This document shows, piece after piece, positions 1 to 60,923 of a stretch of DNA of 60,923 nt. Numbering within the stretch: the stretch's first letter is position 1; every line of letters starts with the position of its first letter. Source of the DNA: Oscillospiraceae bacterium (GTDB lineage Bacteria > Bacillota > Clostridia > Oscillospirales > Acutalibacteraceae); assembly GCA_015066385.1 (NCBI GenBank), contig SVOJ01000018.1, positions 1-60,923 of the forward strand, in the 5' to 3' direction. The position numbers and the translations under genes were made by a program. Under the pieces are notes generated by a model. The model ran no database searches. It was not told where the DNA came from and saw only the letters and a list, made by a program, of their open reading frames with translations.

Positions 1-19
1 GCGCTGCCCCTTGACCCCG

Positions 20-39
20 CAAGTTTTTGAAAAAACTTG
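20..39. repeat. Perfect A/T-cored palindrome at window edge
   Basis: Arms 20-28 (CAAGTTTTT) and 31-39 are exact reverse complements, next to a C-rich stretch (1-19). It looks like one end of an intergenic palindromic repeat cut by the window edge. No gene is seen in 1-143 apart from this and the terminator that follows. Confidence 0.4.
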
Positions 40-143
40 ACCAAAACTTTTAATAATTGACAATCAACCAAAATTCCTGCAAATCAAACTCCCCGATAAA
101 CCGCAATTTGTTTTCTTCATCCCACAATATTCCGTGAAGATCC

Positions 144-174
144 AAAAAAACCTGCCCTCGCGGACAGGTTTTTA
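144..174 (-). terminator. Rho-independent terminator of the metallophosphoesterase gene
   Basis: AAAACCTG (147-154) pairs with CAGGTTTT (165-172) around a short GC-rich loop. The A-run at 144-150 reads as a U-run on the minus strand, just after the stop codon at 191. Confidence 0.8.
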
Positions 175-190
175 CTTTTATATCAACTTT

Positions 191-1903
191 TTAACCAAGC
201 ATGGAAGTCAGCGGTGCGGTGAGATATTTAATGAAGAATGTGAAATACAAAACGATGGTCGAGAAGAAGTTTGTCACTTTTTCAAATACATTTTGTGTAT
301 TGGATTCGCAATCCACCGTACCGTAACCTTCGATGACACCGTTGTTGTCGTCCACACCGTCGCCGTCAAAAGCAAACTGATACAGCAGCGGGGAAACAAG
401 AGCCACAAGGAAATACTGTCCCGGTGTGACGCAGCCGAACACCTTTGATACAAGTTTGTTGAGATCCTGCATCACGGCATCGGTGCCGATATTGGAGAGA
501 ATCTGATTGGCAAGTCCGAGAAATACTTCATCGCCGACCGTGGCAAGGTCATCACGCAGAATCAGCGAAACCATGCGAAGAAGAAGTGTAACTTCGGGGG
601 TGTCAAGAGAATAGGCCTCAGAGCCTTCATAGTGTGCGCCGGCAAGTTCCGTTACAAGATCCCAGCCGTTATAAAAGTCGGTTTCGGGCAGTTCCATGCC
701 GTATTCGGCGGCAATTTCCTGCACACTGTCTTCGCCGTACAGCGGCAGTTCAAGCAGTTTCAGCAATCCGCCGACAGCGGTGTTGACAAGATTGTAACCG
801 AATTCGCCTTCGGCAATTCCGATCTTTTCCATCGACAAAGAAAGTGCAAGTCTGTATTCGATACCTGCTTTGAAATATCCCTTTGCATAGGCATTCATGC
901 CTTCATTCATCAGTGCGATCTGTTCTTCGGTGTAACCGTCCACAGCGGCAGTAAGGGCATCCACATCAATGGTGTCCACCGTTTCGGCGGTGTAGGTAAT
1001 CTCCTGCTCATTCATGGTGAACATACGGTACTGCAGGGGGTACATGGTCAGTGAAGTGGTTGCAAAGTCATAGATCTTGTTGCCGAGTGTGCTGGTGTAA
1101 ACAGTGGCATCACTGCAATGTTCATGCCCCGTGAACACAAGTTTAATGCCTGCATTTGCAAACAGTTCGGCGGTGGTATAATGGAATTTGATAATGAAGT
1201 TACGGCTGAGAATACGCTGCATGGGAAGATGGTCAAGCAGGTTGTGGTGCATCATGAGAATCGGGTATCTGCCGTCTTCCTTTGCTTTCTTGGCCTGCTC
1301 AAGCACCCACATCACACGGGCAGGTGTCATGCCGTCTTCGGTGGATTTGGATGTGTCGCAGGAATCGAGTGCAATCAGTCTGTATGTATTGCCGAGGTCT
1401 GCGGTATAGGAGCATTCGTCTTCGGTCACGGTAAGTGCTTCATCGTAGCCGAATTCGGCATAAATTTCTTTGAACATGGCATTGGTGGTGTCATTTTCGC
1501 CTTCACCCGTGTCATGATTGCCGGAAATGACATAAACGGGAATGCCCGTTTCCGCTTCAAACTTGCGAAGCATTTCAGCTACGGGGTAATGGTCTTCCGG
1601 ACGGGGTCTGCCGTCGTTGGTAAGGTCACCGGGAATCAGAACAAAATCACTGCCGTTTTCAGCAGCCTGATTCAGAAATTGCTGAATGATATAAGGGCTT
1701 TCGTCTTCCAGAGCAGCACGGCGGTTAGCATACCAGTAAATATCGTCATCAATATCGCCTTGGAGGGCTTCACGGGGTGCATGATAATGCAAATCGGCAG
1801 CAACGGCGAACTTCAGTTCTTCCGTTTCCTGTGCAGAAACGGGAATCACAAGCAAACTTACAATCATCAACAAACTGAGCAATACAGCAAGACCTTTTTT
1901 CAT
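191..1903 (-). CDS. Secreted calcineurin-like metallophosphoesterase
   Basis: A 570-residue protein. The N-terminus is a signal peptide (Lys-Lys, hydrophobic core, cleavage near VSAQ, about residue 25). The metallophosphatase motifs are in the usual order: DLHYH (~36), GDLTNDG (~92), GNHDTG (~128), MMHHN (~217) and GHEHCSD (~257). These make a dinuclear metal site, so it should hydrolyse phosphoesters outside the membrane; the substrate cannot be told. The last 30 or so residues are strongly hydrophobic and may attach the protein to the membrane. The start codon follows GAGG and a strong promoter lies upstream. It is transcribed divergently from the TetR gene, which may control it. Confidence 0.9.
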   Translation of the reverse strand: MKKGLAVLLSLLMIVSLLVIPVSAQETEELKFAVAADLHYHAPREALQGDIDDDIYWYANRRAALEDESPYIIQQFLNQAAENGSDFVLIPGDLTNDGRPRPEDHYPVAEMLRKFEAETGIPVYVISGNHDTGEGENDTTNAMFKEIYAEFGYDEALTVTEDECSYTADLGNTYRLIALDSCDTSKSTEDGMTPARVMWVLEQAKKAKEDGRYPILMMHHNLLDHLPMQRILSRNFIIKFHYTTAELFANAGIKLVFTGHEHCSDATVYTSTLGNKIYDFATTSLTMYPLQYRMFTMNEQEITYTAETVDTIDVDALTAAVDGYTEEQIALMNEGMNAYAKGYFKAGIEYRLALSLSMEKIGIAEGEFGYNLVNTAVGGLLKLLELPLYGEDSVQEIAAEYGMELPETDFYNGWDLVTELAGAHYEGSEAYSLDTPEVTLLLRMVSLILRDDLATVGDEVFLGLANQILSNIGTDAVMQDLNKLVSKVFGCVTPGQYFLVALVSPLLYQFAFDGDGVDDNNGVIEGYGTVDCESNTQNVFEKVTNFFSTIVLYFTFFIKYLTAPLTSMLG

Positions 1904-1944
1904 AACTTTTCCTCACTTTCTGTTTACGGAATTTGTTAACTTTT

Positions 1945-1973
1945 ATTATACAACAATATTTTAGTCCCGTCAA
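1945..1973 (-). promoter_or_regulatory. Promoter of the metallophosphoesterase gene
   Basis: On the minus strand TTGACG (1968-1973) is 17 nt from TATAAT (1945-1950), a near-consensus sigma-A promoter. It lies next to the divergent TetR promoter. Confidence 0.8.
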
Positions 1974-1984
1974 TAAAATATCTC

Positions 1985-2013
1985 TTGCTTTTTCTGAACA
2001 AAACAAATATAAT
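1985..2013 (+). promoter_or_regulatory. Promoter of the TetR gene
   Basis: TTGCTT (1985-1990), 17-nt spacer, TATAAT (2008-2013). The -35 boxes of the two divergent promoters are only 11 nt apart, so one bound repressor could block both. Confidence 0.75.
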
Positions 2014-2067
2014 ATATACAGGATGCAACACAGTATTGCATTTACATCATCAGAACGGAGAATTCTT

Positions 2068-2676
2068 ATGGCATCAGTCGAAAACCGCCGCACAACCATG
2101 ACAAAGAAACTGTTACAAAACAGTTTGATTGAAATACTGGAAAAAAAGCCCATTCACGAAATAACAATCAAAGAGATCTGCGACAATGCCGACATCAATC
2201 GCAGTACATTTTACCGTCATTACAATACTCCGCATAAACTTTTTGACGAGATCTATGACAATGTGTATCATGATATTCTTGACATTGCAAATCAGTTCAG
2301 GATGCCGAATTTCAACAGTGTTGATGCCATGACACAGATTCTCAATTATTGCGAAGAAAACCGCCGTTTGTGTCTCGTGTTGCTCAGCGAAAACGGTGAA
2401 TTGAACATCGGCAAGAATTTCAGTGATCTGGTTACGCAAGCGGTTATGAACACCCCCGATTCCGCCCCGTCGGAACTGCACATGTATGTCGTGCAATTCA
2501 TGGCAGCAGGTATGGCAAACTTCATCTGGAACTGGTTAAAAAATGAAAACCGCCTGCCCGCAAGAACCGTGGCCAGAGGGATGATGATGCTCATCAATCA
2601 CGGTTTCAACCGTGTGCTGAGCCTGAGTCCGAATCCCGACAGCCGTGCAAGCATAGCACAGAACAATAACAGATAA
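2068..2676 (+). CDS. TetR/AcrR family transcriptional regulator
   Basis: A 202-residue protein with a TetR N-terminal helix-turn-helix at about residues 10-58 (key part ITIKEICDNADINRSTFYRHY) and a helical C-terminal ligand or dimer domain. The ATG at 2068 is preferred over upstream in-frame codons because CGGAG lies 8 nt before it and the TetR homology starts right after it. The effector is unknown. Divergent placement suggests control of the phosphoesterase gene and/or autoregulation. Confidence 0.88.
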   Translation: MASVENRRTTMTKKLLQNSLIEILEKKPIHEITIKEICDNADINRSTFYRHYNTPHKLFDEIYDNVYHDILDIANQFRMPNFNSVDAMTQILNYCEENRRLCLVLLSENGELNIGKNFSDLVTQAVMNTPDSAPSELHMYVVQFMAAGMANFIWNWLKNENRLPARTVARGMMMLINHGFNRVLSLSPNPDSRASIAQNNNR

Positions 2677-2682
2677 CACGAT

Positions 2683-2716
2683 AAAACGGAACTGCTTTTG
2701 CCTGCAGTTCCGTTTT
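2683..2716. terminator. Bidirectional terminator between convergent genes
   Basis: AAAACGGAACTGC (2683-2695) pairs exactly with 2704-2716 across an 8-nt loop. The T and A ends serve both the TetR gene (+) and the GNAT gene (-). Confidence 0.88.
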
Positions 2717-2718
2717 GT

Positions 2719-3210
2719 TCATTCTTCCGTGCGCTGAAATGCAATTCTGCTGTCGCCGTCTTCAAGATAGATCGTGCCGCATTTTTTGAATCCGTTTTTG
2801 GCAAGTGCTTTCTGCATGGGAATGTTGTTTTCGTGTGTGTCAATACGCAGATTTTCGGTGGTCTGCCTGCAGAAATTGACAATTTCTCCCATCGCACCGT
2901 GCACAGTGCCGTCGGTTGCAACACGGTGAATGGTACCATAGGGTGCATCGTTCAGCCACGCACCGTTTTCAATATAAGAATAAGTCGGTTCCGGGCATGT
3001 AAAAAAGACAAATACAAAGCGAATGATGTCATTGTCATCAACACCGACAAAATTCAAATTTTCCTCAATGTCCTGCTTCACACGTTCGGGGGCAGGCTTG
3101 TTTGTTTTCCACTGGGTCGGATTGCCGTTTTCAGCCATAAAACGGCGCGCGATGGCATAAATTTCAAGCAGACGGGGCAGGTCTTCCTTGCGGGTATGGC
3201 GAATGTGCAT
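2719..3210 (-). CDS. GNAT family N-acetyltransferase
   Basis: A 163-residue single-domain protein. The N-terminus (MHIRHTRKEDLPRLLEIY) is a typical GNAT strand-helix start. The C-terminal half has the conserved IDTHENNIPMQKALAKNGF pattern, in which the acceptor-side loop and last helix end in a GF motif. Internal HRVATDG replaces the more usual acetyl-CoA loop. The ATG at 3210 follows GGGAG at good spacing. The substrate is unknown. Confidence 0.85.
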   Translation of the reverse strand: MHIRHTRKEDLPRLLEIYAIARRFMAENGNPTQWKTNKPAPERVKQDIEENLNFVGVDDNDIIRFVFVFFTCPEPTYSYIENGAWLNDAPYGTIHRVATDGTVHGAMGEIVNFCRQTTENLRIDTHENNIPMQKALAKNGFKKCGTIYLEDGDSRIAFQRTEE

Positions 3211-3265
3211 AAATTTCTCCCTGTTTTTTTGTTCTATTATACAACATAAATCCGCTTTGTCAACC

Positions 3266-3295
3266 TTGACATGCAAAGGAAATATAAGGTATAAT
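3266..3295 (+). promoter_or_regulatory. Promoter of the PHP-domain gene
   Basis: TTGACA (3266-3271), 18-nt spacer, TATAAT (3290-3295), about 30 nt before the start codon. Confidence 0.8.
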
Positions 3296-3325
3296 AAAAT
3301 TTATCAAATGAAAAGGAGTATTCCT

Positions 3326-4714
3326 ATGAAACGTTTAAGAAAAACACTCTGCATTGTTCTCAGCATTCTGATGGTGCTTCCCTTTGCACTTCTTTGTGCA
3401 AGTGCCACAAGCCTGACAGACTACGTTCTTGTTTCCCCCTACGAAAACGTCGATTGGGAAACATGGGGACTTTACAAGGGCAACCTGCACACCCATTCCA
3501 CCTACAGCGACGGCTCCGTCACCTACCCCGAAACCATTATTGAACACTACAACCAGGGCTATGATTTCCTTGCTATGGCAGACCACGGTGTCACAGGCAG
3601 AGCATGGAATGAACGTCAGCCTCTGATTCCGCTGTATCTGTATCAGTACATCATCGGCTACAAGCAGGAATACCTGACCGACGAACAGTTTTTCGGCGTA
3701 ACAAGCGGCTCTTATCCGCTGTATGACGGCACTGTCCGCGGTGAAGGCATGACCTGTGTGACCGGTGCAAATGAACTGAACTACATCAACATCACCAAGA
3801 GCCACGTTAACGGCTATTTCCTGCCGGACGGTGTCGGCAACGGCTTTGAAGGCGGTGAAAACGGCCATGAAATCGCAGTTGCATTCGTCGAAAAGAACGG
3901 CGGTCTTTCGCACATCAATCATCCCGGTGACTGGATCGGCTACGAATCCGTTGACGAAGCATCCAACCCCGAACATGTCCGCTATTTCAGTGAGATCATC
4001 CTGAAATACGATTCCTGCCTCGGCTTTGAAATTTTCAACCTCCATAACAACACCGAACCGTATAACCGCATTCTGTGGGACAACATGCTCATGTACACCC
4101 TGCCCTACGGCAGAACCTTCTGGGGCTTTGCCAACAATGACTCCCACAATTTCAGCGAAATTGACTCTTCGTTCATGGTCTTCGCCATGGAGGAAAACAA
4201 TGTTGACAACATCAAGCAGGCTATGATTGACGGCAATTTCTTTTCTGTCGCACGTCACCTTGGCACAAATGATATCATCGGCCCCGAAACGGAAGTGGAT
4301 GCCTGCGACACGGATCTCATGTATCCTACCTTCACTTCCGTGACGACTGAAAACCACACCATCAATGTGACGGTTGCAGACTGCAACTACATTCAGTGGA
4401 TCGCCAACGGCAAAATCATCGCTTCGCAGGATGTGACCGCCGACAGCGGTGTGATCACACTTGATCTTGACACCATTGCAGGTGCGGAAGAATTTATGTA
4501 TGTCCGTGCTGAAATTATCGGCGATGGCGGCATAACCTGCACACAGCCCATCGTGATCGACAACGGTGAAGAAAAGCCGGCTTACGAAAGTGAAACCACG
4601 CTTGACAGCATCCTTGCAGGCATCGCATTCAAACTCAAGAGCACACGCATTTATGTTATTCTTGCAGAACTCATCGGCTTGGTCGTTGATGAAATCAAGG
4701 ATCTGATAAAATAA
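3326..4714 (+). CDS. Secreted PHP-domain phosphoesterase-like protein
   Basis: A 462-residue protein with a signal peptide (residues 1-~30, MKRLRKTL then a hydrophobic core). A PHP-type metal site begins at about residue 53 (GNLHTHSTYSDGS), continues with ADHGVTG (~83) and HINHPGDW (~195), and ends with NNDSHN (~272). Such sites bind two or three metals and hydrolyse phosphoesters. A beta-rich C-terminal region (~330-420) follows, then an amphipathic hydrophobic tail. AAAAGGAG precedes the ATG at 3326. Like the phosphoesterase upstream it probably acts outside the cell; the substrate is unknown. Confidence 0.85.
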   Translation: MKRLRKTLCIVLSILMVLPFALLCASATSLTDYVLVSPYENVDWETWGLYKGNLHTHSTYSDGSVTYPETIIEHYNQGYDFLAMADHGVTGRAWNERQPLIPLYLYQYIIGYKQEYLTDEQFFGVTSGSYPLYDGTVRGEGMTCVTGANELNYINITKSHVNGYFLPDGVGNGFEGGENGHEIAVAFVEKNGGLSHINHPGDWIGYESVDEASNPEHVRYFSEIILKYDSCLGFEIFNLHNNTEPYNRILWDNMLMYTLPYGRTFWGFANNDSHNFSEIDSSFMVFAMEENNVDNIKQAMIDGNFFSVARHLGTNDIIGPETEVDACDTDLMYPTFTSVTTENHTINVTVADCNYIQWIANGKIIASQDVTADSGVITLDLDTIAGAEEFMYVRAEIIGDGGITCTQPIVIDNGEEKPAYESETTLDSILAGIAFKLKSTRIYVILAELIGLVVDEIKDLIK

Positions 4715-4756
4715 AAAACATTATTGCAGAAAAAGGAGACACTTTTAAAATATCGG

Positions 4757-4785
4757 TTGACTTTTGCAAAAAGCAATATTAAAAT
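4757..4785 (+). promoter_or_regulatory. Promoter of the leader-peptide/acetyltransferase operon
   Basis: TTGACT (4757-4762), 17-nt spacer, TAAAAT (4780-4785), about 30 nt before the leader ORF. Confidence 0.7.
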
Positions 4786-4814
4786 AATAAAAAAATGAAA
4801 GGCAGGTGGACAAA

Positions 4815-4871
4815 ATGACAATGGTTATGCTCCGCAGAAACCGAAGTGCTGTTTTGTCCGTTTGCAAGTGA
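4815..4871 (+). CDS. Putative regulatory leader peptide (18 aa)
   Basis: A short ORF encoding MTMVMLRRNRSAVLSVCK with a purine-rich AGGTGG before its ATG. It lies between a promoter and a terminator hairpin, and its codons for RNRSA form one arm of an antiterminator. That is the layout of translation-coupled attenuators. The Met-rich start and the RRNR (+X+) run recall ribosome-stalling leaders of antibiotic-resistance genes such as the ermD leader, but that is analogy only. It is too short for homology calling. Confidence 0.55.
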   Translation: MTMVMLRRNRSAVLSVCK

Positions 4872-4931
4872 TTTTTTATCATTCTGTAAAAGCAAAGGCA
4901 TCTTCGGTTTTCGGGGATGCCTTTATTTTTT
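4838..4931 (+). promoter_or_regulatory. Terminator/antiterminator attenuator before the acetyltransferase operon
   Basis: Terminator: AAAGGCATC (4894-4902) pairs with GATGCCTTT (4916-4924), followed by a T-run; CTGTAAAA (4884-4891) and TTTTACAG (4928-4935) can extend the stem. Antiterminator: 4838-4849 (AAACCGAAGTGC) pairs with 4898-4910 with one bulged T at 4901, which takes up the terminator's 5' arm. A third pairing, 4808-4815 with 4852-4859, links the leader start to its end. The first two structures exclude each other. Confidence 0.65.
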
Positions 4932-4949
4932 ACAGAAAGAGGTTATTGA

Positions 4950-5780
4950 ATGGAAGCAATCAAAAGCAATATCACATTTAAAAAACTGACAAAAGAAAAT
5001 TGCACGAATTACAAAAATGTGCGCAAAATCTTTGCAAAGTATAAGAAACAGACCTTATGCAACCACGGCGAAGCCCCCGGTAGCAAGAAGATGTTTTACA
5101 ATCTGTTTGACAGCATCATTGCAAGCCTGCCGAAAGATAAAACAAAATATTTCATTGTCATGCATGCAGACAAAGAACTGCTCGGCTTTGCCCTGATTGA
5201 AACCGCTGACCGTGATGTGGTTGATATTCCCTTTTCTTACGGTTCGGTACATGATTTTTATATTTCCCCTAAGCACAGGCACAAAGGCTTCGGCAGAATT
5301 CTGAACGAATACATTGAAAAAATTTTCAAAGAGAACGGCACAAATACGGTTTTGCTGTATCCCGACCCCGTCAGCGGCATTGACTTCTGGAGAGCCATGG
5401 GATATTGCAACACGGGAATTCATCAGGGATGGGGACACTTTTTGGTTTACAAAAAACACCTGACCGAAAACGAACACACCGCAGAAATTGACAAGGCAAT
5501 TGAACAGCTTGTGACCCCGACCGACACCATCGGCATCAACCCTTACAACAAACAGCAGATGAAAGAGGTTTTCAAAGTATGGAAGGAATATTGCAAACAA
5601 GCAAACCGAAAGCCGCACAAAAACGATGTCCGCAAAATGGCTTTCAGTGCAAGAAAAAACCGTAACGTGCATTTTTCTGCCTTGTATTACAAAGGGAATG
5701 TAATCGGTTTTACCTACAAAGCTGAGAATGAAATAAGTCATATATTGCCCGAATACGAAAAACAGGAGTTTCATCTATGA
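4950..5780 (+). CDS. GNAT family acetyltransferase with extra C-terminal domain
   Basis: A 276-residue protein. Residues ~8-165 form a GNAT domain with the acetyl-CoA loop RHKGFG in the context SPKHRHKGFGRILNEY (~110). Residues ~175-276 hold a second region whose strand GNVIGFTYKAENEISH resembles the middle of a GNAT fold, but the protein stops before a second acetyl-CoA loop, so the second domain looks cut short. It is the first gene after the attenuator, with AAAGAGG before the ATG. Its stop overlaps the methyltransferase start (ATGA). The leader suggests an inducible protective function, but the substrate is unknown. Confidence 0.82.
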   Translation: MEAIKSNITFKKLTKENCTNYKNVRKIFAKYKKQTLCNHGEAPGSKKMFYNLFDSIIASLPKDKTKYFIVMHADKELLGFALIETADRDVVDIPFSYGSVHDFYISPKHRHKGFGRILNEYIEKIFKENGTNTVLLYPDPVSGIDFWRAMGYCNTGIHQGWGHFLVYKKHLTENEHTAEIDKAIEQLVTPTDTIGINPYNKQQMKEVFKVWKEYCKQANRKPHKNDVRKMAFSARKNRNVHFSALYYKGNVIGFTYKAENEISHILPEYEKQEFHL

Positions 5781-6517
5781 GCAAGCAGAATATTTTTAAC
5801 AACGAAACATTTTTTGAAGGCTATAAGACCCTGCGTGCAGGCGAAACAAACTATAATGACTTGCTTGAACAGCCTGCCATGGCAAAATTGTTGACAGATT
5901 TAACTGATAAAACAGTGCTTGACCTCGGGTGCGGTTACGGCCATAACTGCATTGATTTTGTGCATCGCGGTGCAAAGCGTGTTGTCGGAATTGACATTTC
6001 CGAAAAGATGCTTGCGGTTGCAAAAAGTGAATCTGCCCATGAAAAAATTGAATACCTGAACATGAGCATGACCGACATTGCCGCATTGGGTGAAACCTTT
6101 GATTTTATTTACAGCTCACTTGCTTTTCATTATGTCAAGGATTTTGATTCCTTTGCAAAAACGATGTTCGCTGTTCTGCACAACGGCGGACAGCTGCTGT
6201 TTTCACAGGAGCATCCCATCATCACTGCCACCGTTGACGGAAACGGCCACTTCAACAAAGACGAAAACGGCAACCGTGTTTCCTACACGTTTTCAGATTA
6301 CAACAGACCCGGGGAACGAAAAGTGCATTGGTATGTGGACGGGGTTATCAAGTATCACAGAACGTTCAGTGATGTGATCAATGCACTGGCCAAAGCCGGC
6401 TTTGTTATTGAAGAAATCTGCGAGCCGACCCCCGAAGAATGGGCAATTGAAAAACTGCCGACGATCGTCAAGGAATACATAAAGCCTAATTTTCTGATTG
6501 TGAAAGCCCGCAAATAA
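5777..6517 (+). CDS. Class I SAM-dependent methyltransferase
   Basis: A 246-residue protein. Motif I VLDLGCGYGHN is at ~45-55, the acidic end of strand 2 is VVGIDIS (~70), and the SLAFHYVKD region (~115) follows the motif II strand. The C-terminal part carries TFSDVINALAKAGFVIEE, typical of small-molecule methyltransferases of the Methyltransf_11/UbiE type. It is translationally coupled to the preceding GNAT by a 4-nt overlap. The substrate is not known. Confidence 0.88.
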   Translation: MSKQNIFNNETFFEGYKTLRAGETNYNDLLEQPAMAKLLTDLTDKTVLDLGCGYGHNCIDFVHRGAKRVVGIDISEKMLAVAKSESAHEKIEYLNMSMTDIAALGETFDFIYSSLAFHYVKDFDSFAKTMFAVLHNGGQLLFSQEHPIITATVDGNGHFNKDENGNRVSYTFSDYNRPGERKVHWYVDGVIKYHRTFSDVINALAKAGFVIEEICEPTPEEWAIEKLPTIVKEYIKPNFLIVKARK

Positions 6518-6571
6518 AACAACCGCGTGTTGAAAAAATAGATTAACAATCCAAAACAAGGAGAGCTTGTT

Positions 6572-7123
6572 ATGATTTTTAAAGAGAAAACAATTCAACT
6601 GAAAAACGGCAGAACGGCCGTTCTGAAAACACCCGAAATTGCAGATGCACAGCAATTGCTTTCCTGCATCCGCACCACTTCGGGCGAAACGGATTTTCTG
6701 TCGCGTTCCGCCGAAGACTGGGACAAAACCACGGTAGAAAGCGAAGAAAAATGGATCCGCAACAACCGCGAATCCGAGAATGATTATGTGATCACCTGCT
6801 TTGTTGACGGTGTTGCGGTCGGCAGTTGCGAAATCAGCTTTTTCGGCAAGGGCAAATCGGCGCACCGTGCGGGACTCGGCATTTCGATTATCAAAGAATA
6901 CTGGAATCTCGGCATCGGCTCTGCAATGTTTCGTGAATTGATGAAACTTGCTCAAGAACATGAGGGGACCGAAATCGTTGAACTCGAATTCGTAGAGGGC
7001 AACGACAGAGCACAGGCACTGTACGAAAAATTCGGCTTCAAAATCATGGCAACAAAACCGAATGCATACAAACTCAAAGACGGAACATACCAGAACGTGT
7101 GCTATATGCAGAAATATTTATAA
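6572..7123 (+). CDS. GNAT family N-acetyltransferase
   Basis: A 183-residue protein of the RimJ/RimL-like type. It has an N-terminal strand, a long helix region, SAHRAGLGISIIKEYWNLGIGSAM (~108-132, with the acetyl-CoA loop NLGIGS), and the C-terminal VEGNDRAQALYEKFGFK signature (~152). AAGGAGAG lies before the ATG. It sits 54 nt after the methyltransferase in the same direction and is probably co-transcribed. Confidence 0.9.
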   Translation: MIFKEKTIQLKNGRTAVLKTPEIADAQQLLSCIRTTSGETDFLSRSAEDWDKTTVESEEKWIRNNRESENDYVITCFVDGVAVGSCEISFFGKGKSAHRAGLGISIIKEYWNLGIGSAMFRELMKLAQEHEGTEIVELEFVEGNDRAQALYEKFGFKIMATKPNAYKLKDGTYQNVCYMQKYL

Positions 7124-7137
7124 CAAGGCACAGAACA

Positions 7138-8076
7138 ATGAATGAAGTAGTATTTCAATTAACCGACATAAAGCAGCTCAAAACCGTTGCAATGAAAAAT
7201 GAAATCCACGAACTCGGTGCAGGTGATCTTGCAATTTTCAATGAACATCTGCGGCTTTGTCAGCCGAAGCACAAACGCTTGTTTTTCAAAGGGGTCTCCC
7301 AAGCGGATTGGCAAAAATGGTACACCGACGGCATCCGTTATTTCGTGTTGTTCGCAGACAAAAAACCCGTTGCACGGTGCTGTATTGAACCGTTGAATAA
7401 CACGCAGTGGGAAGCGGCAGACGTGAAAGTTTGTGCAGAAGCACGAGGCAATGGTTTTGCAAAGCAAGTGGTCTGCCATGTTTCCAATATCATCTTAAAC
7501 AGCGGCAAAACCGCCACCTGCCGCACATTGCCGACCAACACCGCTATGCTCAGAGTCATTGACGCTTTGGGCTTTAGTGCCGTGCAAAGACAACTGCTGC
7601 CTGTACACGGCAGACTCATGACAGAAGATGAATTCCCCGCATATGCGCAGTGGTCTGTGAAAGGTTATGCCGATTATCTTTTGTTCAAAGCCGAAAAGAG
7701 CAGAAAAAAGGCACTTGCCGCTTCCAAAGAAGAATTCAATGATGTGTACCCCGACGGCACACAGACAAAAGACACATATCTTTATGTCGTGCAAAATGAA
7801 GACGATGAGGACATCGGAGTGATCGCATATCAGAAAAGCCCCTACAGCGAAAACTGTGCGTTTATCACGGAGCTTGTGATTCATCCGGACCACCGACACA
7901 AAGGCTATGCACAAAGCGCACTGCAATATGCACAAGCGGATGCAAAAGAGAAAGGCTTCGGCACCATGGCACTCAATGTGTTCAAAAACAGTGCAGCTTT
8001 TCCGGTCTATGTTTGCGAAGGCTTCCGATTGATTGAAGATTACCCCGACAGTGCCATTTTAGAAAAAGACTTATAA
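7138..8076 (+). CDS. GNAT protein with two acetyltransferase-like domains
   Basis: A 312-residue protein. The N-terminal half (~15-160) is a degenerate GNAT domain (KVCAEARGNGFAKQVV, ~98, then NTAMLRVIDALGF). The C-terminal half (~200-312) is a better conserved one, with IHPDHRHKGYAQSALQYA as acetyl-CoA loop and KNSAAFPVYVCEGF near the end. The start at 7138 is chosen for the AAGGC before it; 7099 would overlap the previous gene and 7192 lacks a ribosome site. Likely one catalytic and one structural domain. Confidence 0.8.
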   Translation: MNEVVFQLTDIKQLKTVAMKNEIHELGAGDLAIFNEHLRLCQPKHKRLFFKGVSQADWQKWYTDGIRYFVLFADKKPVARCCIEPLNNTQWEAADVKVCAEARGNGFAKQVVCHVSNIILNSGKTATCRTLPTNTAMLRVIDALGFSAVQRQLLPVHGRLMTEDEFPAYAQWSVKGYADYLLFKAEKSRKKALAASKEEFNDVYPDGTQTKDTYLYVVQNEDDEDIGVIAYQKSPYSENCAFITELVIHPDHRHKGYAQSALQYAQADAKEKGFGTMALNVFKNSAAFPVYVCEGFRLIEDYPDSAILEKDL

Positions 8077-8089
8077 AGAGGTGAAAGGA

Positions 8090-8641
8090 ATGAAACTCGT
8101 TCTTCTTTTCGGCAGCTTTGCCGTCGGCAAAATGACCGTCGGGCAGGAGCTTGCAAAAATAACCGATCTGACTCTTTTTCACAACCACATGACCATTGAA
8201 CCGGTACTCGATGTGTTCGGATACTACCACGGACGAGCCGTGCGCAGATTGCGGGATGTTTTCTTTGAAGAATTCGCCGACACCGGTGAAGAGGGTTTAA
8301 TTTTCACCTTTGCATGGGCATTCGACCAACAAAGTGATTGGGATTATGCAAAACATGTAACGGACATTTTTGCAAACAAGGGTGCAGATGTTTATTATGT
8401 GGAGCTTGTCGCCTCGCAGGACGTACGCCTTGTTCGCAACAAAAGCGAAAACAGACTTTTGCACAAGCCGAGCAAACACGACCTTGCATTTGCAGAACAG
8501 GATCTGCTGGATGCAGACAAAAAGTACCGTCTTGAAAGCTATGACGGAGAGATTCCGTTTGAGAATTACATAAAAATCGACAACACCGAGCTTGCCCCCG
8601 ATGTTGTCGCAAAAATGATCAAAGAAAGATTCAAATTGTAA
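8090..8641 (+). CDS. P-loop kinase (shikimate-kinase-like / AAA_33)
   Basis: A 183-residue protein. The Walker A loop GSFAVGKMTVGQ (~8-19) has the GKxT core. It is followed by HNHMTIEPV, a strand TFAWAFDQQSDWD (~70), and VYYVELVASQDVRLVRN with a lid-like Arg region (~100-110). The fold is that of small-molecule or nucleotide kinases; the substrate is unknown. ATG 8090 is chosen over GTG 8081 because GAGGTG lies 7 nt before it. Confidence 0.78.
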   Translation: MKLVLLFGSFAVGKMTVGQELAKITDLTLFHNHMTIEPVLDVFGYYHGRAVRRLRDVFFEEFADTGEEGLIFTFAWAFDQQSDWDYAKHVTDIFANKGADVYYVELVASQDVRLVRNKSENRLLHKPSKHDLAFAEQDLLDADKKYRLESYDGEIPFENYIKIDNTELAPDVVAKMIKERFKL

Positions 8642-8651
8642 GGTAACAAAT

Positions 8652-9497
8652 ATGGAAAACGAAAGAAAAGCACTTGTGCACTCATTTCTCGGAAAAACCG
8701 TACACATCAAAATCGACCGTCCGATCGGCTATGTGCATCAGAAAAACGGCTATTCCCTCACCTATCCGATCAATTACGGTTATATCCCCGCTGTGCTCGG
8801 CGGTGACGGTGAAGAACTCGATGTGTATCTGCTCGGCATTTCTGTCCCCGTCTGCGAATACACCGCCGAGGTCATCGGCATTGCGCATCGTCACAATGAT
8901 ATCGAAGACAAACTCCTTGCCGCACCGCACGGAATGGATTTTACAAAAGAAGAAGTTGAACAGGCCGTGCATTTTCAGGAGCAGTATTACGATACCGAAA
9001 TCGAACTGTTTGTACCGCCGTGTGAAATCATCCGTCAATACAACAAAATATATGCCGATCCGCCCGAACGGGTGCGTGTTTCGTGCCGTGCTTTTGTGAT
9101 TGATAAAGACAAACTTTTGCTTTCGCACGAAGTGAACAAAAATGTTTACATGAGCCCCGGCGGCGGTCTGGAAGACGGCGAAACACTCAGCGAATGCTGC
9201 AAAAGAGAAGTGCAGGAAGAAACGGGTTACATCGTGCGTGTACTTCATAAATTCCTTGTTGTGAATGAATACAGCTTTGAAACGCTGTATATAAGTCACT
9301 ATTTTCTTTGCGAAATCATCGGCAAAGGCGAAGCACATCTGACCGAAACCGAAATCGACCACGGCATCACCCCTGCATGGCTTTCTTTTGACAAAGCCCT
9401 GTCCGTGTTCGGAACCTATGAAAGCAAACAACTTGACCACAGAAGCCTGTATCTGCGGGAATTCACAACCATTCAAAAATATCTTGAACAAAAATAA
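8652..9497 (+). CDS. Inorganic pyrophosphatase-like domain fused to Nudix hydrolase
   Basis: A 281-residue two-domain protein. Residues ~8-125 resemble soluble family I pyrophosphatase: YPINYGYIPAVLGGDGEELD (~37) matches the YPxNYGYIP...DGDPLD signature with D-to-E at the second acidic position, and HNDIEDKLLAAP (~78) matches the DxxxDxK segment. Residues ~138-275 are Nudix, with the box GGGLEDGETLSECCK followed by REVQEETGY (~172-195), fitting GX5EX7REUXEEXGU. A Nudix enzyme acting on a nucleoside triphosphate releases PPi, which the first domain could hydrolyse; that coupling is inference. Confidence 0.85.
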   Translation: MENERKALVHSFLGKTVHIKIDRPIGYVHQKNGYSLTYPINYGYIPAVLGGDGEELDVYLLGISVPVCEYTAEVIGIAHRHNDIEDKLLAAPHGMDFTKEEVEQAVHFQEQYYDTEIELFVPPCEIIRQYNKIYADPPERVRVSCRAFVIDKDKLLLSHEVNKNVYMSPGGGLEDGETLSECCKREVQEETGYIVRVLHKFLVVNEYSFETLYISHYFLCEIIGKGEAHLTETEIDHGITPAWLSFDKALSVFGTYESKQLDHRSLYLREFTTIQKYLEQK

Positions 9498-9524
9498 ACG
9501 GAGGACCGAAATCCCCCGAAAAAC

Positions 9525-9830
9525 TTATTGCATAAGCCAAGTATAATCCTGACGGCAATCAAAAATATAATCCACACTGACAACATCGTCTGTTATGTGG
9601 TATATAGCAAGATATCTGTTGTCGATCAGCATTTTTCGGTAATAATTTCTGTCAAGTGCATCTATGTTGACATACGGATTTCTGCGAGGCATTTCAGACA
9701 AAGTACGCAAAGAATCCACAATTGTTTTCTTTGTCTTTTTGGCACTTGCCATGCTTACCTTTTTCAAAAAATCGACATGTTTTCCGAGATGCCTTTTTGC
9801 TCTGTCTGAAATAACAACTTTATACTTCAT
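9525..9830 (-). CDS. RelE/ParE-family toxin
   Basis: A 101-residue basic protein with the RelE/ParE pattern: KYKVVISDRAKRHLGKHVDFL at the start, a helix pair, then YYRKMLIDNRYLAIYHITDD and VDYIFDCRQDY at the end. Such toxins cleave mRNA on the ribosome (RelE) or poison gyrase (ParE); which applies here cannot be decided. It lies 6 nt downstream of its antitoxin and opposite to the surrounding operon. Confidence 0.85.
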   Translation of the reverse strand: MKYKVVISDRAKRHLGKHVDFLKKVSMASAKKTKKTIVDSLRTLSEMPRRNPYVNIDALDRNYYRKMLIDNRYLAIYHITDDVVSVDYIFDCRQDYTWLMQ

Positions 9831-9836
9831 AACTGT

Positions 9837-10100
9837 TTACTCCCCGATGATTTCATCCAGATAATCCGACAGTTCATCGAGCGTAACATCGGCAATGCCT
9901 GCCATTCTTTCGGATTCCACAGTCATCAGTTCTTCACGCAGTTTCAGCATTTTTTCACGGCGTTCAAAGGATTCAATGTCCATCACAACCAGATCGCCTT
10001 CGCCGTTTTTGGTCAGATACACAGGCTCACCCGTGCGTTTGCACAGTTCGGCAATTTCGTTGTAGTTATTTCTGATGGCGGCAGAGGGACGGATATTCAT
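9837..10100 (-). CDS. Phd/YefM-family antitoxin
   Basis: An 87-residue protein. The start (MNIRPSAAIRNNYNEI) and TGEPVYLTKNGEGDLVVMDIESFE (~24-47) are the DNA-binding Phd/YefM fold, and the acidic C-terminus (DELSDYLDEIIGE) is the expected toxin-wrapping tail. ATG 10100 follows AAGGAG at 9 nt and is preferred over an upstream TTG. It comes first in the toxin-antitoxin operon and probably autorepresses it. Confidence 0.88.
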   Translation of the reverse strand: MNIRPSAAIRNNYNEIAELCKRTGEPVYLTKNGEGDLVVMDIESFERREKMLKLREELMTVESERMAGIADVTLDELSDYLDEIIGE

Positions 10101-10135
10101 AAAACACAACTCCTTAATAGCAATATTATATCTTT

Positions 10136-10164
10136 ATTATACACAAATTATATCACAATGTCAA
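10136..10164 (-). promoter_or_regulatory. Promoter of the toxin-antitoxin operon
   Basis: On the minus strand TTGACA (10159-10164), 17-nt spacer, TATAAT (10136-10141): both boxes are consensus. It sits directly before the antitoxin. Confidence 0.85.
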
Positions 10165-10182
10165 CATAAAAAGGATATACAA

Positions 10183-10674
10183 ATGATTACATTTTCATTT
10201 CTCAACAAAAATGAGTTTCATCAAATCGCACCTGTCATTTTTTCAATTCTTGCGGACAATATGGGAAAAATTGCCCCGACGGGCAACACAAGGCAGGAAG
10301 ATTACCATTGCTGGTACAGCAGTGTCTGCGAGGGATTGAAAAAAGAGGAACGGCAGATGATTATGATTCAGGACGATGAAAAATTGGTCGGCTTTTTTCA
10401 GTATTTCACAAACACCGATACATTCAGAATGGAAGAAATTCAGTTTCACCCCGATTATCAGGGCAAAGGGTTATTCAGACCCTTGTGCGGCTTTGTCAAG
10501 CAGAAAATAAGGCAGGATCTTATTTTTGTGGATGCGTATGCAAACATACACAACGAAAAATCCATCGGCATTCTCACTAAAATGGGACTTCAGAACATCG
10601 GACTCAACAAAAACGGACGCAGTTTCCACTTCAAAGGCAACTTTGCAGATCTGAAAAAATGGTACGAAACATGA
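10183..10674 (+). CDS. GNAT family N-acetyltransferase
   Basis: A 163-residue protein. EIQFHPDYQGKGLFRPLCGFV (~85-105) contains the acetyl-CoA loop QGKGLF, and the C-terminal half has NIHNEKSIGILTKMGLQNIG, the usual Asn-helix-Gly pattern. The ATG at 10183 follows AAAGGAT; the upstream in-frame region overlaps the antitoxin promoter and is not coding. Its stop overlaps the start of the HExxH gene (ATGA). Confidence 0.87.
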   Translation: MITFSFLNKNEFHQIAPVIFSILADNMGKIAPTGNTRQEDYHCWYSSVCEGLKKEERQMIMIQDDEKLVGFFQYFTNTDTFRMEEIQFHPDYQGKGLFRPLCGFVKQKIRQDLIFVDAYANIHNEKSIGILTKMGLQNIGLNKNGRSFHFKGNFADLKKWYET

Positions 10675-11501
10675 AAATCATAAACACTTGTGAAGATATC
10701 AAAACCCTTTTTGCAGACGGCTTTCACTTGCAAACATGGCGGCAATATGCAGGTGCAATTTCAAAAGCCCTGCCCGAAAAATGCGAAAACGATGCAAAAG
10801 AATATGACTTTGAGAAGGATGTTCTGCCCGTTCTCAACAATGCGTTGCATACCGACAAAATCGATCTTGTAAGCAGAAGTTTTCAATCGGTAACAGACAG
10901 TTTGCAAGAAAATCTTAAAAAACTGTTCGACACAGAGCCGGATATCAACATCATTCTGTATTTGGGGCTTTGCAACGGTGCAGGCTGGGCAACTACGCTG
11001 GACGGCAAGGACACCGTTCTTCTCGGAATCGAGAAAATCATTGAGCTTGGCTGGGGCGACGAAACCAATATGCACGCCCTGATTCTGCACGAAATCGGTC
11101 ATCTGTGGCACAAGCACAACGGAAATCTGCATATTCCGGAATTTACCAAACGCAGAAAAGGAATCGCACAGCTTTACTGCGAGGGTGTTGCCATGGTTTG
11201 CGAGCATATTCTGTGCGGTGATAATGATTTTTATCATCAGGAAAAAAACGGCTGGCTCGATTGGTGTTATAAAAACGAGAACCAAATAAAAATAGAATAT
11301 CTCCGCCGTCTTGATAAAAAAGAAAGTGTTCAGGATTTCTTCGGAGATTGGTGTTCGTATAACGGACATTCGGATGTGGGCTATTTCCTCGGCTGCAGAT
11401 TTATCGAACATCTTATGAAAAAGCATTCATTAAAAGAAATTGCAAACATGTCCTATGGAAAATTAAACAAAGAATACAAAATTTTTGCAAAACAGGGGTG
11501 A
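10671..11501 (+). CDS. Predicted zinc-dependent protein with HExxH motif
   Basis: A 276-residue protein without signal peptide. ALILHEIGHLWHKHNG (~138) contains the HExxH zinc motif, and CEGVAMVCEHIL (~174) offers a downstream Glu as third ligand, the gluzincin layout seen in predicted Zn-proteases of the DUF2268 type. The family name is uncertain. It acts in the cytoplasm. It is translationally coupled to the preceding GNAT (4-nt overlap) and 3 nt ahead of the TIM-barrel gene. Confidence 0.7.
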   Translation: MKIINTCEDIKTLFADGFHLQTWRQYAGAISKALPEKCENDAKEYDFEKDVLPVLNNALHTDKIDLVSRSFQSVTDSLQENLKKLFDTEPDINIILYLGLCNGAGWATTLDGKDTVLLGIEKIIELGWGDETNMHALILHEIGHLWHKHNGNLHIPEFTKRRKGIAQLYCEGVAMVCEHILCGDNDFYHQEKNGWLDWCYKNENQIKIEYLRRLDKKESVQDFFGDWCSYNGHSDVGYFLGCRFIEHLMKKHSLKEIANMSYGKLNKEYKIFAKQG

Positions 11502-11504
11502 ACC

Positions 11505-12299
11505 ATGAATCTACATCACTTCGGCATGCCCACATTGATAGAAACAAACACACTCCCCAAATGTGCAAAGCTGTGTGCAGAATCAGGTCTTGATTTCGTT
11601 GAACTGAACATGAATCTGCCTGCATTTCAGCTTGATAAAATGGATGTCAACTATTTCAAAAGCATTGCGAAAAAGTACGGCATTTACTACACAATTCATC
11701 TTGACGAAAACCTGAATGTCTGTGATTTCAATCCTCATGTTGCAGAGGCTTACAAAAAAACTGTTGCAGAAACAATCGAAATTGCAAAACAGCTTGACAT
11801 AAAGGTTCTTAATATGCATTTGTCAAAAGGTGTGTATTTTACCTTACCTGACAGAAAAGTTTATCTTTTTTCGGAATACAAAGAGCAATATCTTGAAAGT
11901 ATTCTTGCTTTCAGAAATATGTGTGAAACCGCTGTTGGGGAAAATGATATTAAGATTTGCATTGAAAACTGTGACGGCTATACAGATTTTCAGAAAAAAG
12001 CCATTGAAATGCTTTTAGAATCAAAAGTGTTTGCGTTGACTTTCGATGTGGGACACAATCACGGCATCGGCGGAACAGATGAAGAATTTCTTATGCAACA
12101 CAAAAATCGCCTGCACCATATGCATCTGCACGATGCCAAAGACAGAAAAAATCACCTTGCACTCGGCACAGGTGAATTGCACATCAAAAAATATATCAAT
12201 CTTGCAAAAGAGCAAAACTGCAGAATCGTTTTAGAAACAAAAACCATTGACGGACTGAAACAGTCGGTAGCTTGGCTTGCAAATTCAACAGAGGATTAA
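11505..12299 (+). CDS. Sugar phosphate isomerase/epimerase-like TIM-barrel protein
   Basis: A 264-residue protein of the AP-endonuclease-2/xylose-isomerase-like superfamily. Metal ligands expected in this fold are visible in order: IHLDEN (~63), LNMHLSKG (~103), CIENCDG (~148), TFDVGHNHG (~178), HMHLHDAKD (~205) and VLETK (~244). It probably isomerises a sugar or polyol derivative; the substrate is unknown. GGGGTG precedes the ATG and the gene sits in the tightly packed island operon. Confidence 0.85.
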   Translation: MNLHHFGMPTLIETNTLPKCAKLCAESGLDFVELNMNLPAFQLDKMDVNYFKSIAKKYGIYYTIHLDENLNVCDFNPHVAEAYKKTVAETIEIAKQLDIKVLNMHLSKGVYFTLPDRKVYLFSEYKEQYLESILAFRNMCETAVGENDIKICIENCDGYTDFQKKAIEMLLESKVFALTFDVGHNHGIGGTDEEFLMQHKNRLHHMHLHDAKDRKNHLALGTGELHIKKYINLAKEQNCRIVLETKTIDGLKQSVAWLANSTED

Positions 12300-12306
12300 A
12301 CAAAAA

Positions 12307-12762
12307 ATGAAAAACTATGTTATTGAACCCCTCAAACCCGAGGAATACCACAAGTGTTCAAACATCTGGAACATGCAAACACAACCCCTTAGCCTTCAAT
12401 GGAAAGAAGAAATTGAATCAGGTAACCGACTTGTGTTTATTTATAAAATCAACGGTGAATTTATCGCCGAGGGGGCATTGGTTTTAGACACAGGCGATCC
12501 CGACTATACCATTCGCGGAAAACGGGTGTATGTTTCAAGGATGATCGTCAAAAAGGAATACCGCAATCGGGGCATCGGCAGTGAGATTCTTGCTTTCTTA
12601 ATAAACAAAGCACAAGAAATGGGTTTCAACGAAATGACAATCGGTGTAGACAAAAATAACACAACCGCATTGCACCTGTACAGAAAATTCGGCTTCACCG
12701 AAGTGCTGTTTGACGGCACGGATGAAAACGGAGAATATTATAAACTGATGAAGAGGATATAA
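12307..12762 (+). CDS. GNAT family N-acetyltransferase
   Basis: A 151-residue protein. VYVSRMIVKKEYRNRGIGSEILAF (~77-100) holds the acetyl-CoA loop RNRGIG, and GVDKNNTTALHLYRKFGFTEV (~118) is the typical C-terminal signature. ATG 12307 is chosen because the GNAT fold begins there and AGAGGA lies upstream. It is 2 nt before the next methyltransferase. Confidence 0.9.
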   Translation: MKNYVIEPLKPEEYHKCSNIWNMQTQPLSLQWKEEIESGNRLVFIYKINGEFIAEGALVLDTGDPDYTIRGKRVYVSRMIVKKEYRNRGIGSEILAFLINKAQEMGFNEMTIGVDKNNTTALHLYRKFGFTEVLFDGTDENGEYYKLMKRI

Positions 12763-12764
12763 TT

Positions 12765-13523
12765 ATGCTTGACTACACAAAAATCAATTCTTCAACATGG
12801 GATTTGTGGGCGGAAGACGGCTGTGCATGGACATTGCCCATAAGCCACGAAGAATACGAAAAAACAACCGTTGATAATTTTATAGTTTATCTCACACCTT
12901 GCATTGCTGTTCCGCACGAATGGTTCGGTGACTTAAAAGGAAAAAAGGTGTTAGGGCTTGCAAGCGGCGGCGGTCAGCAAATGCCCGTGCTTGCAAAACT
13001 CGGCGCAGAATGCACTGTGTTTGATTATTCCGAGAAACAACTCGAAGCAGAAAAAACGGTGTCCGAAAGAGAAGGCTACAACATTGAAATTATCAAGGGG
13101 GATATGTCAAAGACGCTCCCCTTTGAGGATGAAAGTTTTGACATTATTTTTCATCCCGTTTCAAATGTCTATGTGGAAGATGTTTATCATGTCTGGAATG
13201 AATGTTACCGTGTGCTGAAAAAAGGCGGCAGATTGCTTGCGGGACTTGATAACGGTATAGACTTCCTGTTTGAAGAAAATGACCCTTTGAAAGTGGTCAA
13301 TCCCCTGCCGTTCAATCCGCTGAAAATGCCGAAAGAAAGACGCGAGACAATGATTGCAAACGGCGACGGCATACAGTTCAGTCATACACTTGAAGAACAG
13401 ATCGGCGGTCAACTCAAAGCCGGATTTACACTTAAAGCATTATATGAAGACCGCGACCGCGAAGGCGGCAATGAAATCGGCAAATTTTATCCGCAATACA
13501 TAGCAACCTTGTCTGTAAAGTGA
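12765..13523 (+). CDS. Class I SAM-dependent methyltransferase
   Basis: A 252-residue protein. Motif I VLGLASGGGQQMPVLAKLGA (~62) is followed by the strand 2 acidic end CTVFDYSEKQL (~85), motif II LPFEDESFDIIFHP (~118) and motif III RVLKKGGRLLAGL (~150). The first ~50 residues include a Trp-rich SSTWDLWAEDGCAW segment common in methyltransferase relatives of this size. AAGAGGAT precedes the ATG. The substrate is unknown. Confidence 0.88.
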   Translation: MLDYTKINSSTWDLWAEDGCAWTLPISHEEYEKTTVDNFIVYLTPCIAVPHEWFGDLKGKKVLGLASGGGQQMPVLAKLGAECTVFDYSEKQLEAEKTVSEREGYNIEIIKGDMSKTLPFEDESFDIIFHPVSNVYVEDVYHVWNECYRVLKKGGRLLAGLDNGIDFLFEENDPLKVVNPLPFNPLKMPKERRETMIANGDGIQFSHTLEEQIGGQLKAGFTLKALYEDRDREGGNEIGKFYPQYIATLSVK

Positions 13524-13532
13524 GGGATTTTG

Positions 13533-15317
13533 ATGCTTCAAAGCAGTATTGTATTCAAAAACGGCATTCCGTGCTTGCAGATTGACGGCGCATTGCACGC
13601 ACCGCTTGCTTACACAACCTATTTTGAGGAACGCGGGGAATATTCCGATTTTGCAAAAAGCGGATATAAAATGTTCTTTGTGAATGTTTCTTTTACGGAT
13701 TTGCCAATTAACAATGTCACGGGCTTCACGCCGTTCAGAACAGGTGTTTTTGAAACGGACACACCCGATTATTCCGAATTTGACAGCACCGTAAAACGCA
13801 TTCTGAAAGACTGCCCCGATGCTTTTATTTTTCCGCGCATCAACATTGCCATGCCCCGCAAATGGATAGCCGAAAATGAAAAAGAAACCGTTGCAACACC
13901 GACAGGCAGGCGGGAATCGCTGTATTCCGACCGGTTCCGCCGTGACGGGGAAACATTATTAAAAACATTGGTTAACCACATCCGCAATGCCGATTATGCA
14001 GACCGCATTGCAGGCTATCAGCTTTGCGGCGGCAGCACGCAGGAATGGATTCACCATGACCTTGCGGGTTCTTTCTGTGAACAAAGCCTTGCACAGTTTC
14101 GCTCATGGATGCAAAACACTTACGGCGTTGCAGATGTGCCGACTTTGACAAGGGATGATTTCAACAAACCAGAATACATGGAAGCGGTCAGCCGTTTCGG
14201 GGAATTCAGTTGCCAAAAAAATGCCGAAACGGTGGAATACTTCTGCAAGGCACTCAAGGAACATATACACCATGCGCAAATCGTGGGCGTTTTTTACGGC
14301 TACAATGCCTTTGTACACGATTATCTGTGGGGCTTGCAGGGCTTGCGGTTTATTATTGATTCGCGGTATATCGACTTTTTCTCATCCCCATGTGCTTATG
14401 AACAAAACCGCAATTTCGGTGTGGATTGGGGTGACATGCTCCCGTCTGCTTCTTTGAAGCTGCACGACAAGCTGTATTTTGCGGAATGCGACATCAGAAC
14501 CCATCTGACACGCAGAATGCAGGACAACAGACCCGGGCTGTATTCTGACGAATTTTACGGCACGCACGATCAGAACGGCAACAAGACCGTATGGTGCGGT
14601 CCCGACACGGCGGAATTGTCCTTGTCTGCCCTGCGCAAGACCTTTGCACGGCAGGTCGTGAACGGCTCGGGGATCTGGTGGTTTGACATGTGGGGCGGCT
14701 GGTATCATGATTTCGACATCATGGCAGAGCTTACAAAAATGAAGCAGCTTGCGGAATCGGTCAGGGAGAATGACAATGACCGTTTTCCGTCTGCCGAAAC
14801 GGTTTTATTCATTGACGAAAAAGCATATCTGAACAATCCGCGGCACACAGACTATGTGCATCGGGTGAATCAGACAAGAGGTTCCATGGGCAACACGGGG
14901 ATTCCCTTTGACATCTGCATGACGGAAGATGCCGCAAGGGTGCTTCACAAATACAAAGCGGCAATCTTTACTGCTCCCCTGCCGTCGGACAGCGGCAAAA
15001 ATGCGGCCGCACTTTGCGAAGAAATGCACATTCCCGCTTTGCATCCGACAGAGGAACACCCGTCTTTCACAAAAACAGAACTTCGCGATTACCTTGTTTC
15101 GCACGGTGTACATTGCTATAATGAACAAGACAGTGTGATTTACTGCGGCAACGGATTTGTGGGAATTCATGTGACCAAAGACGGCGAAACACAGATTAAA
15201 CTGCCTGCAAAATACAAAGTCCGTCCCCTGTTCGGTGCGGATTTTGAAGAACATGAAACCGACTGCATAAAAATCTTTTTAGAAAAACATCAGACGGCGG
15301 TTTTTGAACTGCTTTGA
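13533..15317 (+). CDS. Glycoside-hydrolase-like protein (GH42/beta-galactosidase-like)
   Basis: A 594-residue protein without signal peptide. The early part (PLAYTTYFEERGEYSDFAKS) resembles beta-galactosidase-type TIM barrels that begin on the target-sugar side. GYQLCGGSTQEWIHHD (~167) could carry the acid/base Glu, and IWWFDMWGGWYHD (~385) lies where these enzymes line the sugar site. Residues ~420-560 look like the Rossmann-like trimerisation domain of GH42. Family assignment and activity are tentative. GAGGGA precedes ATG 13533. It overlaps no neighbour and follows the methyltransferase by 9 nt. Confidence 0.55.
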   Translation: MLQSSIVFKNGIPCLQIDGALHAPLAYTTYFEERGEYSDFAKSGYKMFFVNVSFTDLPINNVTGFTPFRTGVFETDTPDYSEFDSTVKRILKDCPDAFIFPRINIAMPRKWIAENEKETVATPTGRRESLYSDRFRRDGETLLKTLVNHIRNADYADRIAGYQLCGGSTQEWIHHDLAGSFCEQSLAQFRSWMQNTYGVADVPTLTRDDFNKPEYMEAVSRFGEFSCQKNAETVEYFCKALKEHIHHAQIVGVFYGYNAFVHDYLWGLQGLRFIIDSRYIDFFSSPCAYEQNRNFGVDWGDMLPSASLKLHDKLYFAECDIRTHLTRRMQDNRPGLYSDEFYGTHDQNGNKTVWCGPDTAELSLSALRKTFARQVVNGSGIWWFDMWGGWYHDFDIMAELTKMKQLAESVRENDNDRFPSAETVLFIDEKAYLNNPRHTDYVHRVNQTRGSMGNTGIPFDICMTEDAARVLHKYKAAIFTAPLPSDSGKNAAALCEEMHIPALHPTEEHPSFTKTELRDYLVSHGVHCYNEQDSVIYCGNGFVGIHVTKDGETQIKLPAKYKVRPLFGADFEEHETDCIKIFLEKHQTAVFELL

Positions 15318-15330
15318 CGAGGAAACAGAA

Positions 15331-16092
15331 ATGAATACATACTTAAAAAATCTGAATCGGATAGAGTTCGTTGTCACTGCTGCCTGCACGGGGCACTGCA
15401 AGCACTGTTCCCAAGGGGAGCACAAAACCAACGAGCATATTGACAAAGACCTCGCGGCTGATGTCGTGCACAAGATTGCACGGGAATACAACATCACCTC
15501 CGTTATGACCTTCGGCGGTGAGCCCTTGCTTTGTCCCGACACCGTCTGCGAGATTCACAAAGCCGCCAAAGAAATGGGCATTGCTCAACGGCAGCTTATC
15601 ACCAACGGCTTTTTCAGCAACAACCCCGACAAAATCACCCTTGTTGCCGATTGCCTGATTGAAAGCGGTGTCAATGAAATTCTGCTTTCTGTGGATGCTT
15701 TTCATCAGGAAACCATTCCGATTGCCCCCGTCATAACCTTTGCAAAAGCGGTGCAGCAATACCACACCGTGCAGTTGCAAGTGCATCCCGCATGGCTTGT
15801 GAGCACAGAAGACGACAATGCGTACAACATAAAAACAAGAGAAATTCTCAAACAATTCAACGATATCGGCATTGAAACTGCCGAGGGAAATGTGATTTTT
15901 CCGAGCGGAAATGCGTTGAAATATTTAAGCGAATATTTTGACTTGAGCAAAACGGACAAAAACCCGTATTGGGAAGATCCGACAGATGTAAGGGCAATCT
16001 GCTTCGGTGCAAACGGCGATATCCTCGGCAGTAATATTTACAAACAGGATATACGCGAAATTCTTTCCTCTTATACACCGAAAGGAAACTGA
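15331..16092 (+). CDS. Radical SAM protein
   Basis: A 253-residue protein. The cluster motif CTGHCKHCS (~19-27) is CxxxCxxC, and TFGGEPLL (~57) is the GGE-type SAM-binding strand. INEILLSVDAFHQ and the later HPAWL segment fit a short TIM barrel. Only the first three cysteines form a clear cluster; there is no SPASM tail. The reaction is unknown. ATG 15331 follows GAGGA. Confidence 0.85.
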   Translation: MNTYLKNLNRIEFVVTAACTGHCKHCSQGEHKTNEHIDKDLAADVVHKIAREYNITSVMTFGGEPLLCPDTVCEIHKAAKEMGIAQRQLITNGFFSNNPDKITLVADCLIESGVNEILLSVDAFHQETIPIAPVITFAKAVQQYHTVQLQVHPAWLVSTEDDNAYNIKTREILKQFNDIGIETAEGNVIFPSGNALKYLSEYFDLSKTDKNPYWEDPTDVRAICFGANGDILGSNIYKQDIREILSSYTPKGN

Positions 16093-16161
16093 CATGTTGA
16101 AAAAACAACAAACACTAATTGCGAGCTCTGTTTCAAAAAGAGCTATAAACAGGAGAAAATA

Positions 16162-16824
16162 ATGCTTGAAAAAATGAATGAGTTTTTTGATAAAAGATCA
16201 GACGGTTACGATGAGCATATGATGACAAACATCGAATCCGCAGATGTGTTTTATCCCTTTACCGCAAACTTATTACCAATGACCAACGGTGTAAAAATAC
16301 TTGACCTGGGCTGTGGAACAGGTCTGGAATTGGAATATTATTTCAAATGCAACCCTACGACAAAAATAACAGGTATTGATTTGACTGCATCCATGCTGAA
16401 TGCATTGAAAAACAAATTTCCCGAAAAAGATCTGACATTGATTTGCGGTTCCTATTTTGATGTTCCGTTTGAAGAAAACACTTTTGATGCTGCCGTTTCT
16501 GTTGAATCTCTGCACCATTTTACAAAGGAAGAAAAAATCCCGCTGTACACAAAACTCTGCAAAGCACTGAAAGACAACGGATATTTTATTCTTACCGATT
16601 ACTTCGCTTTATCCGATGAGAATGAACATACATTCAGAAACGAACTGCTCCGGCTCAAAAAAGAACAAGGCATTGATGATAATGAATTTTATCATTATGA
16701 CACCCCGTTGACTGTTGAACACGAAACCGAAGCATTGCTTGCAGCAGGTTTTTCTGACGTTGAGGTGCTGAATAAATGGGGTGCAACATTTACCTTGAAA
16801 GCGACTAAACAGGTGATAATATGA
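16162..16824 (+). CDS. Class I SAM-dependent methyltransferase
   Basis: A 220-residue protein. Motif I ILDLGCGTGLELEYY (~46), then ITGIDLTASML (~70), VPFEENTFDAAVSVESLHHF (~102) and LCKALKDNGYFILTDYF (~135) are textbook. The short 69-nt gap before it contains a weak hairpin (AGCTCT/AGAGCT) and AGGAG. The stop overlaps the next GNAT start (ATGA). The gene is more AT-rich than 12.3-16.1 kb. Confidence 0.9.
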   Translation: MLEKMNEFFDKRSDGYDEHMMTNIESADVFYPFTANLLPMTNGVKILDLGCGTGLELEYYFKCNPTTKITGIDLTASMLNALKNKFPEKDLTLICGSYFDVPFEENTFDAAVSVESLHHFTKEEKIPLYTKLCKALKDNGYFILTDYFALSDENEHTFRNELLRLKKEQGIDDNEFYHYDTPLTVEHETEALLAAGFSDVEVLNKWGATFTLKATKQVII

Positions 16825-17588
16825 CAAATCAAGAAATATTACAAATAGCACTACAACAATCGGCTTTTGACTGCAATTGCAATGCTGAGGATTTTCTTGC
16901 GATCGAAAACAAGATTGTTTTATCAAAGAAAAATGAAAAAGCAAGGGTGTATATGCCCTTGCCGCTTGAGTGTGATTTGGTGTCATACGGAAATAATATT
17001 GTCGCTCAGGTCAGTCCAAGGATGAAAGAAACTGTTGAATGGTACATAGGAAAATTCCCTGTTGAGCATTGCTTTGAATCGCCCAATGTTATTGCTCTCA
17101 ACGAGAAGTTGGCACAGTTTGAATATAAAGTTTGCTTTATGGCAGAATACTTTCTGCCCGATATCAACGAACTTAAAGAATTATCCTGCGATTATGAAAT
17201 AAGAGTTTTACACCCCGAAGAATTTGAGCAGTATTACACCGCTGCGTGGGGCAACGCTTTGTGCAAAAGTCGAAAACATCTTGACAAACTTGCCGTCGGT
17301 GCATTTGATGACGGTAAACTCATAGGACTTGCAGGATGTTCTGCGGATTGCGAAACAATGTATCAGATCGGTGTCGATGTGTTACCTGAATACAGAAAAA
17401 AAGGTGTTGCATCCGCGATCACAAGCAGGATTGCTCTTGAAATACTGAAACGCGGAAAAGTACCGTTTTACTGTGCAGCATGGTCGAATATTAAATCTGT
17501 TCGCAATGCAATAAGAAGCGGTTTCAGACCTGCGTGGGTCGAACTGACAGCAAGAAACAGCGAATTCGTTGATAAAATGAACAAATAA
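16821..17588 (+). CDS. GNAT family N-acetyltransferase with N-terminal extension
   Basis: A 255-residue protein. Residues ~1-120 form an extension resembling the N-terminal half of two-domain acetyltransferases. Residues ~125-250 are GNAT with IGVDVLPEYRKKGVASAITSRIA (~177) as acetyl-CoA loop and AWSNIKSVRNAIRSGFRPAW near the end. It is translationally coupled to the preceding methyltransferase. The substrate is unknown. Confidence 0.85.
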   Translation: MTNQEILQIALQQSAFDCNCNAEDFLAIENKIVLSKKNEKARVYMPLPLECDLVSYGNNIVAQVSPRMKETVEWYIGKFPVEHCFESPNVIALNEKLAQFEYKVCFMAEYFLPDINELKELSCDYEIRVLHPEEFEQYYTAAWGNALCKSRKHLDKLAVGAFDDGKLIGLAGCSADCETMYQIGVDVLPEYRKKGVASAITSRIALEILKRGKVPFYCAAWSNIKSVRNAIRSGFRPAWVELTARNSEFVDKMNK

Positions 17589-17600
17589 GAGGTGGTAAAC

Positions 17601-18089
17601 ATGGCAAAGGTGTTTATGATCTGCGGCAAGATTTGCTGCGGCAAAACCACGTACGCAAAAATGCTCTGCACGGATCATAATGCGGTGTTGCTGTCCGTCG
17701 ATGAAATCACCCTTACTCTTTTCGGGCAGCATTGCGGTGAAAAGCACGATGAATACGTTGAAAAAACAGAGAAATATCTGTTCAATAAATCCTTGGAACT
17801 GATTAAAAACGATATCAGCGTTGTTCTTGACTGGGGCTTCTGGACAAAAAAAGAACGAGAGTCCGCAAAAGAGTTTTACAAATCCCGCGGCATTGAATGC
17901 GAGCTTCATTATATTGAAATCAGCGATGCAACATGGAAGTATCGTCTGGCAAAAAGAAATAAAGCCGTGCTTGCAGAAAAAACAAGTGCTTATTATATTG
18001 ATGATAATCTCGCTGAAAAATTTGCTTCCATATTTGAAGTGCCGGACGAAACAGAGATTGACGTTGTTTTTCAGGATGATATAAAATGA
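17601..18089 (+). CDS. P-loop ATP-binding kinase (AAA_33/zeta-toxin-like)
   Basis: A 162-residue protein. Walker A ICGKICCGKTTYAKML (~7-22) is followed by LLSVDEITLTLF (~33), VVLDWGFWTKKERESAKEFY (~75) and a lid WKYRLAKRNKAV (~117). It resembles small kinases of the AAA_33 group that includes polynucleotide, aminoglycoside and chloramphenicol phosphotransferase relatives. ATG 17601 follows AAGAGGTGG. Its stop overlaps the following GNAT start. Confidence 0.8.
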   Translation: MAKVFMICGKICCGKTTYAKMLCTDHNAVLLSVDEITLTLFGQHCGEKHDEYVEKTEKYLFNKSLELIKNDISVVLDWGFWTKKERESAKEFYKSRGIECELHYIEISDATWKYRLAKRNKAVLAEKTSAYYIDDNLAEKFASIFEVPDETEIDVVFQDDIK

Positions 18090-18535
18090 GTAAGTTTGAA
18101 TTTATGAACGACTTCAATTTTTTGTCTGACGGTGAAATCACATTGAAGATATTGCAGAAATATAACGGTGATGATGAATTGTTGCCATTCTATTACTACG
18201 AAATATTTATTGATGATACACCTGTCGGAAAAATAAGTATTCGTATCGGCAGTAATTATCATTCATATTACAATGGCAATATCGGTTATGAAATTGACAA
18301 GGGATATCGAGGCAATCATTATTCATACAAAGCCTGCAAGCTTGTATTTCATGTTGCAAAAGCTCACGGAATGAATGAACTGATAATTACTTGCGATGAA
18401 AGCAATATTGCTTCCTACAAAACAATTGAAAAACTCGGTGCAGAACTTATTGAAACAGTAAAACCACCCGAGGATTATTTTGCTTACCGTGAGGATATGG
18501 AGAAACAAAAAATTTACAAACTTCATATCAAATAA
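18086..18535 (+). CDS. GNAT family N-acetyltransferase
   Basis: A 149-residue protein. NIGYEIDKGYRGNHYSYKACKLVFHVA (~70-96) carries an acetyl-CoA loop variant (RGNHYS) and ITCDESNIASYKTIEKLGAEL (~106) is the C-terminal signature. It is the last gene of the tightly coupled series; a promoter for the AraC-GNAT gene follows. Confidence 0.87.
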   Translation: MSKFEFMNDFNFLSDGEITLKILQKYNGDDELLPFYYYEIFIDDTPVGKISIRIGSNYHSYYNGNIGYEIDKGYRGNHYSYKACKLVFHVAKAHGMNELIITCDESNIASYKTIEKLGAELIETVKPPEDYFAYREDMEKQKIYKLHIK

Positions 18536-18571
18536 ATCGTTTTTGTTCAAGAAAACATTTCTGATTACAGA

Positions 18572-18577
18572 TATAAT
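18572..18577 (+). promoter_or_regulatory. -10 element of the AraC-GNAT gene
   Basis: TATAAT at 18572-18577 lies 51 nt before the start codon. No good -35 box is seen at 17 nt, which would suit an activator-dependent promoter. Confidence 0.45.
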
Positions 18578-18628
18578 GTTGTTGTAAAGGTCGATTTTTA
18601 CACACTATTATGTTCAGGAGATGTTACT

Positions 18629-19819
18629 ATGGAAAATACAGAGCTTATTTTCAATGCGGTTCAGTTTGCAAAGCAGAATGCTACCAAAAACGGTATATCC
18701 GTTGAAGATGTCGCGAAAAATGCAGGCTTTTCAATTGACTATTTCAACCGCATTTTTCTTTCGCACACGGGCTTTACCGTTACTGCTTACATTCATTATA
18801 TCCGCTTGAAACAGGCGGCTTTTCTTCTTCGCACCACCGACAATTCAGTGCTTGATATAGCCCTTGAAATCGGCTACGATTCACACGAGGGATTCACAAA
18901 GGCTTTCAAGAAAAAGTATGGTATTACTCCGAGTGAATACCGTTCTGCCAACAAAAGCCGAATGATGTGCATGGGTGAGATAACGGACAAAACCGTTGCA
19001 AGCCGTTTTGTGCATAACAATCCCGATTTTATGATTGTTGATTCTGCCGAAGTGATTGATTTTCTCCTTGAAAAGGATGCCAAACGCTACGGCTATTTCT
19101 GCACAACAATCAAATATTGCGGACTTACCATCGTTGCTCCTGACGGCAAGTATGAAAACGGCTTTATCGGTGTCGGTGATGATTTTAACGGCAATTGTTA
19201 TCTTGAAATGCAGACAGACGATTTTAAAATGTTGGCTGATTGGATAAACCGTTTTCCGCAGAAAAAAACATTTTATTCAGATAAAAATGAGAAAGATGTC
19301 AAAGAAATCCTTGCTGCCTTCGGTATATCGGAACCCCTCAAGGTCACACCGCAGGCGTTATATTTCGGTGCGCCTTTTGAATGTTCAATTCCCGAGAATA
19401 TCACAATCAGACTGCTGACCCCTGAAGATAAAAAAGCGATTACAAAATGGGCAAACGGCAGAAAAGACGGATATGTAAGGCACTTGCTGAACGAACAGGA
19501 TTATCTTGATGAAAACAACCTCGAATACGGTGTTTTTGAAAAGGATAATCTGATTGCCGTTGCAGGGTGCGGAATTGACGAAGTTCACGGAATGCGGTTC
19601 AACAACTGCTGTGCAATCCACTTTGCAGACGGTAAGGAAAATAACAACCTGTATAAAACGATTTTCAGATTTATCACCAACGATATTCTGTCAAAAGGTG
19701 CGTTGCCGTTTGATGATATTCAGAACGGCGAATATGCAAAAAAACACGGTAACTTCACATCTGTTGACGCAGGATACAGAATCGTGAATTATCGATATGA
19801 TATCATTTATAAACAGTAG
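18629..19819 (+). CDS. AraC-type regulator fused to a GNAT-like domain
   Basis: A 396-residue protein. Residues ~8-105 are two AraC helix-turn-helix motifs (SVEDVAKNAGFSIDYFNRIF and VLDIALEIGYDSHEGFTKAF, ending GITPSEYR). Here the DNA-binding part is N-terminal. A middle region (~115-255) may bind a ligand. Residues ~260-396 resemble a GNAT fold (ITIRLLTPEDKKAITKWANG at its start, then VFEKDNLIAVAGCGID). CAGGAG lies 8 nt before the ATG. It may sense or modify a small molecule and control nearby genes. Confidence 0.82.
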   Translation: MENTELIFNAVQFAKQNATKNGISVEDVAKNAGFSIDYFNRIFLSHTGFTVTAYIHYIRLKQAAFLLRTTDNSVLDIALEIGYDSHEGFTKAFKKKYGITPSEYRSANKSRMMCMGEITDKTVASRFVHNNPDFMIVDSAEVIDFLLEKDAKRYGYFCTTIKYCGLTIVAPDGKYENGFIGVGDDFNGNCYLEMQTDDFKMLADWINRFPQKKTFYSDKNEKDVKEILAAFGISEPLKVTPQALYFGAPFECSIPENITIRLLTPEDKKAITKWANGRKDGYVRHLLNEQDYLDENNLEYGVFEKDNLIAVAGCGIDEVHGMRFNNCCAIHFADGKENNNLYKTIFRFITNDILSKGALPFDDIQNGEYAKKHGNFTSVDAGYRIVNYRYDIIYKQ

Positions 19820-19906
19820 TAATTTTTTTATTTCCCTACTTCCATTTTTTGAAAAAAGTGCTACAATGAGTTTTGTATTTTTCCTTTTCGGAATGGAGAT
19901 GTGGTT

Positions 19907-21268
19907 ATGATGAAAACGGAAAACCGTTCGGTTTTTGAAAAAATCATTCTTGTTCTCATCGGCGGCTTGCTTGTCGGTATGTCATGGCGCGCAAGAGGCG
20001 AGCACGGCTGGGGCTCGGAATCGGGTGTGCTGATGGTCGGCTTCGTTTACACGTTGTTTGTGACGGTCGTTCTCGGTGCACGCAAAAAAATGGACCTGGG
20101 GTGGATCGCATTTACGGTATCGTCCTTTGTGCTGACGACCCCTGCATGGGGTACCCTGCTGTCGCAGATCACGGGTACACTGAGAGGCAGTGCAACGGTG
20201 GACGACGAGGTGCTGACGTCTGACATCAGTGTTTTTTCGGCAGTGTTCATGATGCTTTGTTTAGGGCTTGGCACGGTCACGCTGTTCGGTATTTTCCTCG
20301 GCAGAGGTTACAGCGACAAGCAATGGAAAATCAAAGATTTTGTGATTCTGATTGCCGTCTTCTATGCGGTAGACCTGATTACCAAAGCGAGTGTGTCGCA
20401 CTGGGTCATTGAGCTTGTGCAGCCGCAGGCGGCAGACCTGTTTGAGCAGGGGCTCGAAAAAGCGGGGATCGAGGGCAGTGCTTACAGCGTTTATATGCAG
20501 CATTTTGCAAGCATTCCCTGGGGCAAAAAAATTCACGGCGGCAGAAATTATTTCTCCGAAGTGCAGGTCATTTCCAATGCCATAAAAGCGGTGGTTTCCC
20601 TGTTTGTGGTGCGTTTTGCAATCAAAGACAAAATTGCCGCCAAAATCGGGGCTGTCATCTGTGCGGCATTCGGCATCGGCATCACGGTTGCGGATCTGTT
20701 TTTCTTCTTCTGCAACGGCGGATTCAGAAATGCATTGCCCCAATACACGGGCACATTCGTTTATGCATGGTCAAACTGGGAATACTTCACGGGCTTTATT
20801 GCAGGTGTGATCATCACGGCGGTGTTGCTGAAACTGCAACCGACCGAAGATGTGCCTGAAATCACCTTCGACTTTATTCCCGAAAAGATCAGAAAGGTGC
20901 TTGTTTTCATCGGCGGATTCGGCGTGATCGGTGTCAACATTGTCCGTCCTGCCATTCTTCGTTTTGACACCACGGACACAACCACCATTATCGGGGCGGT
21001 CATCGGTGTTGCCATTGCCGCTGTTTTAATAGGTCTGCTTGTAAAATTCGCAGGATTCAACGCGGAAAAGATCAGCATGGATGTTTTTTGCCGTGTTCTG
21101 TTGCTGTTTTTCGTCACATTCATTGCTGTTTTCTATCTGTTCATCTGCACCGAAGAATACCGCAATATCAATGAAATCAATTCGTTGCATACCATCCTCT
21201 TTGCAATATCGGCAGTTGCCTGCATAGCGTGGAGCACTTACGAGGCGGTCAAAATCAAAAAAGCATAA
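19907..21268 (+). CDS. Polytopic membrane protein of unknown function
   Basis: A 453-residue protein with roughly eleven hydrophobic helices (for example ~14-32, 44-60, 70-90, 108-130, 145-165, 220-240, 250-270, 290-310, 340-360, 375-395, 405-450). A conserved-looking SWRARGEHGWGSESG lies right after the first helix and IPWGKKIHGGRNYFSEVQ in the middle. I recognise no family. ATG 19907 has GGAG 8 nt upstream. It is monocistronic, between the island and a bidirectional terminator. Confidence 0.8.
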   Translation: MMKTENRSVFEKIILVLIGGLLVGMSWRARGEHGWGSESGVLMVGFVYTLFVTVVLGARKKMDLGWIAFTVSSFVLTTPAWGTLLSQITGTLRGSATVDDEVLTSDISVFSAVFMMLCLGLGTVTLFGIFLGRGYSDKQWKIKDFVILIAVFYAVDLITKASVSHWVIELVQPQAADLFEQGLEKAGIEGSAYSVYMQHFASIPWGKKIHGGRNYFSEVQVISNAIKAVVSLFVVRFAIKDKIAAKIGAVICAAFGIGITVADLFFFFCNGGFRNALPQYTGTFVYAWSNWEYFTGFIAGVIITAVLLKLQPTEDVPEITFDFIPEKIRKVLVFIGGFGVIGVNIVRPAILRFDTTDTTTIIGAVIGVAIAAVLIGLLVKFAGFNAEKISMDVFCRVLLLFFVTFIAVFYLFICTEEYRNINEINSLHTILFAISAVACIAWSTYEAVKIKKA

Positions 21269-21282
21269 ATAAGGCGAACAAA

Positions 21283-21314
21283 AAAACCTGCAGGGAGAAT
21301 TCCTTGCAGGTTTT
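21283..21314. terminator. Bidirectional terminator
   Basis: AAAACCTGCA (21283-21292) pairs exactly with 21305-21314. It separates the convergent membrane-protein and shikimate-kinase genes. Confidence 0.88.
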
Positions 21315-21321
21315 GTAGTTT

Positions 21322-21813
21322 TTACAGTTTTTCAATGATTGCATCAACACATTCTTCGGGTGTAAGCAACGTGCAATCCACCGTGATGTCTGCATATTTT
21401 TCATACAACGGAGCACGCTCTGCAAAAAGCTCGGCAATGGAAGTACCGTCTTTCATTGCAATGCCCCTTGTTTTAATGTTGCAGATTCGTTTTTCAAGTT
21501 CCTCTGCCGTGACTTGCAGATAAACAACCGTACCGTTTTTGCACAGATTGCACATTGCGTCTTCGCCGTACACCACACTGCCGCCGGTTGCAATCACGCA
21601 GTTTTCAAAGGTTTGTGCGGCAACAATGCGGTTTTCGGTCTGCACAAAGGCATCAATACCGATCTCGGCAATGATTTCGCAAAGGCTTTTTTTGCATTCC
21701 CTCTGAATAATCAGGTCCGTATCGCAAAATGACGCAAGCAGGGATTTTGCAAGCAGAACACCGACCGTGCTTTTGCCCGCTCCCGGCATTCCGATTAAAA
21801 CAATGTTTTTCAT
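21322..21813 (-). CDS. aroK: Shikimate kinase
   Basis: A 163-residue protein. It phosphorylates shikimate at the 3-OH in the chorismate pathway. Walker A GMPGAGKSTVG (~8-18), the shikimate-binding CDTDLIIQ (~30), the ATGGSVV strand (~76) and a lid with RGIAM (~117) fit the family, as does the length. It starts 3 nt after the beta-helix gene stop, so it is probably read through from that gene, an odd partner. The other aromatic-pathway genes are not in the window. Confidence 0.88.
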   Translation of the reverse strand: MKNIVLIGMPGAGKSTVGVLLAKSLLASFCDTDLIIQRECKKSLCEIIAEIGIDAFVQTENRIVAAQTFENCVIATGGSVVYGEDAMCNLCKNGTVVYLQVTAEELEKRICNIKTRGIAMKDGTSIAELFAERAPLYEKYADITVDCTLLTPEECVDAIIEKL

Positions 21814-21816
21814 TTG

Positions 21817-23445
21817 TTATAAAATATCTTCCAATGCAATCATGATTTCATGCACAATGATTTCAATAATATGCTTGATCATACGAATCACCCAGCCGAT
21901 TACACTTTCTTCCTTGTATTCGGTCTTGGTGCCGGTGCCTGCATAACAGCCGATGTTGTTGCTTTCAATTGCGTTGCCGAAGAAGTCGACTGTGCAATCG
22001 TCTTCCACAGCCACACCTGCACCGATCAGCGGGGAATCCGCAGAAAGGGTAAAACTGTTGTAATCGGCAAAGTCATCCGCGGTAAAGCCGGGTCTGGTGT
22101 TGATGGCCGTCGGGTCAAAGAGCGGTGTGAGAACATTATAATAACAGTTGTTGGTAAAGGTATTGCCTGCCAAAAGAAGTTCGTTCAGACGGTAAGAAAT
22201 GACTTCGGTTTCTGCCGGAACAATGATGTTATTGGCAATGTAAGAATCGTAGATATTGAAGAACTGGAATTCGCCGCAGTTGATGATGGTGTTGTTGTAG
22301 AAACGGAAGCCGTATTCCCCCGAACCGCCTGCGCAGGTGCTTCTGCCGCCGTTGTCATTGACGGAAAGACAGTAACGCACGGTGTTGTTGTGCTGACCGC
22401 TGTAATTCGGGCAGTTGCACATAAAACGGGTATTGTCATGGGAATAGATGTACTGATAGGTGCAGTTGTTGGAATGAGAGTCGAAGTCGACGGCCATGCC
22501 GTCGCCGACGTTTTTCTGACCTGCGATTTCACAATACTGAATGGTGCTGTTTTCACTGCCCCAGAACCACATGGCGGCGGTGAAATACAGAATTTCGCCG
22601 TTTTCATCCACACCGAGTCCCTGACAGCAGTTGATGGCTCTGCAGTGCGTAACAAGGGCACCGTCACACATGCCGACGACAACCGCTTCCGCATCCATGT
22701 CGTGGAAATAGCAATGCTCAATCAACACACCCGTGTTGTAAACAGGGTCGATTTCTTCTTCGGTTTCGCACCAGGGCTGCTGTGCATCGTTCCATGAACC
22801 CCAAAGAATAACACCGTTGCCGCAGTTATATACTTCACAATTGGAAACGGTCAGATCGTTGACCGCATAGCGGGAACGGGCAGGCAAACCCTTAACGATC
22901 ACGGCTGCTCTTGCTGCTGCCGCACCACGGCTGAAATCATCACGGGAGGTGACGGTGTGATTCTGCATATCGTAAAAATAAAGATTGTCGAGCGTGATAC
23001 CCACACTGGTCTTGTTCAGCGTATCAATCCAGATGCCGCCGCCGTTGGGTGCGGTGATGGAAAGATCGCAAATGGTGATGTAAGAACTGTCGATCAGCTG
23101 AAACACTTCGGTGTGAAGGTCGGTTTTCAGAATGGCGGTTTCGCCTTCACCGTAAGACGAAATGACGATCGGATTTTCCTTGGTGCCTTCCCATTCGGAG
23201 ATTACAACATTACAGTCATACACACCGCCGTTTTTGAACAAGAACTTCGTCCCGGGGCCAAGGTCTGTGATTTTAAGACCATTGACGGACTGCACGGCAG
23301 TTGCCTGCGTTCTGCCGTCATTGGCATCGTTGCCGTTTTCGGCATCAATATAGTAGATAACCGGGACATCTTCCGCAACGGCAAACAGAGCAAAACAACC
23401 TGTCAGCAGTGCAATTACCGTGCAAATAGCAAGAAAGCGTTTCAT
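21817..23445 (-). CDS. Secreted right-handed beta-helix protein
   Basis: A 542-residue protein with a signal peptide (1-~25). Residues ~28-50 (YYIDAENGNDANDGRTQATA) are the usual opening of secreted parallel beta-helix proteins, followed by Asn- and Ile-rich repeating turns to ~500 (for example ITLDNLYFYDMQNHTV, YNNTIINCGEFQF). Such folds bind or cleave polysaccharides, but no catalytic set of a known lyase is evident. The C-terminus (GWVIRMIKHIIEIIVHEIMI) is a hydrophobic amphipathic helix. GAGGAGG precedes the ATG. Confidence 0.85.
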   Translation of the reverse strand: MKRFLAICTVIALLTGCFALFAVAEDVPVIYYIDAENGNDANDGRTQATAVQSVNGLKITDLGPGTKFLFKNGGVYDCNVVISEWEGTKENPIVISSYGEGETAILKTDLHTEVFQLIDSSYITICDLSITAPNGGGIWIDTLNKTSVGITLDNLYFYDMQNHTVTSRDDFSRGAAAARAAVIVKGLPARSRYAVNDLTVSNCEVYNCGNGVILWGSWNDAQQPWCETEEEIDPVYNTGVLIEHCYFHDMDAEAVVVGMCDGALVTHCRAINCCQGLGVDENGEILYFTAAMWFWGSENSTIQYCEIAGQKNVGDGMAVDFDSHSNNCTYQYIYSHDNTRFMCNCPNYSGQHNNTVRYCLSVNDNGGRSTCAGGSGEYGFRFYNNTIINCGEFQFFNIYDSYIANNIIVPAETEVISYRLNELLLAGNTFTNNCYYNVLTPLFDPTAINTRPGFTADDFADYNSFTLSADSPLIGAGVAVEDDCTVDFFGNAIESNNIGCYAGTGTKTEYKEESVIGWVIRMIKHIIEIIVHEIMIALEDIL

Positions 23446-23477
23446 GAAATTTAAACCTCCTCAATTCATATAAATTT

Positions 23478-23506
23478 ATTGTAGCAAAGTATATTTCCGA
23501 TTGCAA
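23478..23506 (-). promoter_or_regulatory. Promoter of the beta-helix gene
   Basis: On the minus strand TTGCAA (23501-23506), 17-nt spacer, TACAAT (23478-23483). Confidence 0.7.
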
Positions 23507-23544
23507 CAAAAAAAGGATTTTTTTAGTTTTTTTATAAAAAGGAC

Positions 23545-23573
23545 TTGATTTTCTTGTGCAAATAGCATATAAT
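23545..23573 (+). promoter_or_regulatory. Promoter of tRNA-Leu
   Basis: TTGATT (23545-23550), 17-nt spacer, TATAAT (23568-23573), ending 11 nt before the tRNA. Confidence 0.8.
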
Positions 23574-23584
23574 ATCACCACTAC

Positions 23585-23671
23585 GCCGGTGTGATGGAAT
23601 TGGCAGACGTGCTGGACTCAAAATCCAGTGGTAGCGATACCGTACCGGTTCGACCCCGGTCACCGGCACCA
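23585..23671 (+). tRNA. tRNA-Leu (anticodon CAA)
   Basis: Acceptor arms GCCGGTG and CACCGGC pair exactly. The anticodon stem-loop CTGGA-CTCAAAA-TCCAG gives anticodon CAA (reads UUG). There is a long variable arm, as expected for class II leucine tRNA, a GGTTCGACCCC T-arm, and an encoded CCA end. Confidence 0.96.
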
Positions 23672-23710
23672 AAAAGAAGCCCTGTTCCACGGAACAGGGC
23701 TTCTTTTTGT
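23672..23710 (+). terminator. Terminator of tRNA-Leu
   Basis: AAGAAGCCCTGTTC and GAACAGGGCTTCTT form a long stem directly followed by a T-run. Confidence 0.9.
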
Positions 23711-23712
23711 AT

Positions 23713-23882
23713 CCATTGCGAAAGCAATGGCATATCATCACCCGCAAGGGTGCATATCATCGCCGAAGGCGCATATCATCAGCCGAAGGCTGCACAGGCT
23801 TTCGCAATGATGAGATGCAAAGCGTTCCGCTTTGATGATATGCAATTTCTTCGAAATTGATGATATACAAGGCTTCGCCTTG
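23713..23882. repeat. Array of seven mini-hairpins in two opposed halves
   Basis: Seven perfect short inverted repeats: 23713-23730 (loop GAAA), 23739-23752 (GCAA), 23761-23771 (GAA), 23780-23792 (GAA), 23818-23834 (TTC), 23843-23859 (TTC) and 23868-23882 (TTC). The first four are separated by CATATCAT; the last three by its reverse complement, ATGATATG, or near variants. A 12-nt inverted repeat (23714-23725 with 23798-23809) joins the halves. It follows the tRNA-Leu terminator and is not coding. Confidence 0.85.
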
Positions 23883-23944
23883 ATTTTTACTTTAAATCCG
23901 ATTGGCTTGAAAACACTGTTACAAAATACAAAACGGAGTATATT

Positions 23945-24205
23945 ATGCCTGATAACAAAACTTTTCTGATTGTAAAGAAACACATTGACAAAATGGACTA
24001 TTACGGCTTATTGGCAAGCGGCGCACCGAAAGATGAGTTTGACAGCGAGTCACAGGAAATCAGCACACAAATTCAGCCCGGATTGTCCACACAAGAAATT
24101 GCAAGCATCATTGCGCAGATATTCAATTCAAACTTTGATAAGCAAGATGATGCAACAGCTTTCTTGCCCGTTGCGGAACAAATCAAAAATGAGTTACATC
24201 TTTGA
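23945..24205 (+). CDS. DUF1871-like small protein
   Basis: An 86-residue protein. The segment KMDYYGLLASGAPKDEFDSESQEI (~16-39) is the hallmark of the DUF1871 family (as in Bacillus YugE), followed by a helix pair ending IIAQIFNSNF. It is acidic, cytosolic and of unknown function. CGGAG precedes the ATG. The following gene's AAGGAGG overlaps its stop, so the two are coupled. Confidence 0.75.
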   Translation: MPDNKTFLIVKKHIDKMDYYGLLASGAPKDEFDSESQEISTQIQPGLSTQEIASIIAQIFNSNFDKQDDATAFLPVAEQIKNELHL

Positions 24206-24218
24206 AGGAGGTTATGGT

Positions 24219-24530
24219 TTGATCCTGTACAGCATCATCCTGTTTTTTGTTTCACTTGTTTTTCTTGTTCTCGGCATTGCCGTATACAAAGGCAGAACAA
24301 ATCTGATTCATTCTTATCATCAGGAGAATGTGACCGACAAAAAAGGGTACGGCAAAGCATTCGGCAAAACCTTGTTCGTGTTTGCAGTCACAATGCTTGC
24401 AAGCGGAGCTGTTGCTTTGGTTGGAGAAACGTTTGCCGTGCTGTCTGTCTGTATCCTGCTTGCAGGACTTGTCGCAGGCTTTGTGTGCATCGGTAAGGTG
24501 CAAAAGAAATACAACGGCGGATTATACTGA
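24219..24530 (+). CDS. Small membrane protein, DUF3784-like
   Basis: A 103-residue protein with three hydrophobic helices (~3-22, ~53-70, ~75-93). The cytoplasmic loop YKGRTNLIHSYHQENVTDKKGYGKAFG is typical of DUF3784 proteins. A TTG start at 24219 is chosen because a perfect AAGGAGG ends 7 nt before it; the in-frame ATG at 24189 would overlap the upstream gene and has no ribosome site. Function unknown. Confidence 0.72.
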   Translation: MILYSIILFFVSLVFLVLGIAVYKGRTNLIHSYHQENVTDKKGYGKAFGKTLFVFAVTMLASGAVALVGETFAVLSVCILLAGLVAGFVCIGKVQKKYNGGLY

Positions 24531-24544
24531 TAACGCACAAATGC

Positions 24545-24575
24545 AAAAGCAGGGAACCGAAAATTCCCTGCTTTT
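24545..24575. terminator. Bidirectional terminator
   Basis: AAAAGCAGGGAA (24545-24556) pairs with TTCCCTGCTTTT (24564-24575), between convergent genes. Confidence 0.88.
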
Positions 24576-24591
24576 TGTTTTATTCTCTTTC

Positions 24592-26964
24592 TTACAAAGA
24601 CAATACAATTCCGTCGAGTTCTCTGTTTTCATCGCAGAGATACACCTGCACGGGGTAGTCTGATTTTTCTTTATCCATGCCGAGAATGCGCACGGTCAGG
24701 TCTTTGTCGCACATTTCCTTTGCAATGGGGAAATAGTAGGTGTAATGGTGATCCTGATGAACGGAACGGAACGGCGGACATTCCCAGCCGTTTGCCTGAT
24801 AACTCGGAGCACGGTCGGGGGCGGTCATAATTTTACCGTCTGATTCCAACAGTGCATAAGCACCTTCCCTGCCGTGTTTACCGTCCAAAGCCACACTGAT
24901 ATAGCAACCGTCTTTCCAATCGCTTGCAGGCACTTTTATCTGCAGTTCTTTGGCATATTCGACCTTTCTGCCGGCGGGCAGAAGATTGTTGGCTTTCGGG
25001 GATTGCAATTTTATTTCATTTCCGTCTTTCATAAGTGCGATCTTGTAAATACGATCCAAAGGACAAGGCATACGGAAGTAGCGGATCTGCCCGTTTACGG
25101 GGTAACGGACGCACTTGCGTTTTCCCTTGACTTCGATCACATTGTGCACATCCTGCACGAGCACGGGGGCAGTTTCGGAACGCAGCACATAAACGCTGTC
25201 AACACTCGTCTTATTCCACTCGGCAAGGTCGGCAGAATAACTGCAGACACCCGTCGGACCCTGCATCTGAATGCTGTTGCGGAAGACAAACTGTTCATCG
25301 GAATCAAAATAGGTGATTTCAACACAATCGGCATCATAAACGGAACCGAAATCAACACGCAGGCAACCACCCTCGATGCGATAGCCGCCGTAATGCAGCT
25401 TGCTTGTTCCGTCAAAGAAGGTTTCGTCCTTGCCGTCAAAGGCAAAGCGGCTTTCAATGCCTCGCAGTGCATAGGTTTTTTGTGCAAAGAATGCATCTCT
25501 TGCAGCTTGCACTTCAGGAATAGCAGTCAACCCCGCTTTGTTGACCGCCTGCCGTTCAAGGCTGTCGTGATTTTGTGCAAAAAGCAGGGTTTCCAACTGC
25601 TGTTCGCTGATTTCGGGAACTTCGCAAAGGCTGTCTGCCGACAGTTCACCGAGCAGCTTGGGAGCACGAAGGGTATTGTCAAACGCTTCGGCGGCATGGA
25701 TTGTACCGTCGGGCAAAGTAATATCACCCATGCAGGACACGATTTTTATTTTATCGGCAATGCCGTCTGCGGTTTCATGCAAAACCTCATATTCGCAGTA
25801 CAGCGGCACTTTGTCAGCTTTGTCGGCATCGCAGATCTGCACAAGGCTTGCCCGGAAGGGCTCGAGGTCTATATTGACCGTTTCGCCGTAATTAAAAAAT
25901 CCGACAAACTTTTCATAAGGATGATGCACAAAAACGGCAACTTTTTTGCATTCAGCAAGACCGATTGAATCGTTCAGCGGCACCTGCATGGTCTTTTCAT
26001 TCCATGTCATATTACCCGTGGCGATAAAGCGGCGGGCGGTTGAACCTCTGATAACCGTGTGTTTGGGGTAGGTGTCCCCCGACAGTTCAAAGCCGTCCAC
26101 AAGAATATCGTTCCAACGGCGGTGCAGATTGAAAATACGGGCAAGATGTGCCTGCTCAAAATCGCGCAAAAGCCACGGATTGCCGTAAATTTCGGGAGCA
26201 AGAATCAGGTTTCTGCCGAAAGCCTGAATAATGAGTTCATCTTCAAAATATTCATTCTGCGAAGAAATGCACACACCGTGATCTTCGGTCATGCGGGTCA
26301 TATTCGGTGTATTGCCTCTTGACATCATATAGGCTCTGTGGTGCGGTGCACAGCGGTCGTTTGCAATATGTACATCGACATAGGTTTCAACACCTTCCCA
26401 CAGAAATGTGGTGGCATATTGCATTCCCTCTTCACCGAAATCAAGACGATGATTGAGCAGAATAAAATCAGGCTGATAACGGCGGCATTCCTGCATCATT
26501 TTCACAAAATAAGGTCTGTTTTCAGGTGCAAGTTGGCCGCAGACACCATCGAATTTAAACAGTGCAAAACGATAATCACGGGCAAGACTGACCATCTGTT
26601 CAAGTCGCTTTTCGGCACTTTCCTTCGTTTTTCCGAAGCCGTCGGGACCACCCCAGACACCAAGCCGTGTGTTGAGTTTTTCAGCCGCTTTGGCAATGGG
26701 GCCGTAGCCGTTGGGAAATTGCGCTTTTATTTTGGGAGAATCAAAGGTTTCGTAGGTTTCGCGTGCACCGTCAAGATTACCCGCATCCCAAGCATAAATG
26801 TCGAGTTGCATTCCGTAAGTGCGTTTTAAATAATCAAAATAAGCAAAATTCAAAAGGGTCTGTGCTTCGGTAGACCCCTCGTTTGTATTGTTGATCCAGG
26901 AAAAATATTCGCTTTTGGACGGGGTGTTTTCTTTCGCCCCCGATTTTCCGTATTTTTCGTTCAC
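24592..26964 (-). CDS. GH36-like (alpha-galactosidase-type) glycoside hydrolase
   Basis: A 790-residue protein without signal peptide, so cytoplasmic. The N-terminal half resembles the clan GH-D barrel: LDIYAWDAGNLD (~55), RLGVWGGPDGFG (~100), FALFKFDGVCGQL (~133, with the likely nucleophile Asp in KFD) and a WEGVETYVDVH segment (~192). The C-terminal third is beta-rich. The substrate is not certain. The start codon is GTG after AAAGGAT. It lies 28 nt downstream of the SAP-domain gene and may be read through from the helicase promoter. Confidence 0.68.
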   Translation of the reverse strand: MNEKYGKSGAKENTPSKSEYFSWINNTNEGSTEAQTLLNFAYFDYLKRTYGMQLDIYAWDAGNLDGARETYETFDSPKIKAQFPNGYGPIAKAAEKLNTRLGVWGGPDGFGKTKESAEKRLEQMVSLARDYRFALFKFDGVCGQLAPENRPYFVKMMQECRRYQPDFILLNHRLDFGEEGMQYATTFLWEGVETYVDVHIANDRCAPHHRAYMMSRGNTPNMTRMTEDHGVCISSQNEYFEDELIIQAFGRNLILAPEIYGNPWLLRDFEQAHLARIFNLHRRWNDILVDGFELSGDTYPKHTVIRGSTARRFIATGNMTWNEKTMQVPLNDSIGLAECKKVAVFVHHPYEKFVGFFNYGETVNIDLEPFRASLVQICDADKADKVPLYCEYEVLHETADGIADKIKIVSCMGDITLPDGTIHAAEAFDNTLRAPKLLGELSADSLCEVPEISEQQLETLLFAQNHDSLERQAVNKAGLTAIPEVQAARDAFFAQKTYALRGIESRFAFDGKDETFFDGTSKLHYGGYRIEGGCLRVDFGSVYDADCVEITYFDSDEQFVFRNSIQMQGPTGVCSYSADLAEWNKTSVDSVYVLRSETAPVLVQDVHNVIEVKGKRKCVRYPVNGQIRYFRMPCPLDRIYKIALMKDGNEIKLQSPKANNLLPAGRKVEYAKELQIKVPASDWKDGCYISVALDGKHGREGAYALLESDGKIMTAPDRAPSYQANGWECPPFRSVHQDHHYTYYFPIAKEMCDKDLTVRILGMDKEKSDYPVQVYLCDENRELDGIVLSL

Positions 26965-26992
26965 AAGACCACATCCTTTCTTTTTGCAGCTA

Positions 26993-28036
26993 TCATTTGA
27001 TTCTTTTCATTTCTTTCTCTATAATCTTTTCCATGCGGGTATTAATCATATTTTCTGTCGATTCATTATCCAAACTATCATTAAGTATATTTGCAATAAT
27101 AGTGTTAAATTCCTCTTTGGAAATTATCTCATAAAAGCCAGGATTGTAACAACGTTCAATCATCTCATGATTAAAATATTCTCTAAGAGAATATATTTTT
27201 TCTTGCCCATGCAATTCAAAAGAATGAAAAGGAAAACGCTCACGATATTCCTTGTATGAATATAATGACGACAACGTTTTATATGAATCAATGTAACGTC
27301 GCATTTCACCTGCTACATTGATTTCCAAAACAAAATACATCAAATAATGTTCTAATGCAAGTGAAAAGCGTTTTTCATCAATCAATAAATGATACATACA
27401 ATAATGTTGAAAGCATCCACAATCAGTAGTTATATCTCGATGCATTCTTTTATTAAATATACCCCACAATATATCATGATAAGGCATTTTTGGAGACTTC
27501 ATTTTTTGTTCTATGTATTCTTCATAAGTAACAAAATAAGTGTCTCTCTTTGCATATAAATCAATCAAATCATAATTATCCTTTAGATAAGTTTCGCCTT
27601 TTGGTGAAATTGAATATTGCACTTCTGCTTTCTTTATAAAAGAAAGGTCACTTTCACTATTTAATATCCGTTTTATTAAATCGTCTTTTTTTCCTGTTTT
27701 TGTCAGATTAAGCATTGAAAGAATGTTTTTTAATTCATCAGTTTTTAGAGATTGCAAAACATCTTCCACAGAAGCCTCTTCAAGAAAACCTTCTGAAATC
27801 ATTTTTCTATGATAATCTCGAGGATTCACAATTCCAAAATGATATTTAAAATATTGTTGGTATTGATCTTCTTTTTTTATAGGAGTAGCTTTTTTATAGA
27901 TATTCAAAAAATTAGCCTGTGCATAATCTCCTTTATATTCAGGCAATGAATTATCTCTATTCACTGTGCAAGTTGTTTCAATTGTCAAATTAACTGTATT
28001 TTTGTTTTTACCAAAAATTTTACTTAATAATCCCAT
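26993..28036 (-). CDS. SAP-domain protein of unknown function
   Basis: A 347-residue protein. VLQSLKTDELKNILSMLNLTKTGKKDDLIKRIL (~88-120, given here by its ends: SLKTDELK to LIKRIL) matches a SAP helix-extended-helix DNA/RNA-binding motif. The rest is mostly helical with a lysine-rich end (IIEKEMKRIK). It is strikingly AT-rich compared with both neighbours, a sign of transfer. ATG 28036 follows AAAGGAT; it is 26 nt after the helicase stop, so the two are probably co-transcribed. Confidence 0.7.
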   Translation of the reverse strand: MGLLSKIFGKNKNTVNLTIETTCTVNRDNSLPEYKGDYAQANFLNIYKKATPIKKEDQYQQYFKYHFGIVNPRDYHRKMISEGFLEEASVEDVLQSLKTDELKNILSMLNLTKTGKKDDLIKRILNSESDLSFIKKAEVQYSISPKGETYLKDNYDLIDLYAKRDTYFVTYEEYIEQKMKSPKMPYHDILWGIFNKRMHRDITTDCGCFQHYCMYHLLIDEKRFSLALEHYLMYFVLEINVAGEMRRYIDSYKTLSSLYSYKEYRERFPFHSFELHGQEKIYSLREYFNHEMIERCYNPGFYEIISKEEFNTIIANILNDSLDNESTENMINTRMEKIIEKEMKRIK

Positions 28037-28062
28037 AAACAATATCCTTTCATTTTTCTTAA

Positions 28063-30666
28063 TTATTTCTTTTTACACTCATTGAGTATTTTTCTGCCGT
28101 TGTCACTGCGGGTGAACACAAGCTCGAAATTGCCCACGGGAGTTTTCAGATTCTTTTGCAGAATTTCCGCTGTTTCCTTATTCACGCCGAACACAGTCGG
28201 GCAGGCAAAGCTGTTATCATATTCGCGCCTGACAGCACCGAACATCCTGCTTGTGCCGATGATGACATAACGCGGATCATCAATGGGTGCAAACAATTCA
28301 CGCACCGCCCTAAGAAATACTTTTTTTTCACGCTCGGCAGCACCGTTCAGGCTGACGGCAACCGCATTGCCGTTGGTATTTCTTTGCACCTGCACTTTTA
28401 TTTTTGATGAGGACTCAATTTCCTTTGCCTCCTGCAGGGCTTTCAGAACTGCATTCGCAAAGCCGCTGACCGTTTTTTCGGGAGAAGCATTCTTACTGAC
28501 ATAGCTTGCCTTTTTGAAACACAAATACAGTGACGGCAAAGCGATGACAATGCCGGTCACGGCTGCAAAGCCGGTCAGGCTGATGCACAGCACAATGCCG
28601 ATGAGTGCAAGCACGGCAAATACAATGGCGAGGATTTTACTCTTTTTGACCGTATCCTTGGGATAAACCGACAGCGGCACTTCATCGGATTCGATTACCG
28701 AATAATGGCTGTTTTCGTTTACGGATGCGCTCCAGCGGGATGCGGCGGTGCTTCTGTCTGCCGCAAGACGCAGCATTTCACGGTTGATGCGGTCTATTCC
28801 CTGCGCATTGTAAGGCGGCTTTAAAATATCGATTCTGCCGATGCCGCTTTCAATGATATCCTTGTTATAGGCAGGTGCCTGAAAACAGGAAAAACGGCGC
28901 TTTACGGTGTCAAAATCGCTGCCTTCTATTTCATTTTCATTTTTCGACTCATCTTCGGGCAGCACTGTTACAAGATGCCAGACATTGGAAACCTTTTCGG
29001 GATTATTTTTATCAATACGGATGGCTCTGCCGCGCATCTGATTGGAAAGCATGAAGCTGCCGACAAAGCTTGCAAGAATCAGAGAATTGATGTTCGGGGA
29101 ATCCCATCCTTCCCCGAGCAAGGACTTTGTGCCGACCAGAATGTTGATCTCCCCTGCGGCAAATATACGTGTTATGATGCCCACTTTATGCTTGTTCGAA
29201 CCGCTGAAAACGACTTCGCTGTGGGCGGTGCCGTCAATGGACTTTACACTGCAGGTTGCACCCGATTTTTCGGCTTCCGTTTGTGCAAGTTTCACGGCAC
29301 TGTCCGGCAGAATGACCAGCGACCCTGTCAGCATAGCTACCTTTGCTTTTGCTCCGACAGCGCGTCGGATCGCCTCAAACACGGGCACTGCACCCATGGT
29401 GTGAAGCTCTTCGCTTGTTCCGATGCTTTTTCTGACTTCCTTTTTGATAAAATCGGTCAGAACCAGCATACGCAGCGAATCGCCGAGATTTTTTACCTCG
29501 TGCAATGCGATGATTTCCATGGATTTCAGCTTTCCCATGGAGGATGCGAGCATTCTGTCGAGCTTATCGTTAGAAATGAGCTGCACCCTGCGCTTTTCGA
29601 TGAGTGCATTTTCAGCAAGAATACCTTGCACTTCCTGCGAAAGCGCTTCAGAAAAAACTTCGGGCGTATCAATAACAAACTGAAAAGCCGACTGTGTGGT
29701 CGCCGGGGTATTTGCAGGAATCGGCTTTTTGCCGAACAGCTTCGTAATGACTGCCTGCGGTATTTTTGCCCCTTGGGCAACAGCCACCGTAATCAGTGCA
29801 CAAAAGCCGTTGACGTGATCATACAGCACTTCATCGGCAATCCCTTTATCACCGAGAATGCCTGCGTTGCGCAAAGCCGCCGTCATATAGCCGTTGCTGA
29901 GAATATACTGCGTACATTCCTTTGCCTTCTGCTTGTAGTTTCTGATCATTTCCGCTTCGGCTTCAGTGGGATAGCTGAAATAAATATAGTCCTGGTGCGG
30001 ACATAGCGTCTTTTGTTTGACAAGCTGCGGTACAAAAATCTCCTCATCAATCTCACCGCAAAGCTTCACATAGCGGTTCCATTCACCGCTTTCGGAATCA
30101 TAAGGCGGTGTTGCAGTCAGGGAAATAACGGTTACATCCTTACCGATGAGGGTGATGAATTTTTCAAGCGCACGCTGCCATTCGCTTTTCAAGTGATGCG
30201 CCTCATCCAGACACAATGTGCGGATGCCTGCCATTTTTACGGTTTCAATCAGATCAAAGGAGGTGAAATCGTAAGCCGATTCGGATTCAAGGGTATCCTC
30301 CCCTGCTTCTGCCTCTGTCTGCAGTCTGTTGACGGCAGCATGCAATGCCTGATAAGTAATGCTTGTAAGGAGTTTCGGTTTTGTGAGATCGTATGAAACA
30401 TAATCGTAGATCTTTTCAGATTCAGGCAGATAGCATTCTTCAAAACGCTCGCCCCATTGCTGCTTGATAGAAACCGACGGGGAAAGCACCAGCGCAGGTG
30501 CATTCAACCGACGGATCAACTCCAACCCAAGCACCGTTTTTCCGCTGCCGGGTGCGGCCACGATGTGGATTTTGCGGTCTTTTAAGTGTTTATCCGCATT
30601 GTCAAGCACCTTCTGCTGATAATCGCGGAAGGTCCACTTGAAGCGGACCTTGCTGAAATTATTCAT
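28063..30666 (-). CDS. DEAH-box superfamily 2 helicase with C-terminal membrane segments
   Basis: An 867-residue protein. Helicase motifs: Walker A AAPGSGKTVLG (~37), DEAHHL (~155), SLTATPPY (~184), then in the second domain ILVGTKSLLGEGWDSPNIN (~540) and QMRGRAIR (~575). After the helicase core, residues ~690-740 contain two hydrophobic helices (ILAIVFAVLALIGIVLCISL and the next one), then a ~130-residue soluble tail. A helicase with membrane spans is unusual. ATG 30666 is chosen for AAGGAG at 8 nt. It has its own promoter next to tRNA-Glu. Confidence 0.85.
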   Translation of the reverse strand: MNNFSKVRFKWTFRDYQQKVLDNADKHLKDRKIHIVAAPGSGKTVLGLELIRRLNAPALVLSPSVSIKQQWGERFEECYLPESEKIYDYVSYDLTKPKLLTSITYQALHAAVNRLQTEAEAGEDTLESESAYDFTSFDLIETVKMAGIRTLCLDEAHHLKSEWQRALEKFITLIGKDVTVISLTATPPYDSESGEWNRYVKLCGEIDEEIFVPQLVKQKTLCPHQDYIYFSYPTEAEAEMIRNYKQKAKECTQYILSNGYMTAALRNAGILGDKGIADEVLYDHVNGFCALITVAVAQGAKIPQAVITKLFGKKPIPANTPATTQSAFQFVIDTPEVFSEALSQEVQGILAENALIEKRRVQLISNDKLDRMLASSMGKLKSMEIIALHEVKNLGDSLRMLVLTDFIKKEVRKSIGTSEELHTMGAVPVFEAIRRAVGAKAKVAMLTGSLVILPDSAVKLAQTEAEKSGATCSVKSIDGTAHSEVVFSGSNKHKVGIITRIFAAGEINILVGTKSLLGEGWDSPNINSLILASFVGSFMLSNQMRGRAIRIDKNNPEKVSNVWHLVTVLPEDESKNENEIEGSDFDTVKRRFSCFQAPAYNKDIIESGIGRIDILKPPYNAQGIDRINREMLRLAADRSTAASRWSASVNENSHYSVIESDEVPLSVYPKDTVKKSKILAIVFAVLALIGIVLCISLTGFAAVTGIVIALPSLYLCFKKASYVSKNASPEKTVSGFANAVLKALQEAKEIESSSKIKVQVQRNTNGNAVAVSLNGAAEREKKVFLRAVRELFAPIDDPRYVIIGTSRMFGAVRREYDNSFACPTVFGVNKETAEILQKNLKTPVGNFELVFTRSDNGRKILNECKKK

Positions 30667-30697
30667 ATCCATCTCTCCTTCGGACTGTTCCGTTTTC

Positions 30698-30726
30698 AGT
30701 ATAGCACACTCTGAGCGGCATTTCAA
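30698..30726 (-). promoter_or_regulatory. Promoter of the helicase operon
   Basis: On the minus strand TTGAAA (30721-30726), 17-nt spacer, TATACT (30698-30703). Confidence 0.7.
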
Positions 30727-30727
30727 A

Positions 30728-30759
30728 CAAAAAAAACAGCACCCTTTTTGGGATGCTGT
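30728..30759 (-). terminator. Terminator of tRNA unit 2
   Basis: ACAGCACCC (30736-30744) and GGGATGCTGT (30750-30759) pair with one bulge; the A-run on the plus strand is a U-run on the minus strand. Confidence 0.82.
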
Positions 30760-30762
30760 ATG

Positions 30763-30837
30763 TGGTGACCCGGACGAGAATCGAACTCGTGTTACCGCCG
30801 TGAAAGGGCGGTGTCTTAACCGCTTGACCACCGGGCC
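30763..30837 (-). tRNA. tRNA-Glu (anticodon UUC), copy 2
   Basis: Read on the minus strand: acceptor GGCCCGG with CCGGGTC (one G-U), anticodon stem CCGCC/GGCGG with loop CTTTCAC giving UUC, GTTCGATTC T-arm, encoded CCA. Identical to copy 1. Confidence 0.95.
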
Positions 30838-30875
30838 GTTTATGAAGGCAGCTCGCTTACTGCTGCTGCCTTATT

Positions 30876-30952
30876 TGGTAGCGGCAGTGGGACTTGAACC
30901 TACGACACCACGGGTATGAACCGTGTGCTCTAGCCAACTGAGCTATGCCGCC
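30876..30952 (-). tRNA. tRNA-Met (anticodon CAU), copy 2
   Basis: Read on the minus strand: GGCGGCA start, anticodon stem CACGG/CCGTG with loop TTCATAC, T-arm GTTCAAGTC, encoded CCA. The acceptor is fully paired at position 1, so it is elongator rather than initiator. An Ile2 (lysidine) tRNA is the less likely alternative. Confidence 0.88.
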
Positions 30953-30984
30953 ATTTGCGTGTTGCGCTTTTCGCAACGAAAGTA

Positions 30985-31013
30985 ATTATACACAACAAAC
31001 ACACTTTTGTCAA
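30985..31013 (-). promoter_or_regulatory. Promoter of tRNA unit 2
   Basis: On the minus strand TTGACA (31008-31013), 17-nt spacer, TATAAT (30985-30990). A GTTGCG/CGCAAC hairpin lies just downstream. Confidence 0.85.
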
Positions 31014-31038
31014 TACCCAATTCTATATTTTTTATTTT

Positions 31039-31071
31039 TTAAAAAAAAAGACACCCGCTATTGCAGATGTC
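31039..31071 (-). terminator. Terminator of tRNA unit 1
   Basis: GACACCCGC (31050-31058) pairs with GCAGATGTC (31063-31071) with two G-U pairs; nine As on the plus strand give the U-run. Confidence 0.82.
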
Positions 31072-31076
31072 CTTTG

Positions 31077-31151
31077 TGGTGACCCGGACGAGAATCGAAC
31101 TCGTGTTACCGCCGTGAAAGGGCGGTGTCTTAACCGCTTGACCACCGGGCC
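31077..31151 (-). tRNA. tRNA-Glu (anticodon UUC), copy 1
   Basis: Identical in sequence to the copy at 30763-30837: same arms, UUC anticodon and encoded CCA. Confidence 0.95.
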
Positions 31152-31188
31152 GTTTATGAAGGCAGCTGCTTACTGCTGCTGCCTTATT

Positions 31189-31265
31189 TGGTAGCGGCAG
31201 TGGGACTTGAACCTACGACACCACGGGTATGAACCGTGTGCTCTAGCCAACTGAGCTATGCCGCC
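31189..31265 (-). tRNA. tRNA-Met (anticodon CAU), copy 1
   Basis: Identical to the copy at 30876-30952. It comes first in its transcription unit, followed by tRNA-Glu after a spacer hairpin (AAGGCAGC/GCTGCCTT-type arms). Confidence 0.88.
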
Positions 31266-31296
31266 ATTTGTGTATTGCTCACTCGCAACGGTGACA

Positions 31297-31325
31297 ATTA
31301 TACACAACTAAAGTGCTCTTGTCAA
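31297..31325 (-). promoter_or_regulatory. Promoter of tRNA unit 1
   Basis: On the minus strand TTGACA (31320-31325), 17-nt spacer, TATAAT (31297-31302). Confidence 0.85.
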
Positions 31326-31333
31326 GCCTTTTT

Positions 31334-32251
31334 TCAAATTTTTTCATTTTTTCTTGAATAATTTTCAAAAGCCGCCTGGCTTTGCACCGAATCCGATAGA
31401 ATCTGCTTACGAAGCGAATCCATATTATCAAATTTTACTTCACCGCGCAGATATTTTAAAAGGTAAACAGGAATATGTTTTCCGTAAAGATCACCCGAAA
31501 AATGCATGATCCATGTTTCACTGCGTTCGCTTGTGCCGTTGAATGTGGGACGAATGCCGATATTGGTCACAGCCGGATAACAAACCCCGTCCACCACAGC
31601 AAAGGAAGCATAAACACCGCTCTTGGGAACCGCAAATCCTTGCGGAAAATATTGATTGATGGTGGGAGTCCCCATGAGCCGTCCCCGTCTGTCGCCGCCG
31701 ACCACTTCAAAATCATAAGAAAACGGACGAGTAAGCATTGCATTCGCCTGTTCGATTTGTCCGTTGCGGATGCAATCACGGATGCGTGTGGCACTGACAG
31801 GAAGATTTTCAAAATCGACTTCCTCTGCTACAAAACAACCGATGCTGTATTTCCTTGCCAATTCTTTGAGTGTTTCTGCCGTGCCTGCACCGTTTTTTCC
31901 GAAACGGAAATTGAATCCGCACGCAATAAAACCGGCATGCAAGCGGTCAACAAGAACATCTTTGACAAACGCTTCGGGGGACAGATCGCAAACGGACGAA
32001 AAATCAAGCACAGTTTCTTCCGCTTGATAAGCTGATAATATCGCCGATCGTTCGCGATCGGTCAGAATGCGGTCAGGGGTTTTTCCGCGCAAAACAGCGG
32101 CAGGATGCGGATCAAAACGCACAAGAACGGGCTGCAGGCCGTTTTCTTTTTGCGAACAGACAGCAGACAAGACCTGCAGATGTCCTTTGTGCAGGCCGTC
32201 AAAATTCCCCAAAGCGAGGGCTGTTCTGTTTTTGCAAAGAGAATCAATCAT
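31334..32251 (-). CDS. ribF: Bifunctional riboflavin kinase/FAD synthetase
   Basis: A 305-residue protein of normal length. The N-terminal FAD synthetase half shows ALGNFDGLHKGH (~13-24), FDPHPAAVL (~46) and ATRIRDCIRNGQI (~160). The C-terminal riboflavin kinase half has GDRRGRLMGTPTINQYFP (~187) and IGIRPTFNG (~230). It makes FMN and then FAD from riboflavin. It is last in the nusA-infB operon; its start overlaps truB by 8 nt. No FMN riboswitch is seen. Confidence 0.95.
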   Translation of the reverse strand: MIDSLCKNRTALALGNFDGLHKGHLQVLSAVCSQKENGLQPVLVRFDPHPAAVLRGKTPDRILTDRERSAILSAYQAEETVLDFSSVCDLSPEAFVKDVLVDRLHAGFIACGFNFRFGKNGAGTAETLKELARKYSIGCFVAEEVDFENLPVSATRIRDCIRNGQIEQANAMLTRPFSYDFEVVGGDRRGRLMGTPTINQYFPQGFAVPKSGVYASFAVVDGVCYPAVTNIGIRPTFNGTSERSETWIMHFSGDLYGKHIPVYLLKYLRGEVKFDNMDSLRKQILSDSVQSQAAFENYSRKNEKI

Positions 32252-33119
32252 GCAGATAAACCCTTTTCACAAGTAATAATTCTTTATCATCGGACAATTC
32301 GCCGAGTCCGAGGAATGCGTCTTCATTGTTATACACACGGTACAGACCGCTATTTTCAATTCCGCGTACACGCTGCGCAAACAGTTCGCCGCCGTTGGAA
32401 AAACGGTTTGCCTGTGATGCAGTCACCTGCACGGCAGGATATTGTGAGAGTGCGGTATCCACAGCAATCAAGCCCGCATCGGGATTTTCACGCAATTCAT
32501 TGAGTGTGCGTGCTTGTGCAATGGTGAACCCGTTGGATAAAGTCCGTTTCAGGGCTGTCATAACAGCACCGCTTCCCTGCTGTTGTCCGATATCGGCAAT
32601 CAGCGAACGGATATATGTACCTTTTGAACAAGTGACGGCAATTTCAAATTCATCACCGTACACACCCGTCAGTTCAATGGAAGAAATTTCAATTTCGCGG
32701 GTCTTGCGTTCCACTTCAATTCCTTTTCGCGCCAGTTCATAAAGCCTGACACCGTTTTGCGACAATGCTGAATACATCGGCGGCATCTGCTGTTGCACAC
32801 CGAAAAAGGACGGCAGAATCTGCAAGACTTCTTCTTTGATGACCGTCACTTCGGTTTTGCTTAAAAGTGTTCCCGTTACATCAAGGGTATCGGTTGTTTC
32901 GCCGAAACGAAAACGAGCCACATAAGCTTTGGTGGAATCGGGCAGAAAGTCGATAAAACGGGTGGCTTTCCCCAAAGCGACAGGCAGCACGCCCACCGCC
33001 ATCGGGTCGAGCGTGCCTGTGTGTCCGGTCTTTTTTTCATTGTAAATTTTACGCAGGCGACCTGCTGCAAAAGAAGAAGACATACCTTCTTCCTTATTGA
33101 GAACAACAAAACCGTTCAT
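32244..33119 (-). CDS. truB: tRNA pseudouridine-55 synthase
   Basis: A 291-residue protein. GFVVLNKEEGMSS (~3) and KTGHTGTLDPMAVGVLPV (~31, catalytic Asp in LDP) are the TruB core, followed by RFGETTDTLDVTG (~72) and CSKGTYIRSLIADIG (~160). It modifies U55 in the tRNA T-loop. It sits in the conserved order rbfA-nrnA-truB-ribF. Confidence 0.95.
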   Translation of the reverse strand: MNGFVVLNKEEGMSSSFAAGRLRKIYNEKKTGHTGTLDPMAVGVLPVALGKATRFIDFLPDSTKAYVARFRFGETTDTLDVTGTLLSKTEVTVIKEEVLQILPSFFGVQQQMPPMYSALSQNGVRLYELARKGIEVERKTREIEISSIELTGVYGDEFEIAVTCSKGTYIRSLIADIGQQQGSGAVMTALKRTLSNGFTIAQARTLNELRENPDAGLIAVDTALSQYPAVQVTASQANRFSNGGELFAQRVRGIENSGLYRVYNNEDAFLGLGELSDDKELLLVKRVYLHD

Positions 33120-33133
33120 GGGTATTTGTCCTT

Positions 33134-34096
33134 TTATAAAAGATGATAAGACCGCAAAGCCGCTTCAATTTCTTTGAGCAGATCGGCAGTTGCTTTGCCG
33201 AGTGTGCCGTACAAGTCACAACCTGCGGCAAGTTTGTGTCCGCCGCCGCCGAATGCACGGGCAATGGCAGAAACATCAACGGGTTCATTGGAGCGAAGGG
33301 AAACACGGCAAAGACCGTTGTCCTTTTCCTTGATCGTTGCACCGACCAGCACACCTTCGACCTGACGCGGCAGACCTGCGATCATGTGGGTTTCACTTTC
33401 GTCAAGACCCGTTTTCAGGAACATTTCCTTTGTTAATGCCATCACGGCACACTTTCCGTCAAAATGCAGGTGCAGATTGTTCATGGCAAGTGCTTCAAAC
33501 TGAATATAGGCTTTGCTTTTGGTTTCAAAAATACGGCGGTTGATGTCGCCATTGTCGATTCCTGCTTCCACAAGTGCGGCGGCTGTATAAAGACAAGCGG
33601 CATTGGTGTTGCTGTAGCGAAAACATCCTGTATCGGTGGAAAGACCGATGTAAAGTTGTTCTGCCGCTCTGACATCGAGTTCTGCACCAAACACAAGATA
33701 AAGCTGATAAACAAGTTGTGCAGCCGCTGCCGCATCCGCTTCGAGCCATGTTTCTTTTGCAAAAAGTGTGTTCGAGCCGTGGTGATCAATGTTCAGGTCG
33801 ATTTTATCGCCGTAAACGGGTTGCAGTGCCTCGCCGAGCAAAGTCGTTTCGGCAAGGTCAACGGCAACAATAAATTTTTCTTCAAATTCTTCCGGTGCGG
33901 CTTCTGCGGCAAACAGAAGATTTTCGGGCACTTTGCCGACGAGTTTAAAGGTAACCCGTTTTCCGAGTTTTGTAAGCAGTCGGTACAATGCCCACAGACT
34001 GCCCGCAGCATCCCCGTCGGGATTGCGGTGGGTCAGAAGAAGAATATCATCCGATTCGCGCAGGCGACAGACAACTGTTTGTAAATCAATCTTCAT
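33134..34096 (-). CDS. nrnA: DHH-family oligoribonuclease / pAp phosphatase
   Basis: A 320-residue protein. THRNPDGDAAGS (~23) and VAVDLAE (~80), then the family signature LNIDHHGSN (~105), form the DHH metal site. The DHHA1 part ends with RAFGGGGHKLAAGC (~287). It degrades short RNAs and pAp. The start at 34096 overlaps the rbfA end by 11 nt; upstream in-frame sequence is rbfA coding. Confidence 0.92.
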   Translation of the reverse strand: MKIDLQTVVCRLRESDDILLLTHRNPDGDAAGSLWALYRLLTKLGKRVTFKLVGKVPENLLFAAEAAPEEFEEKFIVAVDLAETTLLGEALQPVYGDKIDLNIDHHGSNTLFAKETWLEADAAAAAQLVYQLYLVFGAELDVRAAEQLYIGLSTDTGCFRYSNTNAACLYTAAALVEAGIDNGDINRRIFETKSKAYIQFEALAMNNLHLHFDGKCAVMALTKEMFLKTGLDESETHMIAGLPRQVEGVLVGATIKEKDNGLCRVSLRSNEPVDVSAIARAFGGGGHKLAAGCDLYGTLGKATADLLKEIEAALRSYHLL

Positions 34097-34451
34097 CTTC
34101 TTCGTCCTTTTTGATAGTCTGATTGAGTTTGCGGAACATTTCAATTCCCTTTTCGACCGAATCGTCCGCAATGAATTTCAGATCCGGTGCCTTGCGAAGA
34201 CGCAAGCGGGCGGAAAGTTCGGTGCGGATATATCCTTTTGCACCTGTGTTGAGTGCCTTGACGGCATTTTTTGCACCTTCTATGCCGTCCAAAGAACTGA
34301 TATAGACCTTGCCGAACGAGAGATCGTGTGCAATTTCCACACGCACGACCGTGAGCATGGTGGCGGTCACACGCGGATCCTTCAATTCGCGCAGGATCGC
34401 CGTAATTTCACGGCGGATATCTTCGGCAGAGCGGTCTGCTTTATAACTCAT
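34086..34451 (-). CDS. rbfA: Ribosome-binding factor A
   Basis: A 121-residue protein. DIRREITAILRELKDPRV (~11) and the KH-like strands TVVRVEIAHDLSFGKVYIS followed by the RTELSARLRLRKAPDLKF segment (~77-96) fit RbfA, with an acidic tail. It binds free 30S subunits in 16S rRNA maturation. It lies 35 nt after infB. Confidence 0.95.
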   Translation of the reverse strand: MSYKADRSAEDIRREITAILRELKDPRVTATMLTVVRVEIAHDLSFGKVYISSLDGIEGAKNAVKALNTGAKGYIRTELSARLRLRKAPDLKFIADDSVEKGIEMFRKLNQTIKKDEEDED

Positions 34452-34486
34452 AGTTTAATTCCTTTCAAAGAGGGTAACGCAATGAA

Positions 34487-36892
34487 TCAGTCACGGTATT
34501 CTTCAATGACATAGGCTTCAAGGATGTCGCCTTCATGGATATCATTGAACTTGGTAAGGCCGATGCCGCATTCATAGCCTGCCATGACTTCCTTGGCATC
34601 ATTCTTTTCACGCTTGAGGGATGCAATGTCATCTTCTGCAATGACGATACCGTCACGCACAACACGGACTTTGCAGTTTCTGGTGACTTTTCCGTCCTGC
34701 ACATAAGAACCGGCGATGGTACCGACAGAGGACAGTTTGAAGACACGTCTGACGGAAATTCTGCCCATTTCGACATCTCTGTACTTGGGAGCAAGCATAC
34801 CCTTCATAGCGGCTTCAACATCTTCGATGCAGTCATAAATGACACGGTACATACGCATTTCGACGTGGTCGCGTTCAGCGTGTGCAACGGCAGTAGGATC
34901 GGGACGGACATGGAAGCCGACAATGATCGCATTGGATGCGGCGGCAAGCATGACATCGGATTCGACAATTGCACCGACACCGCCGTGGATGACCTTGACA
35001 CGGACTTCGTCATTGGACAGTTTTTCGAGGTTCTGGGTAATTGCTTCCACAGAGCCCTGCACGTCTGCCTTGACAACGATGTTGAGGTCTTTCTTTTCGC
35101 CGTCGGCAATGGTGGAGAACAAAGTATCGAGCGTGACACGTTGAATGGCACTGAACTGTGCTTCCTTCTGCTTCTGTTTTCTTTCTTCAACGAGTTCACG
35201 GGCAAGTCTTTCGTCGGAAACAGCGTCAAACTGATCGCCTGCCTGCGGGGTTTCGGCAAGACCCATAATTTCAACGGGCACAGACGGACCTGCACTCTTG
35301 ACTTTTCTGCCCTTATCATCGGTCATAACACGGACACGACCGACAGCGGTACCTGCAACGATGATATCACCGGATTTGAGTGTACCGTTCTGCACAAGCA
35401 GGGTTGCGATGGGGCCTTTGCCCTTATCAAGTCTTGCTTCAATGACAACACCCTTTGCCGCACGGTTGGGATTGGCTTTGAGTTCACGCATTTCGGCAAT
35501 AAGAAGAATGCTTTCAAGCAGGTTGTCGATTCCCATACCCGTTTTTGCGGAAACGGGAACACAGATGGTGTCACCACCCCATTCTTCGGGAACAAGGTTG
35601 TATTCGGTCAGCTGCTGTTTGATGCGGTCGGGGTTGGCTTCGGGTTTATCCATTTTGTTGATGGCAACGATGATGTTGACATCGGCAGCCTTGGCATGGT
35701 TGATGGCTTCGATGGTCTGCGGCATGATACCGTCATCGGAAGCAACAACAAGAACGGCAATATCGGTTGCCATAGCACCTCTTGCACGCATGGCGGTGAA
35801 AGCGGCATGGCCGGGGGTGTCAAGGAAGGTGATATCGTTGCCGTCGCAGCTTACGCGATAAGCACCGATGTGCTGGGTGATACCGCCGGATTCGGTGGAT
35901 GTGACAGCCGTGTTACGGATGGCATCGAGGATACTGGTCTTACCGTGGTCAACGTGCCCCATGACACAGACAACGGGACTTCTGGTTTCCAGGTTTTCAT
36001 CCACGTCTTCGCTGTCGTCAATGATGCGGTCTTCGATTGTGACAATAACTTCCTTTTCGACCTTAGCACCCAATTCACTTGCAACGATGGATGCGGTGTC
36101 AAAGTCAATATTCTCATTGATACCTGCCATAATGCCGTAAGAGAACAACTTTTTGATGACTTCGGCGGCGGTCATTTTGAGTTTTGCGGCAAGGTCGCCG
36201 ACGGTGATTTCTTCACCGACCGTGATGGTCAGAGAACGCTTTGCACGTTCATCCGCAATTCTCTTGAGACGTTCAGCCTCGGTTTCACGATGATGCGCAC
36301 GGGTGCCCTGCTTGCGGTTGTACTGCTGGGATTTCTGCTTGATTTTCTGTTTGCGGGTATCGGTATCACGCTGTGCGGCACTGCCGGGCGTAATATTTTC
36401 GTAGCGTTCGTTGTATTTATCCAGTTCAACTTCGCTGGCACGGGTGTTGACGGTTTTGCGTTCACCCTTGGTTCTTGCCTGAATGGGAGCATCCTGCTTT
36501 TTGTTTTCCTTTTTCTTGAAAGGCTGATTGTTGGCAGGTGCGGCAGGACGTTCGGGCTGTTTGCTCTGCTGTGCGGGCTTGTTGGCCTTTTCTTCCTTTT
36601 TGGGCTGTTCTGCCTTGGGAGCCGTTTTTTCTTCTGCCACAGGTACGGATTCGGTTTTTTCTTCAACCGGTTCGGGCTTTGCTTCAACCGGCTTCTTCAT
36701 TGCAAAATAAGCATCGAAATTTTCGACACTGTTTTTCTGTGTGAAATAATCAAACAGAATATCGAGTTCCCATTCTTCAAGAGAAGTCTGGGATTTTTTC
36801 GGTGTATCCGAAAACTTTGCCAGAAGGTCAATGATCACATTGCTTTTGACATTAAAATCTTTAGCGGCTTCATGTACTTTATACTTAACCAT
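34487..36892 (-). CDS. infB: Translation initiation factor IF-2
   Basis: An 801-residue protein. The N-terminal IF2_N helix ([13 protein letters not shown]) is followed by a low-complexity Lys/Glu/Pro/Gln-rich linker (~65-190) and a second IF2_N (~228-280). The GTPase has [10 protein letters not shown] (~312), DTPGHAAF (~358) and NKMDKPEAN (~413), followed by domains II-IV. It brings fMet-tRNA to the ribosome. Its start overlaps the ylxQ stop by 1 nt. Confidence 0.97.
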
Positions 36893-37197
36893 TAAGTTGC
36901 CTCCTCTTCAAACTGCTTTTTTAGAGCCTTTGCAAATCCGTCATCCGTTACGGCAAGCACACAGACTTTTTTGCCGATGGAATAAGACAATTCCTGCGAT
37001 GTGATTTCCATAAGAATGATGTCTGCCTGTGTGTGTGCCGCATCGAGTTCCCGTTTGTGACGGGGAGATGCATCCTGTGTCAGCAGGCACATTTTTGCAC
37101 TGCCGGTTCTGACGGCTTCTGCGACAGCATCATGTCCGAGTGCGAGTTTGCCGGCTCTGCGGCAAAGGCCGAGATATGAAAGCGTTTTTTGTGTCAT
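36892..37197 (-). CDS. ylxQ: L7Ae-family ribosomal-like protein YlxQ
   Basis: A 101-residue protein. [18 protein letters not shown] (~8-25) and [19 protein letters not shown] (~34) are the L7Ae/L30e RNA-binding fold; [19 protein letters not shown] is the usual end. It overlaps ylxR by 4 nt and infB by 1 nt. Confidence 0.92.
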
Positions 37198-37466
37198 CCG
37201 TTGAACTCCGTTTCCAGGCGGTCATAAATCTCTGCAGGAACGGCACATTCAAATGCCTTTTCAAGCCGTCTGCCTTTTTTGGCTTTGAGCAGACACTGCA
37301 GATCGGGACAGATGTAAGCACCTCTGCCGTTCATTTTGCCTGTGGTGTCAAGATGAATTTCTCCTTCGGGAGAACGGACGATGCGCACCAGTTCCCGTTT
37401 GGGTTTCATTTCACCGCAACCGGTACATTTGCGCAAAGGGATTTTTTTCTGTTGCACTGCAAACAA
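37194..37466 (-). CDS. ylxR: YlxR/RnpM RNA-binding protein
   Basis: A 90-residue protein. KCTGCGEMKPKRELVRIVR (~13) and GKMNGRGAYICPDLQC (~43) are the DUF448 signature. In Bacillus this protein modulates RNase P. It lies between nusA and ylxQ as in most Firmicutes. Confidence 0.93.
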   Translation of the reverse strand: MFAVQQKKIPLRKCTGCGEMKPKRELVRIVRSPEGEIHLDTTGKMNGRGAYICPDLQCLLKAKKGRRLEKAFECAVPAEIYDRLETEFNG

Positions 37467-37472
37467 CCCCTT

Positions 37473-38534
37473 TTACAGTTGGATCATCGGCTTGTAGTCA
37501 CCGATGTAGGATTTGATATCAATTTTCCAGCCGGTCAATTTAACGGCAAGGCGGGCATTCTGACCCTTGTTGCCGATGGCAAGAGAAAGCTGATTTTCGG
37601 GAACGATAACCTGACAGCTCTTGTTTTCCATGTCCATAACTTCGACAGCAATGACTTCTGCGGGAGCAAGAGCCGCACCGACGAAGTCCTTGGGATTTTC
37701 GCTGTAGCGAACAATGTCGATCTTTTCGCCGTGCAGTTCGTTGATGATGCCGTTTACACGAGCACCGCGCTGACCAATGCAAGCACCGACGGGATCGACG
37801 TTTTCATCTTTACTGTAAACGGCGATCTTGGTTCTGGAACCGGCTTCACGGGAAATGGACTTGATTTCAACCGTGCCGTCTTCGATTTCGGGAACGCTTG
37901 CTTCAAACAGGCGTTTGACAAAATCGGCATGGGTACGCGAAATCATGATTTTGGGGCCCTTTTCGGTATCTCTGACATCAACGATATAGATCTTGACCAT
38001 ATCGCCTGCCTTGAAAGATTCACCGGGAATCTGTTCTTTCTTGGGAAGAAGAACATCGCCTTTGCCGAGTGCGAGAGTCAGGTCACCGCTCTGCGGATCC
38101 ACGGAGTTGATTTTTGCAGTGACGATATCCTGCTTTTTGCTCTGAAATTCTTCGAGAACCTGTTCGACTTCGATTTCACGGATACCCTGACGGATAACAT
38201 GCTTAACGGTCTGTGCGGCAATTCTGCCGAGGTCCTTGACTTCCAGCGGAATGCGAAGAACGTCGCCGGCCTTGGCTTCGGTGTCATATTGAAGTGCATC
38301 TTCGGGAAGAACATCGATAGCGGGATCTTCAATTTCTTCCACAACATTTTTGATCATGTAAATGTTCATTTTTGCGGTTTCGGGGTCAAAGTCACAGAAA
38401 ATGCCTTCTTTTACACCGAATTCGCGTCTTGCGGCAACCACAATTGCGTTGCAGACCTTTTCAATGAGTTTGTCGCCGGGAATGCCCTTTTCTTTTTCAA
38501 GCATTCTGATGGCATCAAAAAATTCTTTGTTCAT
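37473..38534 (-). CDS. nusA: Transcription termination/antitermination factor NusA
   Basis: A 353-residue protein with the N-terminal RNA-polymerase-binding domain, an S1 domain (~135-200, GDMVKIYIVDVRDT) and two KH domains (~230-345; CIGQRGARVNGIINEL and LAIGNKGQNARLAVKLTGW). The acidic C-terminal repeats of proteobacterial NusA are absent, as is normal in Firmicutes. It may act on the hairpin in its own operon leader. Confidence 0.96.
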   Translation of the reverse strand: MNKEFFDAIRMLEKEKGIPGDKLIEKVCNAIVVAARREFGVKEGIFCDFDPETAKMNIYMIKNVVEEIEDPAIDVLPEDALQYDTEAKAGDVLRIPLEVKDLGRIAAQTVKHVIRQGIREIEVEQVLEEFQSKKQDIVTAKINSVDPQSGDLTLALGKGDVLLPKKEQIPGESFKAGDMVKIYIVDVRDTEKGPKIMISRTHADFVKRLFEASVPEIEDGTVEIKSISREAGSRTKIAVYSKDENVDPVGACIGQRGARVNGIINELHGEKIDIVRYSENPKDFVGAALAPAEVIAVEVMDMENKSCQVIVPENQLSLAIGNKGQNARLAVKLTGWKIDIKSYIGDYKPMIQL

Positions 38535-38580
38535 TTTTGTCGCTCAATCCTTTCTGTATATCAACTTTCTTTTTCACAAA

Positions 38581-39063
38581 TTAAAAACCGCCGAAGTCGT
38601 CCAGCTGAACGCGGGTATATTCCTTTTTTTCGTAGGTGCGTTCACTGCCGTCTTCGTATTCCACGGTCAGCGTGCCTTTGTTGTAGCCTTTGAGAACACC
38701 TTTGCGCAGTTTCACGCCCGTTTCGTCGGCTTTGGGGAACTTGACCATGATGTCCGCCCCCATGAACATCTCAAAATGGAAATCGCGCACCAGTTCGCGT
38801 TCAATACCTGCACTGCAAACCTGTAAATTATAGCTCTGGTCAATGGGATCGGCTTCATCCAGAGGTGCATCCAGTGCATCGTTCATGGCAACGCAATCGT
38901 CAATGCCGATACCGTCTTCCTTGTCAATGATAATACGCAGATACCAGTTTGCGCCCTCTTTCTGAAAACGCACATCCCACAAAAGAAGTCCGAGCTGTTC
39001 GGCAAGCGGCTGTGCGATGCCCCAGACGATATCGACCGTATTTCCTTTTTTCTTCTCTGCCAA
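38581..39063 (-). CDS. rimP: Ribosome maturation factor RimP
   Basis: A 160-residue protein. IAQPLAEQLGLLLWDVRFQKEG (~16-37), LRIIIDKEDGIGIDDCVAMN (~42) and YNLQVCSAGIERELV (~80) are characteristic. It acts in 30S assembly. A TTG start at 39063 is chosen because GGAGG lies 7 nt before it and the homology begins there; the reading frame is open further upstream but that part is the operon leader. Confidence 0.92.
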   Translation of the reverse strand: MAEKKKGNTVDIVWGIAQPLAEQLGLLLWDVRFQKEGANWYLRIIIDKEDGIGIDDCVAMNDALDAPLDEADPIDQSYNLQVCSAGIERELVRDFHFEMFMGADIMVKFPKADETGVKLRKGVLKGYNKGTLTVEYEDGSERTYEKKEYTRVQLDDFGGF

Positions 39064-39098
39064 AGTTTCCACCTCCGAATATTTTCCCGTATCAACAA

Positions 39099-39124
39099 AA
39101 ATGAGCGGGTCGCCCCACTCATTT
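39099..39124 (-). promoter_or_regulatory. Terminator-like hairpin in the rimP-nusA operon leader
   Basis: On the minus strand AAATGAG-T-GGG pairs with CCC-G-CTCATTT around CGA-type loop bases, followed by TTTTTG. It lies between the promoter and rimP, so it could act as an attenuator. Confidence 0.6.
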
Positions 39125-39147
39125 GTCAATACCTTATTACTGTATAC

Positions 39148-39177
39148 AATATAACACGGTTTATACACATTTGTCAA
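39148..39177 (-). promoter_or_regulatory. Promoter of the rimP-nusA-infB operon
   Basis: On the minus strand TTGACA (39172-39177), 18-nt spacer, TATATT (39148-39153). Confidence 0.75.
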
Positions 39178-39192
39178 GAGTTTTTTTGCTAT

Positions 39193-40242
39193 TCAATCAT
39201 CAACTACAACAGGCACTTTCACAGGCATATCCACAACGAGCTGTGCGTTTTTCCGAACACCGCCCTCATCCGTGTAGGACACCAGGGAAATATCCAAGTC
39301 GATCTCGTCTTTTGACAGCACATAAAAACAGACCGGAATGCTGCAAATTGCATTTTCTCCGTAAACCTTTATCAGCAATTTTCCCGGCTCCTGTACGGTT
39401 ACTTTTGCCCCGAGCTCAGGTGTGCCGTCATCATAAAGATAGAGCGGATCTGCAAAATATTCCACCTGCTGCGGGTCATACAAAACCTGCACAACACAGT
39501 CAACAAATCTTTTTTCATACGGTTGCACATTAACACGCATGCTCATACCGTATTTATCCTTGCGATCACTGCGTTTTTTATAATAACTCGGTGTGTCGAC
39601 ATTTACGGTCACAACCGCATCGGTTTGCGTGTCCGGTTCAAATTTCAGCGTGTTCGAAGTACCCCCATATTCAGCACGACAATCGAGTTCTTCTCCGGTT
39701 GCATTTTTACAGGAAATCAGTTCCACCTCAAAATCAGGATTCTCCGCAGTGAGCACCAAAAAGGAGAACATTTCGTAATGCAATCGTCCGTTTCTCTCTT
39801 TGAGCGGTTGCAATCCGACCACACGCAGCAAGCCGGGCTCAATTTCAGTCACTTCAGTGGATGTAAATGAGTTTTCAGACGGAATATATGCATCCGGATA
39901 AACACCGAATTGCACAACGGCAGGATTGTATTTCAACAACAATTCAAAAGAAGCACAATCGGAGCGATCGATCACAATCGGTTCAATCAGATAGTAAGTG
40001 CCCGACTCACTTCCTGTTTGTGCGTTGCCGACCTGCGTATGCGTGTATCGCAGTGTCCGGATTTTCGGATCGGGGGTTCTGACATATTCAACATCCGATG
40101 CGGTTATTGTGCCTTGCGCGTTGTCTGTCGGCTGTTCTTCGTTTTCATTTGCACTTATTTTAACAACATAAAAGAGAATAAACAAAATGCCGATTACCGC
40201 AGCAGACAGACAGACGGTTTCAAAAATCTTTTTCTTATTCAA
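39193..40242 (-). CDS. Membrane-anchored protein with two cohesin-like domains
   Basis: A 349-residue protein. One N-terminal transmembrane helix (~9-29) is followed by an extracellular part with two beta-rich domains (~65-200 and ~210-345). Each has a cohesin-like strand: FELLLKYNPAVVQF and CVVQVLYDPQQVEY. The second domain is plainly homologous to the single domain of the next gene (shared CFxVL...VSYTDExGxR...QLVxDxP). The start is TTG after TGGAGTGA. It could tether dockerin proteins to the cell; cohesin identity is inferred. Confidence 0.68.
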   Translation of the reverse strand: MNKKKIFETVCLSAAVIGILFILFYVVKISANENEEQPTDNAQGTITASDVEYVRTPDPKIRTLRYTHTQVGNAQTGSESGTYYLIEPIVIDRSDCASFELLLKYNPAVVQFGVYPDAYIPSENSFTSTEVTEIEPGLLRVVGLQPLKERNGRLHYEMFSFLVLTAENPDFEVELISCKNATGEELDCRAEYGGTSNTLKFEPDTQTDAVVTVNVDTPSYYKKRSDRKDKYGMSMRVNVQPYEKRFVDCVVQVLYDPQQVEYFADPLYLYDDGTPELGAKVTVQEPGKLLIKVYGENAICSIPVCFYVLSKDEIDLDISLVSYTDEGGVRKNAQLVVDMPVKVPVVVDD

Positions 40243-40285
40243 GTCAAATCACTCCATTACAGACTCAACTCAATGCACACAGATA

Positions 40286-40960
40286 TTATTTCACATTAAA
40301 AATATCCGCAAAAAATTCCTTAACGCGATCAAAAAATGAATTTTTGGCATCTTCAAAAGAAATCGCAGCCTTTGCCAAACGAACCCATATCTTCTGTTTC
40401 AACGTTAAATCATCACCGTAGAGATCAACGAACTCTACCTTTGCAAACGGAATATCAGTTACCAATTGAACATCTTCTCTTTGTCCCTTTTCATCCGTGT
40501 ACGAAACAATTTCAAACTGCAATTGCGGGTCGCCGGTTTTTAAAACATGGAAACAAAAACCATCCGTGTAATAATTATTGGTATCATAATTCCGAGAAAT
40601 TGATATCAACAGTTTTCCGTCTGATTCCTGTGTAACCTCGGAAAATAATTTACTTTCATAAGTCACAATTCCCCTGCCGACATATTCCAGCACTTCGGAA
40701 TCATAGGATACAGACACTTTACAATCCGACAGTTCCGCATCAGGTGAAACAAAGATTTGAAATCTTACATCACCGACTTCCCGGTAACCCATCACTTCCA
40801 TTTGAGCATCAAAATAACTGTCAGGAGCAGAAAATCGTCTTTTTGTGTATTCCCCGATCACTTTGACTGTTGGAATTGAATTCATTTCAGTTGCACAAAC
40901 GAGCAATCCCCAACACGGCAACATTGAAAAAATAAGAATAAGAGCAAGAACTTTTTTCAT
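40286..40960 (-). CDS. Secreted protein with one cohesin-like domain
   Basis: A 224-residue protein with a signal peptide (1-~24). One domain (~30-175) holds CKVSVSYDSEVLEYVGRG, the cohesin-type strand, then GKLLISIS and FEIVSYTDEKGQRED. The C-terminal ~45 residues form an amphipathic Phe-rich helix (SFFDRVKEFFADIF) that may bind the membrane. GGAGG precedes the ATG. It lies 12 nt after the subtilase stop and belongs to the same operon. Confidence 0.68.
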   Translation of the reverse strand: MKKVLALILIFSMLPCWGLLVCATEMNSIPTVKVIGEYTKRRFSAPDSYFDAQMEVMGYREVGDVRFQIFVSPDAELSDCKVSVSYDSEVLEYVGRGIVTYESKLFSEVTQESDGKLLISISRNYDTNNYYTDGFCFHVLKTGDPQLQFEIVSYTDEKGQREDVQLVTDIPFAKVEFVDLYGDDLTLKQKIWVRLAKAAISFEDAKNSFFDRVKEFFADIFNVK

Positions 40961-40972
40961 AGTGAGCCTCCG

Positions 40973-43468
40973 TTAATCAATCAAACCTACAGAATACCGA
41001 AGTGCAAGCCGTGCATCTGCGGCACTGATGGTATTATCTTTGTTTATATCACCGAGATACTGTTGCACGGCGTTAGCCGTTTCCAATTCAACTGAACATC
41101 GTAGCAAAAACCTGGCATCTGCAGCAGAAATTGAACCATCTATATTTGCATCATATAACTGATATGCACATGGTTCCATATACCACAATTGATAATCCGT
41201 TAAGTTTTCCACATTTTCAACGGGTATCCATCTTACTGCAGTCAATTCAGATTCAGAAGATATTCCTAATGCACATGGTTGATCGTCAATTGAAATCATA
41301 AAAGCATTAACACTGCCGGAATAAGGACTACCTATTACAGTTGTATTATTATTGGTTGTTGAAACTAAATAACCATTCGTATTTGACACAATACAAGAAA
41401 GATTTGCATTGATATTTTTACCATTTCGAACATTCCAATACACATTGGAAAAAACAGTATCGGGTAATTGTTGCTTAATAACCCACATTTGTGAAGGATC
41501 TCCGGTAAATTCATTTTGTGTAACAGCTCCGGTCTCGCTATTCGCTTGCAGATACAGACCGTTGGCAACATTCCGAAGCAGGTAAATTCCCTCTCCGTTT
41601 TCACCGTCCTGCTTGCAAGCATTCGACACTGACCATGCATAACCGATTCTTGTATCATTTCCATTGCCTTGATATTTTCTGATTTCCAATGTATACAAAT
41701 CTGAAGTTACCCCGGCAAATGAATGATATATCATTTCTGTTGATGAATTGACTTCAAACGAATCATCTATCCTGTTTGAGTTATTCCACAGGTCAATGTC
41801 AAAATCTTCACGATCAACAGCAGCAATAATATTTAAAATGTTCTTTCTATTCTGTCGCAACCATGCGATACTGACATTCATTCCGGCAGAATCATATCTC
41901 GGTTGAATAAATGAAACTTCAATTTCCGTTTCATCTCCAGCCATAACTCTTACGCCGTATGTTTCGTGGGCAACAATGCTCAAAGCAATATACGGGTCAA
42001 ATGCACCTGCGCCCTGTTTTTCTGTAAGTCCGTCTTCAATCAGTTCCGGAGTTTCATCGTTTGGTGCCGGTTTTACTTTTCTGTGGCATGATGCAAGAAC
42101 AATAGCTTTTACAACTTCCGGTCTTGATGCTAAAGACGGCTTTAATTCAAGTAGCAAAGCGATGCTTCCGGAAACATATGGCGTTGCATAACTTGTCCCC
42201 TCATCCCAAGGAGCATTTGCAGGAGCAACAATATCAGGTTTTTCACAACCGCCATTTTCCTCATACACATATGCATACATTTGATCGTCTTGTACATCAC
42301 TGGAAAAATAATTATCATACCCCCCAACTGTTATAACATTATCAGCTAACCCCGGACAAACTATTTGAGTTCCAGTTGCATTTCCCGCCGCTTGAGCAAA
42401 AATCACATTATGTGTAACAACCAAATAGTCAACATAACGTTCATGTGACGAATAGTTATCAGTTACGTCAGGCGGACCGACTGAGGAATTAATAACATCA
42501 ACATTAAGTTCAATAAGTCGTTCTACAGCTTGATCATATCCGTATTCATTTGCAGATACAATATAAACTGTGGATTCATTTGCAATTCCATCAGTCCCGG
42601 CACATAACATCGTAACATATTCTTCATGCAAAGAAGTATCACTTTCCATTATATCATTGTCATGATCTAAAACATTAATAAATCTGTCGGTTGAAAATTC
42701 TTCTCCATGCGTAATGTTATATGCTTCAACGATACCAATATCAACTCCTTCTCCCGATACATTAAAGGCATTTTTCGTTTTTGTTATATCAGTGCTACTT
42801 CTCCAATCAATCAAGTCATCTGCACCTACAACAATATCATCAGAAAAGGATTTAATATTACTCTCTTTATATATTTCAATCAGTTCAACATCCATCCGGC
42901 CTGCCAACATCTGTACCTGATATTCCGACAGTTCGGCAATAATCATCGGAGCATAGGCGCTTTGGAATATGATTGATGATTCGGAGATTTCGGCAGAAGT
43001 GACAAAGGCGGTGTTTTTTGCTTCGATTTTGGAACGGGCAACGGCACGGCGCTCGCTGATGTAGGTGTCTGTATTTATGCGTTCCAGCTCTCTTGCCTGT
43101 GCGGTTCGTTCTAAATATGAATTAAATTCGGTGGTTGTTTTTTCACTGAAGCCTCTTGTTGACTCGTCCGTAATTGCCTGTGCGAGTTCGGAGGATATGG
43201 TTTCGGTGCTGACCGAAAGGGTGTCCCTTGTCAGCCCCGTTTTCTGCTTCACTTCCGCTTCCACACTGTCCTGATTGATATCGGTCAGCCAAATGTAAAC
43301 GGGCACTTTCTTTGCGCCATCCTCAAAAGCCTGTGTAATTTCCGGGGCAATCTTGGAAAGTGCCGCCTGCTGTGTTGACAAAAGCGTATCAGCCATGCAT
43401 GTCGCTGCAAAGCCGAAGCAAAAAATCAATGATAAAACAACACTTGTTATTCTTTTTATAACTTTCAT
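40973..43468 (-). CDS. Secreted S8 (subtilisin-like) peptidase with C-terminal dockerin
   Basis: An 831-residue protein: signal peptide (1-~26), a helical propeptide-like region (~28-215), a peptidase S8 domain (~220-490), a beta-rich region, and a type I dockerin (~768-831). Visible S8 residues are the His in LHEEYVTMLCAG, the oxyanion Asn in AQAAGN, and the Ser in GTSYATPYVSG. The usual Asp strand reads IGIVEA, so Glu may replace the catalytic Asp. The dockerin has two calcium loops (DANIDGSISAADAR and GDINKDNTISAADAR). It starts an operon with two cohesin-like proteins. Confidence 0.86.
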   Translation of the reverse strand: MKVIKRITSVVLSLIFCFGFAATCMADTLLSTQQAALSKIAPEITQAFEDGAKKVPVYIWLTDINQDSVEAEVKQKTGLTRDTLSVSTETISSELAQAITDESTRGFSEKTTTEFNSYLERTAQARELERINTDTYISERRAVARSKIEAKNTAFVTSAEISESSIIFQSAYAPMIIAELSEYQVQMLAGRMDVELIEIYKESNIKSFSDDIVVGADDLIDWRSSTDITKTKNAFNVSGEGVDIGIVEAYNITHGEEFSTDRFINVLDHDNDIMESDTSLHEEYVTMLCAGTDGIANESTVYIVSANEYGYDQAVERLIELNVDVINSSVGPPDVTDNYSSHERYVDYLVVTHNVIFAQAAGNATGTQIVCPGLADNVITVGGYDNYFSSDVQDDQMYAYVYEENGGCEKPDIVAPANAPWDEGTSYATPYVSGSIALLLELKPSLASRPEVVKAIVLASCHRKVKPAPNDETPELIEDGLTEKQGAGAFDPYIALSIVAHETYGVRVMAGDETEIEVSFIQPRYDSAGMNVSIAWLRQNRKNILNIIAAVDREDFDIDLWNNSNRIDDSFEVNSSTEMIYHSFAGVTSDLYTLEIRKYQGNGNDTRIGYAWSVSNACKQDGENGEGIYLLRNVANGLYLQANSETGAVTQNEFTGDPSQMWVIKQQLPDTVFSNVYWNVRNGKNINANLSCIVSNTNGYLVSTTNNNTTVIGSPYSGSVNAFMISIDDQPCALGISSESELTAVRWIPVENVENLTDYQLWYMEPCAYQLYDANIDGSISAADARFLLRCSVELETANAVQQYLGDINKDNTISAADARLALRYSVGLID

Positions 43469-43644
43469 AACTTAATTTATCCTTTCAAATTATGTAATTT
43501 TTTCAACAAAATGCTATATAAATTATAAATTACTTCACCAATCACCTCCTTTTTGTTACATAATTTCAGCCTGCGAAACCATTTGAATCACATCCTTTAA
43601 TACATTCACTCAATACTATTGCACAAAATATATTATATCTCAAT

Positions 43645-43672
43645 AATATAACAGAGATACCTGTTATGTCAA
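43645..43672 (-). promoter_or_regulatory. Promoter of the subtilase operon with palindromic spacer
   Basis: On the minus strand TTGACA (43667-43672), 16-nt spacer, TATATT (43645-43650). The spacer contains AACAG...CTGTT, a possible operator. The rest of the 43469-43780 gap is AT-rich leader and a divergent promoter; no gene is seen in it. Confidence 0.65.
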
Positions 43673-43717
43673 CAAATTTTCTCAAATTTTCGTTCATTTG
43701 TTTTTTACTCATTTTTA

Positions 43718-43746
43718 TTGCAAATGATTCGAATATATGGTAAAAT
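43718..43746 (+). promoter_or_regulatory. Promoter of the TSCPD-ChrA operon
   Basis: TTGCAA (43718-43723), 17-nt spacer, TAAAAT (43741-43746), 34 nt before the start codon. Confidence 0.7.
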
Positions 43747-43780
43747 GAAAGGTAGCGAAAAATAAAAGGAGAAAAGTATT

Positions 43781-44041
43781 ATGGTATACACATACAAACC
43801 CAAGGGAACCTGCTCGAGAATGATCGAAATTGAAGCCGATGACAATCTTGTGATTCAGAAGGTTGAGATCATGGGCGGTTGCAACGGCAACCTCAAGGGC
43901 ATTGCGGCATTGCTCAAGGGCATGACCTGCAAGGATGCCGCTGACCGTATGGAAGGCATCAAGTGCGGTTTCAAACCCACATCCTGCCCCGATCAGATCA
44001 GCGTGGCACTTCGCGAAATGATCAAAAAAGCGGAGGGTTAA
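43781..44041 (+). CDS. TSCPD-domain protein (TIGR03905-like)
   Basis: An 86-residue protein. It carries KGTCSRMIEIE, GGCNGNLKGIAALLKGM (~32-48) and KPTSCPDQIS (~65-74), the TSCPD signature with four conserved cysteines (Cys-11, 34, 50, 62 or 69) suited to metal binding. The domain is related to one found in some ribonucleotide reductases. Function of the stand-alone form is unknown. AAAGGAG precedes the ATG; it is first in its operon. Confidence 0.9.
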   Translation: MVYTYKPKGTCSRMIEIEADDNLVIQKVEIMGGCNGNLKGIAALLKGMTCKDAADRMEGIKCGFKPTSCPDQISVALREMIKKAEG

Positions 44042-44044
44042 AAG

Positions 44045-44725
44045 ATGAAAACCATCGGACTTGTGATTGCAGACGAATACGAATATCTCCCCTTTCTGCG
44101 CATTGCCGCTACCTACGGTGCAGTCAAAGAAGGCACATTCAGAACCCGCCCGTGCGCAGAGGTTATTGTGAATGACAACCGTGTGATTGCTGTCTCCTGC
44201 GGCATCGGCAAGGTTGCCGCCGCAACTGCCGCCGCATTCCTGATTGCAGACGAAAAGGCTGATTACATTTTCAACATCGGGCTTTCGGGTGCGGTATTGG
44301 GCTTGCATGAGGGAGAAATCGCCCTCGGTTCTTCTTTTGCGGAATGCGATTTTGATCTGACCGCCGTGGGCAGAAAACAGGGTGAAAATCCGTCCAAACC
44401 GTGGCTGCACGAAGCGGACAAAGACCTGCTCGCCAATGCGGAAAAAGTGCTCGGAGTCAAAGCTGCTGCGTTCGGTTGCGGGGATTTGTTCCTTGCCGAT
44501 CCCGTCAAAAAAGATTTCTTCAAAAACACATTTCATATCAATGCATTCGACATGGAAACGGGTGCCATTGCTTCCGTCTGCGGCAGTGCAGACGTGCCGT
44601 TTTTGAGCCTTCGTCAGATGTCCGACTCGGCAGACGATGCATCGGCTGAAACCTACACCGCCGTCAACAATGCACAGCCGGAGGATCTTGCAAAAATGAT
44701 CCTCAAACTTATTGAAACACTTTGA
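44045..44725 (+). CDS. Nucleoside phosphorylase superfamily protein (MTA/SAH nucleosidase-like)
   Basis: A 226-residue protein. VSCGIGKVAAATAAAFLI (~56) and FNIGLSGAVLGL (~78) match the phosphorylase/nucleosidase fold; INAFDMETGAIASVC (~163) is the ME-containing substrate strand, and LRQMSDSADDAS (~185) has the Asp that protonates the base. It fits a 5'-methylthioadenosine/S-adenosylhomocysteine nucleosidase-type enzyme, but exact specificity is inferred. It starts 3 nt after the TSCPD gene. Confidence 0.82.
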   Translation: MKTIGLVIADEYEYLPFLRIAATYGAVKEGTFRTRPCAEVIVNDNRVIAVSCGIGKVAAATAAAFLIADEKADYIFNIGLSGAVLGLHEGEIALGSSFAECDFDLTAVGRKQGENPSKPWLHEADKDLLANAEKVLGVKAAAFGCGDLFLADPVKKDFFKNTFHINAFDMETGAIASVCGSADVPFLSLRQMSDSADDASAETYTAVNNAQPEDLAKMILKLIETL

Positions 44726-44734
44726 GGAAAAACT

Positions 44735-45295
44735 ATGTTTTATCTTGCTTCACAATCTCCGAGAAGAAAAGAATTGCTCACCCTTGCGGGACTTACCTTT
44801 GAAGTCCTCGTTTCGGGATGCGACGAAACCGTGCCCGACGGCTTTACAGCGAAACAGACCGTACAGCACCTTGCCAATCAGAAAGCCGAAGCGGTTCTGC
44901 AACTGTGCAAAGCGGAAGACACCGTGCTTGCCGCCGATACAATCGTTGTGATTGACGGCCAAATTTTAGGCAAACCCAAAGACAAAGACGATGCCTTTGC
45001 CATGCTTCGTTCCCTTTCGGGCAGAACACACACGGTGATGACCGGTGTGTGCATTGCAAACGGCAGCAAAAGAAAAGAATTCGTCAGCAAAACGGACGTT
45101 ACATTCTACGAATTGACGGACGAAGAAATAAACGCTTACATTGCCACGGGAGATCCGATGGATAAAGCAGGCGGTTACGGTATCCAGAGCAAAGGGGTTG
45201 TGCTGGTTGAAAAAATCAACGGGGATTACTCGAATGTGGTCGGTCTACCGTTGGCACAATGTGTGCGCGAACTGCGCATATTCGGCATCCGATGA
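44735..45295 (+). CDS. maf: Maf-family nucleotide pyrophosphatase
   Basis: A 186-residue protein. LASQSPRRKELL (~4), AADTIVVIDGQILGKPKD (~68), SGRTHTVMTGV (~98) and GDPMDKAGGYGIQ (~139) are the Maf signature, including the catalytic Asp in AADT. Maf enzymes hydrolyse dTTP/UTP and modified nucleotides to monophosphates. Its stop overlaps the comF start (ATGA). Confidence 0.94.
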   Translation: MFYLASQSPRRKELLTLAGLTFEVLVSGCDETVPDGFTAKQTVQHLANQKAEAVLQLCKAEDTVLAADTIVVIDGQILGKPKDKDDAFAMLRSLSGRTHTVMTGVCIANGSKRKEFVSKTDVTFYELTDEEINAYIATGDPMDKAGGYGIQSKGVVLVEKINGDYSNVVGLPLAQCVRELRIFGIR

Positions 45296-45999
45296 TACAA
45301 TTGCTGAAACACGCATTCTTTCCGTCGCGGTGCTGTGTCTGCGGACGGGTATTGCAACCGGGAGCGGAAATCTGTGAATACTGCACAAAATTTATTTTGC
45401 GCGTACCGGAAAACAAGTTTTGCACGGGTTGCGGCAGGCCGATGAAAGACTGTCTTTGCGTGCCCGAACCGTTTCTGACTGCCACCGTTGCACCGTTTTT
45501 ATATGAAGGCAATGTGCGGGAACAGATTCAGAAATTCAAATTCAACAATCTTCCGCACATGGCGGTGCCTTATGCAAAAATTGCCGCAAAATATGCAGAC
45601 GACAGCGGTGTGACACAAGGTGCGGATTTGATTACCTTCATCCCCATGACGCAAAAGGCTGTCAAAATCAGAACCTATAATCAGGCACAGGAATTCGCAA
45701 AAGCGCTTGGGAATATTTTGCAGATTCCCTGCGAAGAAACACTTATAAAGCAACACGAAACACCCCGTCAGCATACCCTTTCCGCCGTTTTGCGACACGG
45801 AAATCTGACAGGGGTCTATGATTTACCGCCGGACAAAGAAGACTTAATCAAAGACAAAGTGATCTTACTTGCCGACGACATTACCACAACGGGAAGCACC
45901 TTGCACGAAGCGGCAAAAACACTGCTGATTTTCGGGGCAAAAGAAGTCAGAGGAATCTGCATAGCAAGGTCTCCCGCAGAAAAACAGAGGATATTATGA
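45292..45999 (+). CDS. comF: ComF-family phosphoribosyltransferase-like protein
   Basis: A 235-residue protein. An N-terminal zinc ribbon has CCVCG, CEYC and CTGCG...CLC cysteine pairs (~14-60). The PRTase fold shows YNQAQEFAKAL (~132) and the PRPP loop VILLADDITTTGSTLHEA (~190). In competent bacteria ComF helps DNA uptake; here only the family is certain. ATG 45292 overlaps maf and the stop overlaps chrA, so all are translationally coupled. Confidence 0.92.
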   Translation: MIQLLKHAFFPSRCCVCGRVLQPGAEICEYCTKFILRVPENKFCTGCGRPMKDCLCVPEPFLTATVAPFLYEGNVREQIQKFKFNNLPHMAVPYAKIAAKYADDSGVTQGADLITFIPMTQKAVKIRTYNQAQEFAKALGNILQIPCEETLIKQHETPRQHTLSAVLRHGNLTGVYDLPPDKEDLIKDKVILLADDITTTGSTLHEAAKTLLIFGAKEVRGICIARSPAEKQRIL

Positions 46000-46586
46000 A
46001 AGAAAAACTGAAAACAGCATTGGAACTGTTTTGGGTATTTTTGCGGGTCGGTGCCATGACATTCGGCGGCGGCTACGCAATGCTTCCCATTCTGCAACGT
46101 GAACTGGTTGAAAAACGGCAGTGGGTCACGGACGAAGACCTGACCGACTATTATGCCATCGGGCAGTGCACCCCCGGCATTATTGCCTTGAATGTATCTA
46201 CATTCATCGGCAGAAGCAAAGCAGGGCTTCTTGGTGCCATCACCGCCGCAGTCGGCTTTGAACTTGTGCCGCTGATTATTATTCTGATTATCAGCCTGTT
46301 TCTGGAAGGTTTTTCGGACAACGAATATGTGCAGCACGCGCTGGCAGGCATCAATGTATGCGTGTGCGTGCTGATTCTCAACACACTTCTCAAACTGCGC
46401 AAAAGCACACTCAAGGGGGGCTTTTCCCTCGTAATTTTCTTTGTTGTTTTTGCATTGGCAGCCATGGGTGAATTTTTACCGTTCTCCATTCCGCTGCCCG
46501 TACTCGTGATTGCCGCTGCGGCAACGGGCATCATTGCAGGACAGATCAAAGAACAGAAAAAAGCAAAAGGAGGCAATGCACAATGA
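45996..46586 (+). CDS. Chromate transporter ChrA, first half
   Basis: A 196-residue membrane protein of the short-chain CHR family. FLRVGAMTFGGGYAMLPIL (~14) and IGQCTPGIIALNVSTFIGRSK (~56) are the conserved CHR motifs, with about five or six hydrophobic helices. Short CHR proteins work in pairs of opposite membrane orientation; the partner is the next gene. The true substrate may be another oxyanion. Confidence 0.9.
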   Translation: MKEKLKTALELFWVFLRVGAMTFGGGYAMLPILQRELVEKRQWVTDEDLTDYYAIGQCTPGIIALNVSTFIGRSKAGLLGAITAAVGFELVPLIIILIISLFLEGFSDNEYVQHALAGINVCVCVLILNTLLKLRKSTLKGGFSLVIFFVVFALAAMGEFLPFSIPLPVLVIAAAATGIIAGQIKEQKKAKGGNAQ

Positions 46587-47146
46587 CCTATCTCCTTTTG
46601 TTTTATGAATTCTTCAAAACGGGGCTTCTTGCCGTGGGCGGCGGTCTTGCCACCTTGCCGTTTTTAAATGAAATGGCAACCAAATACGGCTGGTTCTCGG
46701 TGGAGGATGTTTCCACCATGATTGCAGTTGCCGAATCCACCCCCGGTGCAATCGGGGTCAACATGGCAACCTATGCAGGCTTCATCACAGGCGGTGTGCT
46801 TGGCAGTATTGTCGGCGTTGCTGCACTGACTGCTCCTGCCATCATCACCATCATGCTTGTTGCAAAATTCATTGACAAATTCAAAACAAGCCCCTTGATG
46901 CAGAATGCGTTTTCGGGACTTCGCCCTGCCAGCATGGCACTGATTGCCATTGCAGGCTTAGGTGTTGCCATTCCGACATTCTTCAACACGGATGCATTGC
47001 TTGCAGGTGATTGGTCGGTTGCATTTTTGTGGAAAACGATGCTTCTTGCCGTTGCCATTTTCCTCGGACAGAAATATCTGAAAAAAATCCACCCGACCGT
47101 GTTTATCCTCATCGCCGCCGTGGCAGGGATTCTGCTGAAGCTGTAA
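46583..47146 (+). CDS. Chromate transporter ChrA, second half
   Basis: A 187-residue membrane protein. It repeats the CHR motifs (FKTGLLAVGGGLATLPFL, ~11, and AVAESTPGAIGVNMATYAG, ~48). It overlaps the first half by 4 nt, as expected for co-translated heterodimer partners. Last gene of the operon; a terminator follows. Confidence 0.9.
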   Translation: MTYLLLFYEFFKTGLLAVGGGLATLPFLNEMATKYGWFSVEDVSTMIAVAESTPGAIGVNMATYAGFITGGVLGSIVGVAALTAPAIITIMLVAKFIDKFKTSPLMQNAFSGLRPASMALIAIAGLGVAIPTFFNTDALLAGDWSVAFLWKTMLLAVAIFLGQKYLKKIHPTVFILIAAVAGILLKL

Positions 47147-47172
47147 CAAAAAAACAAACCATGATAAAAAAC

Positions 47173-47206
47173 ACCGCCGGAATGTGCAATTCCGACGGTA
47201 TTTTTT
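47173..47206 (+). terminator. Terminator of the TSCPD-ChrA operon
   Basis: ACCGCCGGAAT (47173-47183) pairs with ATTCCGACGGT (47189-47199) with one mismatch, followed by a T-run. It also faces the end of the BspA-like gene. Confidence 0.85.
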
Positions 47207-47220
47207 ATATACTTATGATT

Positions 47221-49620
47221 TTAATAGTGTGCTGCTCCGCATTCGCAAACGGGATTCATTTTGAACAACTTCAAAAACAGACGGGTAATTTTCCAGAAAA
47301 AGCCCTTGATGCCGTCTTTGTGACACATATGGTCACAAGTTACAGTTTCTTCACCGGTGGCAGGGATAATCTCACCGGTTGCAAGCTGTTCACCGCAGAC
47401 AGAACAGATGGTATCGCCCGAATAGCCGTTTTCGGTAGCCGTGGGGGCTTTTTCATTCACTTTCACTTCATTATGTGCAATTTTTTCAATTATTTCCTGT
47501 TCCACCAGCGTTTCAAAGCATTTTGAACACTTTTTGCCTTCAGTCAGACCCGTTTCGGTACAAGTGGCAGCAACAGCAGGAATAATTTCCTCATCATGGC
47601 TCGCCACGATTGTATAGTGCGATGTGCTGAGTTTTGTTCCGCAAACCGTACAATAAACAACGCTGTCGTAAGAACCGTTTACAGTACAGGTTGCATTGCG
47701 CTTGTTTTCAATCACCGCAGCACCGGGGGTATGGTCGGGCTGATCATCAATGGATTCGGTATAAACATCACCACAGTTTTCACAGGTATATGTTTTCACA
47801 CCTGCTTTTGAACAGGTGGGATTGACCGTTACAATACATGCATAATCGTGACCGAGTTTTTCTTCAAGCGTTTCACCGCAAATGACACAGACCTGATCTT
47901 CGGTGCAGGTTGCTTCATCACCGGGGATATGACCACTACCGATGGTAATCAACAAGAATTTGCGATCATATTTTTCCGCATAGTCTTTTGCTGTGGAGGG
48001 CCCCCAACCAACTATGGTGGCTGTTTCAGCGATTGTGTATTTACTGTCGTATATCACACAATCCGGATTCAAAATGATGATCGTTTTCAGCGAATCACAA
48101 GCATTAAATGCAAACATATCGATGTACTTCACATTAACAGGAATGACAATAGAGGTCAGCGCAGAGCAATCTCTGAACGCAGATGCACCAATACTTGTGA
48201 CGCTGTCCGAAATAGTGAACGAGGTCAGCGAACTGCAACCATAGAATACAGCGGTATCAATACTTGTAACACCATCAGGGATATCAATTGATACAAGAGA
48301 ACTGCAGTCCTCGAATGCAAAGGAACCAATACTTGTTACACTGTCAGGAATGTCAATGGATACAAGCGAACTGCAACCACTAAATGCGCCATCGTTAATA
48401 CTTGTTATGCTGTCCGGGATGTTAATAGATGTAAGTGAACTGCAATGACTGAATGCGTACTCGCCTATACTTGTTACACTTTCCGGGATGTTAATAGATG
48501 TAAGTGCACTGCAATCAGTGAATGCATTACGGCCAATGCTCGTCACACCGGCAGAAATGGAAACTGTGGCAAGCGAAGTACAACCATTGAATACAAAATC
48601 ACCCATATGTGTCAGACCGGAGGGGATGCTGATACTTTTTATTGATGATGAATTTGCAAATGCAGAATCGGCAATTGTTTTTGTACCGGGGCGGATAGAA
48701 TATGAGGTGCGATCTTCCTCACCCCAGAAGTCAACCACATGATTACCGATATAAACTATACCATTTACCAACTCGTATGCTTGTTCGTAGATACAATTTT
48801 TAGAGATATTGTAAAACGCTCCTGATCCGATGTATTTTACACTGTCCGGTAGGGAAACATACTTCATGATTGTACACTCCCAGAACGCATATTCCCCGAT
48901 CTGTGTCACACTTTGAGGAATGACAACCGACTCGAAGCGACTATTAGAAAATGCAGAATGGCCAATTGTTTTTGTGCCGGGTCTGATGGAATAGGAACCG
49001 CTGATGGAATCCGGTGCTGAAATCAGATGATTGCCTACATACCGCACACCACTTGCATCATACTCACCACAAGGCGTATTTTCAAACACATTATATCCCA
49101 ACCATTCTGCATCCGGAACATTGATGGAAGTCAGCGCAATACAATTGTGAAATGCTGCCGTATTGATTTTTGTCAATTGGCTGTTTTCTGCAAAGATGAC
49201 AGAGGATAACGAAGAACAATTTTCAAACGCCCTAGTTCCGATCTCAATCACAGTAGCAGCAATGGTAACAGATGTCAGTGTGGTGCAACCGGCAAACGCA
49301 TTATCCCCAATGCTTGTAACGCCGTTTTCAATAACTACACTTATAACTGACTCTGGCATATTCTTCCACAATACATTCCCCGTCATCGCACCCGTACCGG
49401 AAATAGTGAGCGTCCCCTCGCTGTCAAAAACATAGTTTACATACGGGCCGCAGCTGCCGGTCAAAACTACTTCGGTTGCCCGGGCACCGGTGCTGAAAGC
49501 ACCGGCAGAATCTGCCTGCAAAAAATGCAGGTCACCTCCGAATCCTGCAAAAGGTGCGGCAGTCAACAGCATGACAACCACCAAAATGCAGGTAAATGCT
49601 TTTTTGGCTGTTTGTTTCAT
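47221..49620 (-). CDS. Secreted BspA-like leucine-rich-repeat surface protein
   Basis: A 799-residue protein: signal peptide (1-~25), BspA-type LRR repeats of about 23 residues (~60-520; typical unit SSLTSINIPDSVTSIGDGAF), then a Cys-rich part (~560-755) made of CxxCG modules (VCVICGE, YTCENCGD, YCTVCGT, KKCSKCFE, ICSVCGE). The last ~43 residues are CDHMCHKDG, a hydrophobic WKITRLFLKLF helix, and CECGAAHY at the very end; this tail recurs in the gene at 58738. BspA-like proteins bind host matrix or other cells. GGGAG precedes the ATG. Confidence 0.9.
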   Translation of the reverse strand: MKQTAKKAFTCILVVVMLLTAAPFAGFGGDLHFLQADSAGAFSTGARATEVVLTGSCGPYVNYVFDSEGTLTISGTGAMTGNVLWKNMPESVISVVIENGVTSIGDNAFAGCTTLTSVTIAATVIEIGTRAFENCSSLSSVIFAENSQLTKINTAAFHNCIALTSINVPDAEWLGYNVFENTPCGEYDASGVRYVGNHLISAPDSISGSYSIRPGTKTIGHSAFSNSRFESVVIPQSVTQIGEYAFWECTIMKYVSLPDSVKYIGSGAFYNISKNCIYEQAYELVNGIVYIGNHVVDFWGEEDRTSYSIRPGTKTIADSAFANSSSIKSISIPSGLTHMGDFVFNGCTSLATVSISAGVTSIGRNAFTDCSALTSINIPESVTSIGEYAFSHCSSLTSINIPDSITSINDGAFSGCSSLVSIDIPDSVTSIGSFAFEDCSSLVSIDIPDGVTSIDTAVFYGCSSLTSFTISDSVTSIGASAFRDCSALTSIVIPVNVKYIDMFAFNACDSLKTIIILNPDCVIYDSKYTIAETATIVGWGPSTAKDYAEKYDRKFLLITIGSGHIPGDEATCTEDQVCVICGETLEEKLGHDYACIVTVNPTCSKAGVKTYTCENCGDVYTESIDDQPDHTPGAAVIENKRNATCTVNGSYDSVVYCTVCGTKLSTSHYTIVASHDEEIIPAVAATCTETGLTEGKKCSKCFETLVEQEIIEKIAHNEVKVNEKAPTATENGYSGDTICSVCGEQLATGEIIPATGEETVTCDHMCHKDGIKGFFWKITRLFLKLFKMNPVCECGAAHY

Positions 49621-49715
49621 TTTTCAACCTACTCCCTTTCTTTTCCGGAAAAAACAAAAATCACTTTTCCGAATATTATTCATTGAATTTGCAAAAATAA
49701 AACAAATTCATATAA

Positions 49716-49744
49716 AACATAACATATAAGGTTTAGTTTGTCAA
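49716..49744 (-). promoter_or_regulatory. Promoter of the BspA-like gene
   Basis: On the minus strand TTGACA (49739-49744), 17-nt spacer, TATGTT (49716-49721). Its spacer contains one arm of the inverted repeat described next. Confidence 0.7.
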
Positions 49745-49791
49745 TACCTTTTACCTTGTTTTTATACTTTTTATGTTGTGGTAAACTAAAC
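49731..49791. promoter_or_regulatory. Inverted repeat (likely operator) between BspA and XRE genes
   Basis: GTTTAGTTT (49731-49739) and AAACTAAAC (49783-49791) are exact reverse complements 43 nt apart. One arm overlaps the BspA promoter; the other lies before the XRE start. A plausible looped or paired operator for the adjacent regulator. Confidence 0.5.
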
Positions 49792-49816
49792 ATAACAGGT
49801 TAAGTGAGGTATGATA

Positions 49817-50134
49817 ATGAGTTACAAAAAACAGATGGGGCAACGCATCAAATGCAGGCGAAAGGAACTGCGACTTACCCAGGAAAACATTGCTGAATAT
49901 CTGGACATTTCCGTAAAGCATTACAGCGAAGCAGAACGCGGTCTGGCAGGTCTTTCCATTGAAAATCTGATTAAATTATCCGCTCTGTTTGATTTAAGCA
50001 TTGACTACATTGTCAAAGGCGATCATGTTGATAATCCGTGGTACTCCACACTCTTGTTATTGCAGAGTGTTCCGAACGATAAAATTCCGTATGTAAAAGA
50101 ATTGATCAAAAACGGAGTTGAATTGGCAAAGTAA
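49817..50134 (+). CDS. XRE-family helix-turn-helix regulator
   Basis: A 105-residue protein. The HTH (~8-62) reads KCRRKELRLTQENIAEYLDISVKHYSEAERG...LIKLSALFDLSIDYIV, a classic Cro/C1 domain. The tail (~70-105) is a short helix. ATG 49817 is preferred over 49811 for spacing from GAGGT. It is divergent from the BspA-like gene and probably controls it and itself. Confidence 0.9.
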   Translation: MSYKKQMGQRIKCRRKELRLTQENIAEYLDISVKHYSEAERGLAGLSIENLIKLSALFDLSIDYIVKGDHVDNPWYSTLLLLQSVPNDKIPYVKELIKNGVELAK

Positions 50135-50173
50135 AAAAAGTGTTTGCAACCAACCAGGGTACAAACACTTTTT
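50135..50173. terminator. Bidirectional terminator
   Basis: AAAAAGTGTTTG (50135-50146) pairs exactly with CAAACACTTTTT (50162-50173), between convergent genes. Confidence 0.88.
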
Positions 50174-50185
50174 ATTTTTTCGACT

Positions 50186-50725
50186 TTATGCCTGCAGGTT
50201 GTTTTTGGCAGGCAATGCGTTTTCTTTTCCGAAATCGAACAAAAGCTGAATCAGGCTTTTGCGGTAAGGAATAAATTCCCCGGAATCGATCATATTGAGA
50301 ATTTCATCACAGCCTGCAAAGCGTACTGCCTGCACTTCGCTTTCCTGCAGAACAAGGCTTGCAGGGTCAACGGATTGCGGGTGGATGATGAAATAATCAT
50401 CAAATCCGCAATCAAAATTGACGGTGAGATACGGGCGCTCGTTTGCAAAATCGTAGAAAATACCGATCTCCTCTGCCGTTTCGCGTTGCGCCGCCTGACG
50501 GCTTGTTTCGCCCGACAAGGCGCTGCCGCCTGCGGAAAGATCCCACATGCCGCCCCAGCAGGCTTTGTTGTCAACTCGGTGCTGCATGAGCAGCTCGTTG
50601 TTCTCATTAAAAATACAGATGTGCACAACCGTATGCAGCTGACCGGGGATCATGGTGCCTTTGCGGTCAAACACTTCCCCTGTCGGAATACGGTCGGCAT
50701 CCAAAAGATCCCATTTTTCAGCCAT
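50186..50725 (-). CDS. Nudix hydrolase
   Basis: A 179-residue protein. The Nudix box is GGSALSGETSRQAAQ followed by RETAEEIGI (~66-89). The start EKWDLLDADRIPTGEVFDR and the C-terminal layout resemble the IPP-isomerase-like/YfcD Nudix group, whose substrates are diphosphates of unknown identity. It follows the GxGYxYP gene by 29 nt and is the last gene of that operon. Confidence 0.9.
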   Translation of the reverse strand: MAEKWDLLDADRIPTGEVFDRKGTMIPGQLHTVVHICIFNENNELLMQHRVDNKACWGGMWDLSAGGSALSGETSRQAAQRETAEEIGIFYDFANERPYLTVNFDCGFDDYFIIHPQSVDPASLVLQESEVQAVRFAGCDEILNMIDSGEFIPYRKSLIQLLFDFGKENALPAKNNLQA

Positions 50726-50754
50726 TTTGCATCACCGTTACTTCGATTTTTCTT

Positions 50755-52455
50755 TTATTCTGCGGGTTTTGCGGTTTCATGGGGAATATAACGGTCAAGT
50801 GCGGCAATGAGTTCATCGCCCGTGATGACCTGCACACCCTCATCCAGCAGACTTACAAAGTAAGCAAGGTTTTCGGTATTGATTGTCCACGGATGTATGT
50901 TGATAACAGAATAGCCGTCAATGGAATGGATATCCGCTTCACGGGCGTTAACAAGGGATGCCTGTTCTGTGATCCATTCTTTAGGTACTTCACTGCCTTC
51001 ACCGTCGGGATACCACAGCGACTGACGGACGCTGACAAAGGGTTTATCATTGATAAACCAAACCTGTCCTTTGCCTGCGGCATAGCGGTCACCGTCCAAC
51101 TGCAGAACGGCGCCGTTGATATTGTCATAACGGGCATAGAATTCAAGTTTGTTGAGAAACGCCTTTTCCTGTATGCCGTTTTCATAAATGTTATCAAGAA
51201 TGGTAAGGGTTGTCATACCGTTCTGCAACATGGATGCCGCCGTAATATCGGAAAAAGCCTGCATTCCGTCTCCGTACATTTCGGACATACGGGTATAACC
51301 TGCACCGGACGGACCGCAGACCAAGCAGTCATCCCCTTTTATATCCAGAACAGCCTGCGTGTTGGCACAGGAAAAATCGGTCATCATCGGCGGGAATGTC
51401 CATGTAACAGGGACATCAAGGTTATAACTTTTCCATGTAAAATACTCACGGTAACCGCCCTGCACCCACTGTGCATTGTCACCGTCGCTGTAAAGCAGAA
51501 CAACATAATGCTTTGTCGGGTCAAGTTCCACGCTTGCAACAGGCTCATTGAAAGCACCGACATCAAAGGTAAAGGAAGACAAAAGCGAGTTATTCATGCA
51601 ATGGTCGGCGGGAATAACATAATTGCCCATTTCCGTCATTGCACCGACAAATGCGATTTCATACTGTCCCCAACCGAGCACGGCGGTACCTTTTTCCATA
51701 TCTCTGAGAACGGCAGTACGGAATGCTTTGCCGATGAAATCGTCTTCAAGGGTATACATGACAAAAATATTTTGCTGAACGGCAAGGTCACGCAAGCCCA
51801 TCGCACTACTCGCCTGATGAATGAGAAGATTATCCTTAAAAACATCCTTGTGCTCGTTGTAAAAATCAAGTTGATATGCAAAACCGCAGTTTTCCCCCGT
51901 CAGATCTTTACGGCAGGAAAGACCGCACTTGATCGCAATTTCTTCCGCTTCCTGCGGCACAGGCAACCAACCGTAAACGGTGGCAAAGTTGGTAGCGGTA
52001 TTCAGCTGATCGACATCCGTTTGGCTTGTATAAAGCACATAGCCCATGTCCTTTATGTATCCCTCGGTTGAAAACTTCTGCAAAAGGCTTTCAAATGTCC
52101 ATTCCTTGCCGCTTGCATCCGTATACTGCAAAGTATACCCCTGTTCGGTCAATTCACGCATGGCGGTGTTCGTACCGCTTGAACCGTTGTTAAGCAGAAC
52201 GGTAGCTTCGGTTTTGCCGACAATTCCTTGCAAGGCAACAACCGAATAGGCTTGCTCTGCTGTAAGGTTGTTATTCTTAACAACGATAATCTCACGGCTG
52301 ACGGGATAAATATCGAAAAGATCGTCAATTTCGGACAGTTCCTGCGCCGTTTTCGGTTCGGGCACTTCTCTGATCAGATTGGTGCTGATGGCATTGGACA
52401 CCGTCATCAGCAAAGACAAAATAACGGCAAAAGCAAGTCTAAAAAAAGCAAACAT
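50755..52455 (-). CDS. Secreted GxGYxYP-family protein (putative glycoside hydrolase)
   Basis: A 566-residue protein with a signal peptide or membrane anchor (1-~23). AEQAYSVVALQGIVGK (~66) is the usual N-terminal part and YVVLLYSDGDNAQWVQ (~320) the start of the catalytic-like domain. GPSGAGYTRMSEMYGDG (~385) takes the place of the namesake GxGYxYP motif, with Tyr-Pro replaced. The family is common in gut bacteria near carbohydrate genes; activity unproven. AAAGGAG precedes the ATG. Confidence 0.8.
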   Translation of the reverse strand: MFAFFRLAFAVILSLLMTVSNAISTNLIREVPEPKTAQELSEIDDLFDIYPVSREIIVVKNNNLTAEQAYSVVALQGIVGKTEATVLLNNGSSGTNTAMRELTEQGYTLQYTDASGKEWTFESLLQKFSTEGYIKDMGYVLYTSQTDVDQLNTATNFATVYGWLPVPQEAEEIAIKCGLSCRKDLTGENCGFAYQLDFYNEHKDVFKDNLLIHQASSAMGLRDLAVQQNIFVMYTLEDDFIGKAFRTAVLRDMEKGTAVLGWGQYEIAFVGAMTEMGNYVIPADHCMNNSLLSSFTFDVGAFNEPVASVELDPTKHYVVLLYSDGDNAQWVQGGYREYFTWKSYNLDVPVTWTFPPMMTDFSCANTQAVLDIKGDDCLVCGPSGAGYTRMSEMYGDGMQAFSDITAASMLQNGMTTLTILDNIYENGIQEKAFLNKLEFYARYDNINGAVLQLDGDRYAAGKGQVWFINDKPFVSVRQSLWYPDGEGSEVPKEWITEQASLVNAREADIHSIDGYSVINIHPWTINTENLAYFVSLLDEGVQVITGDELIAALDRYIPHETAKPAE

Positions 52456-52485
52456 AGTCAGTTCTCCTTTTATCAGTAAAACAAT

Positions 52486-52989
52486 TTACTTCTTATTATG
52501 ATTTGACGGCAGGGGTCTTCTTTTTGCCGTGAATGAAGAAGCGGTGATCTTGATGACATTGACAAAGGCAACCATTTTGTCTTCAAATTCAAAATCCTTG
52601 CCGGTCTGTGTTTTCATAAGCACGGACATTCCCTTTTTCTTTTCTTCCACATCTTCTACGATCTCGGCAACGCCTCTGCCCATAATGCTTGCATAGGTAA
52701 TGCCATACTGACAGGCAATTTCACCCTCGAAAGGTGTGATATCGCAATCCATTTCAAAAAAGACTTTGGGATTCTTCTGCATCAGGTCAATTTTTCTGCC
52801 GCGTTTTGCGCCGTGCAGATACAAGGTCAATTTCTCGTCTTCATAAACATAACCGTAATTCATGGGCACGACATACGGCTCATCCCCATCAACAAGACCA
52901 AGGTGAAGAACCTTGCATTTATCAAGAATTGCAAGTTTCTCGCTTATATCCGTAACTTCTCTTTCACGTCTGGTCATACCGTTGCTCAT
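52486..52989 (-). CDS. Pyridoxamine 5'-phosphate oxidase-family (NimA-like) protein
   Basis: A 167-residue protein. MTRREREVTDISEKLAILDKC (~5-25) then LGLVDGDEPYVVPMNYGYVYEDEKLTLYLHGA (~29-60, given by its ends) and GRKIDLMQKNPKVFFEMD are the FMN-binding split barrel of the Nim/5-nitroimidazole-antibiotic-resistance-like group. Probably a flavin- or heme-binding reductase. ATG 52989 follows AGAGGG at 6 nt. First gene of the operon with GxGYxYP and Nudix. Confidence 0.87.
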   Translation of the reverse strand: MSNGMTRREREVTDISEKLAILDKCKVLHLGLVDGDEPYVVPMNYGYVYEDEKLTLYLHGAKRGRKIDLMQKNPKVFFEMDCDITPFEGEIACQYGITYASIMGRGVAEIVEDVEEKKKGMSVLMKTQTGKDFEFEDKMVAFVNVIKITASSFTAKRRPLPSNHNKK

Positions 52990-53017
52990 AAACATCCCTC
53001 TTTTTTTGTTTTGCATA

Positions 53018-53023
53018 ATTATA
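53018..53023 (-). promoter_or_regulatory. -10 element of the PNPOx-like gene
   Basis: TATAAT on the minus strand with only a weak -35 (ATGACA at 18 nt). Confidence 0.45.
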
Positions 53024-53062
53024 TCATACAAATCGACATTTGTCATCTGTTTTTTATACCAA

Positions 53063-53096
53063 AAAAAACCGGAATCCCGAAGGACTCCGGTTTTTT
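53063..53096 (-). terminator. Terminator of the dockerin protein gene
   Basis: AAAACCGGA...CC-CGAA-GG...TCCGGTTTT stem with A- and T-runs on both sides, right after the stop at 53104. Confidence 0.85.
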
Positions 53097-53103
53097 CATT
53101 TGC

Positions 53104-54792
53104 TTAATAGGTGAAATCAGAATATGCATTTTTGATCTTGAGTGTGATGCTCTGATCGTCATGCGTGATAAGCAGGGTCTTGATGTAAGAGGTGTAAACT
53201 TCAACCGTTGCAGTCTGTTCCATGTAAACAATGCGACCGTCGGTTGTGATTTCAGCAGTGATGGTGAAATCCTTATAAGTAACCGTACCGTTCGGATCAT
53301 ACGCTTTTACGGAATTCATATCGCGAATAACGGGAGCGATATCTTCATCGAAGTAAATCAGATCATCCGTCACAGCCTGCAGAATGTTGGCTTCGGTGGA
53401 CTTGGATGTGTCAACATCATGGAATGTCATCACAAATACATAGTTACCGGCATCATTAACCGAACAGGTAGCGCTCTTGACCCAATCATATTTGTAAAGG
53501 TCGAAGGGCGGGAAATTTGTCCAGCAATCCACTGTACCTTTGGTTGTGGTCAGTGTAAACGGTTTCAGATACTTTGCAGCCTGATTGTTGGTAATGCAGC
53601 TGAGGTTGGTTGCATCCTTGTCAATGCTCTGGGTCTTGTTGACAGTGTAACCTGCCTTGGAATAGTAGGCAATATTGTTGATGCATTCGCCGAGATAATC
53701 ACCGATGTCATCAATGGTGCCGTAAGCGGCGGGAATCTTGCAGGAAATGCCATAGAAGCAGGGAGAATAATTGAAGTTGTTATAAACCGTGGTGGTATGT
53801 ACGGTTGCACTCTTATTCTTGTAGGTTACGGGGATGATAAGAAGCTGATAAGCGGTCAATTCTGTTACGGAAATAACAGCATCACCCTTATGTGTCAAGG
53901 AAACAAACTTGCCGTTGGGGGTCAGTTCAGCAACGATTGTGAAGTTTTTGGTGATGATATTTTCGCCCGTCCAGTTTTTGATGTGGCTGCTTGCAGCAAG
54001 AACGGGTTCAACATCTTCTTTCCATGTGATGTGCTGATCGGTTACTTTATAAATGAAAGAACCGTTGTTGGAATAAGTTGTGTCGGAATCTTCCATCACA
54101 AGAGTAATGACATAGTTACCGACCGTATTGACAGAGCAGGTTGCACTTCTGACTTTGGAATAGTCATTAAGGGTAAAACTCGGGAAATAGTTGCGAGCAT
54201 CACAGGAGCCCAGTTTGTACGTCACACCGCTTGCTTCGCCTTCGGAGGTAATGTAGGTATTGATGTGTTCCACCAGTTTACCGTTGCAGATATCAATGAT
54301 ATTGCAATCGTCTTCGGTCATGGTCTGCCATGCAGTCTTGGTAAAGCCGGCATTGCCGCCGCATTTGACAGCGGATGCAGCACGATCATAGAAATCAATG
54401 ATCTGCTGTTTGGTGGTCAGTGTCTGCTTGTCTTCATAATCAATGGTTTCAAGACCAACGGAAACACGAAGTGCAAGACGGGCATCGCCGGAAGAAATAA
54501 CACCGTCATAATCCACGTCAGCAGCAAGTTTATAGTTATAATTCTTTGCATTGTAACAAAGTTTTGCAATATCGTCCCAATCATACAGATAAACTGCATA
54601 ACGAAGAATGGCACGAGCATCCCCTGCCGTAACAGCACCGTCATTGTCAATGTCGCCGGGCTTGTACTTGTAGGTACCGTCATCGGAAAGTGCGCCGTCT
54701 ACTGCAACATCCAGTGCAAAAGCAGAATATGCACAAGTCAGAAGCAATACACAAGTCAAAAGCAAACTGATTACTTTTTTCATATTTCTCAT
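53104..54792 (-). CDS. Secreted protein with N-terminal type I dockerin
   Basis: A 562-residue protein: signal peptide (1-~27) and a dockerin at ~45-115 with two calcium loops (GDIDNDGAVTAGDARAIL and ADVDYDGVISSGDARLAL). Two homologous ~230-residue repeats follow (each with CSVNxxGNYV, a VTDxxIxxxEDxxPV segment and a final ITLK/ATVH strand). The dockerin sits at the N-terminus, unlike the subtilase. The repeats match no family I recognise. It could dock onto the cohesin-like proteins at 39-41 kb. Confidence 0.8.
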   Translation of the reverse strand: MRNMKKVISLLLTCVLLLTCAYSAFALDVAVDGALSDDGTYKYKPGDIDNDGAVTAGDARAILRYAVYLYDWDDIAKLCYNAKNYNYKLAADVDYDGVISSGDARLALRVSVGLETIDYEDKQTLTTKQQIIDFYDRAASAVKCGGNAGFTKTAWQTMTEDDCNIIDICNGKLVEHINTYITSEGEASGVTYKLGSCDARNYFPSFTLNDYSKVRSATCSVNTVGNYVITLVMEDSDTTYSNNGSFIYKVTDQHITWKEDVEPVLAASSHIKNWTGENIITKNFTIVAELTPNGKFVSLTHKGDAVISVTELTAYQLLIIPVTYKNKSATVHTTTVYNNFNYSPCFYGISCKIPAAYGTIDDIGDYLGECINNIAYYSKAGYTVNKTQSIDKDATNLSCITNNQAAKYLKPFTLTTTKGTVDCWTNFPPFDLYKYDWVKSATCSVNDAGNYVFVMTFHDVDTSKSTEANILQAVTDDLIYFDEDIAPVIRDMNSVKAYDPNGTVTYKDFTITAEITTDGRIVYMEQTATVEVYTSYIKTLLITHDDQSITLKIKNAYSDFTY

Positions 54793-54823
54793 AAAAAAAT
54801 CACCCTTTCGGATATTTGGTTTT

Positions 54824-54852
54824 ATTATACAAAAATAAAATAATAATGTCAA
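54824..54852 (-). promoter_or_regulatory. Promoter of the dockerin protein gene
   Basis: On the minus strand TTGACA (54847-54852), 17-nt spacer, TATAAT (54824-54829): full consensus. Confidence 0.85.
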
Positions 54853-54933
54853 GTATCATTTCATAAAGCAGCACATATTTCTCATAAAACAATGCCTGTT
54901 CTTTTTCAACTTATAAAATAAAAATTTCCGCCA

Positions 54934-54962
54934 TTGCAAACCCCACCTCATTTTTGTATAAT
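54934..54962 (+). promoter_or_regulatory. Promoter of the lipoprotein esterase gene
   Basis: TTGCAA (54934-54939), 17-nt spacer, TATAAT (54957-54962). Confidence 0.75.
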
Positions 54963-55001
54963 AATTGCAAAAAGCACAGCAAACACGGAGGGATGATTGA
55001 T

Positions 55002-55898
55002 ATGTCAAAAAAATTTTTTCCTGTTTTCGCATTGATTCTCGCGCTTATTTTCACAATTTCCTGCGCAAACACAGGCACTGAAACGGAGGATGCGACAAAA
55101 ATGGTATTTGAGAATCTTTCATACGGCAACCATGAGCGCAATGTACTCGACCTTGCACTTCCGAAAAATGTGACGGGCGATATCGGACTTGTGTTGTTTA
55201 TTCACGGCGGTGCGTGGATCATGGGTGACAAAGCGGAATACAGTGCATTTGTCCGGCAATACGCCGAAGAACTGCAAGTGGCGACTGCGGCAATCAATTA
55301 CCGTTACATATCGGAAAGTGTGCATATGGATGACATTCTCGACGATATTGATGCGGCACTTGTAAAAATCAAAAAAACCGCCGCCGAAAGAGGTCTGAAC
55401 ATAAACAAAGTCCTGTTGACGGGGGCTTCCGCAGGGGCACATCTTTCGATGTTGTATGCATATCGCTACAAAGATACCGCGCCTGTCAAACCTGCCGCCG
55501 TGTTCAGTTTCTGCGGACCGACCAATCTGTATGACGATAATTTTTATGTCGACGGTGCTCTGGGTACGGTAGAGGAAATCTGCGCGTTGATGTCCTTTGC
55601 CTGCGGTGAAAACTTCACCACGGGCACAAAAGATGCCGCAAAGGATGCATTGGATACAGTGTCGCCGCTGACGTATATATCTGCCGACATCTGTCCGACC
55701 GCCATTTGCCACGGCGAAAAAGACAGCATTGTTCCCTACTCCAACGCATTGCGCATTCTTGAAGCATTTGAACAGCACGGTGTGGAATATGACTTTATCA
55801 GTTTTCCCAATTCCGACCACGATCTCAGCGGTGATCCGGATTGCACACAACAGGCATTCACATTATTGAGAAACTATGCACAGACATATCTGAAGTAA
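55002..55898 (+). CDS. Lipoprotein alpha/beta-hydrolase (carboxylesterase-like)
   Basis: A 298-residue protein. The N-terminal signal ends in a lipobox (TISC, Cys ~22), so it is anchored by lipid outside the membrane. LFIHGGAWIMGDKAEY (~61) is the oxyanion HGGxW of the esterase/lipase (BD-FAE-like) group, GASAGAHLSM (~142) the nucleophile elbow, CHGEKDSIVP (~235) the acid and SDHDLSG (~272) the His. Probably deacetylates or de-esterifies glycans. ATG 55002 is chosen for spacing from GGAGGG. Confidence 0.88.
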   Translation: MSKKFFPVFALILALIFTISCANTGTETEDATKMVFENLSYGNHERNVLDLALPKNVTGDIGLVLFIHGGAWIMGDKAEYSAFVRQYAEELQVATAAINYRYISESVHMDDILDDIDAALVKIKKTAAERGLNINKVLLTGASAGAHLSMLYAYRYKDTAPVKPAAVFSFCGPTNLYDDNFYVDGALGTVEEICALMSFACGENFTTGTKDAAKDALDTVSPLTYISADICPTAICHGEKDSIVPYSNALRILEAFEQHGVEYDFISFPNSDHDLSGDPDCTQQAFTLLRNYAQTYLK

Positions 55899-55918
55899 AA
55901 AACTGAAACCACAACACA

Positions 55919-55948
55919 CAAAACGGGCCTGCCATGCAGACCCGTTTT
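55919..55948. terminator. Bidirectional terminator
   Basis: AAACGGG (55921-55927) pairs with CCCGTTT (55941-55947), with CTG/CAG inside, between convergent genes. Confidence 0.82.
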
Positions 55949-55961
55949 CTTATGTAATTTT

Positions 55962-58268
55962 TCAGAAACCGCCGTTTGCGGCAGGGGTGTTGCCCATGAC
56001 GAAGCACAGTTCGCCGCCGTTGGTCAGCATTTCATGTGTGATTCTGCTGTCGGTGAGTTTTTCGCCGTTGAGTGTTGCACTCTGAATATAGACATTGTCT
56101 TCACTCTGATAGAATGCTTTGATTGTCAGGGTTTTACCGTTGCCCAGGTCAACAACAGCGTTTTCGACACAAGGCGAACCGATCCAGTATTCGTCCGTGC
56201 CTGCGACGGGATAAATACCGATTGCACTCAGCACATACCATGCACTCAGCGTACCGCCGTCGTCATTTCCGTCGATGCCGTCGGGTGCGGTTGCATAGCG
56301 GGTATCGAGTGCCCAGCGGACATATTTCTGCGTGGAAGCGGGATCGCCCGCATCATTGAACAGATATGCCGCATGCAGGTCGTGTTCGTTGCCGTGCCAA
56401 TACCCTACGCTCGGAATCAGAGCACTTCTCATGTCGTTGGCATCGTCCATGAATGCGGTCAGTTCATCGATGAATACTTCTTCGCCGCCGTACAGAGCGA
56501 TGAGGGCTTCGGTGTCATACATCACAGCCCACTGCCACTGTCTTGCGCCGCCTTCGCAGTAACCGTAAGCCATACCCGTTCCGAAAATATCATCCACAAA
56601 ACTGATCCAATTCTTGGTAAAGGGTTCTGCCCAGGATCCGTCGGAATTCTTGGCACGGAAGCAAAGCGTTTCGGCATCCCAGAGATTTTCGTAGTTGCGC
56701 GAACGGTTGCGGAAGAATGCGGCATCTTCGGTTTTGCCGAGCTGTTCGGCGAGCACGGAAATACAATAGTCTGCATAACAGTATTCAAGTGTGCGGCTGA
56801 CGCACATCTTGTCGGAAAGATCGGCAGGACAATAGCCGTACTGCATGTAAAGGTCATTGTCCACTCTGCCCTTTGCGCCGTCAAAGTCGGTCATGGCAGC
56901 AGTCTTCATGTATTCGTAAGCCGCTTCAACATCGAAATCGGTGTAGCCCTTGAGGTAGCTTTCGGTGAAGACCATATCGGCGGGAGATCCGAACATGGAA
57001 TTGGTTTCGCCCGTACCCGAGGGCCAACGCGGAAAGATGCCGTACTTGTCTGCCATATCAAGCAGAGAAAGAAGTGTACTGCGCTGAATGTCGGGTGCAA
57101 TGAGGGTCTGTAATGCGTTTACATTGCGGAAGGTATCCCACAAGGACATATCCGACAGATATGTGAAGTCTTCTGCAACACCGACGGTTTTTTCAAAGCC
57201 CGCAAATTCGCCGTTGACATCGGTATAGGAAGTCGGCATAATAACGGAATGATAAAGCGAAGTATAGAAATTGCCCTTGACTTTGTCCGAACCTTCAATG
57301 GCGATTCTGCCGAGCATTTCTTCCCATGCTTCTCTTGCCACTGCGCGCACACCTTCAAAATCAAGGTCACCTGCTTCTGCGGCAAGGTTTTCTTTTGCGT
57401 TTTCAACACTTACAAAACTGATGGCAAGTTTCATTTCAAGCGGATCGTTTTTGATGCCGCCGAAATTGAGATCAATACCGAGTTCATCACCTGCAGCAGT
57501 GGTGATATCACTTGTCATCTCTTTGCCGTTGATGATGGAATAAGAGTCAATGCCCTTATTGAACACGGCAACAAAGTAAGCCGTCAGACCGCCGTAACGG
57601 CCTGCAAACTGTGTGGTAACGGTGGCTTTGCCCGTAATTTCCCCCGTTGCGGGGTCAATTGTGACTTCACCGCCGTTGGAACTGCCGTTGGGCATGAAAG
57701 ACGTGACATCCAAATACAGTCTTGCATCCTTGTCGGTGCGGAAGGTGTAGCGATGTGCACCGACATGGGTGGTGGCGGTCAGTTCCGCCATACAGCCGAT
57801 TTCGGGCAGGTTGACCGCATAATAGCCTGCGGTTGCAATTTCCTTGTCATGCGAGAAGAACAACGCATGGGCATTGCGGCTGCCGATGGTCGGGGTCACA
57901 CGGAAGTGAGCCATATCTGCCGCGCCCGTACCCGAAAGACGGGTATGGCTGAAACCGATGATATGGGTATGCATATAGGAATAACCTGCATTTGCCCAGT
58001 TGTTGACAAGTTTTTTACCGCCGACAATACCCGTGTCGGGACTGAGTTTGACAGCACCGTAGGGAGTGGTAGCACCCGGGAAGGTCATCCCGCTCATATA
58101 CGGTGTACCGCCCGTACCGGTAAAGGGATCGACATACTGCCCCAGTTCACCTGCATCAAGTGCGGGCATTTCCACGGTCAAAGCAATCTCCCCGACAGAA
58201 AACAAGGAAACAATGCAAACAATCAAAGATGTCAGCACAGTCATAATTTTACGGATTACAGAAAACAT
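55962..58268 (-). CDS. Secreted GH92-family alpha-mannosidase
   Basis: A 768-residue protein with a signal peptide (1-~28). YVDPFTGTGGTPYMSGMTFPGAT (~45-67, ends given) is the GH92 opening, SLWDTFRNVNAL (~375) the sugar-site helix, GNEHDLHAAYLFN (~640) and IDGNDDGGTLSAWYVLSAIG (~678) the conserved acid/base and calcium region. GH92 enzymes trim mannose from host or yeast N-glycans. ATG 58268 follows GGAGGG at 6 nt. It is monocistronic. Confidence 0.94.
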   Translation of the reverse strand: MFSVIRKIMTVLTSLIVCIVSLFSVGEIALTVEMPALDAGELGQYVDPFTGTGGTPYMSGMTFPGATTPYGAVKLSPDTGIVGGKKLVNNWANAGYSYMHTHIIGFSHTRLSGTGAADMAHFRVTPTIGSRNAHALFFSHDKEIATAGYYAVNLPEIGCMAELTATTHVGAHRYTFRTDKDARLYLDVTSFMPNGSSNGGEVTIDPATGEITGKATVTTQFAGRYGGLTAYFVAVFNKGIDSYSIINGKEMTSDITTAAGDELGIDLNFGGIKNDPLEMKLAISFVSVENAKENLAAEAGDLDFEGVRAVAREAWEEMLGRIAIEGSDKVKGNFYTSLYHSVIMPTSYTDVNGEFAGFEKTVGVAEDFTYLSDMSLWDTFRNVNALQTLIAPDIQRSTLLSLLDMADKYGIFPRWPSGTGETNSMFGSPADMVFTESYLKGYTDFDVEAAYEYMKTAAMTDFDGAKGRVDNDLYMQYGYCPADLSDKMCVSRTLEYCYADYCISVLAEQLGKTEDAAFFRNRSRNYENLWDAETLCFRAKNSDGSWAEPFTKNWISFVDDIFGTGMAYGYCEGGARQWQWAVMYDTEALIALYGGEEVFIDELTAFMDDANDMRSALIPSVGYWHGNEHDLHAAYLFNDAGDPASTQKYVRWALDTRYATAPDGIDGNDDGGTLSAWYVLSAIGIYPVAGTDEYWIGSPCVENAVVDLGNGKTLTIKAFYQSEDNVYIQSATLNGEKLTDSRITHEMLTNGGELCFVMGNTPAANGGF

Positions 58269-58298
58269 AAACATCCCTCCGTTATTTTTCTACATTAT

Positions 58299-58327
58299 AA
58301 TATACCACACTTTTCCGCCATTGGCAA
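58299..58327 (-). promoter_or_regulatory. Promoter of the GH92 gene
   Basis: On the minus strand TTGCCA (58322-58327), 17-nt spacer, TATATT (58299-58304). Confidence 0.65.
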
Positions 58328-58372
58328 TAAAAAAATAAAAGTGGGTGAAAAATTTCGGTTTGTCGGGGAGTA

Positions 58373-58452
58373 GCCAATCACGGGGACGAGTACCCTGATT
58401 GACTCTATGATATATCCAAAACAGTCAATCTGGGTTCCGTCCCCTGATTGGC
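58373..58452. repeat. REP-like imperfect palindrome 1
   Basis: An 80-nt stem-loop: left arm GCCAATCACGGGGACGAG..., right arm ...CGTCCCCTGATTGGC, pairing nearly end to end through GATTGACT/AGTCAATC. Non-coding, between the GH92 and BspA genes in a ~470-nt gap that otherwise holds one promoter and one terminator. Confidence 0.8.
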
Positions 58453-58509
58453 GGCGATATTTTTGGATATTTATTTATATTATTTTGTTAAAATTTGTGC
58501 GTGGTCGTA

Positions 58510-58582
58510 AATCAGGGAACAGTACTGCGATTGACATTTTGAAAAAATGATTATGTCAATCACAGTAGCCGTCCCCGTGATT
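58510..58582. repeat. REP-like imperfect palindrome 2
   Basis: A 73-nt stem-loop related to palindrome 1: AATCAGGGAACAGTACTG...GATTGACAT faces ATGTCAATC...CAGTAGCCGTCCCC...TGATT. Flanks 58353-58372 and 58590-58609 form a weaker outer inverted repeat around both palindromes. Confidence 0.78.
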
Positions 58583-58701
58583 GACTCCTCTGACACCCCG
58601 CTAAACCGTAATTTGCCGACCGACACAACCGCATCTCGTTTCCTCGTCGAAGATGTGACCGGGCGGATGCATGAACCATCCTCGGTGGAATGCAAAGACT
58701 G

Positions 58702-58727
58702 AAAAAGGGCCCGCAAAAGCGAGCCCT
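58702..58727 (-). terminator. Terminator of the second BspA-like gene
   Basis: AGGGCCCGC (58706-58714) pairs with GCGAGCCCT (58719-58727) with one G-U; the A-run at 58702-58706 gives a U-run on the minus strand. Confidence 0.82.
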
Positions 58728-58737
58728 GTTGTTTTTT

Positions 58738-60923
58738 TTAATAGTGTGCCATGCCGCATTCGCAGTAATGATTGGTGCCGAACAGGCTGTAAAGGAAGTT
58801 GAGAATCTTCCAGATTACTTTCAGCCATGCAATGTCCGTGTGGCAGAAATGCACGCAATCGAGTTTTTCATCGCAATGAATGCAACGGTCACCGTCTGCA
58901 AAATCGTGGTGGATCATATCTGTGTAATTATCTTTATAACTGTCACCGCATTCGCAGGTGTAGGTGGTGTAACCCTGTGCGGTGCAGGTGGGTGCCGTCA
59001 CAACCGCTGTGTAGGTATGCTCTGCAAGCTTTGCAACAGACTTCGTGTAAGAGTCACCGCATTCGCAGGTGAAAGTTTCCACACCCTCTGCAAGGTGCGT
59101 AGCAGGCGTGGTGATGACAGCAGTGTAATCATGTCCCGTGGCATCCGTGTAGTCGGCAACATAGCTGTCCGTGCATTCGCAGGTGTAGGTGGTGTAACCC
59201 TGTGCGGTGCAGGTGGGTGCCGTCACAACCGCTGTGTAGGTATGCTCTGCAAGCTTTGCAACAGACTTCGTGTAAGAGTCACCGCAGGTGCAGGTGAAAG
59301 TTTCCACACCCTCTGCAAGGTGCGTAGCCGGTGTGGTGATGGCAGAAGTGTAATCATGTCCCGTGGCATCCGTGTAGTCGGCAACATAGCTGTCCGTGCA
59401 TTCGCAGGTGTAGGTGGTGTAGCCGTCTTCCGTGCAGGTGGGAGCAGTGACCACCGCTGTGTAGGTATGCTCTGCAAGCTTTGCAACAGACTTCGTGTAA
59501 GAGTCACCGCATTCGCAGGTGAAAGTTTCCACGCCCTCCGCAAGGTGTGTTGCCGGAGTGGTGATTTCAGAAGTGTATGCATGCTCACCAAAGCCCGTGC
59601 TTTCTGTGGAATAGGTGTAGCCGCAGGAGCAGGCAACCGTCTTTGTGCCCTCTGCCATGCAGGTGCCGGGAACAATCGTTTCGGAAATATCCGTTTCGGC
59701 ATTGAAATTAAAATGGCGATAGGGAGCAGTGGTCAGGATTGTATTTGAACTACCAATTTCAATCGCATTCCACTGTTCTTCAGTGCCGGAATAGGCGATG
59801 TGTTTAAATTTGCAATTATTGAAAGCCCAAGAACCGATGCTTTTTACACTGTCAGGGATAATCAGATCACCCGTCAGACCGCTGCAACCGGAGAATACAC
59901 CGTCTGCAATTTCCGTCAGCCCTGCAGGAATTTTCAATTCACCCGTCAGACCGCTGCAATTATTGAAAGCCCAAGAACCGATGCTGGTTACTCCGTCCGG
60001 GATAATCAAATCTCCCGTCAGACCGCTGCAATTATCGAAAGCCGAAGAACCGATGCTGGTTACCCCATCGGGGATGATCAGTTCACCGGTCAGACCGCTG
60101 CAATTATCGAAAGCCAAAGAACCGATGCTGGTTACCCCATCGGGGATGATCAATTCACCCGTCAGACCGCTGCAACCCCGGAATGCAGAACCGCCGATTG
60201 ATGTAAGTCCGTCAGGAAGAACCAGTTCACCCGTCAGTCCGCTGCAACCATCAAATGTAAGAATTTCGATTGATGTCACACCGGAAGGGATGATCAGGTC
60301 ACCTGTCAGACCGCTGCAACCCTGGAATGCAGAACTGCCGATTGATGTAAGTCCGTCAGGAAGCACCAATTCACCCGTCAGCCCGCTGCAACCCCGGAAT
60401 GTATGCTCACCGATTTCTGTCACACCGGCAGGGATGATCAGGTCACCCGTCAGCCCGCTGCAATCCCAGAATGCATAACTGCCGATTGATGTAAGTCCGT
60501 CAGGAAGAACCAGTTCACCCGTCAGACCGCTGCAACCCCAGAATGTATACTCACCGATTTCTGTCACACCGGCAGGGATGATCAGGTCACCCGTCAGCCC
60601 GCTGCAATCCCAGAATGCAGCACCGCCGATTGATGTAAGTCCGTCTGGAAGCACCAATTCACCCGTCAGACCGCTACAACCCCGGAATGCAGAACTGCCG
60701 ATTGATGTAAGTCCGTCAGGAAGAACCAATTCACCCGTCAGGCCGCTGCAATTATAGAACGCAGAACTACCGATTTCTGTCACACCGGCAGGAATGACAA
60801 GGTCACCCGTCAGCCCGCAGCAATCCCGGAATGCAGAACTGCCGATTGATGTAAGTCCGTCAGGAAGAACCAATTCACCCGTCAGGCCGCTGCAATTATA
60901 GAACGCAGAACTACCGATTTCTG
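58738..60923 (-). CDS. BspA-like leucine-rich-repeat surface protein (5' end outside window)
   Basis: The reading frame is open to the window edge, so the start and signal peptide are missing; 727 residues are visible. About fifteen LRR units of 24 residues (SGLTGELVLPDGLTSIGSSA-type) come first, then three copies of a 75-residue Cys-containing repeat (EHTYTAVVTAPTC...YTCEC; HLAEGVETFTCECGDSY). The C-terminus is CVHFCHTD, a hydrophobic IWKILNFLYSLF helix and CECGMAHY, as in the gene at 47221. A surface adhesin is likely. Confidence 0.9.
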   Translation of the reverse strand, partial: EIGSSAFYNCSGLTGELVLPDGLTSIGSSAFRDCCGLTGDLVIPAGVTEIGSSAFYNCSGLTGELVLPDGLTSIGSSAFRGCSGLTGELVLPDGLTSIGGAAFWDCSGLTGDLIIPAGVTEIGEYTFWGCSGLTGELVLPDGLTSIGSYAFWDCSGLTGDLIIPAGVTEIGEHTFRGCSGLTGELVLPDGLTSIGSSAFQGCSGLTGDLIIPSGVTSIEILTFDGCSGLTGELVLPDGLTSIGGSAFRGCSGLTGELIIPDGVTSIGSLAFDNCSGLTGELIIPDGVTSIGSSAFDNCSGLTGDLIIPDGVTSIGSWAFNNCSGLTGELKIPAGLTEIADGVFSGCSGLTGDLIIPDSVKSIGSWAFNNCKFKHIAYSGTEEQWNAIEIGSSNTILTTAPYRHFNFNAETDISETIVPGTCMAEGTKTVACSCGYTYSTESTGFGEHAYTSEITTPATHLAEGVETFTCECGDSYTKSVAKLAEHTYTAVVTAPTCTEDGYTTYTCECTDSYVADYTDATGHDYTSAITTPATHLAEGVETFTCTCGDSYTKSVAKLAEHTYTAVVTAPTCTAQGYTTYTCECTDSYVADYTDATGHDYTAVITTPATHLAEGVETFTCECGDSYTKSVAKLAEHTYTAVVTAPTCTAQGYTTYTCECGDSYKDNYTDMIHHDFADGDRCIHCDEKLDCVHFCHTDIAWLKVIWKILNFLYSLFGTNHYCECGMAHY
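58930..59605 (-). repeat. Three tandem 225-bp coding repeats
   Basis: The marker ACCGCTGT recurs at 59003, 59228 and 59453, exactly 225 nt (75 codons) apart, with near-identical surrounding sequence. In-frame recombination could change copy number. Confidence 0.85.
59816..60923 (-). repeat. Tandem 72-bp leucine-rich-repeat units
   Basis: About fifteen units of 72 nt (24 codons) with recurring CACCCGTCAGnCCGCTGCA on the plus strand, continuing past the window end. Confidence 0.88.

Follow-up and report, generated by a model that had tools for sequence, protein, structure and literature searches.

A family of candidate leader-peptide attenuators, predicted to read ribosome position, precedes acetyltransferase-rich operons in gut Clostridia

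Ribosome position on a short leader ORF decides between termination and read-through in several described systems, given here and below as described in excerpts of the cited papers. At rli80-hflXr of Listeria, a short ORF lies over an anti-antiterminator followed by an antiterminator and a terminator, and antibiotic-stalled ribosomes give read-through (PMC6310831). The BmrB leader of Bacillus subtilis bmrCD, induced by ribosome-targeting drugs, acts on an ABC transporter by translation-dependent transcription attenuation and has a 53-codon ORF with the terminator in its coding region (PMC4191407). In actinobacteria, the whiB7 uORF attenuator builds its antiterminator from uORF and terminator sequences that overlap; this one attenuator stands before a trans-acting activator, and the whiB7 regulon includes several GNATs (PMC10727445). 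At Escherichia coli topAI, a ribosome stalled at the start codon of the toiL uORF (by tetracycline and, by inference, retapamulin) gives the ON state through SD occlusion and Rho (PMC12121999). Related attenuators also stand ahead of unrelated genes as IS-associated 'mobile attenuators', which were attributed to transposon terminators (PMC2965389).

Here we analysed a 60,923-nt stretch of DNA (the window) from an Oscillospiraceae bacterium (contig SVOJ01000018.1 of GCA_015066385.1). By its sequence, the leader in front of the window's GNAT/methyltransferase operon is one of an attenuator family that recurs ahead of similar operons in related bacteria. By analogy, it would share the working principle of rli80-hflXr, BmrB and the whiB7 uORF, with ribosome position picking terminator or antiterminator. 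It has the order of parts seen at rli80-hflXr, but where that system pairs an RLR macrolide motif with hflXr, here there are many loci, GNAT-rich operons and no shared arrest motif. Leaders of this family have ORFs of 15–30 codons with the terminator beyond the stop, unlike BmrB. A start-held ribosome is modelled as the ON state, as at toiL, with an intrinsic terminator in place of SD occlusion and Rho. Each operon has its own cis copy, in contrast to the single whiB7 attenuator; the window's first gene is a GNAT rather than a WhiB7-type activator, and the 17 Pfam families of 27 first genes include no WhiB family. Compared with the 'mobile attenuators', the loci have a coding leader and a covarying antiterminator. 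The leader family was not found described in the open-access PMC literature among the matches listed, nor were four leader peptide strings found in open-access PMC papers. The features of the window leader are as follows.

4757–4785, + strand: promoter-like TTGACT-17-TAAAAT, sigma-70-like (consensus scan, 10 of 12 positions match)
4804–4809, + strand: leader Shine-Dalgarno (SD) AGGTGG, strong, read from the sequence and conserved in relatives
4815–4871, + strand: leader ORF, 18 codons, MTMVMLRRNRSAVLSVCK plus stop, frame kept in relatives
4802–4817/4850–4865, + strand: P1, predicted anti-antiterminator hairpin, 16 pairs (folding)
4839–4850, partner 4897–4909, + strand: antiterminator arm B, within the leader codons (aligned columns)
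4894–4931, + strand: intrinsic terminator and T-run; hairpin 4894–4924, 14 pairs; core stem 4896–4906/4912–4922
4879–4891/4928–4940, + strand: P3, outer stem around the terminator (inverted repeat)

The initial annotation of this DNA had named a promoter, the 18-codon ORF, the terminator with its T-run and an antiterminator inside the leader codons. All were recovered, the antiterminator about one base from the limits given there (12 pairs and one bulge, placed from aligned columns, over an inverted repeat at 4831–4846/4902–4917); P1 and P3 were absent from it. By itself, the promoter-like site is little proof, because the region 3600–8000 holds 9 such sites against 5.8 ± 2.7 in shuffles. Folding places the leader SD and start codon inside P1, paired with the end of the ORF, and P3 includes the 5′ part of the SD of the GNAT gene. 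The leader region folded at −63.2 kcal/mol versus −41.7 ± 3.85 kcal/mol for shuffled sequence (z = −5.58; 0 of 200 shuffles equal). The window thus has an SD-led short ORF in a conserved frame and a terminator between leader and gene, as in ribosome-mediated attenuators generally; that the antiterminator overlaps the ORF and excludes the terminator is seen in pairing and covariation.

To place this leader among relatives, we scanned a collection with one genome per species for exact matches to a pattern made of both P1 arms. The scan gave 82 stretches, of which 70 read as members: 66 loci and four on the other strand (L038, L046, L051 and L052). L095 and L111 were kept although their ORFs extend beyond the usual stop; the remaining 12 stretches (L031, L044, L056, L058, L061, L068, L073, L079, L087, L094, L098 and L108) were chance or unrelated matches. 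Members were nearly all from metagenome-assembled genomes of Clostridia-type gut bacteria, two labelled Bacilli and many named after ruminant gut samples. The window's own genome (G000) carries three more copies (C21:324 kb, C28:19.8 kb and C21:159.5 kb). When 26 genomes of the genus were searched with a covariance model built on the window's type, 15 had matches at E ≤ 0.01, as many as five in one genome, with part of the weak matches read.

A model of the commonest type was taken further out. It matched in 65 of 394 genomes of the order at E ≤ 1e-3, and from the 30 loci read, 19 of the 394 genomes, the window's included, have members, three of which are without one part (L169, L172 and L173). 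Another 11 loci (L174 and L176–L185) were rejected as terminator-like matches without a leader. Matches outside the 30 loci read scored at most 34.5 bits, except for the own copies and G244:C58 (59.7 bits). At E ≤ 1e-7, the same model matched four genomes beyond the own one among 391 of the class, and the own genome only among 398 of the phylum.

Searches of plasmids with two queries and of phages with one (type i) gave no match, and a pattern that included the SD gave zero matches in viral sequences. Hits on 13 viral contigs (L113–L125) were set aside: all were a single unrelated stretch of 57 nt in which both arms recur and the ATG has no SD. Against Rfam 15 at gathering score, the window matched tRNAs alone and ten further loci nothing but one tRNA; at E ≤ 1, positions 4700–5000 gave only matches below half of the family cut-off. 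No T-box was matched in the window at gathering score or in 4700–5000 at E ≤ 1. In the own genome, the copy at C21:324121–324259 (− strand; L002/L022) has leader and terminator with a convergent ORF ahead, and no ORF of at least 60 aa follows on the same strand within 1.5 kb; it is possibly an orphan attenuator left after gene loss.

Frame conservation was not built into the search, though related leaders share length. In 105 distinct loci accepted by a loose P1 grammar, we measured how far the 3′ arm ends from the ATG, and this spacing was a multiple of three in 97 (two of them opposite-strand matches, L065 and L149), with frame kept across seven lengths (39, 42, 45, 48, 54, 60 and 78 nt). 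Six of the eight exceptions were unrelated hits (two in L073, two in L094, one in L098 and one in L068); the other two, L139 and L155, keep the parts with a shifted 3′ frame. In 93 of the 105 loci the ORF closes in frame with a stop codon whose first base is 6, 9 or 12 nt past the arm, and in the window the first base of the stop lies 9 nt from the TTTTGTCC arm.

The program found a terminator in 85 of the 86 leaders with enough sequence (exception L173), choosing a hairpin 90 nt off in L076. A terminator of −11 kcal/mol or lower with a T-run was present in 84 of 86 leaders and in 1 of 258 shuffled stretches; L172 and L173 have no clear one. In 61 covariance-model matches (two weak opposite-strand ones, L052 and L065, left in), 97.5% of P1 and terminator cells were paired versus 86.1% in shuffled alignments, a comparison that leans toward the modelled structure because the alignment was fitted to it. 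Of the 22 pairs, 13 had changes on both sides: every one of the ten in the modelled terminator, and three of the twelve in P1. The twelve modelled P1 pairs had 98.1% of cells paired in these matches; in the first set, P1 invariance is by construction, its arms being part of the search pattern. In the own genome, L198 departs from the common P1 arms, GGACAAAATG/CGTTTTGTCC, and reads GGATAAAATG/CATTTTATCC instead.

The antiterminator covaries as well; covariation of the two stems in relatives was the check proposed in the early reading of the locus. Its arms differ wholesale by leader type (LIKS codons with TGATTTTATCAG, RNRS codons with CTTCGG, LLYEA codons with CGGCTTCGTATAA). Over 79 distinct pairs, the cognate duplex averaged −16.2 kcal/mol versus −10.8 ± 0.39 kcal/mol for permuted partners, with 0 of 10,000 permutations as low, and the same 0 of 10,000 held inside type i (36 pairs) and inside type ii (33), in permutations that, like the shuffles below, carry no correction for relatedness. 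Neither type iii (6) nor type iv (4) varies enough for the within-type test. Column by column, six type i pairs had changed on both sides (0 of 500 shuffles as many), and one type ii pair had, in five sequences (364 of 500 shuffles reach the pair count, none the cell count). For P3, cognate duplexes averaged −11.8 versus −9.1 ± 0.29 kcal/mol (0 of 10,000 permutations; within type, 0 for type i and 9 of 10,000 for type ii). The SD falls in the paired part of P3 at 58 of 64 loci but also in 80% of permuted pairs, so for P3 only the energy test is informative.

These pairings bear on a reading of the region as a ligand-binding riboswitch with a loop–loop pseudoknot, like guanidine-IV, and an incidental ORF. 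The loops of P1 and of the terminator are complementary to each other, and the guanidine-IV variant Gd4v, which has two hairpins and a pseudoknot, is gut-enriched and partly GNAT-associated, likewise lying upstream of GNATs in gut bacteria (PMC9788692, in excerpt). A riboswitch, however, would not need the frame, SD, start and stop that are kept here, and the loop arms are wholly unlike between types yet pair within each locus. Rfam gave no riboswitch match, the presence of guanidine-IV/Gd4v models in release 15 being unconfirmed. We consider a riboswitch of this kind very improbable. The parts and their pairing instead point to a leader-peptide transcription attenuator that reads ribosome position on an ORF of very few codons preceded by a strong SD, which we regard as likely.

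To ask which ribosome positions would free arm B, we folded the transcript up to the terminator loop (3′ arm absent) with the ribosome footprint masked codon by codon, in 33 leaders of 16 codons and 35 of 18 codons, near relatives included, and scored at least 5 expected antiterminator pairs as formation. With the P site at codon 1, all 33 and all 35 leaders are predicted to form the antiterminator. The share among 16-codon leaders is 70% with the P site at codon 3, halves to 33% at the next codon and drops to 3% at codon 5; 18-codon leaders still stand at 91% at codon 5 and fall to 3% one codon later. Masking further into the ORF, through codon 14, leaves an antiterminator in 0–3%, and masking at the last codon restores it in 42% of 16-codon and 91% of 18-codon leaders. 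The mean-pair profile along the codons was unchanged across three footprint sizes. From this profile, a start-held ribosome would free the antiterminator, a mid-ORF ribosome would cover it and a stop-held one may free it.

In the proposed mechanism, P1 by default would keep arm B in its loop, the terminator would form and transcription would end near 4930. A ribosome held within the first three to five codons would cover the P1 5′ arm and leave B free; B, which mimics the terminator 3′ arm, would then capture the terminator 5′ arm, and the polymerase would read on into the operon of GNAT and methyltransferase genes. With a ribosome in mid-ORF, B would be covered and termination favoured. Without a ribosome and without the terminator 3′ arm, the modelled equilibrium holds the antiterminator in 33% of 16-codon and 46% of 18-codon leaders, and in the window transcript the antiterminator beats P1 outright. 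Because this equilibrium is mixed and in the window favours the antiterminator, the OFF default depends on P1 folding first, which is likely from its stability (P1 of the window reaches −24.4 kcal/mol in isolation).

The last-codon profile also fits a different sensor, in which a ribosome held at termination covers the P1 3′ arm and frees B, so that slow release is the ON signal. The stop lies at the short, regular distance from the arm described above, and 18-codon leaders respond in the model as this would require. Against it, just 42% of the 16-codon leaders do, the final residues vary (D, N, V, A, I, K, R and others) and a shared arrest motif is not seen among the peptides; we think this unlikely. 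For the attenuator freed early in the ORF, the signal would be initiation or early-elongation arrest by ribosome-targeting compounds. That such a compound is the inducer, as the initial annotation supposed, is plausible, and the switch would act in the cell.

The peptides themselves are little conserved. The 76 distinct sequences include types such as MTNMILIKSNAVLSAD, MTMTIILRNRSAVLSVCD, MTMYYLYYSNSHIKSDVVLSAI and MTKTVNLLYEAVLSAR. Their most widely shared residues are LS, spelled by the P1 arm TTTTGTCC. Near pairs of leaders differ by 196 non-synonymous versus 93 synonymous codon changes (raw counts from non-independent pairs), so strong constraint on the peptide is not apparent. Thr at codon 2 might match drugs whose action depends on the context of the nascent chain; it is present in 66 of the 76, but we give it no weight because the search pattern itself required ATGACA.

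The Arg-rich stretch of the window leader had been read at first as an ermD-type stall site, and an ErmD/HflXr-type macrolide sensor would have a drug-bound ribosome arrest on RNR (+X+) and so expose the antiterminator. R-x-R does occur in the window leader and some relatives, and an RLR-bearing 14-aa leader controls Listeria hflXr by attenuation (PMC6310831, in excerpt). Yet R-x-R is found in only 14 of the 76 distinct peptides and lacking in 62, and even [RK]-x-[RK] is limited to 21. Where the window has its Arg codons, other leaders carry LIKS, LLYE or MTWR; the Arg codons may serve the RNA instead, because they are located in the base-paired antiterminator arm. In the masking model, moreover, a ribosome placed on RNR in the window leader, with codon 9 in the P site, leaves the antiterminator with 0 expected pairs and P1 with about 8, which would mean termination. 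The arrest-motif part of that first reading found no support, and we judge a macrolide sensor of this type distinctly improbable.

An amino-acid starvation attenuator of the his/trp type, with codon-specific stalling as the signal, has an identical formal logic of leader, antiterminator and terminator. However, no run of regulatory codons is common to the 76 distinct peptides, residues 3–7 vary widely among them, and the first genes are mostly GNATs rather than biosynthetic genes; this account is scarcely credible here.

The operon-like genes behind the window leader are:

4950–5780, + strand: first gene, GNAT acetyltransferase (PF00583, E = 2.8e-10)
5777–6517, + strand: second gene, SAM-dependent methyltransferase, 4-nt overlap with the first (PF08241, E = 4.6e-21)
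6572–7123, + strand: GNAT (Pfam), operon-like
7141–8076, + strand: GNAT-domain protein (Pfam), operon-like
8081–8641, + strand: ORF without a Pfam family, operon-like
8652–9497, + strand: NUDIX/pyrophosphatase (Pfam), operon-like

Strand and spacing suggest that the genes at 6572–9497 are co-transcribed with the first two. From 77 member hits we took 42 complete first ORFs (>120 aa, starting at most 140 nt from the arm), which after removal of close duplicates left 27 proteins in 12 BLASTP clusters, not all independent. The largest cluster holds 15 of the 27, the window GNAT among them. GNATs (PF00583) make up 20 of the 27, and the further Pfam families matched include HAD, GrpB, histidine phosphatase, lactonase, a TIM barrel and a kinase domain; the conserved leaders stand ahead of GNAT-rich operons. 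In NCBIfam, all matches of the window GNAT to named GNATs were far below cut-off. A reading of these genes as defence systems was discarded: PADLOC matched only methyltransferase-containing or candidate models (six matches in five of ten proteins), none of which we took as evidence. The GNATs and methyltransferases would presumably detoxify ribosome-targeting compounds, and the masking model suggests that the family probably switches its operons on when ribosomes get stuck.

For comparison, the own genome has 26 PF00583 matches in total, seven of them in the window contig between 5.1 and 18.4 kb. From 4950 to 13523, nearly all genes lie on the + strand, in an array that encodes GNATs, methyltransferases, NUDIX, TIM-barrel and other small enzymes; GNAT was matched again at 17211–17435 and 18152–18439. 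Gene families of a similar kind occur behind other leaders in other orders. Two small adjacent ORFs on the − strand (9525–9830 and 9837–10109) lie inside the array and resemble what we take to be a RelE/RelB-type pair.

Promoters and attenuator–gene modules appear to have been exchanged at the leader start. Promoters at least 94% alike over 48 nt stand before different leader types and genes (for instance those of L168 and L097, with identity 1.0, precede leaders of type ii and type iii), against a median promoter identity across leader types of 0.46. At the orthologous loci G000:C28 and G021:C29, flank and promoter are common up to GGACAAAATGACAAAG within the leader. Past this point, leader body, terminator and genes differ (2.2 kb vs 0.14 kb), and similarity returns where the next gene common to both begins, which looks histidine-phosphatase-like from its sequence. 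This one locus demonstrates exchange at the leader start, and the several promoter pairs suggest more of the same. In G021:C25 (L194), 2.3 kb of extra DNA lies between operon genes at the counterpart of window 12752/12753, holding its own leader and further genes. A broader idea, which we put forward tentatively as a doubtful possibility, is that the leader is a sequence-agnostic sensor of start-codon occupancy that doubles as a recombination joint through its near-invariant start GAAAGGCAGGTGGACAAAATGACA; gut Clostridia would thereby build combinatorial stress-inducible detoxification operons in cis, with neither a master regulator nor a dedicated recombinase. If general, leader-start exchange would be a route to put new resistance-type genes under ready-made inducible control.

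The family would represent cis-encoded translation-stress switches of uncultured gut Clostridia, and its leaders flag GNAT and methyltransferase gene sets as probably inducible by ribosome trouble. Because the arms differ between loci and must pair within each, it also provides naturally swapped variants with which the sensed ribosome positions could be tested.

Regulators and gene remnants were seen at some loci. A LytTR response regulator directly follows the leader in L198 (484–1188) and L201 (886–1596), and L043 seems by its sequence to be a similar case; in L096 (5913–7920), a GNAT comes first, then a LytTR response regulator and a GHKL kinase. At G000:C28, a short GNAT-like frame beginning MISLRLTT lies between terminator and GrpB gene (L027, about 1652–1684), and L097 and L100 have a full-length GNAT starting MISLRLTT at that same place. 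Elsewhere in the window, four tRNA genes at 30766–31265 (− strand) form two pairs, both genes of one kind scoring 66 bits and both of the other 61.4 bits, and probably arose by tandem duplication.
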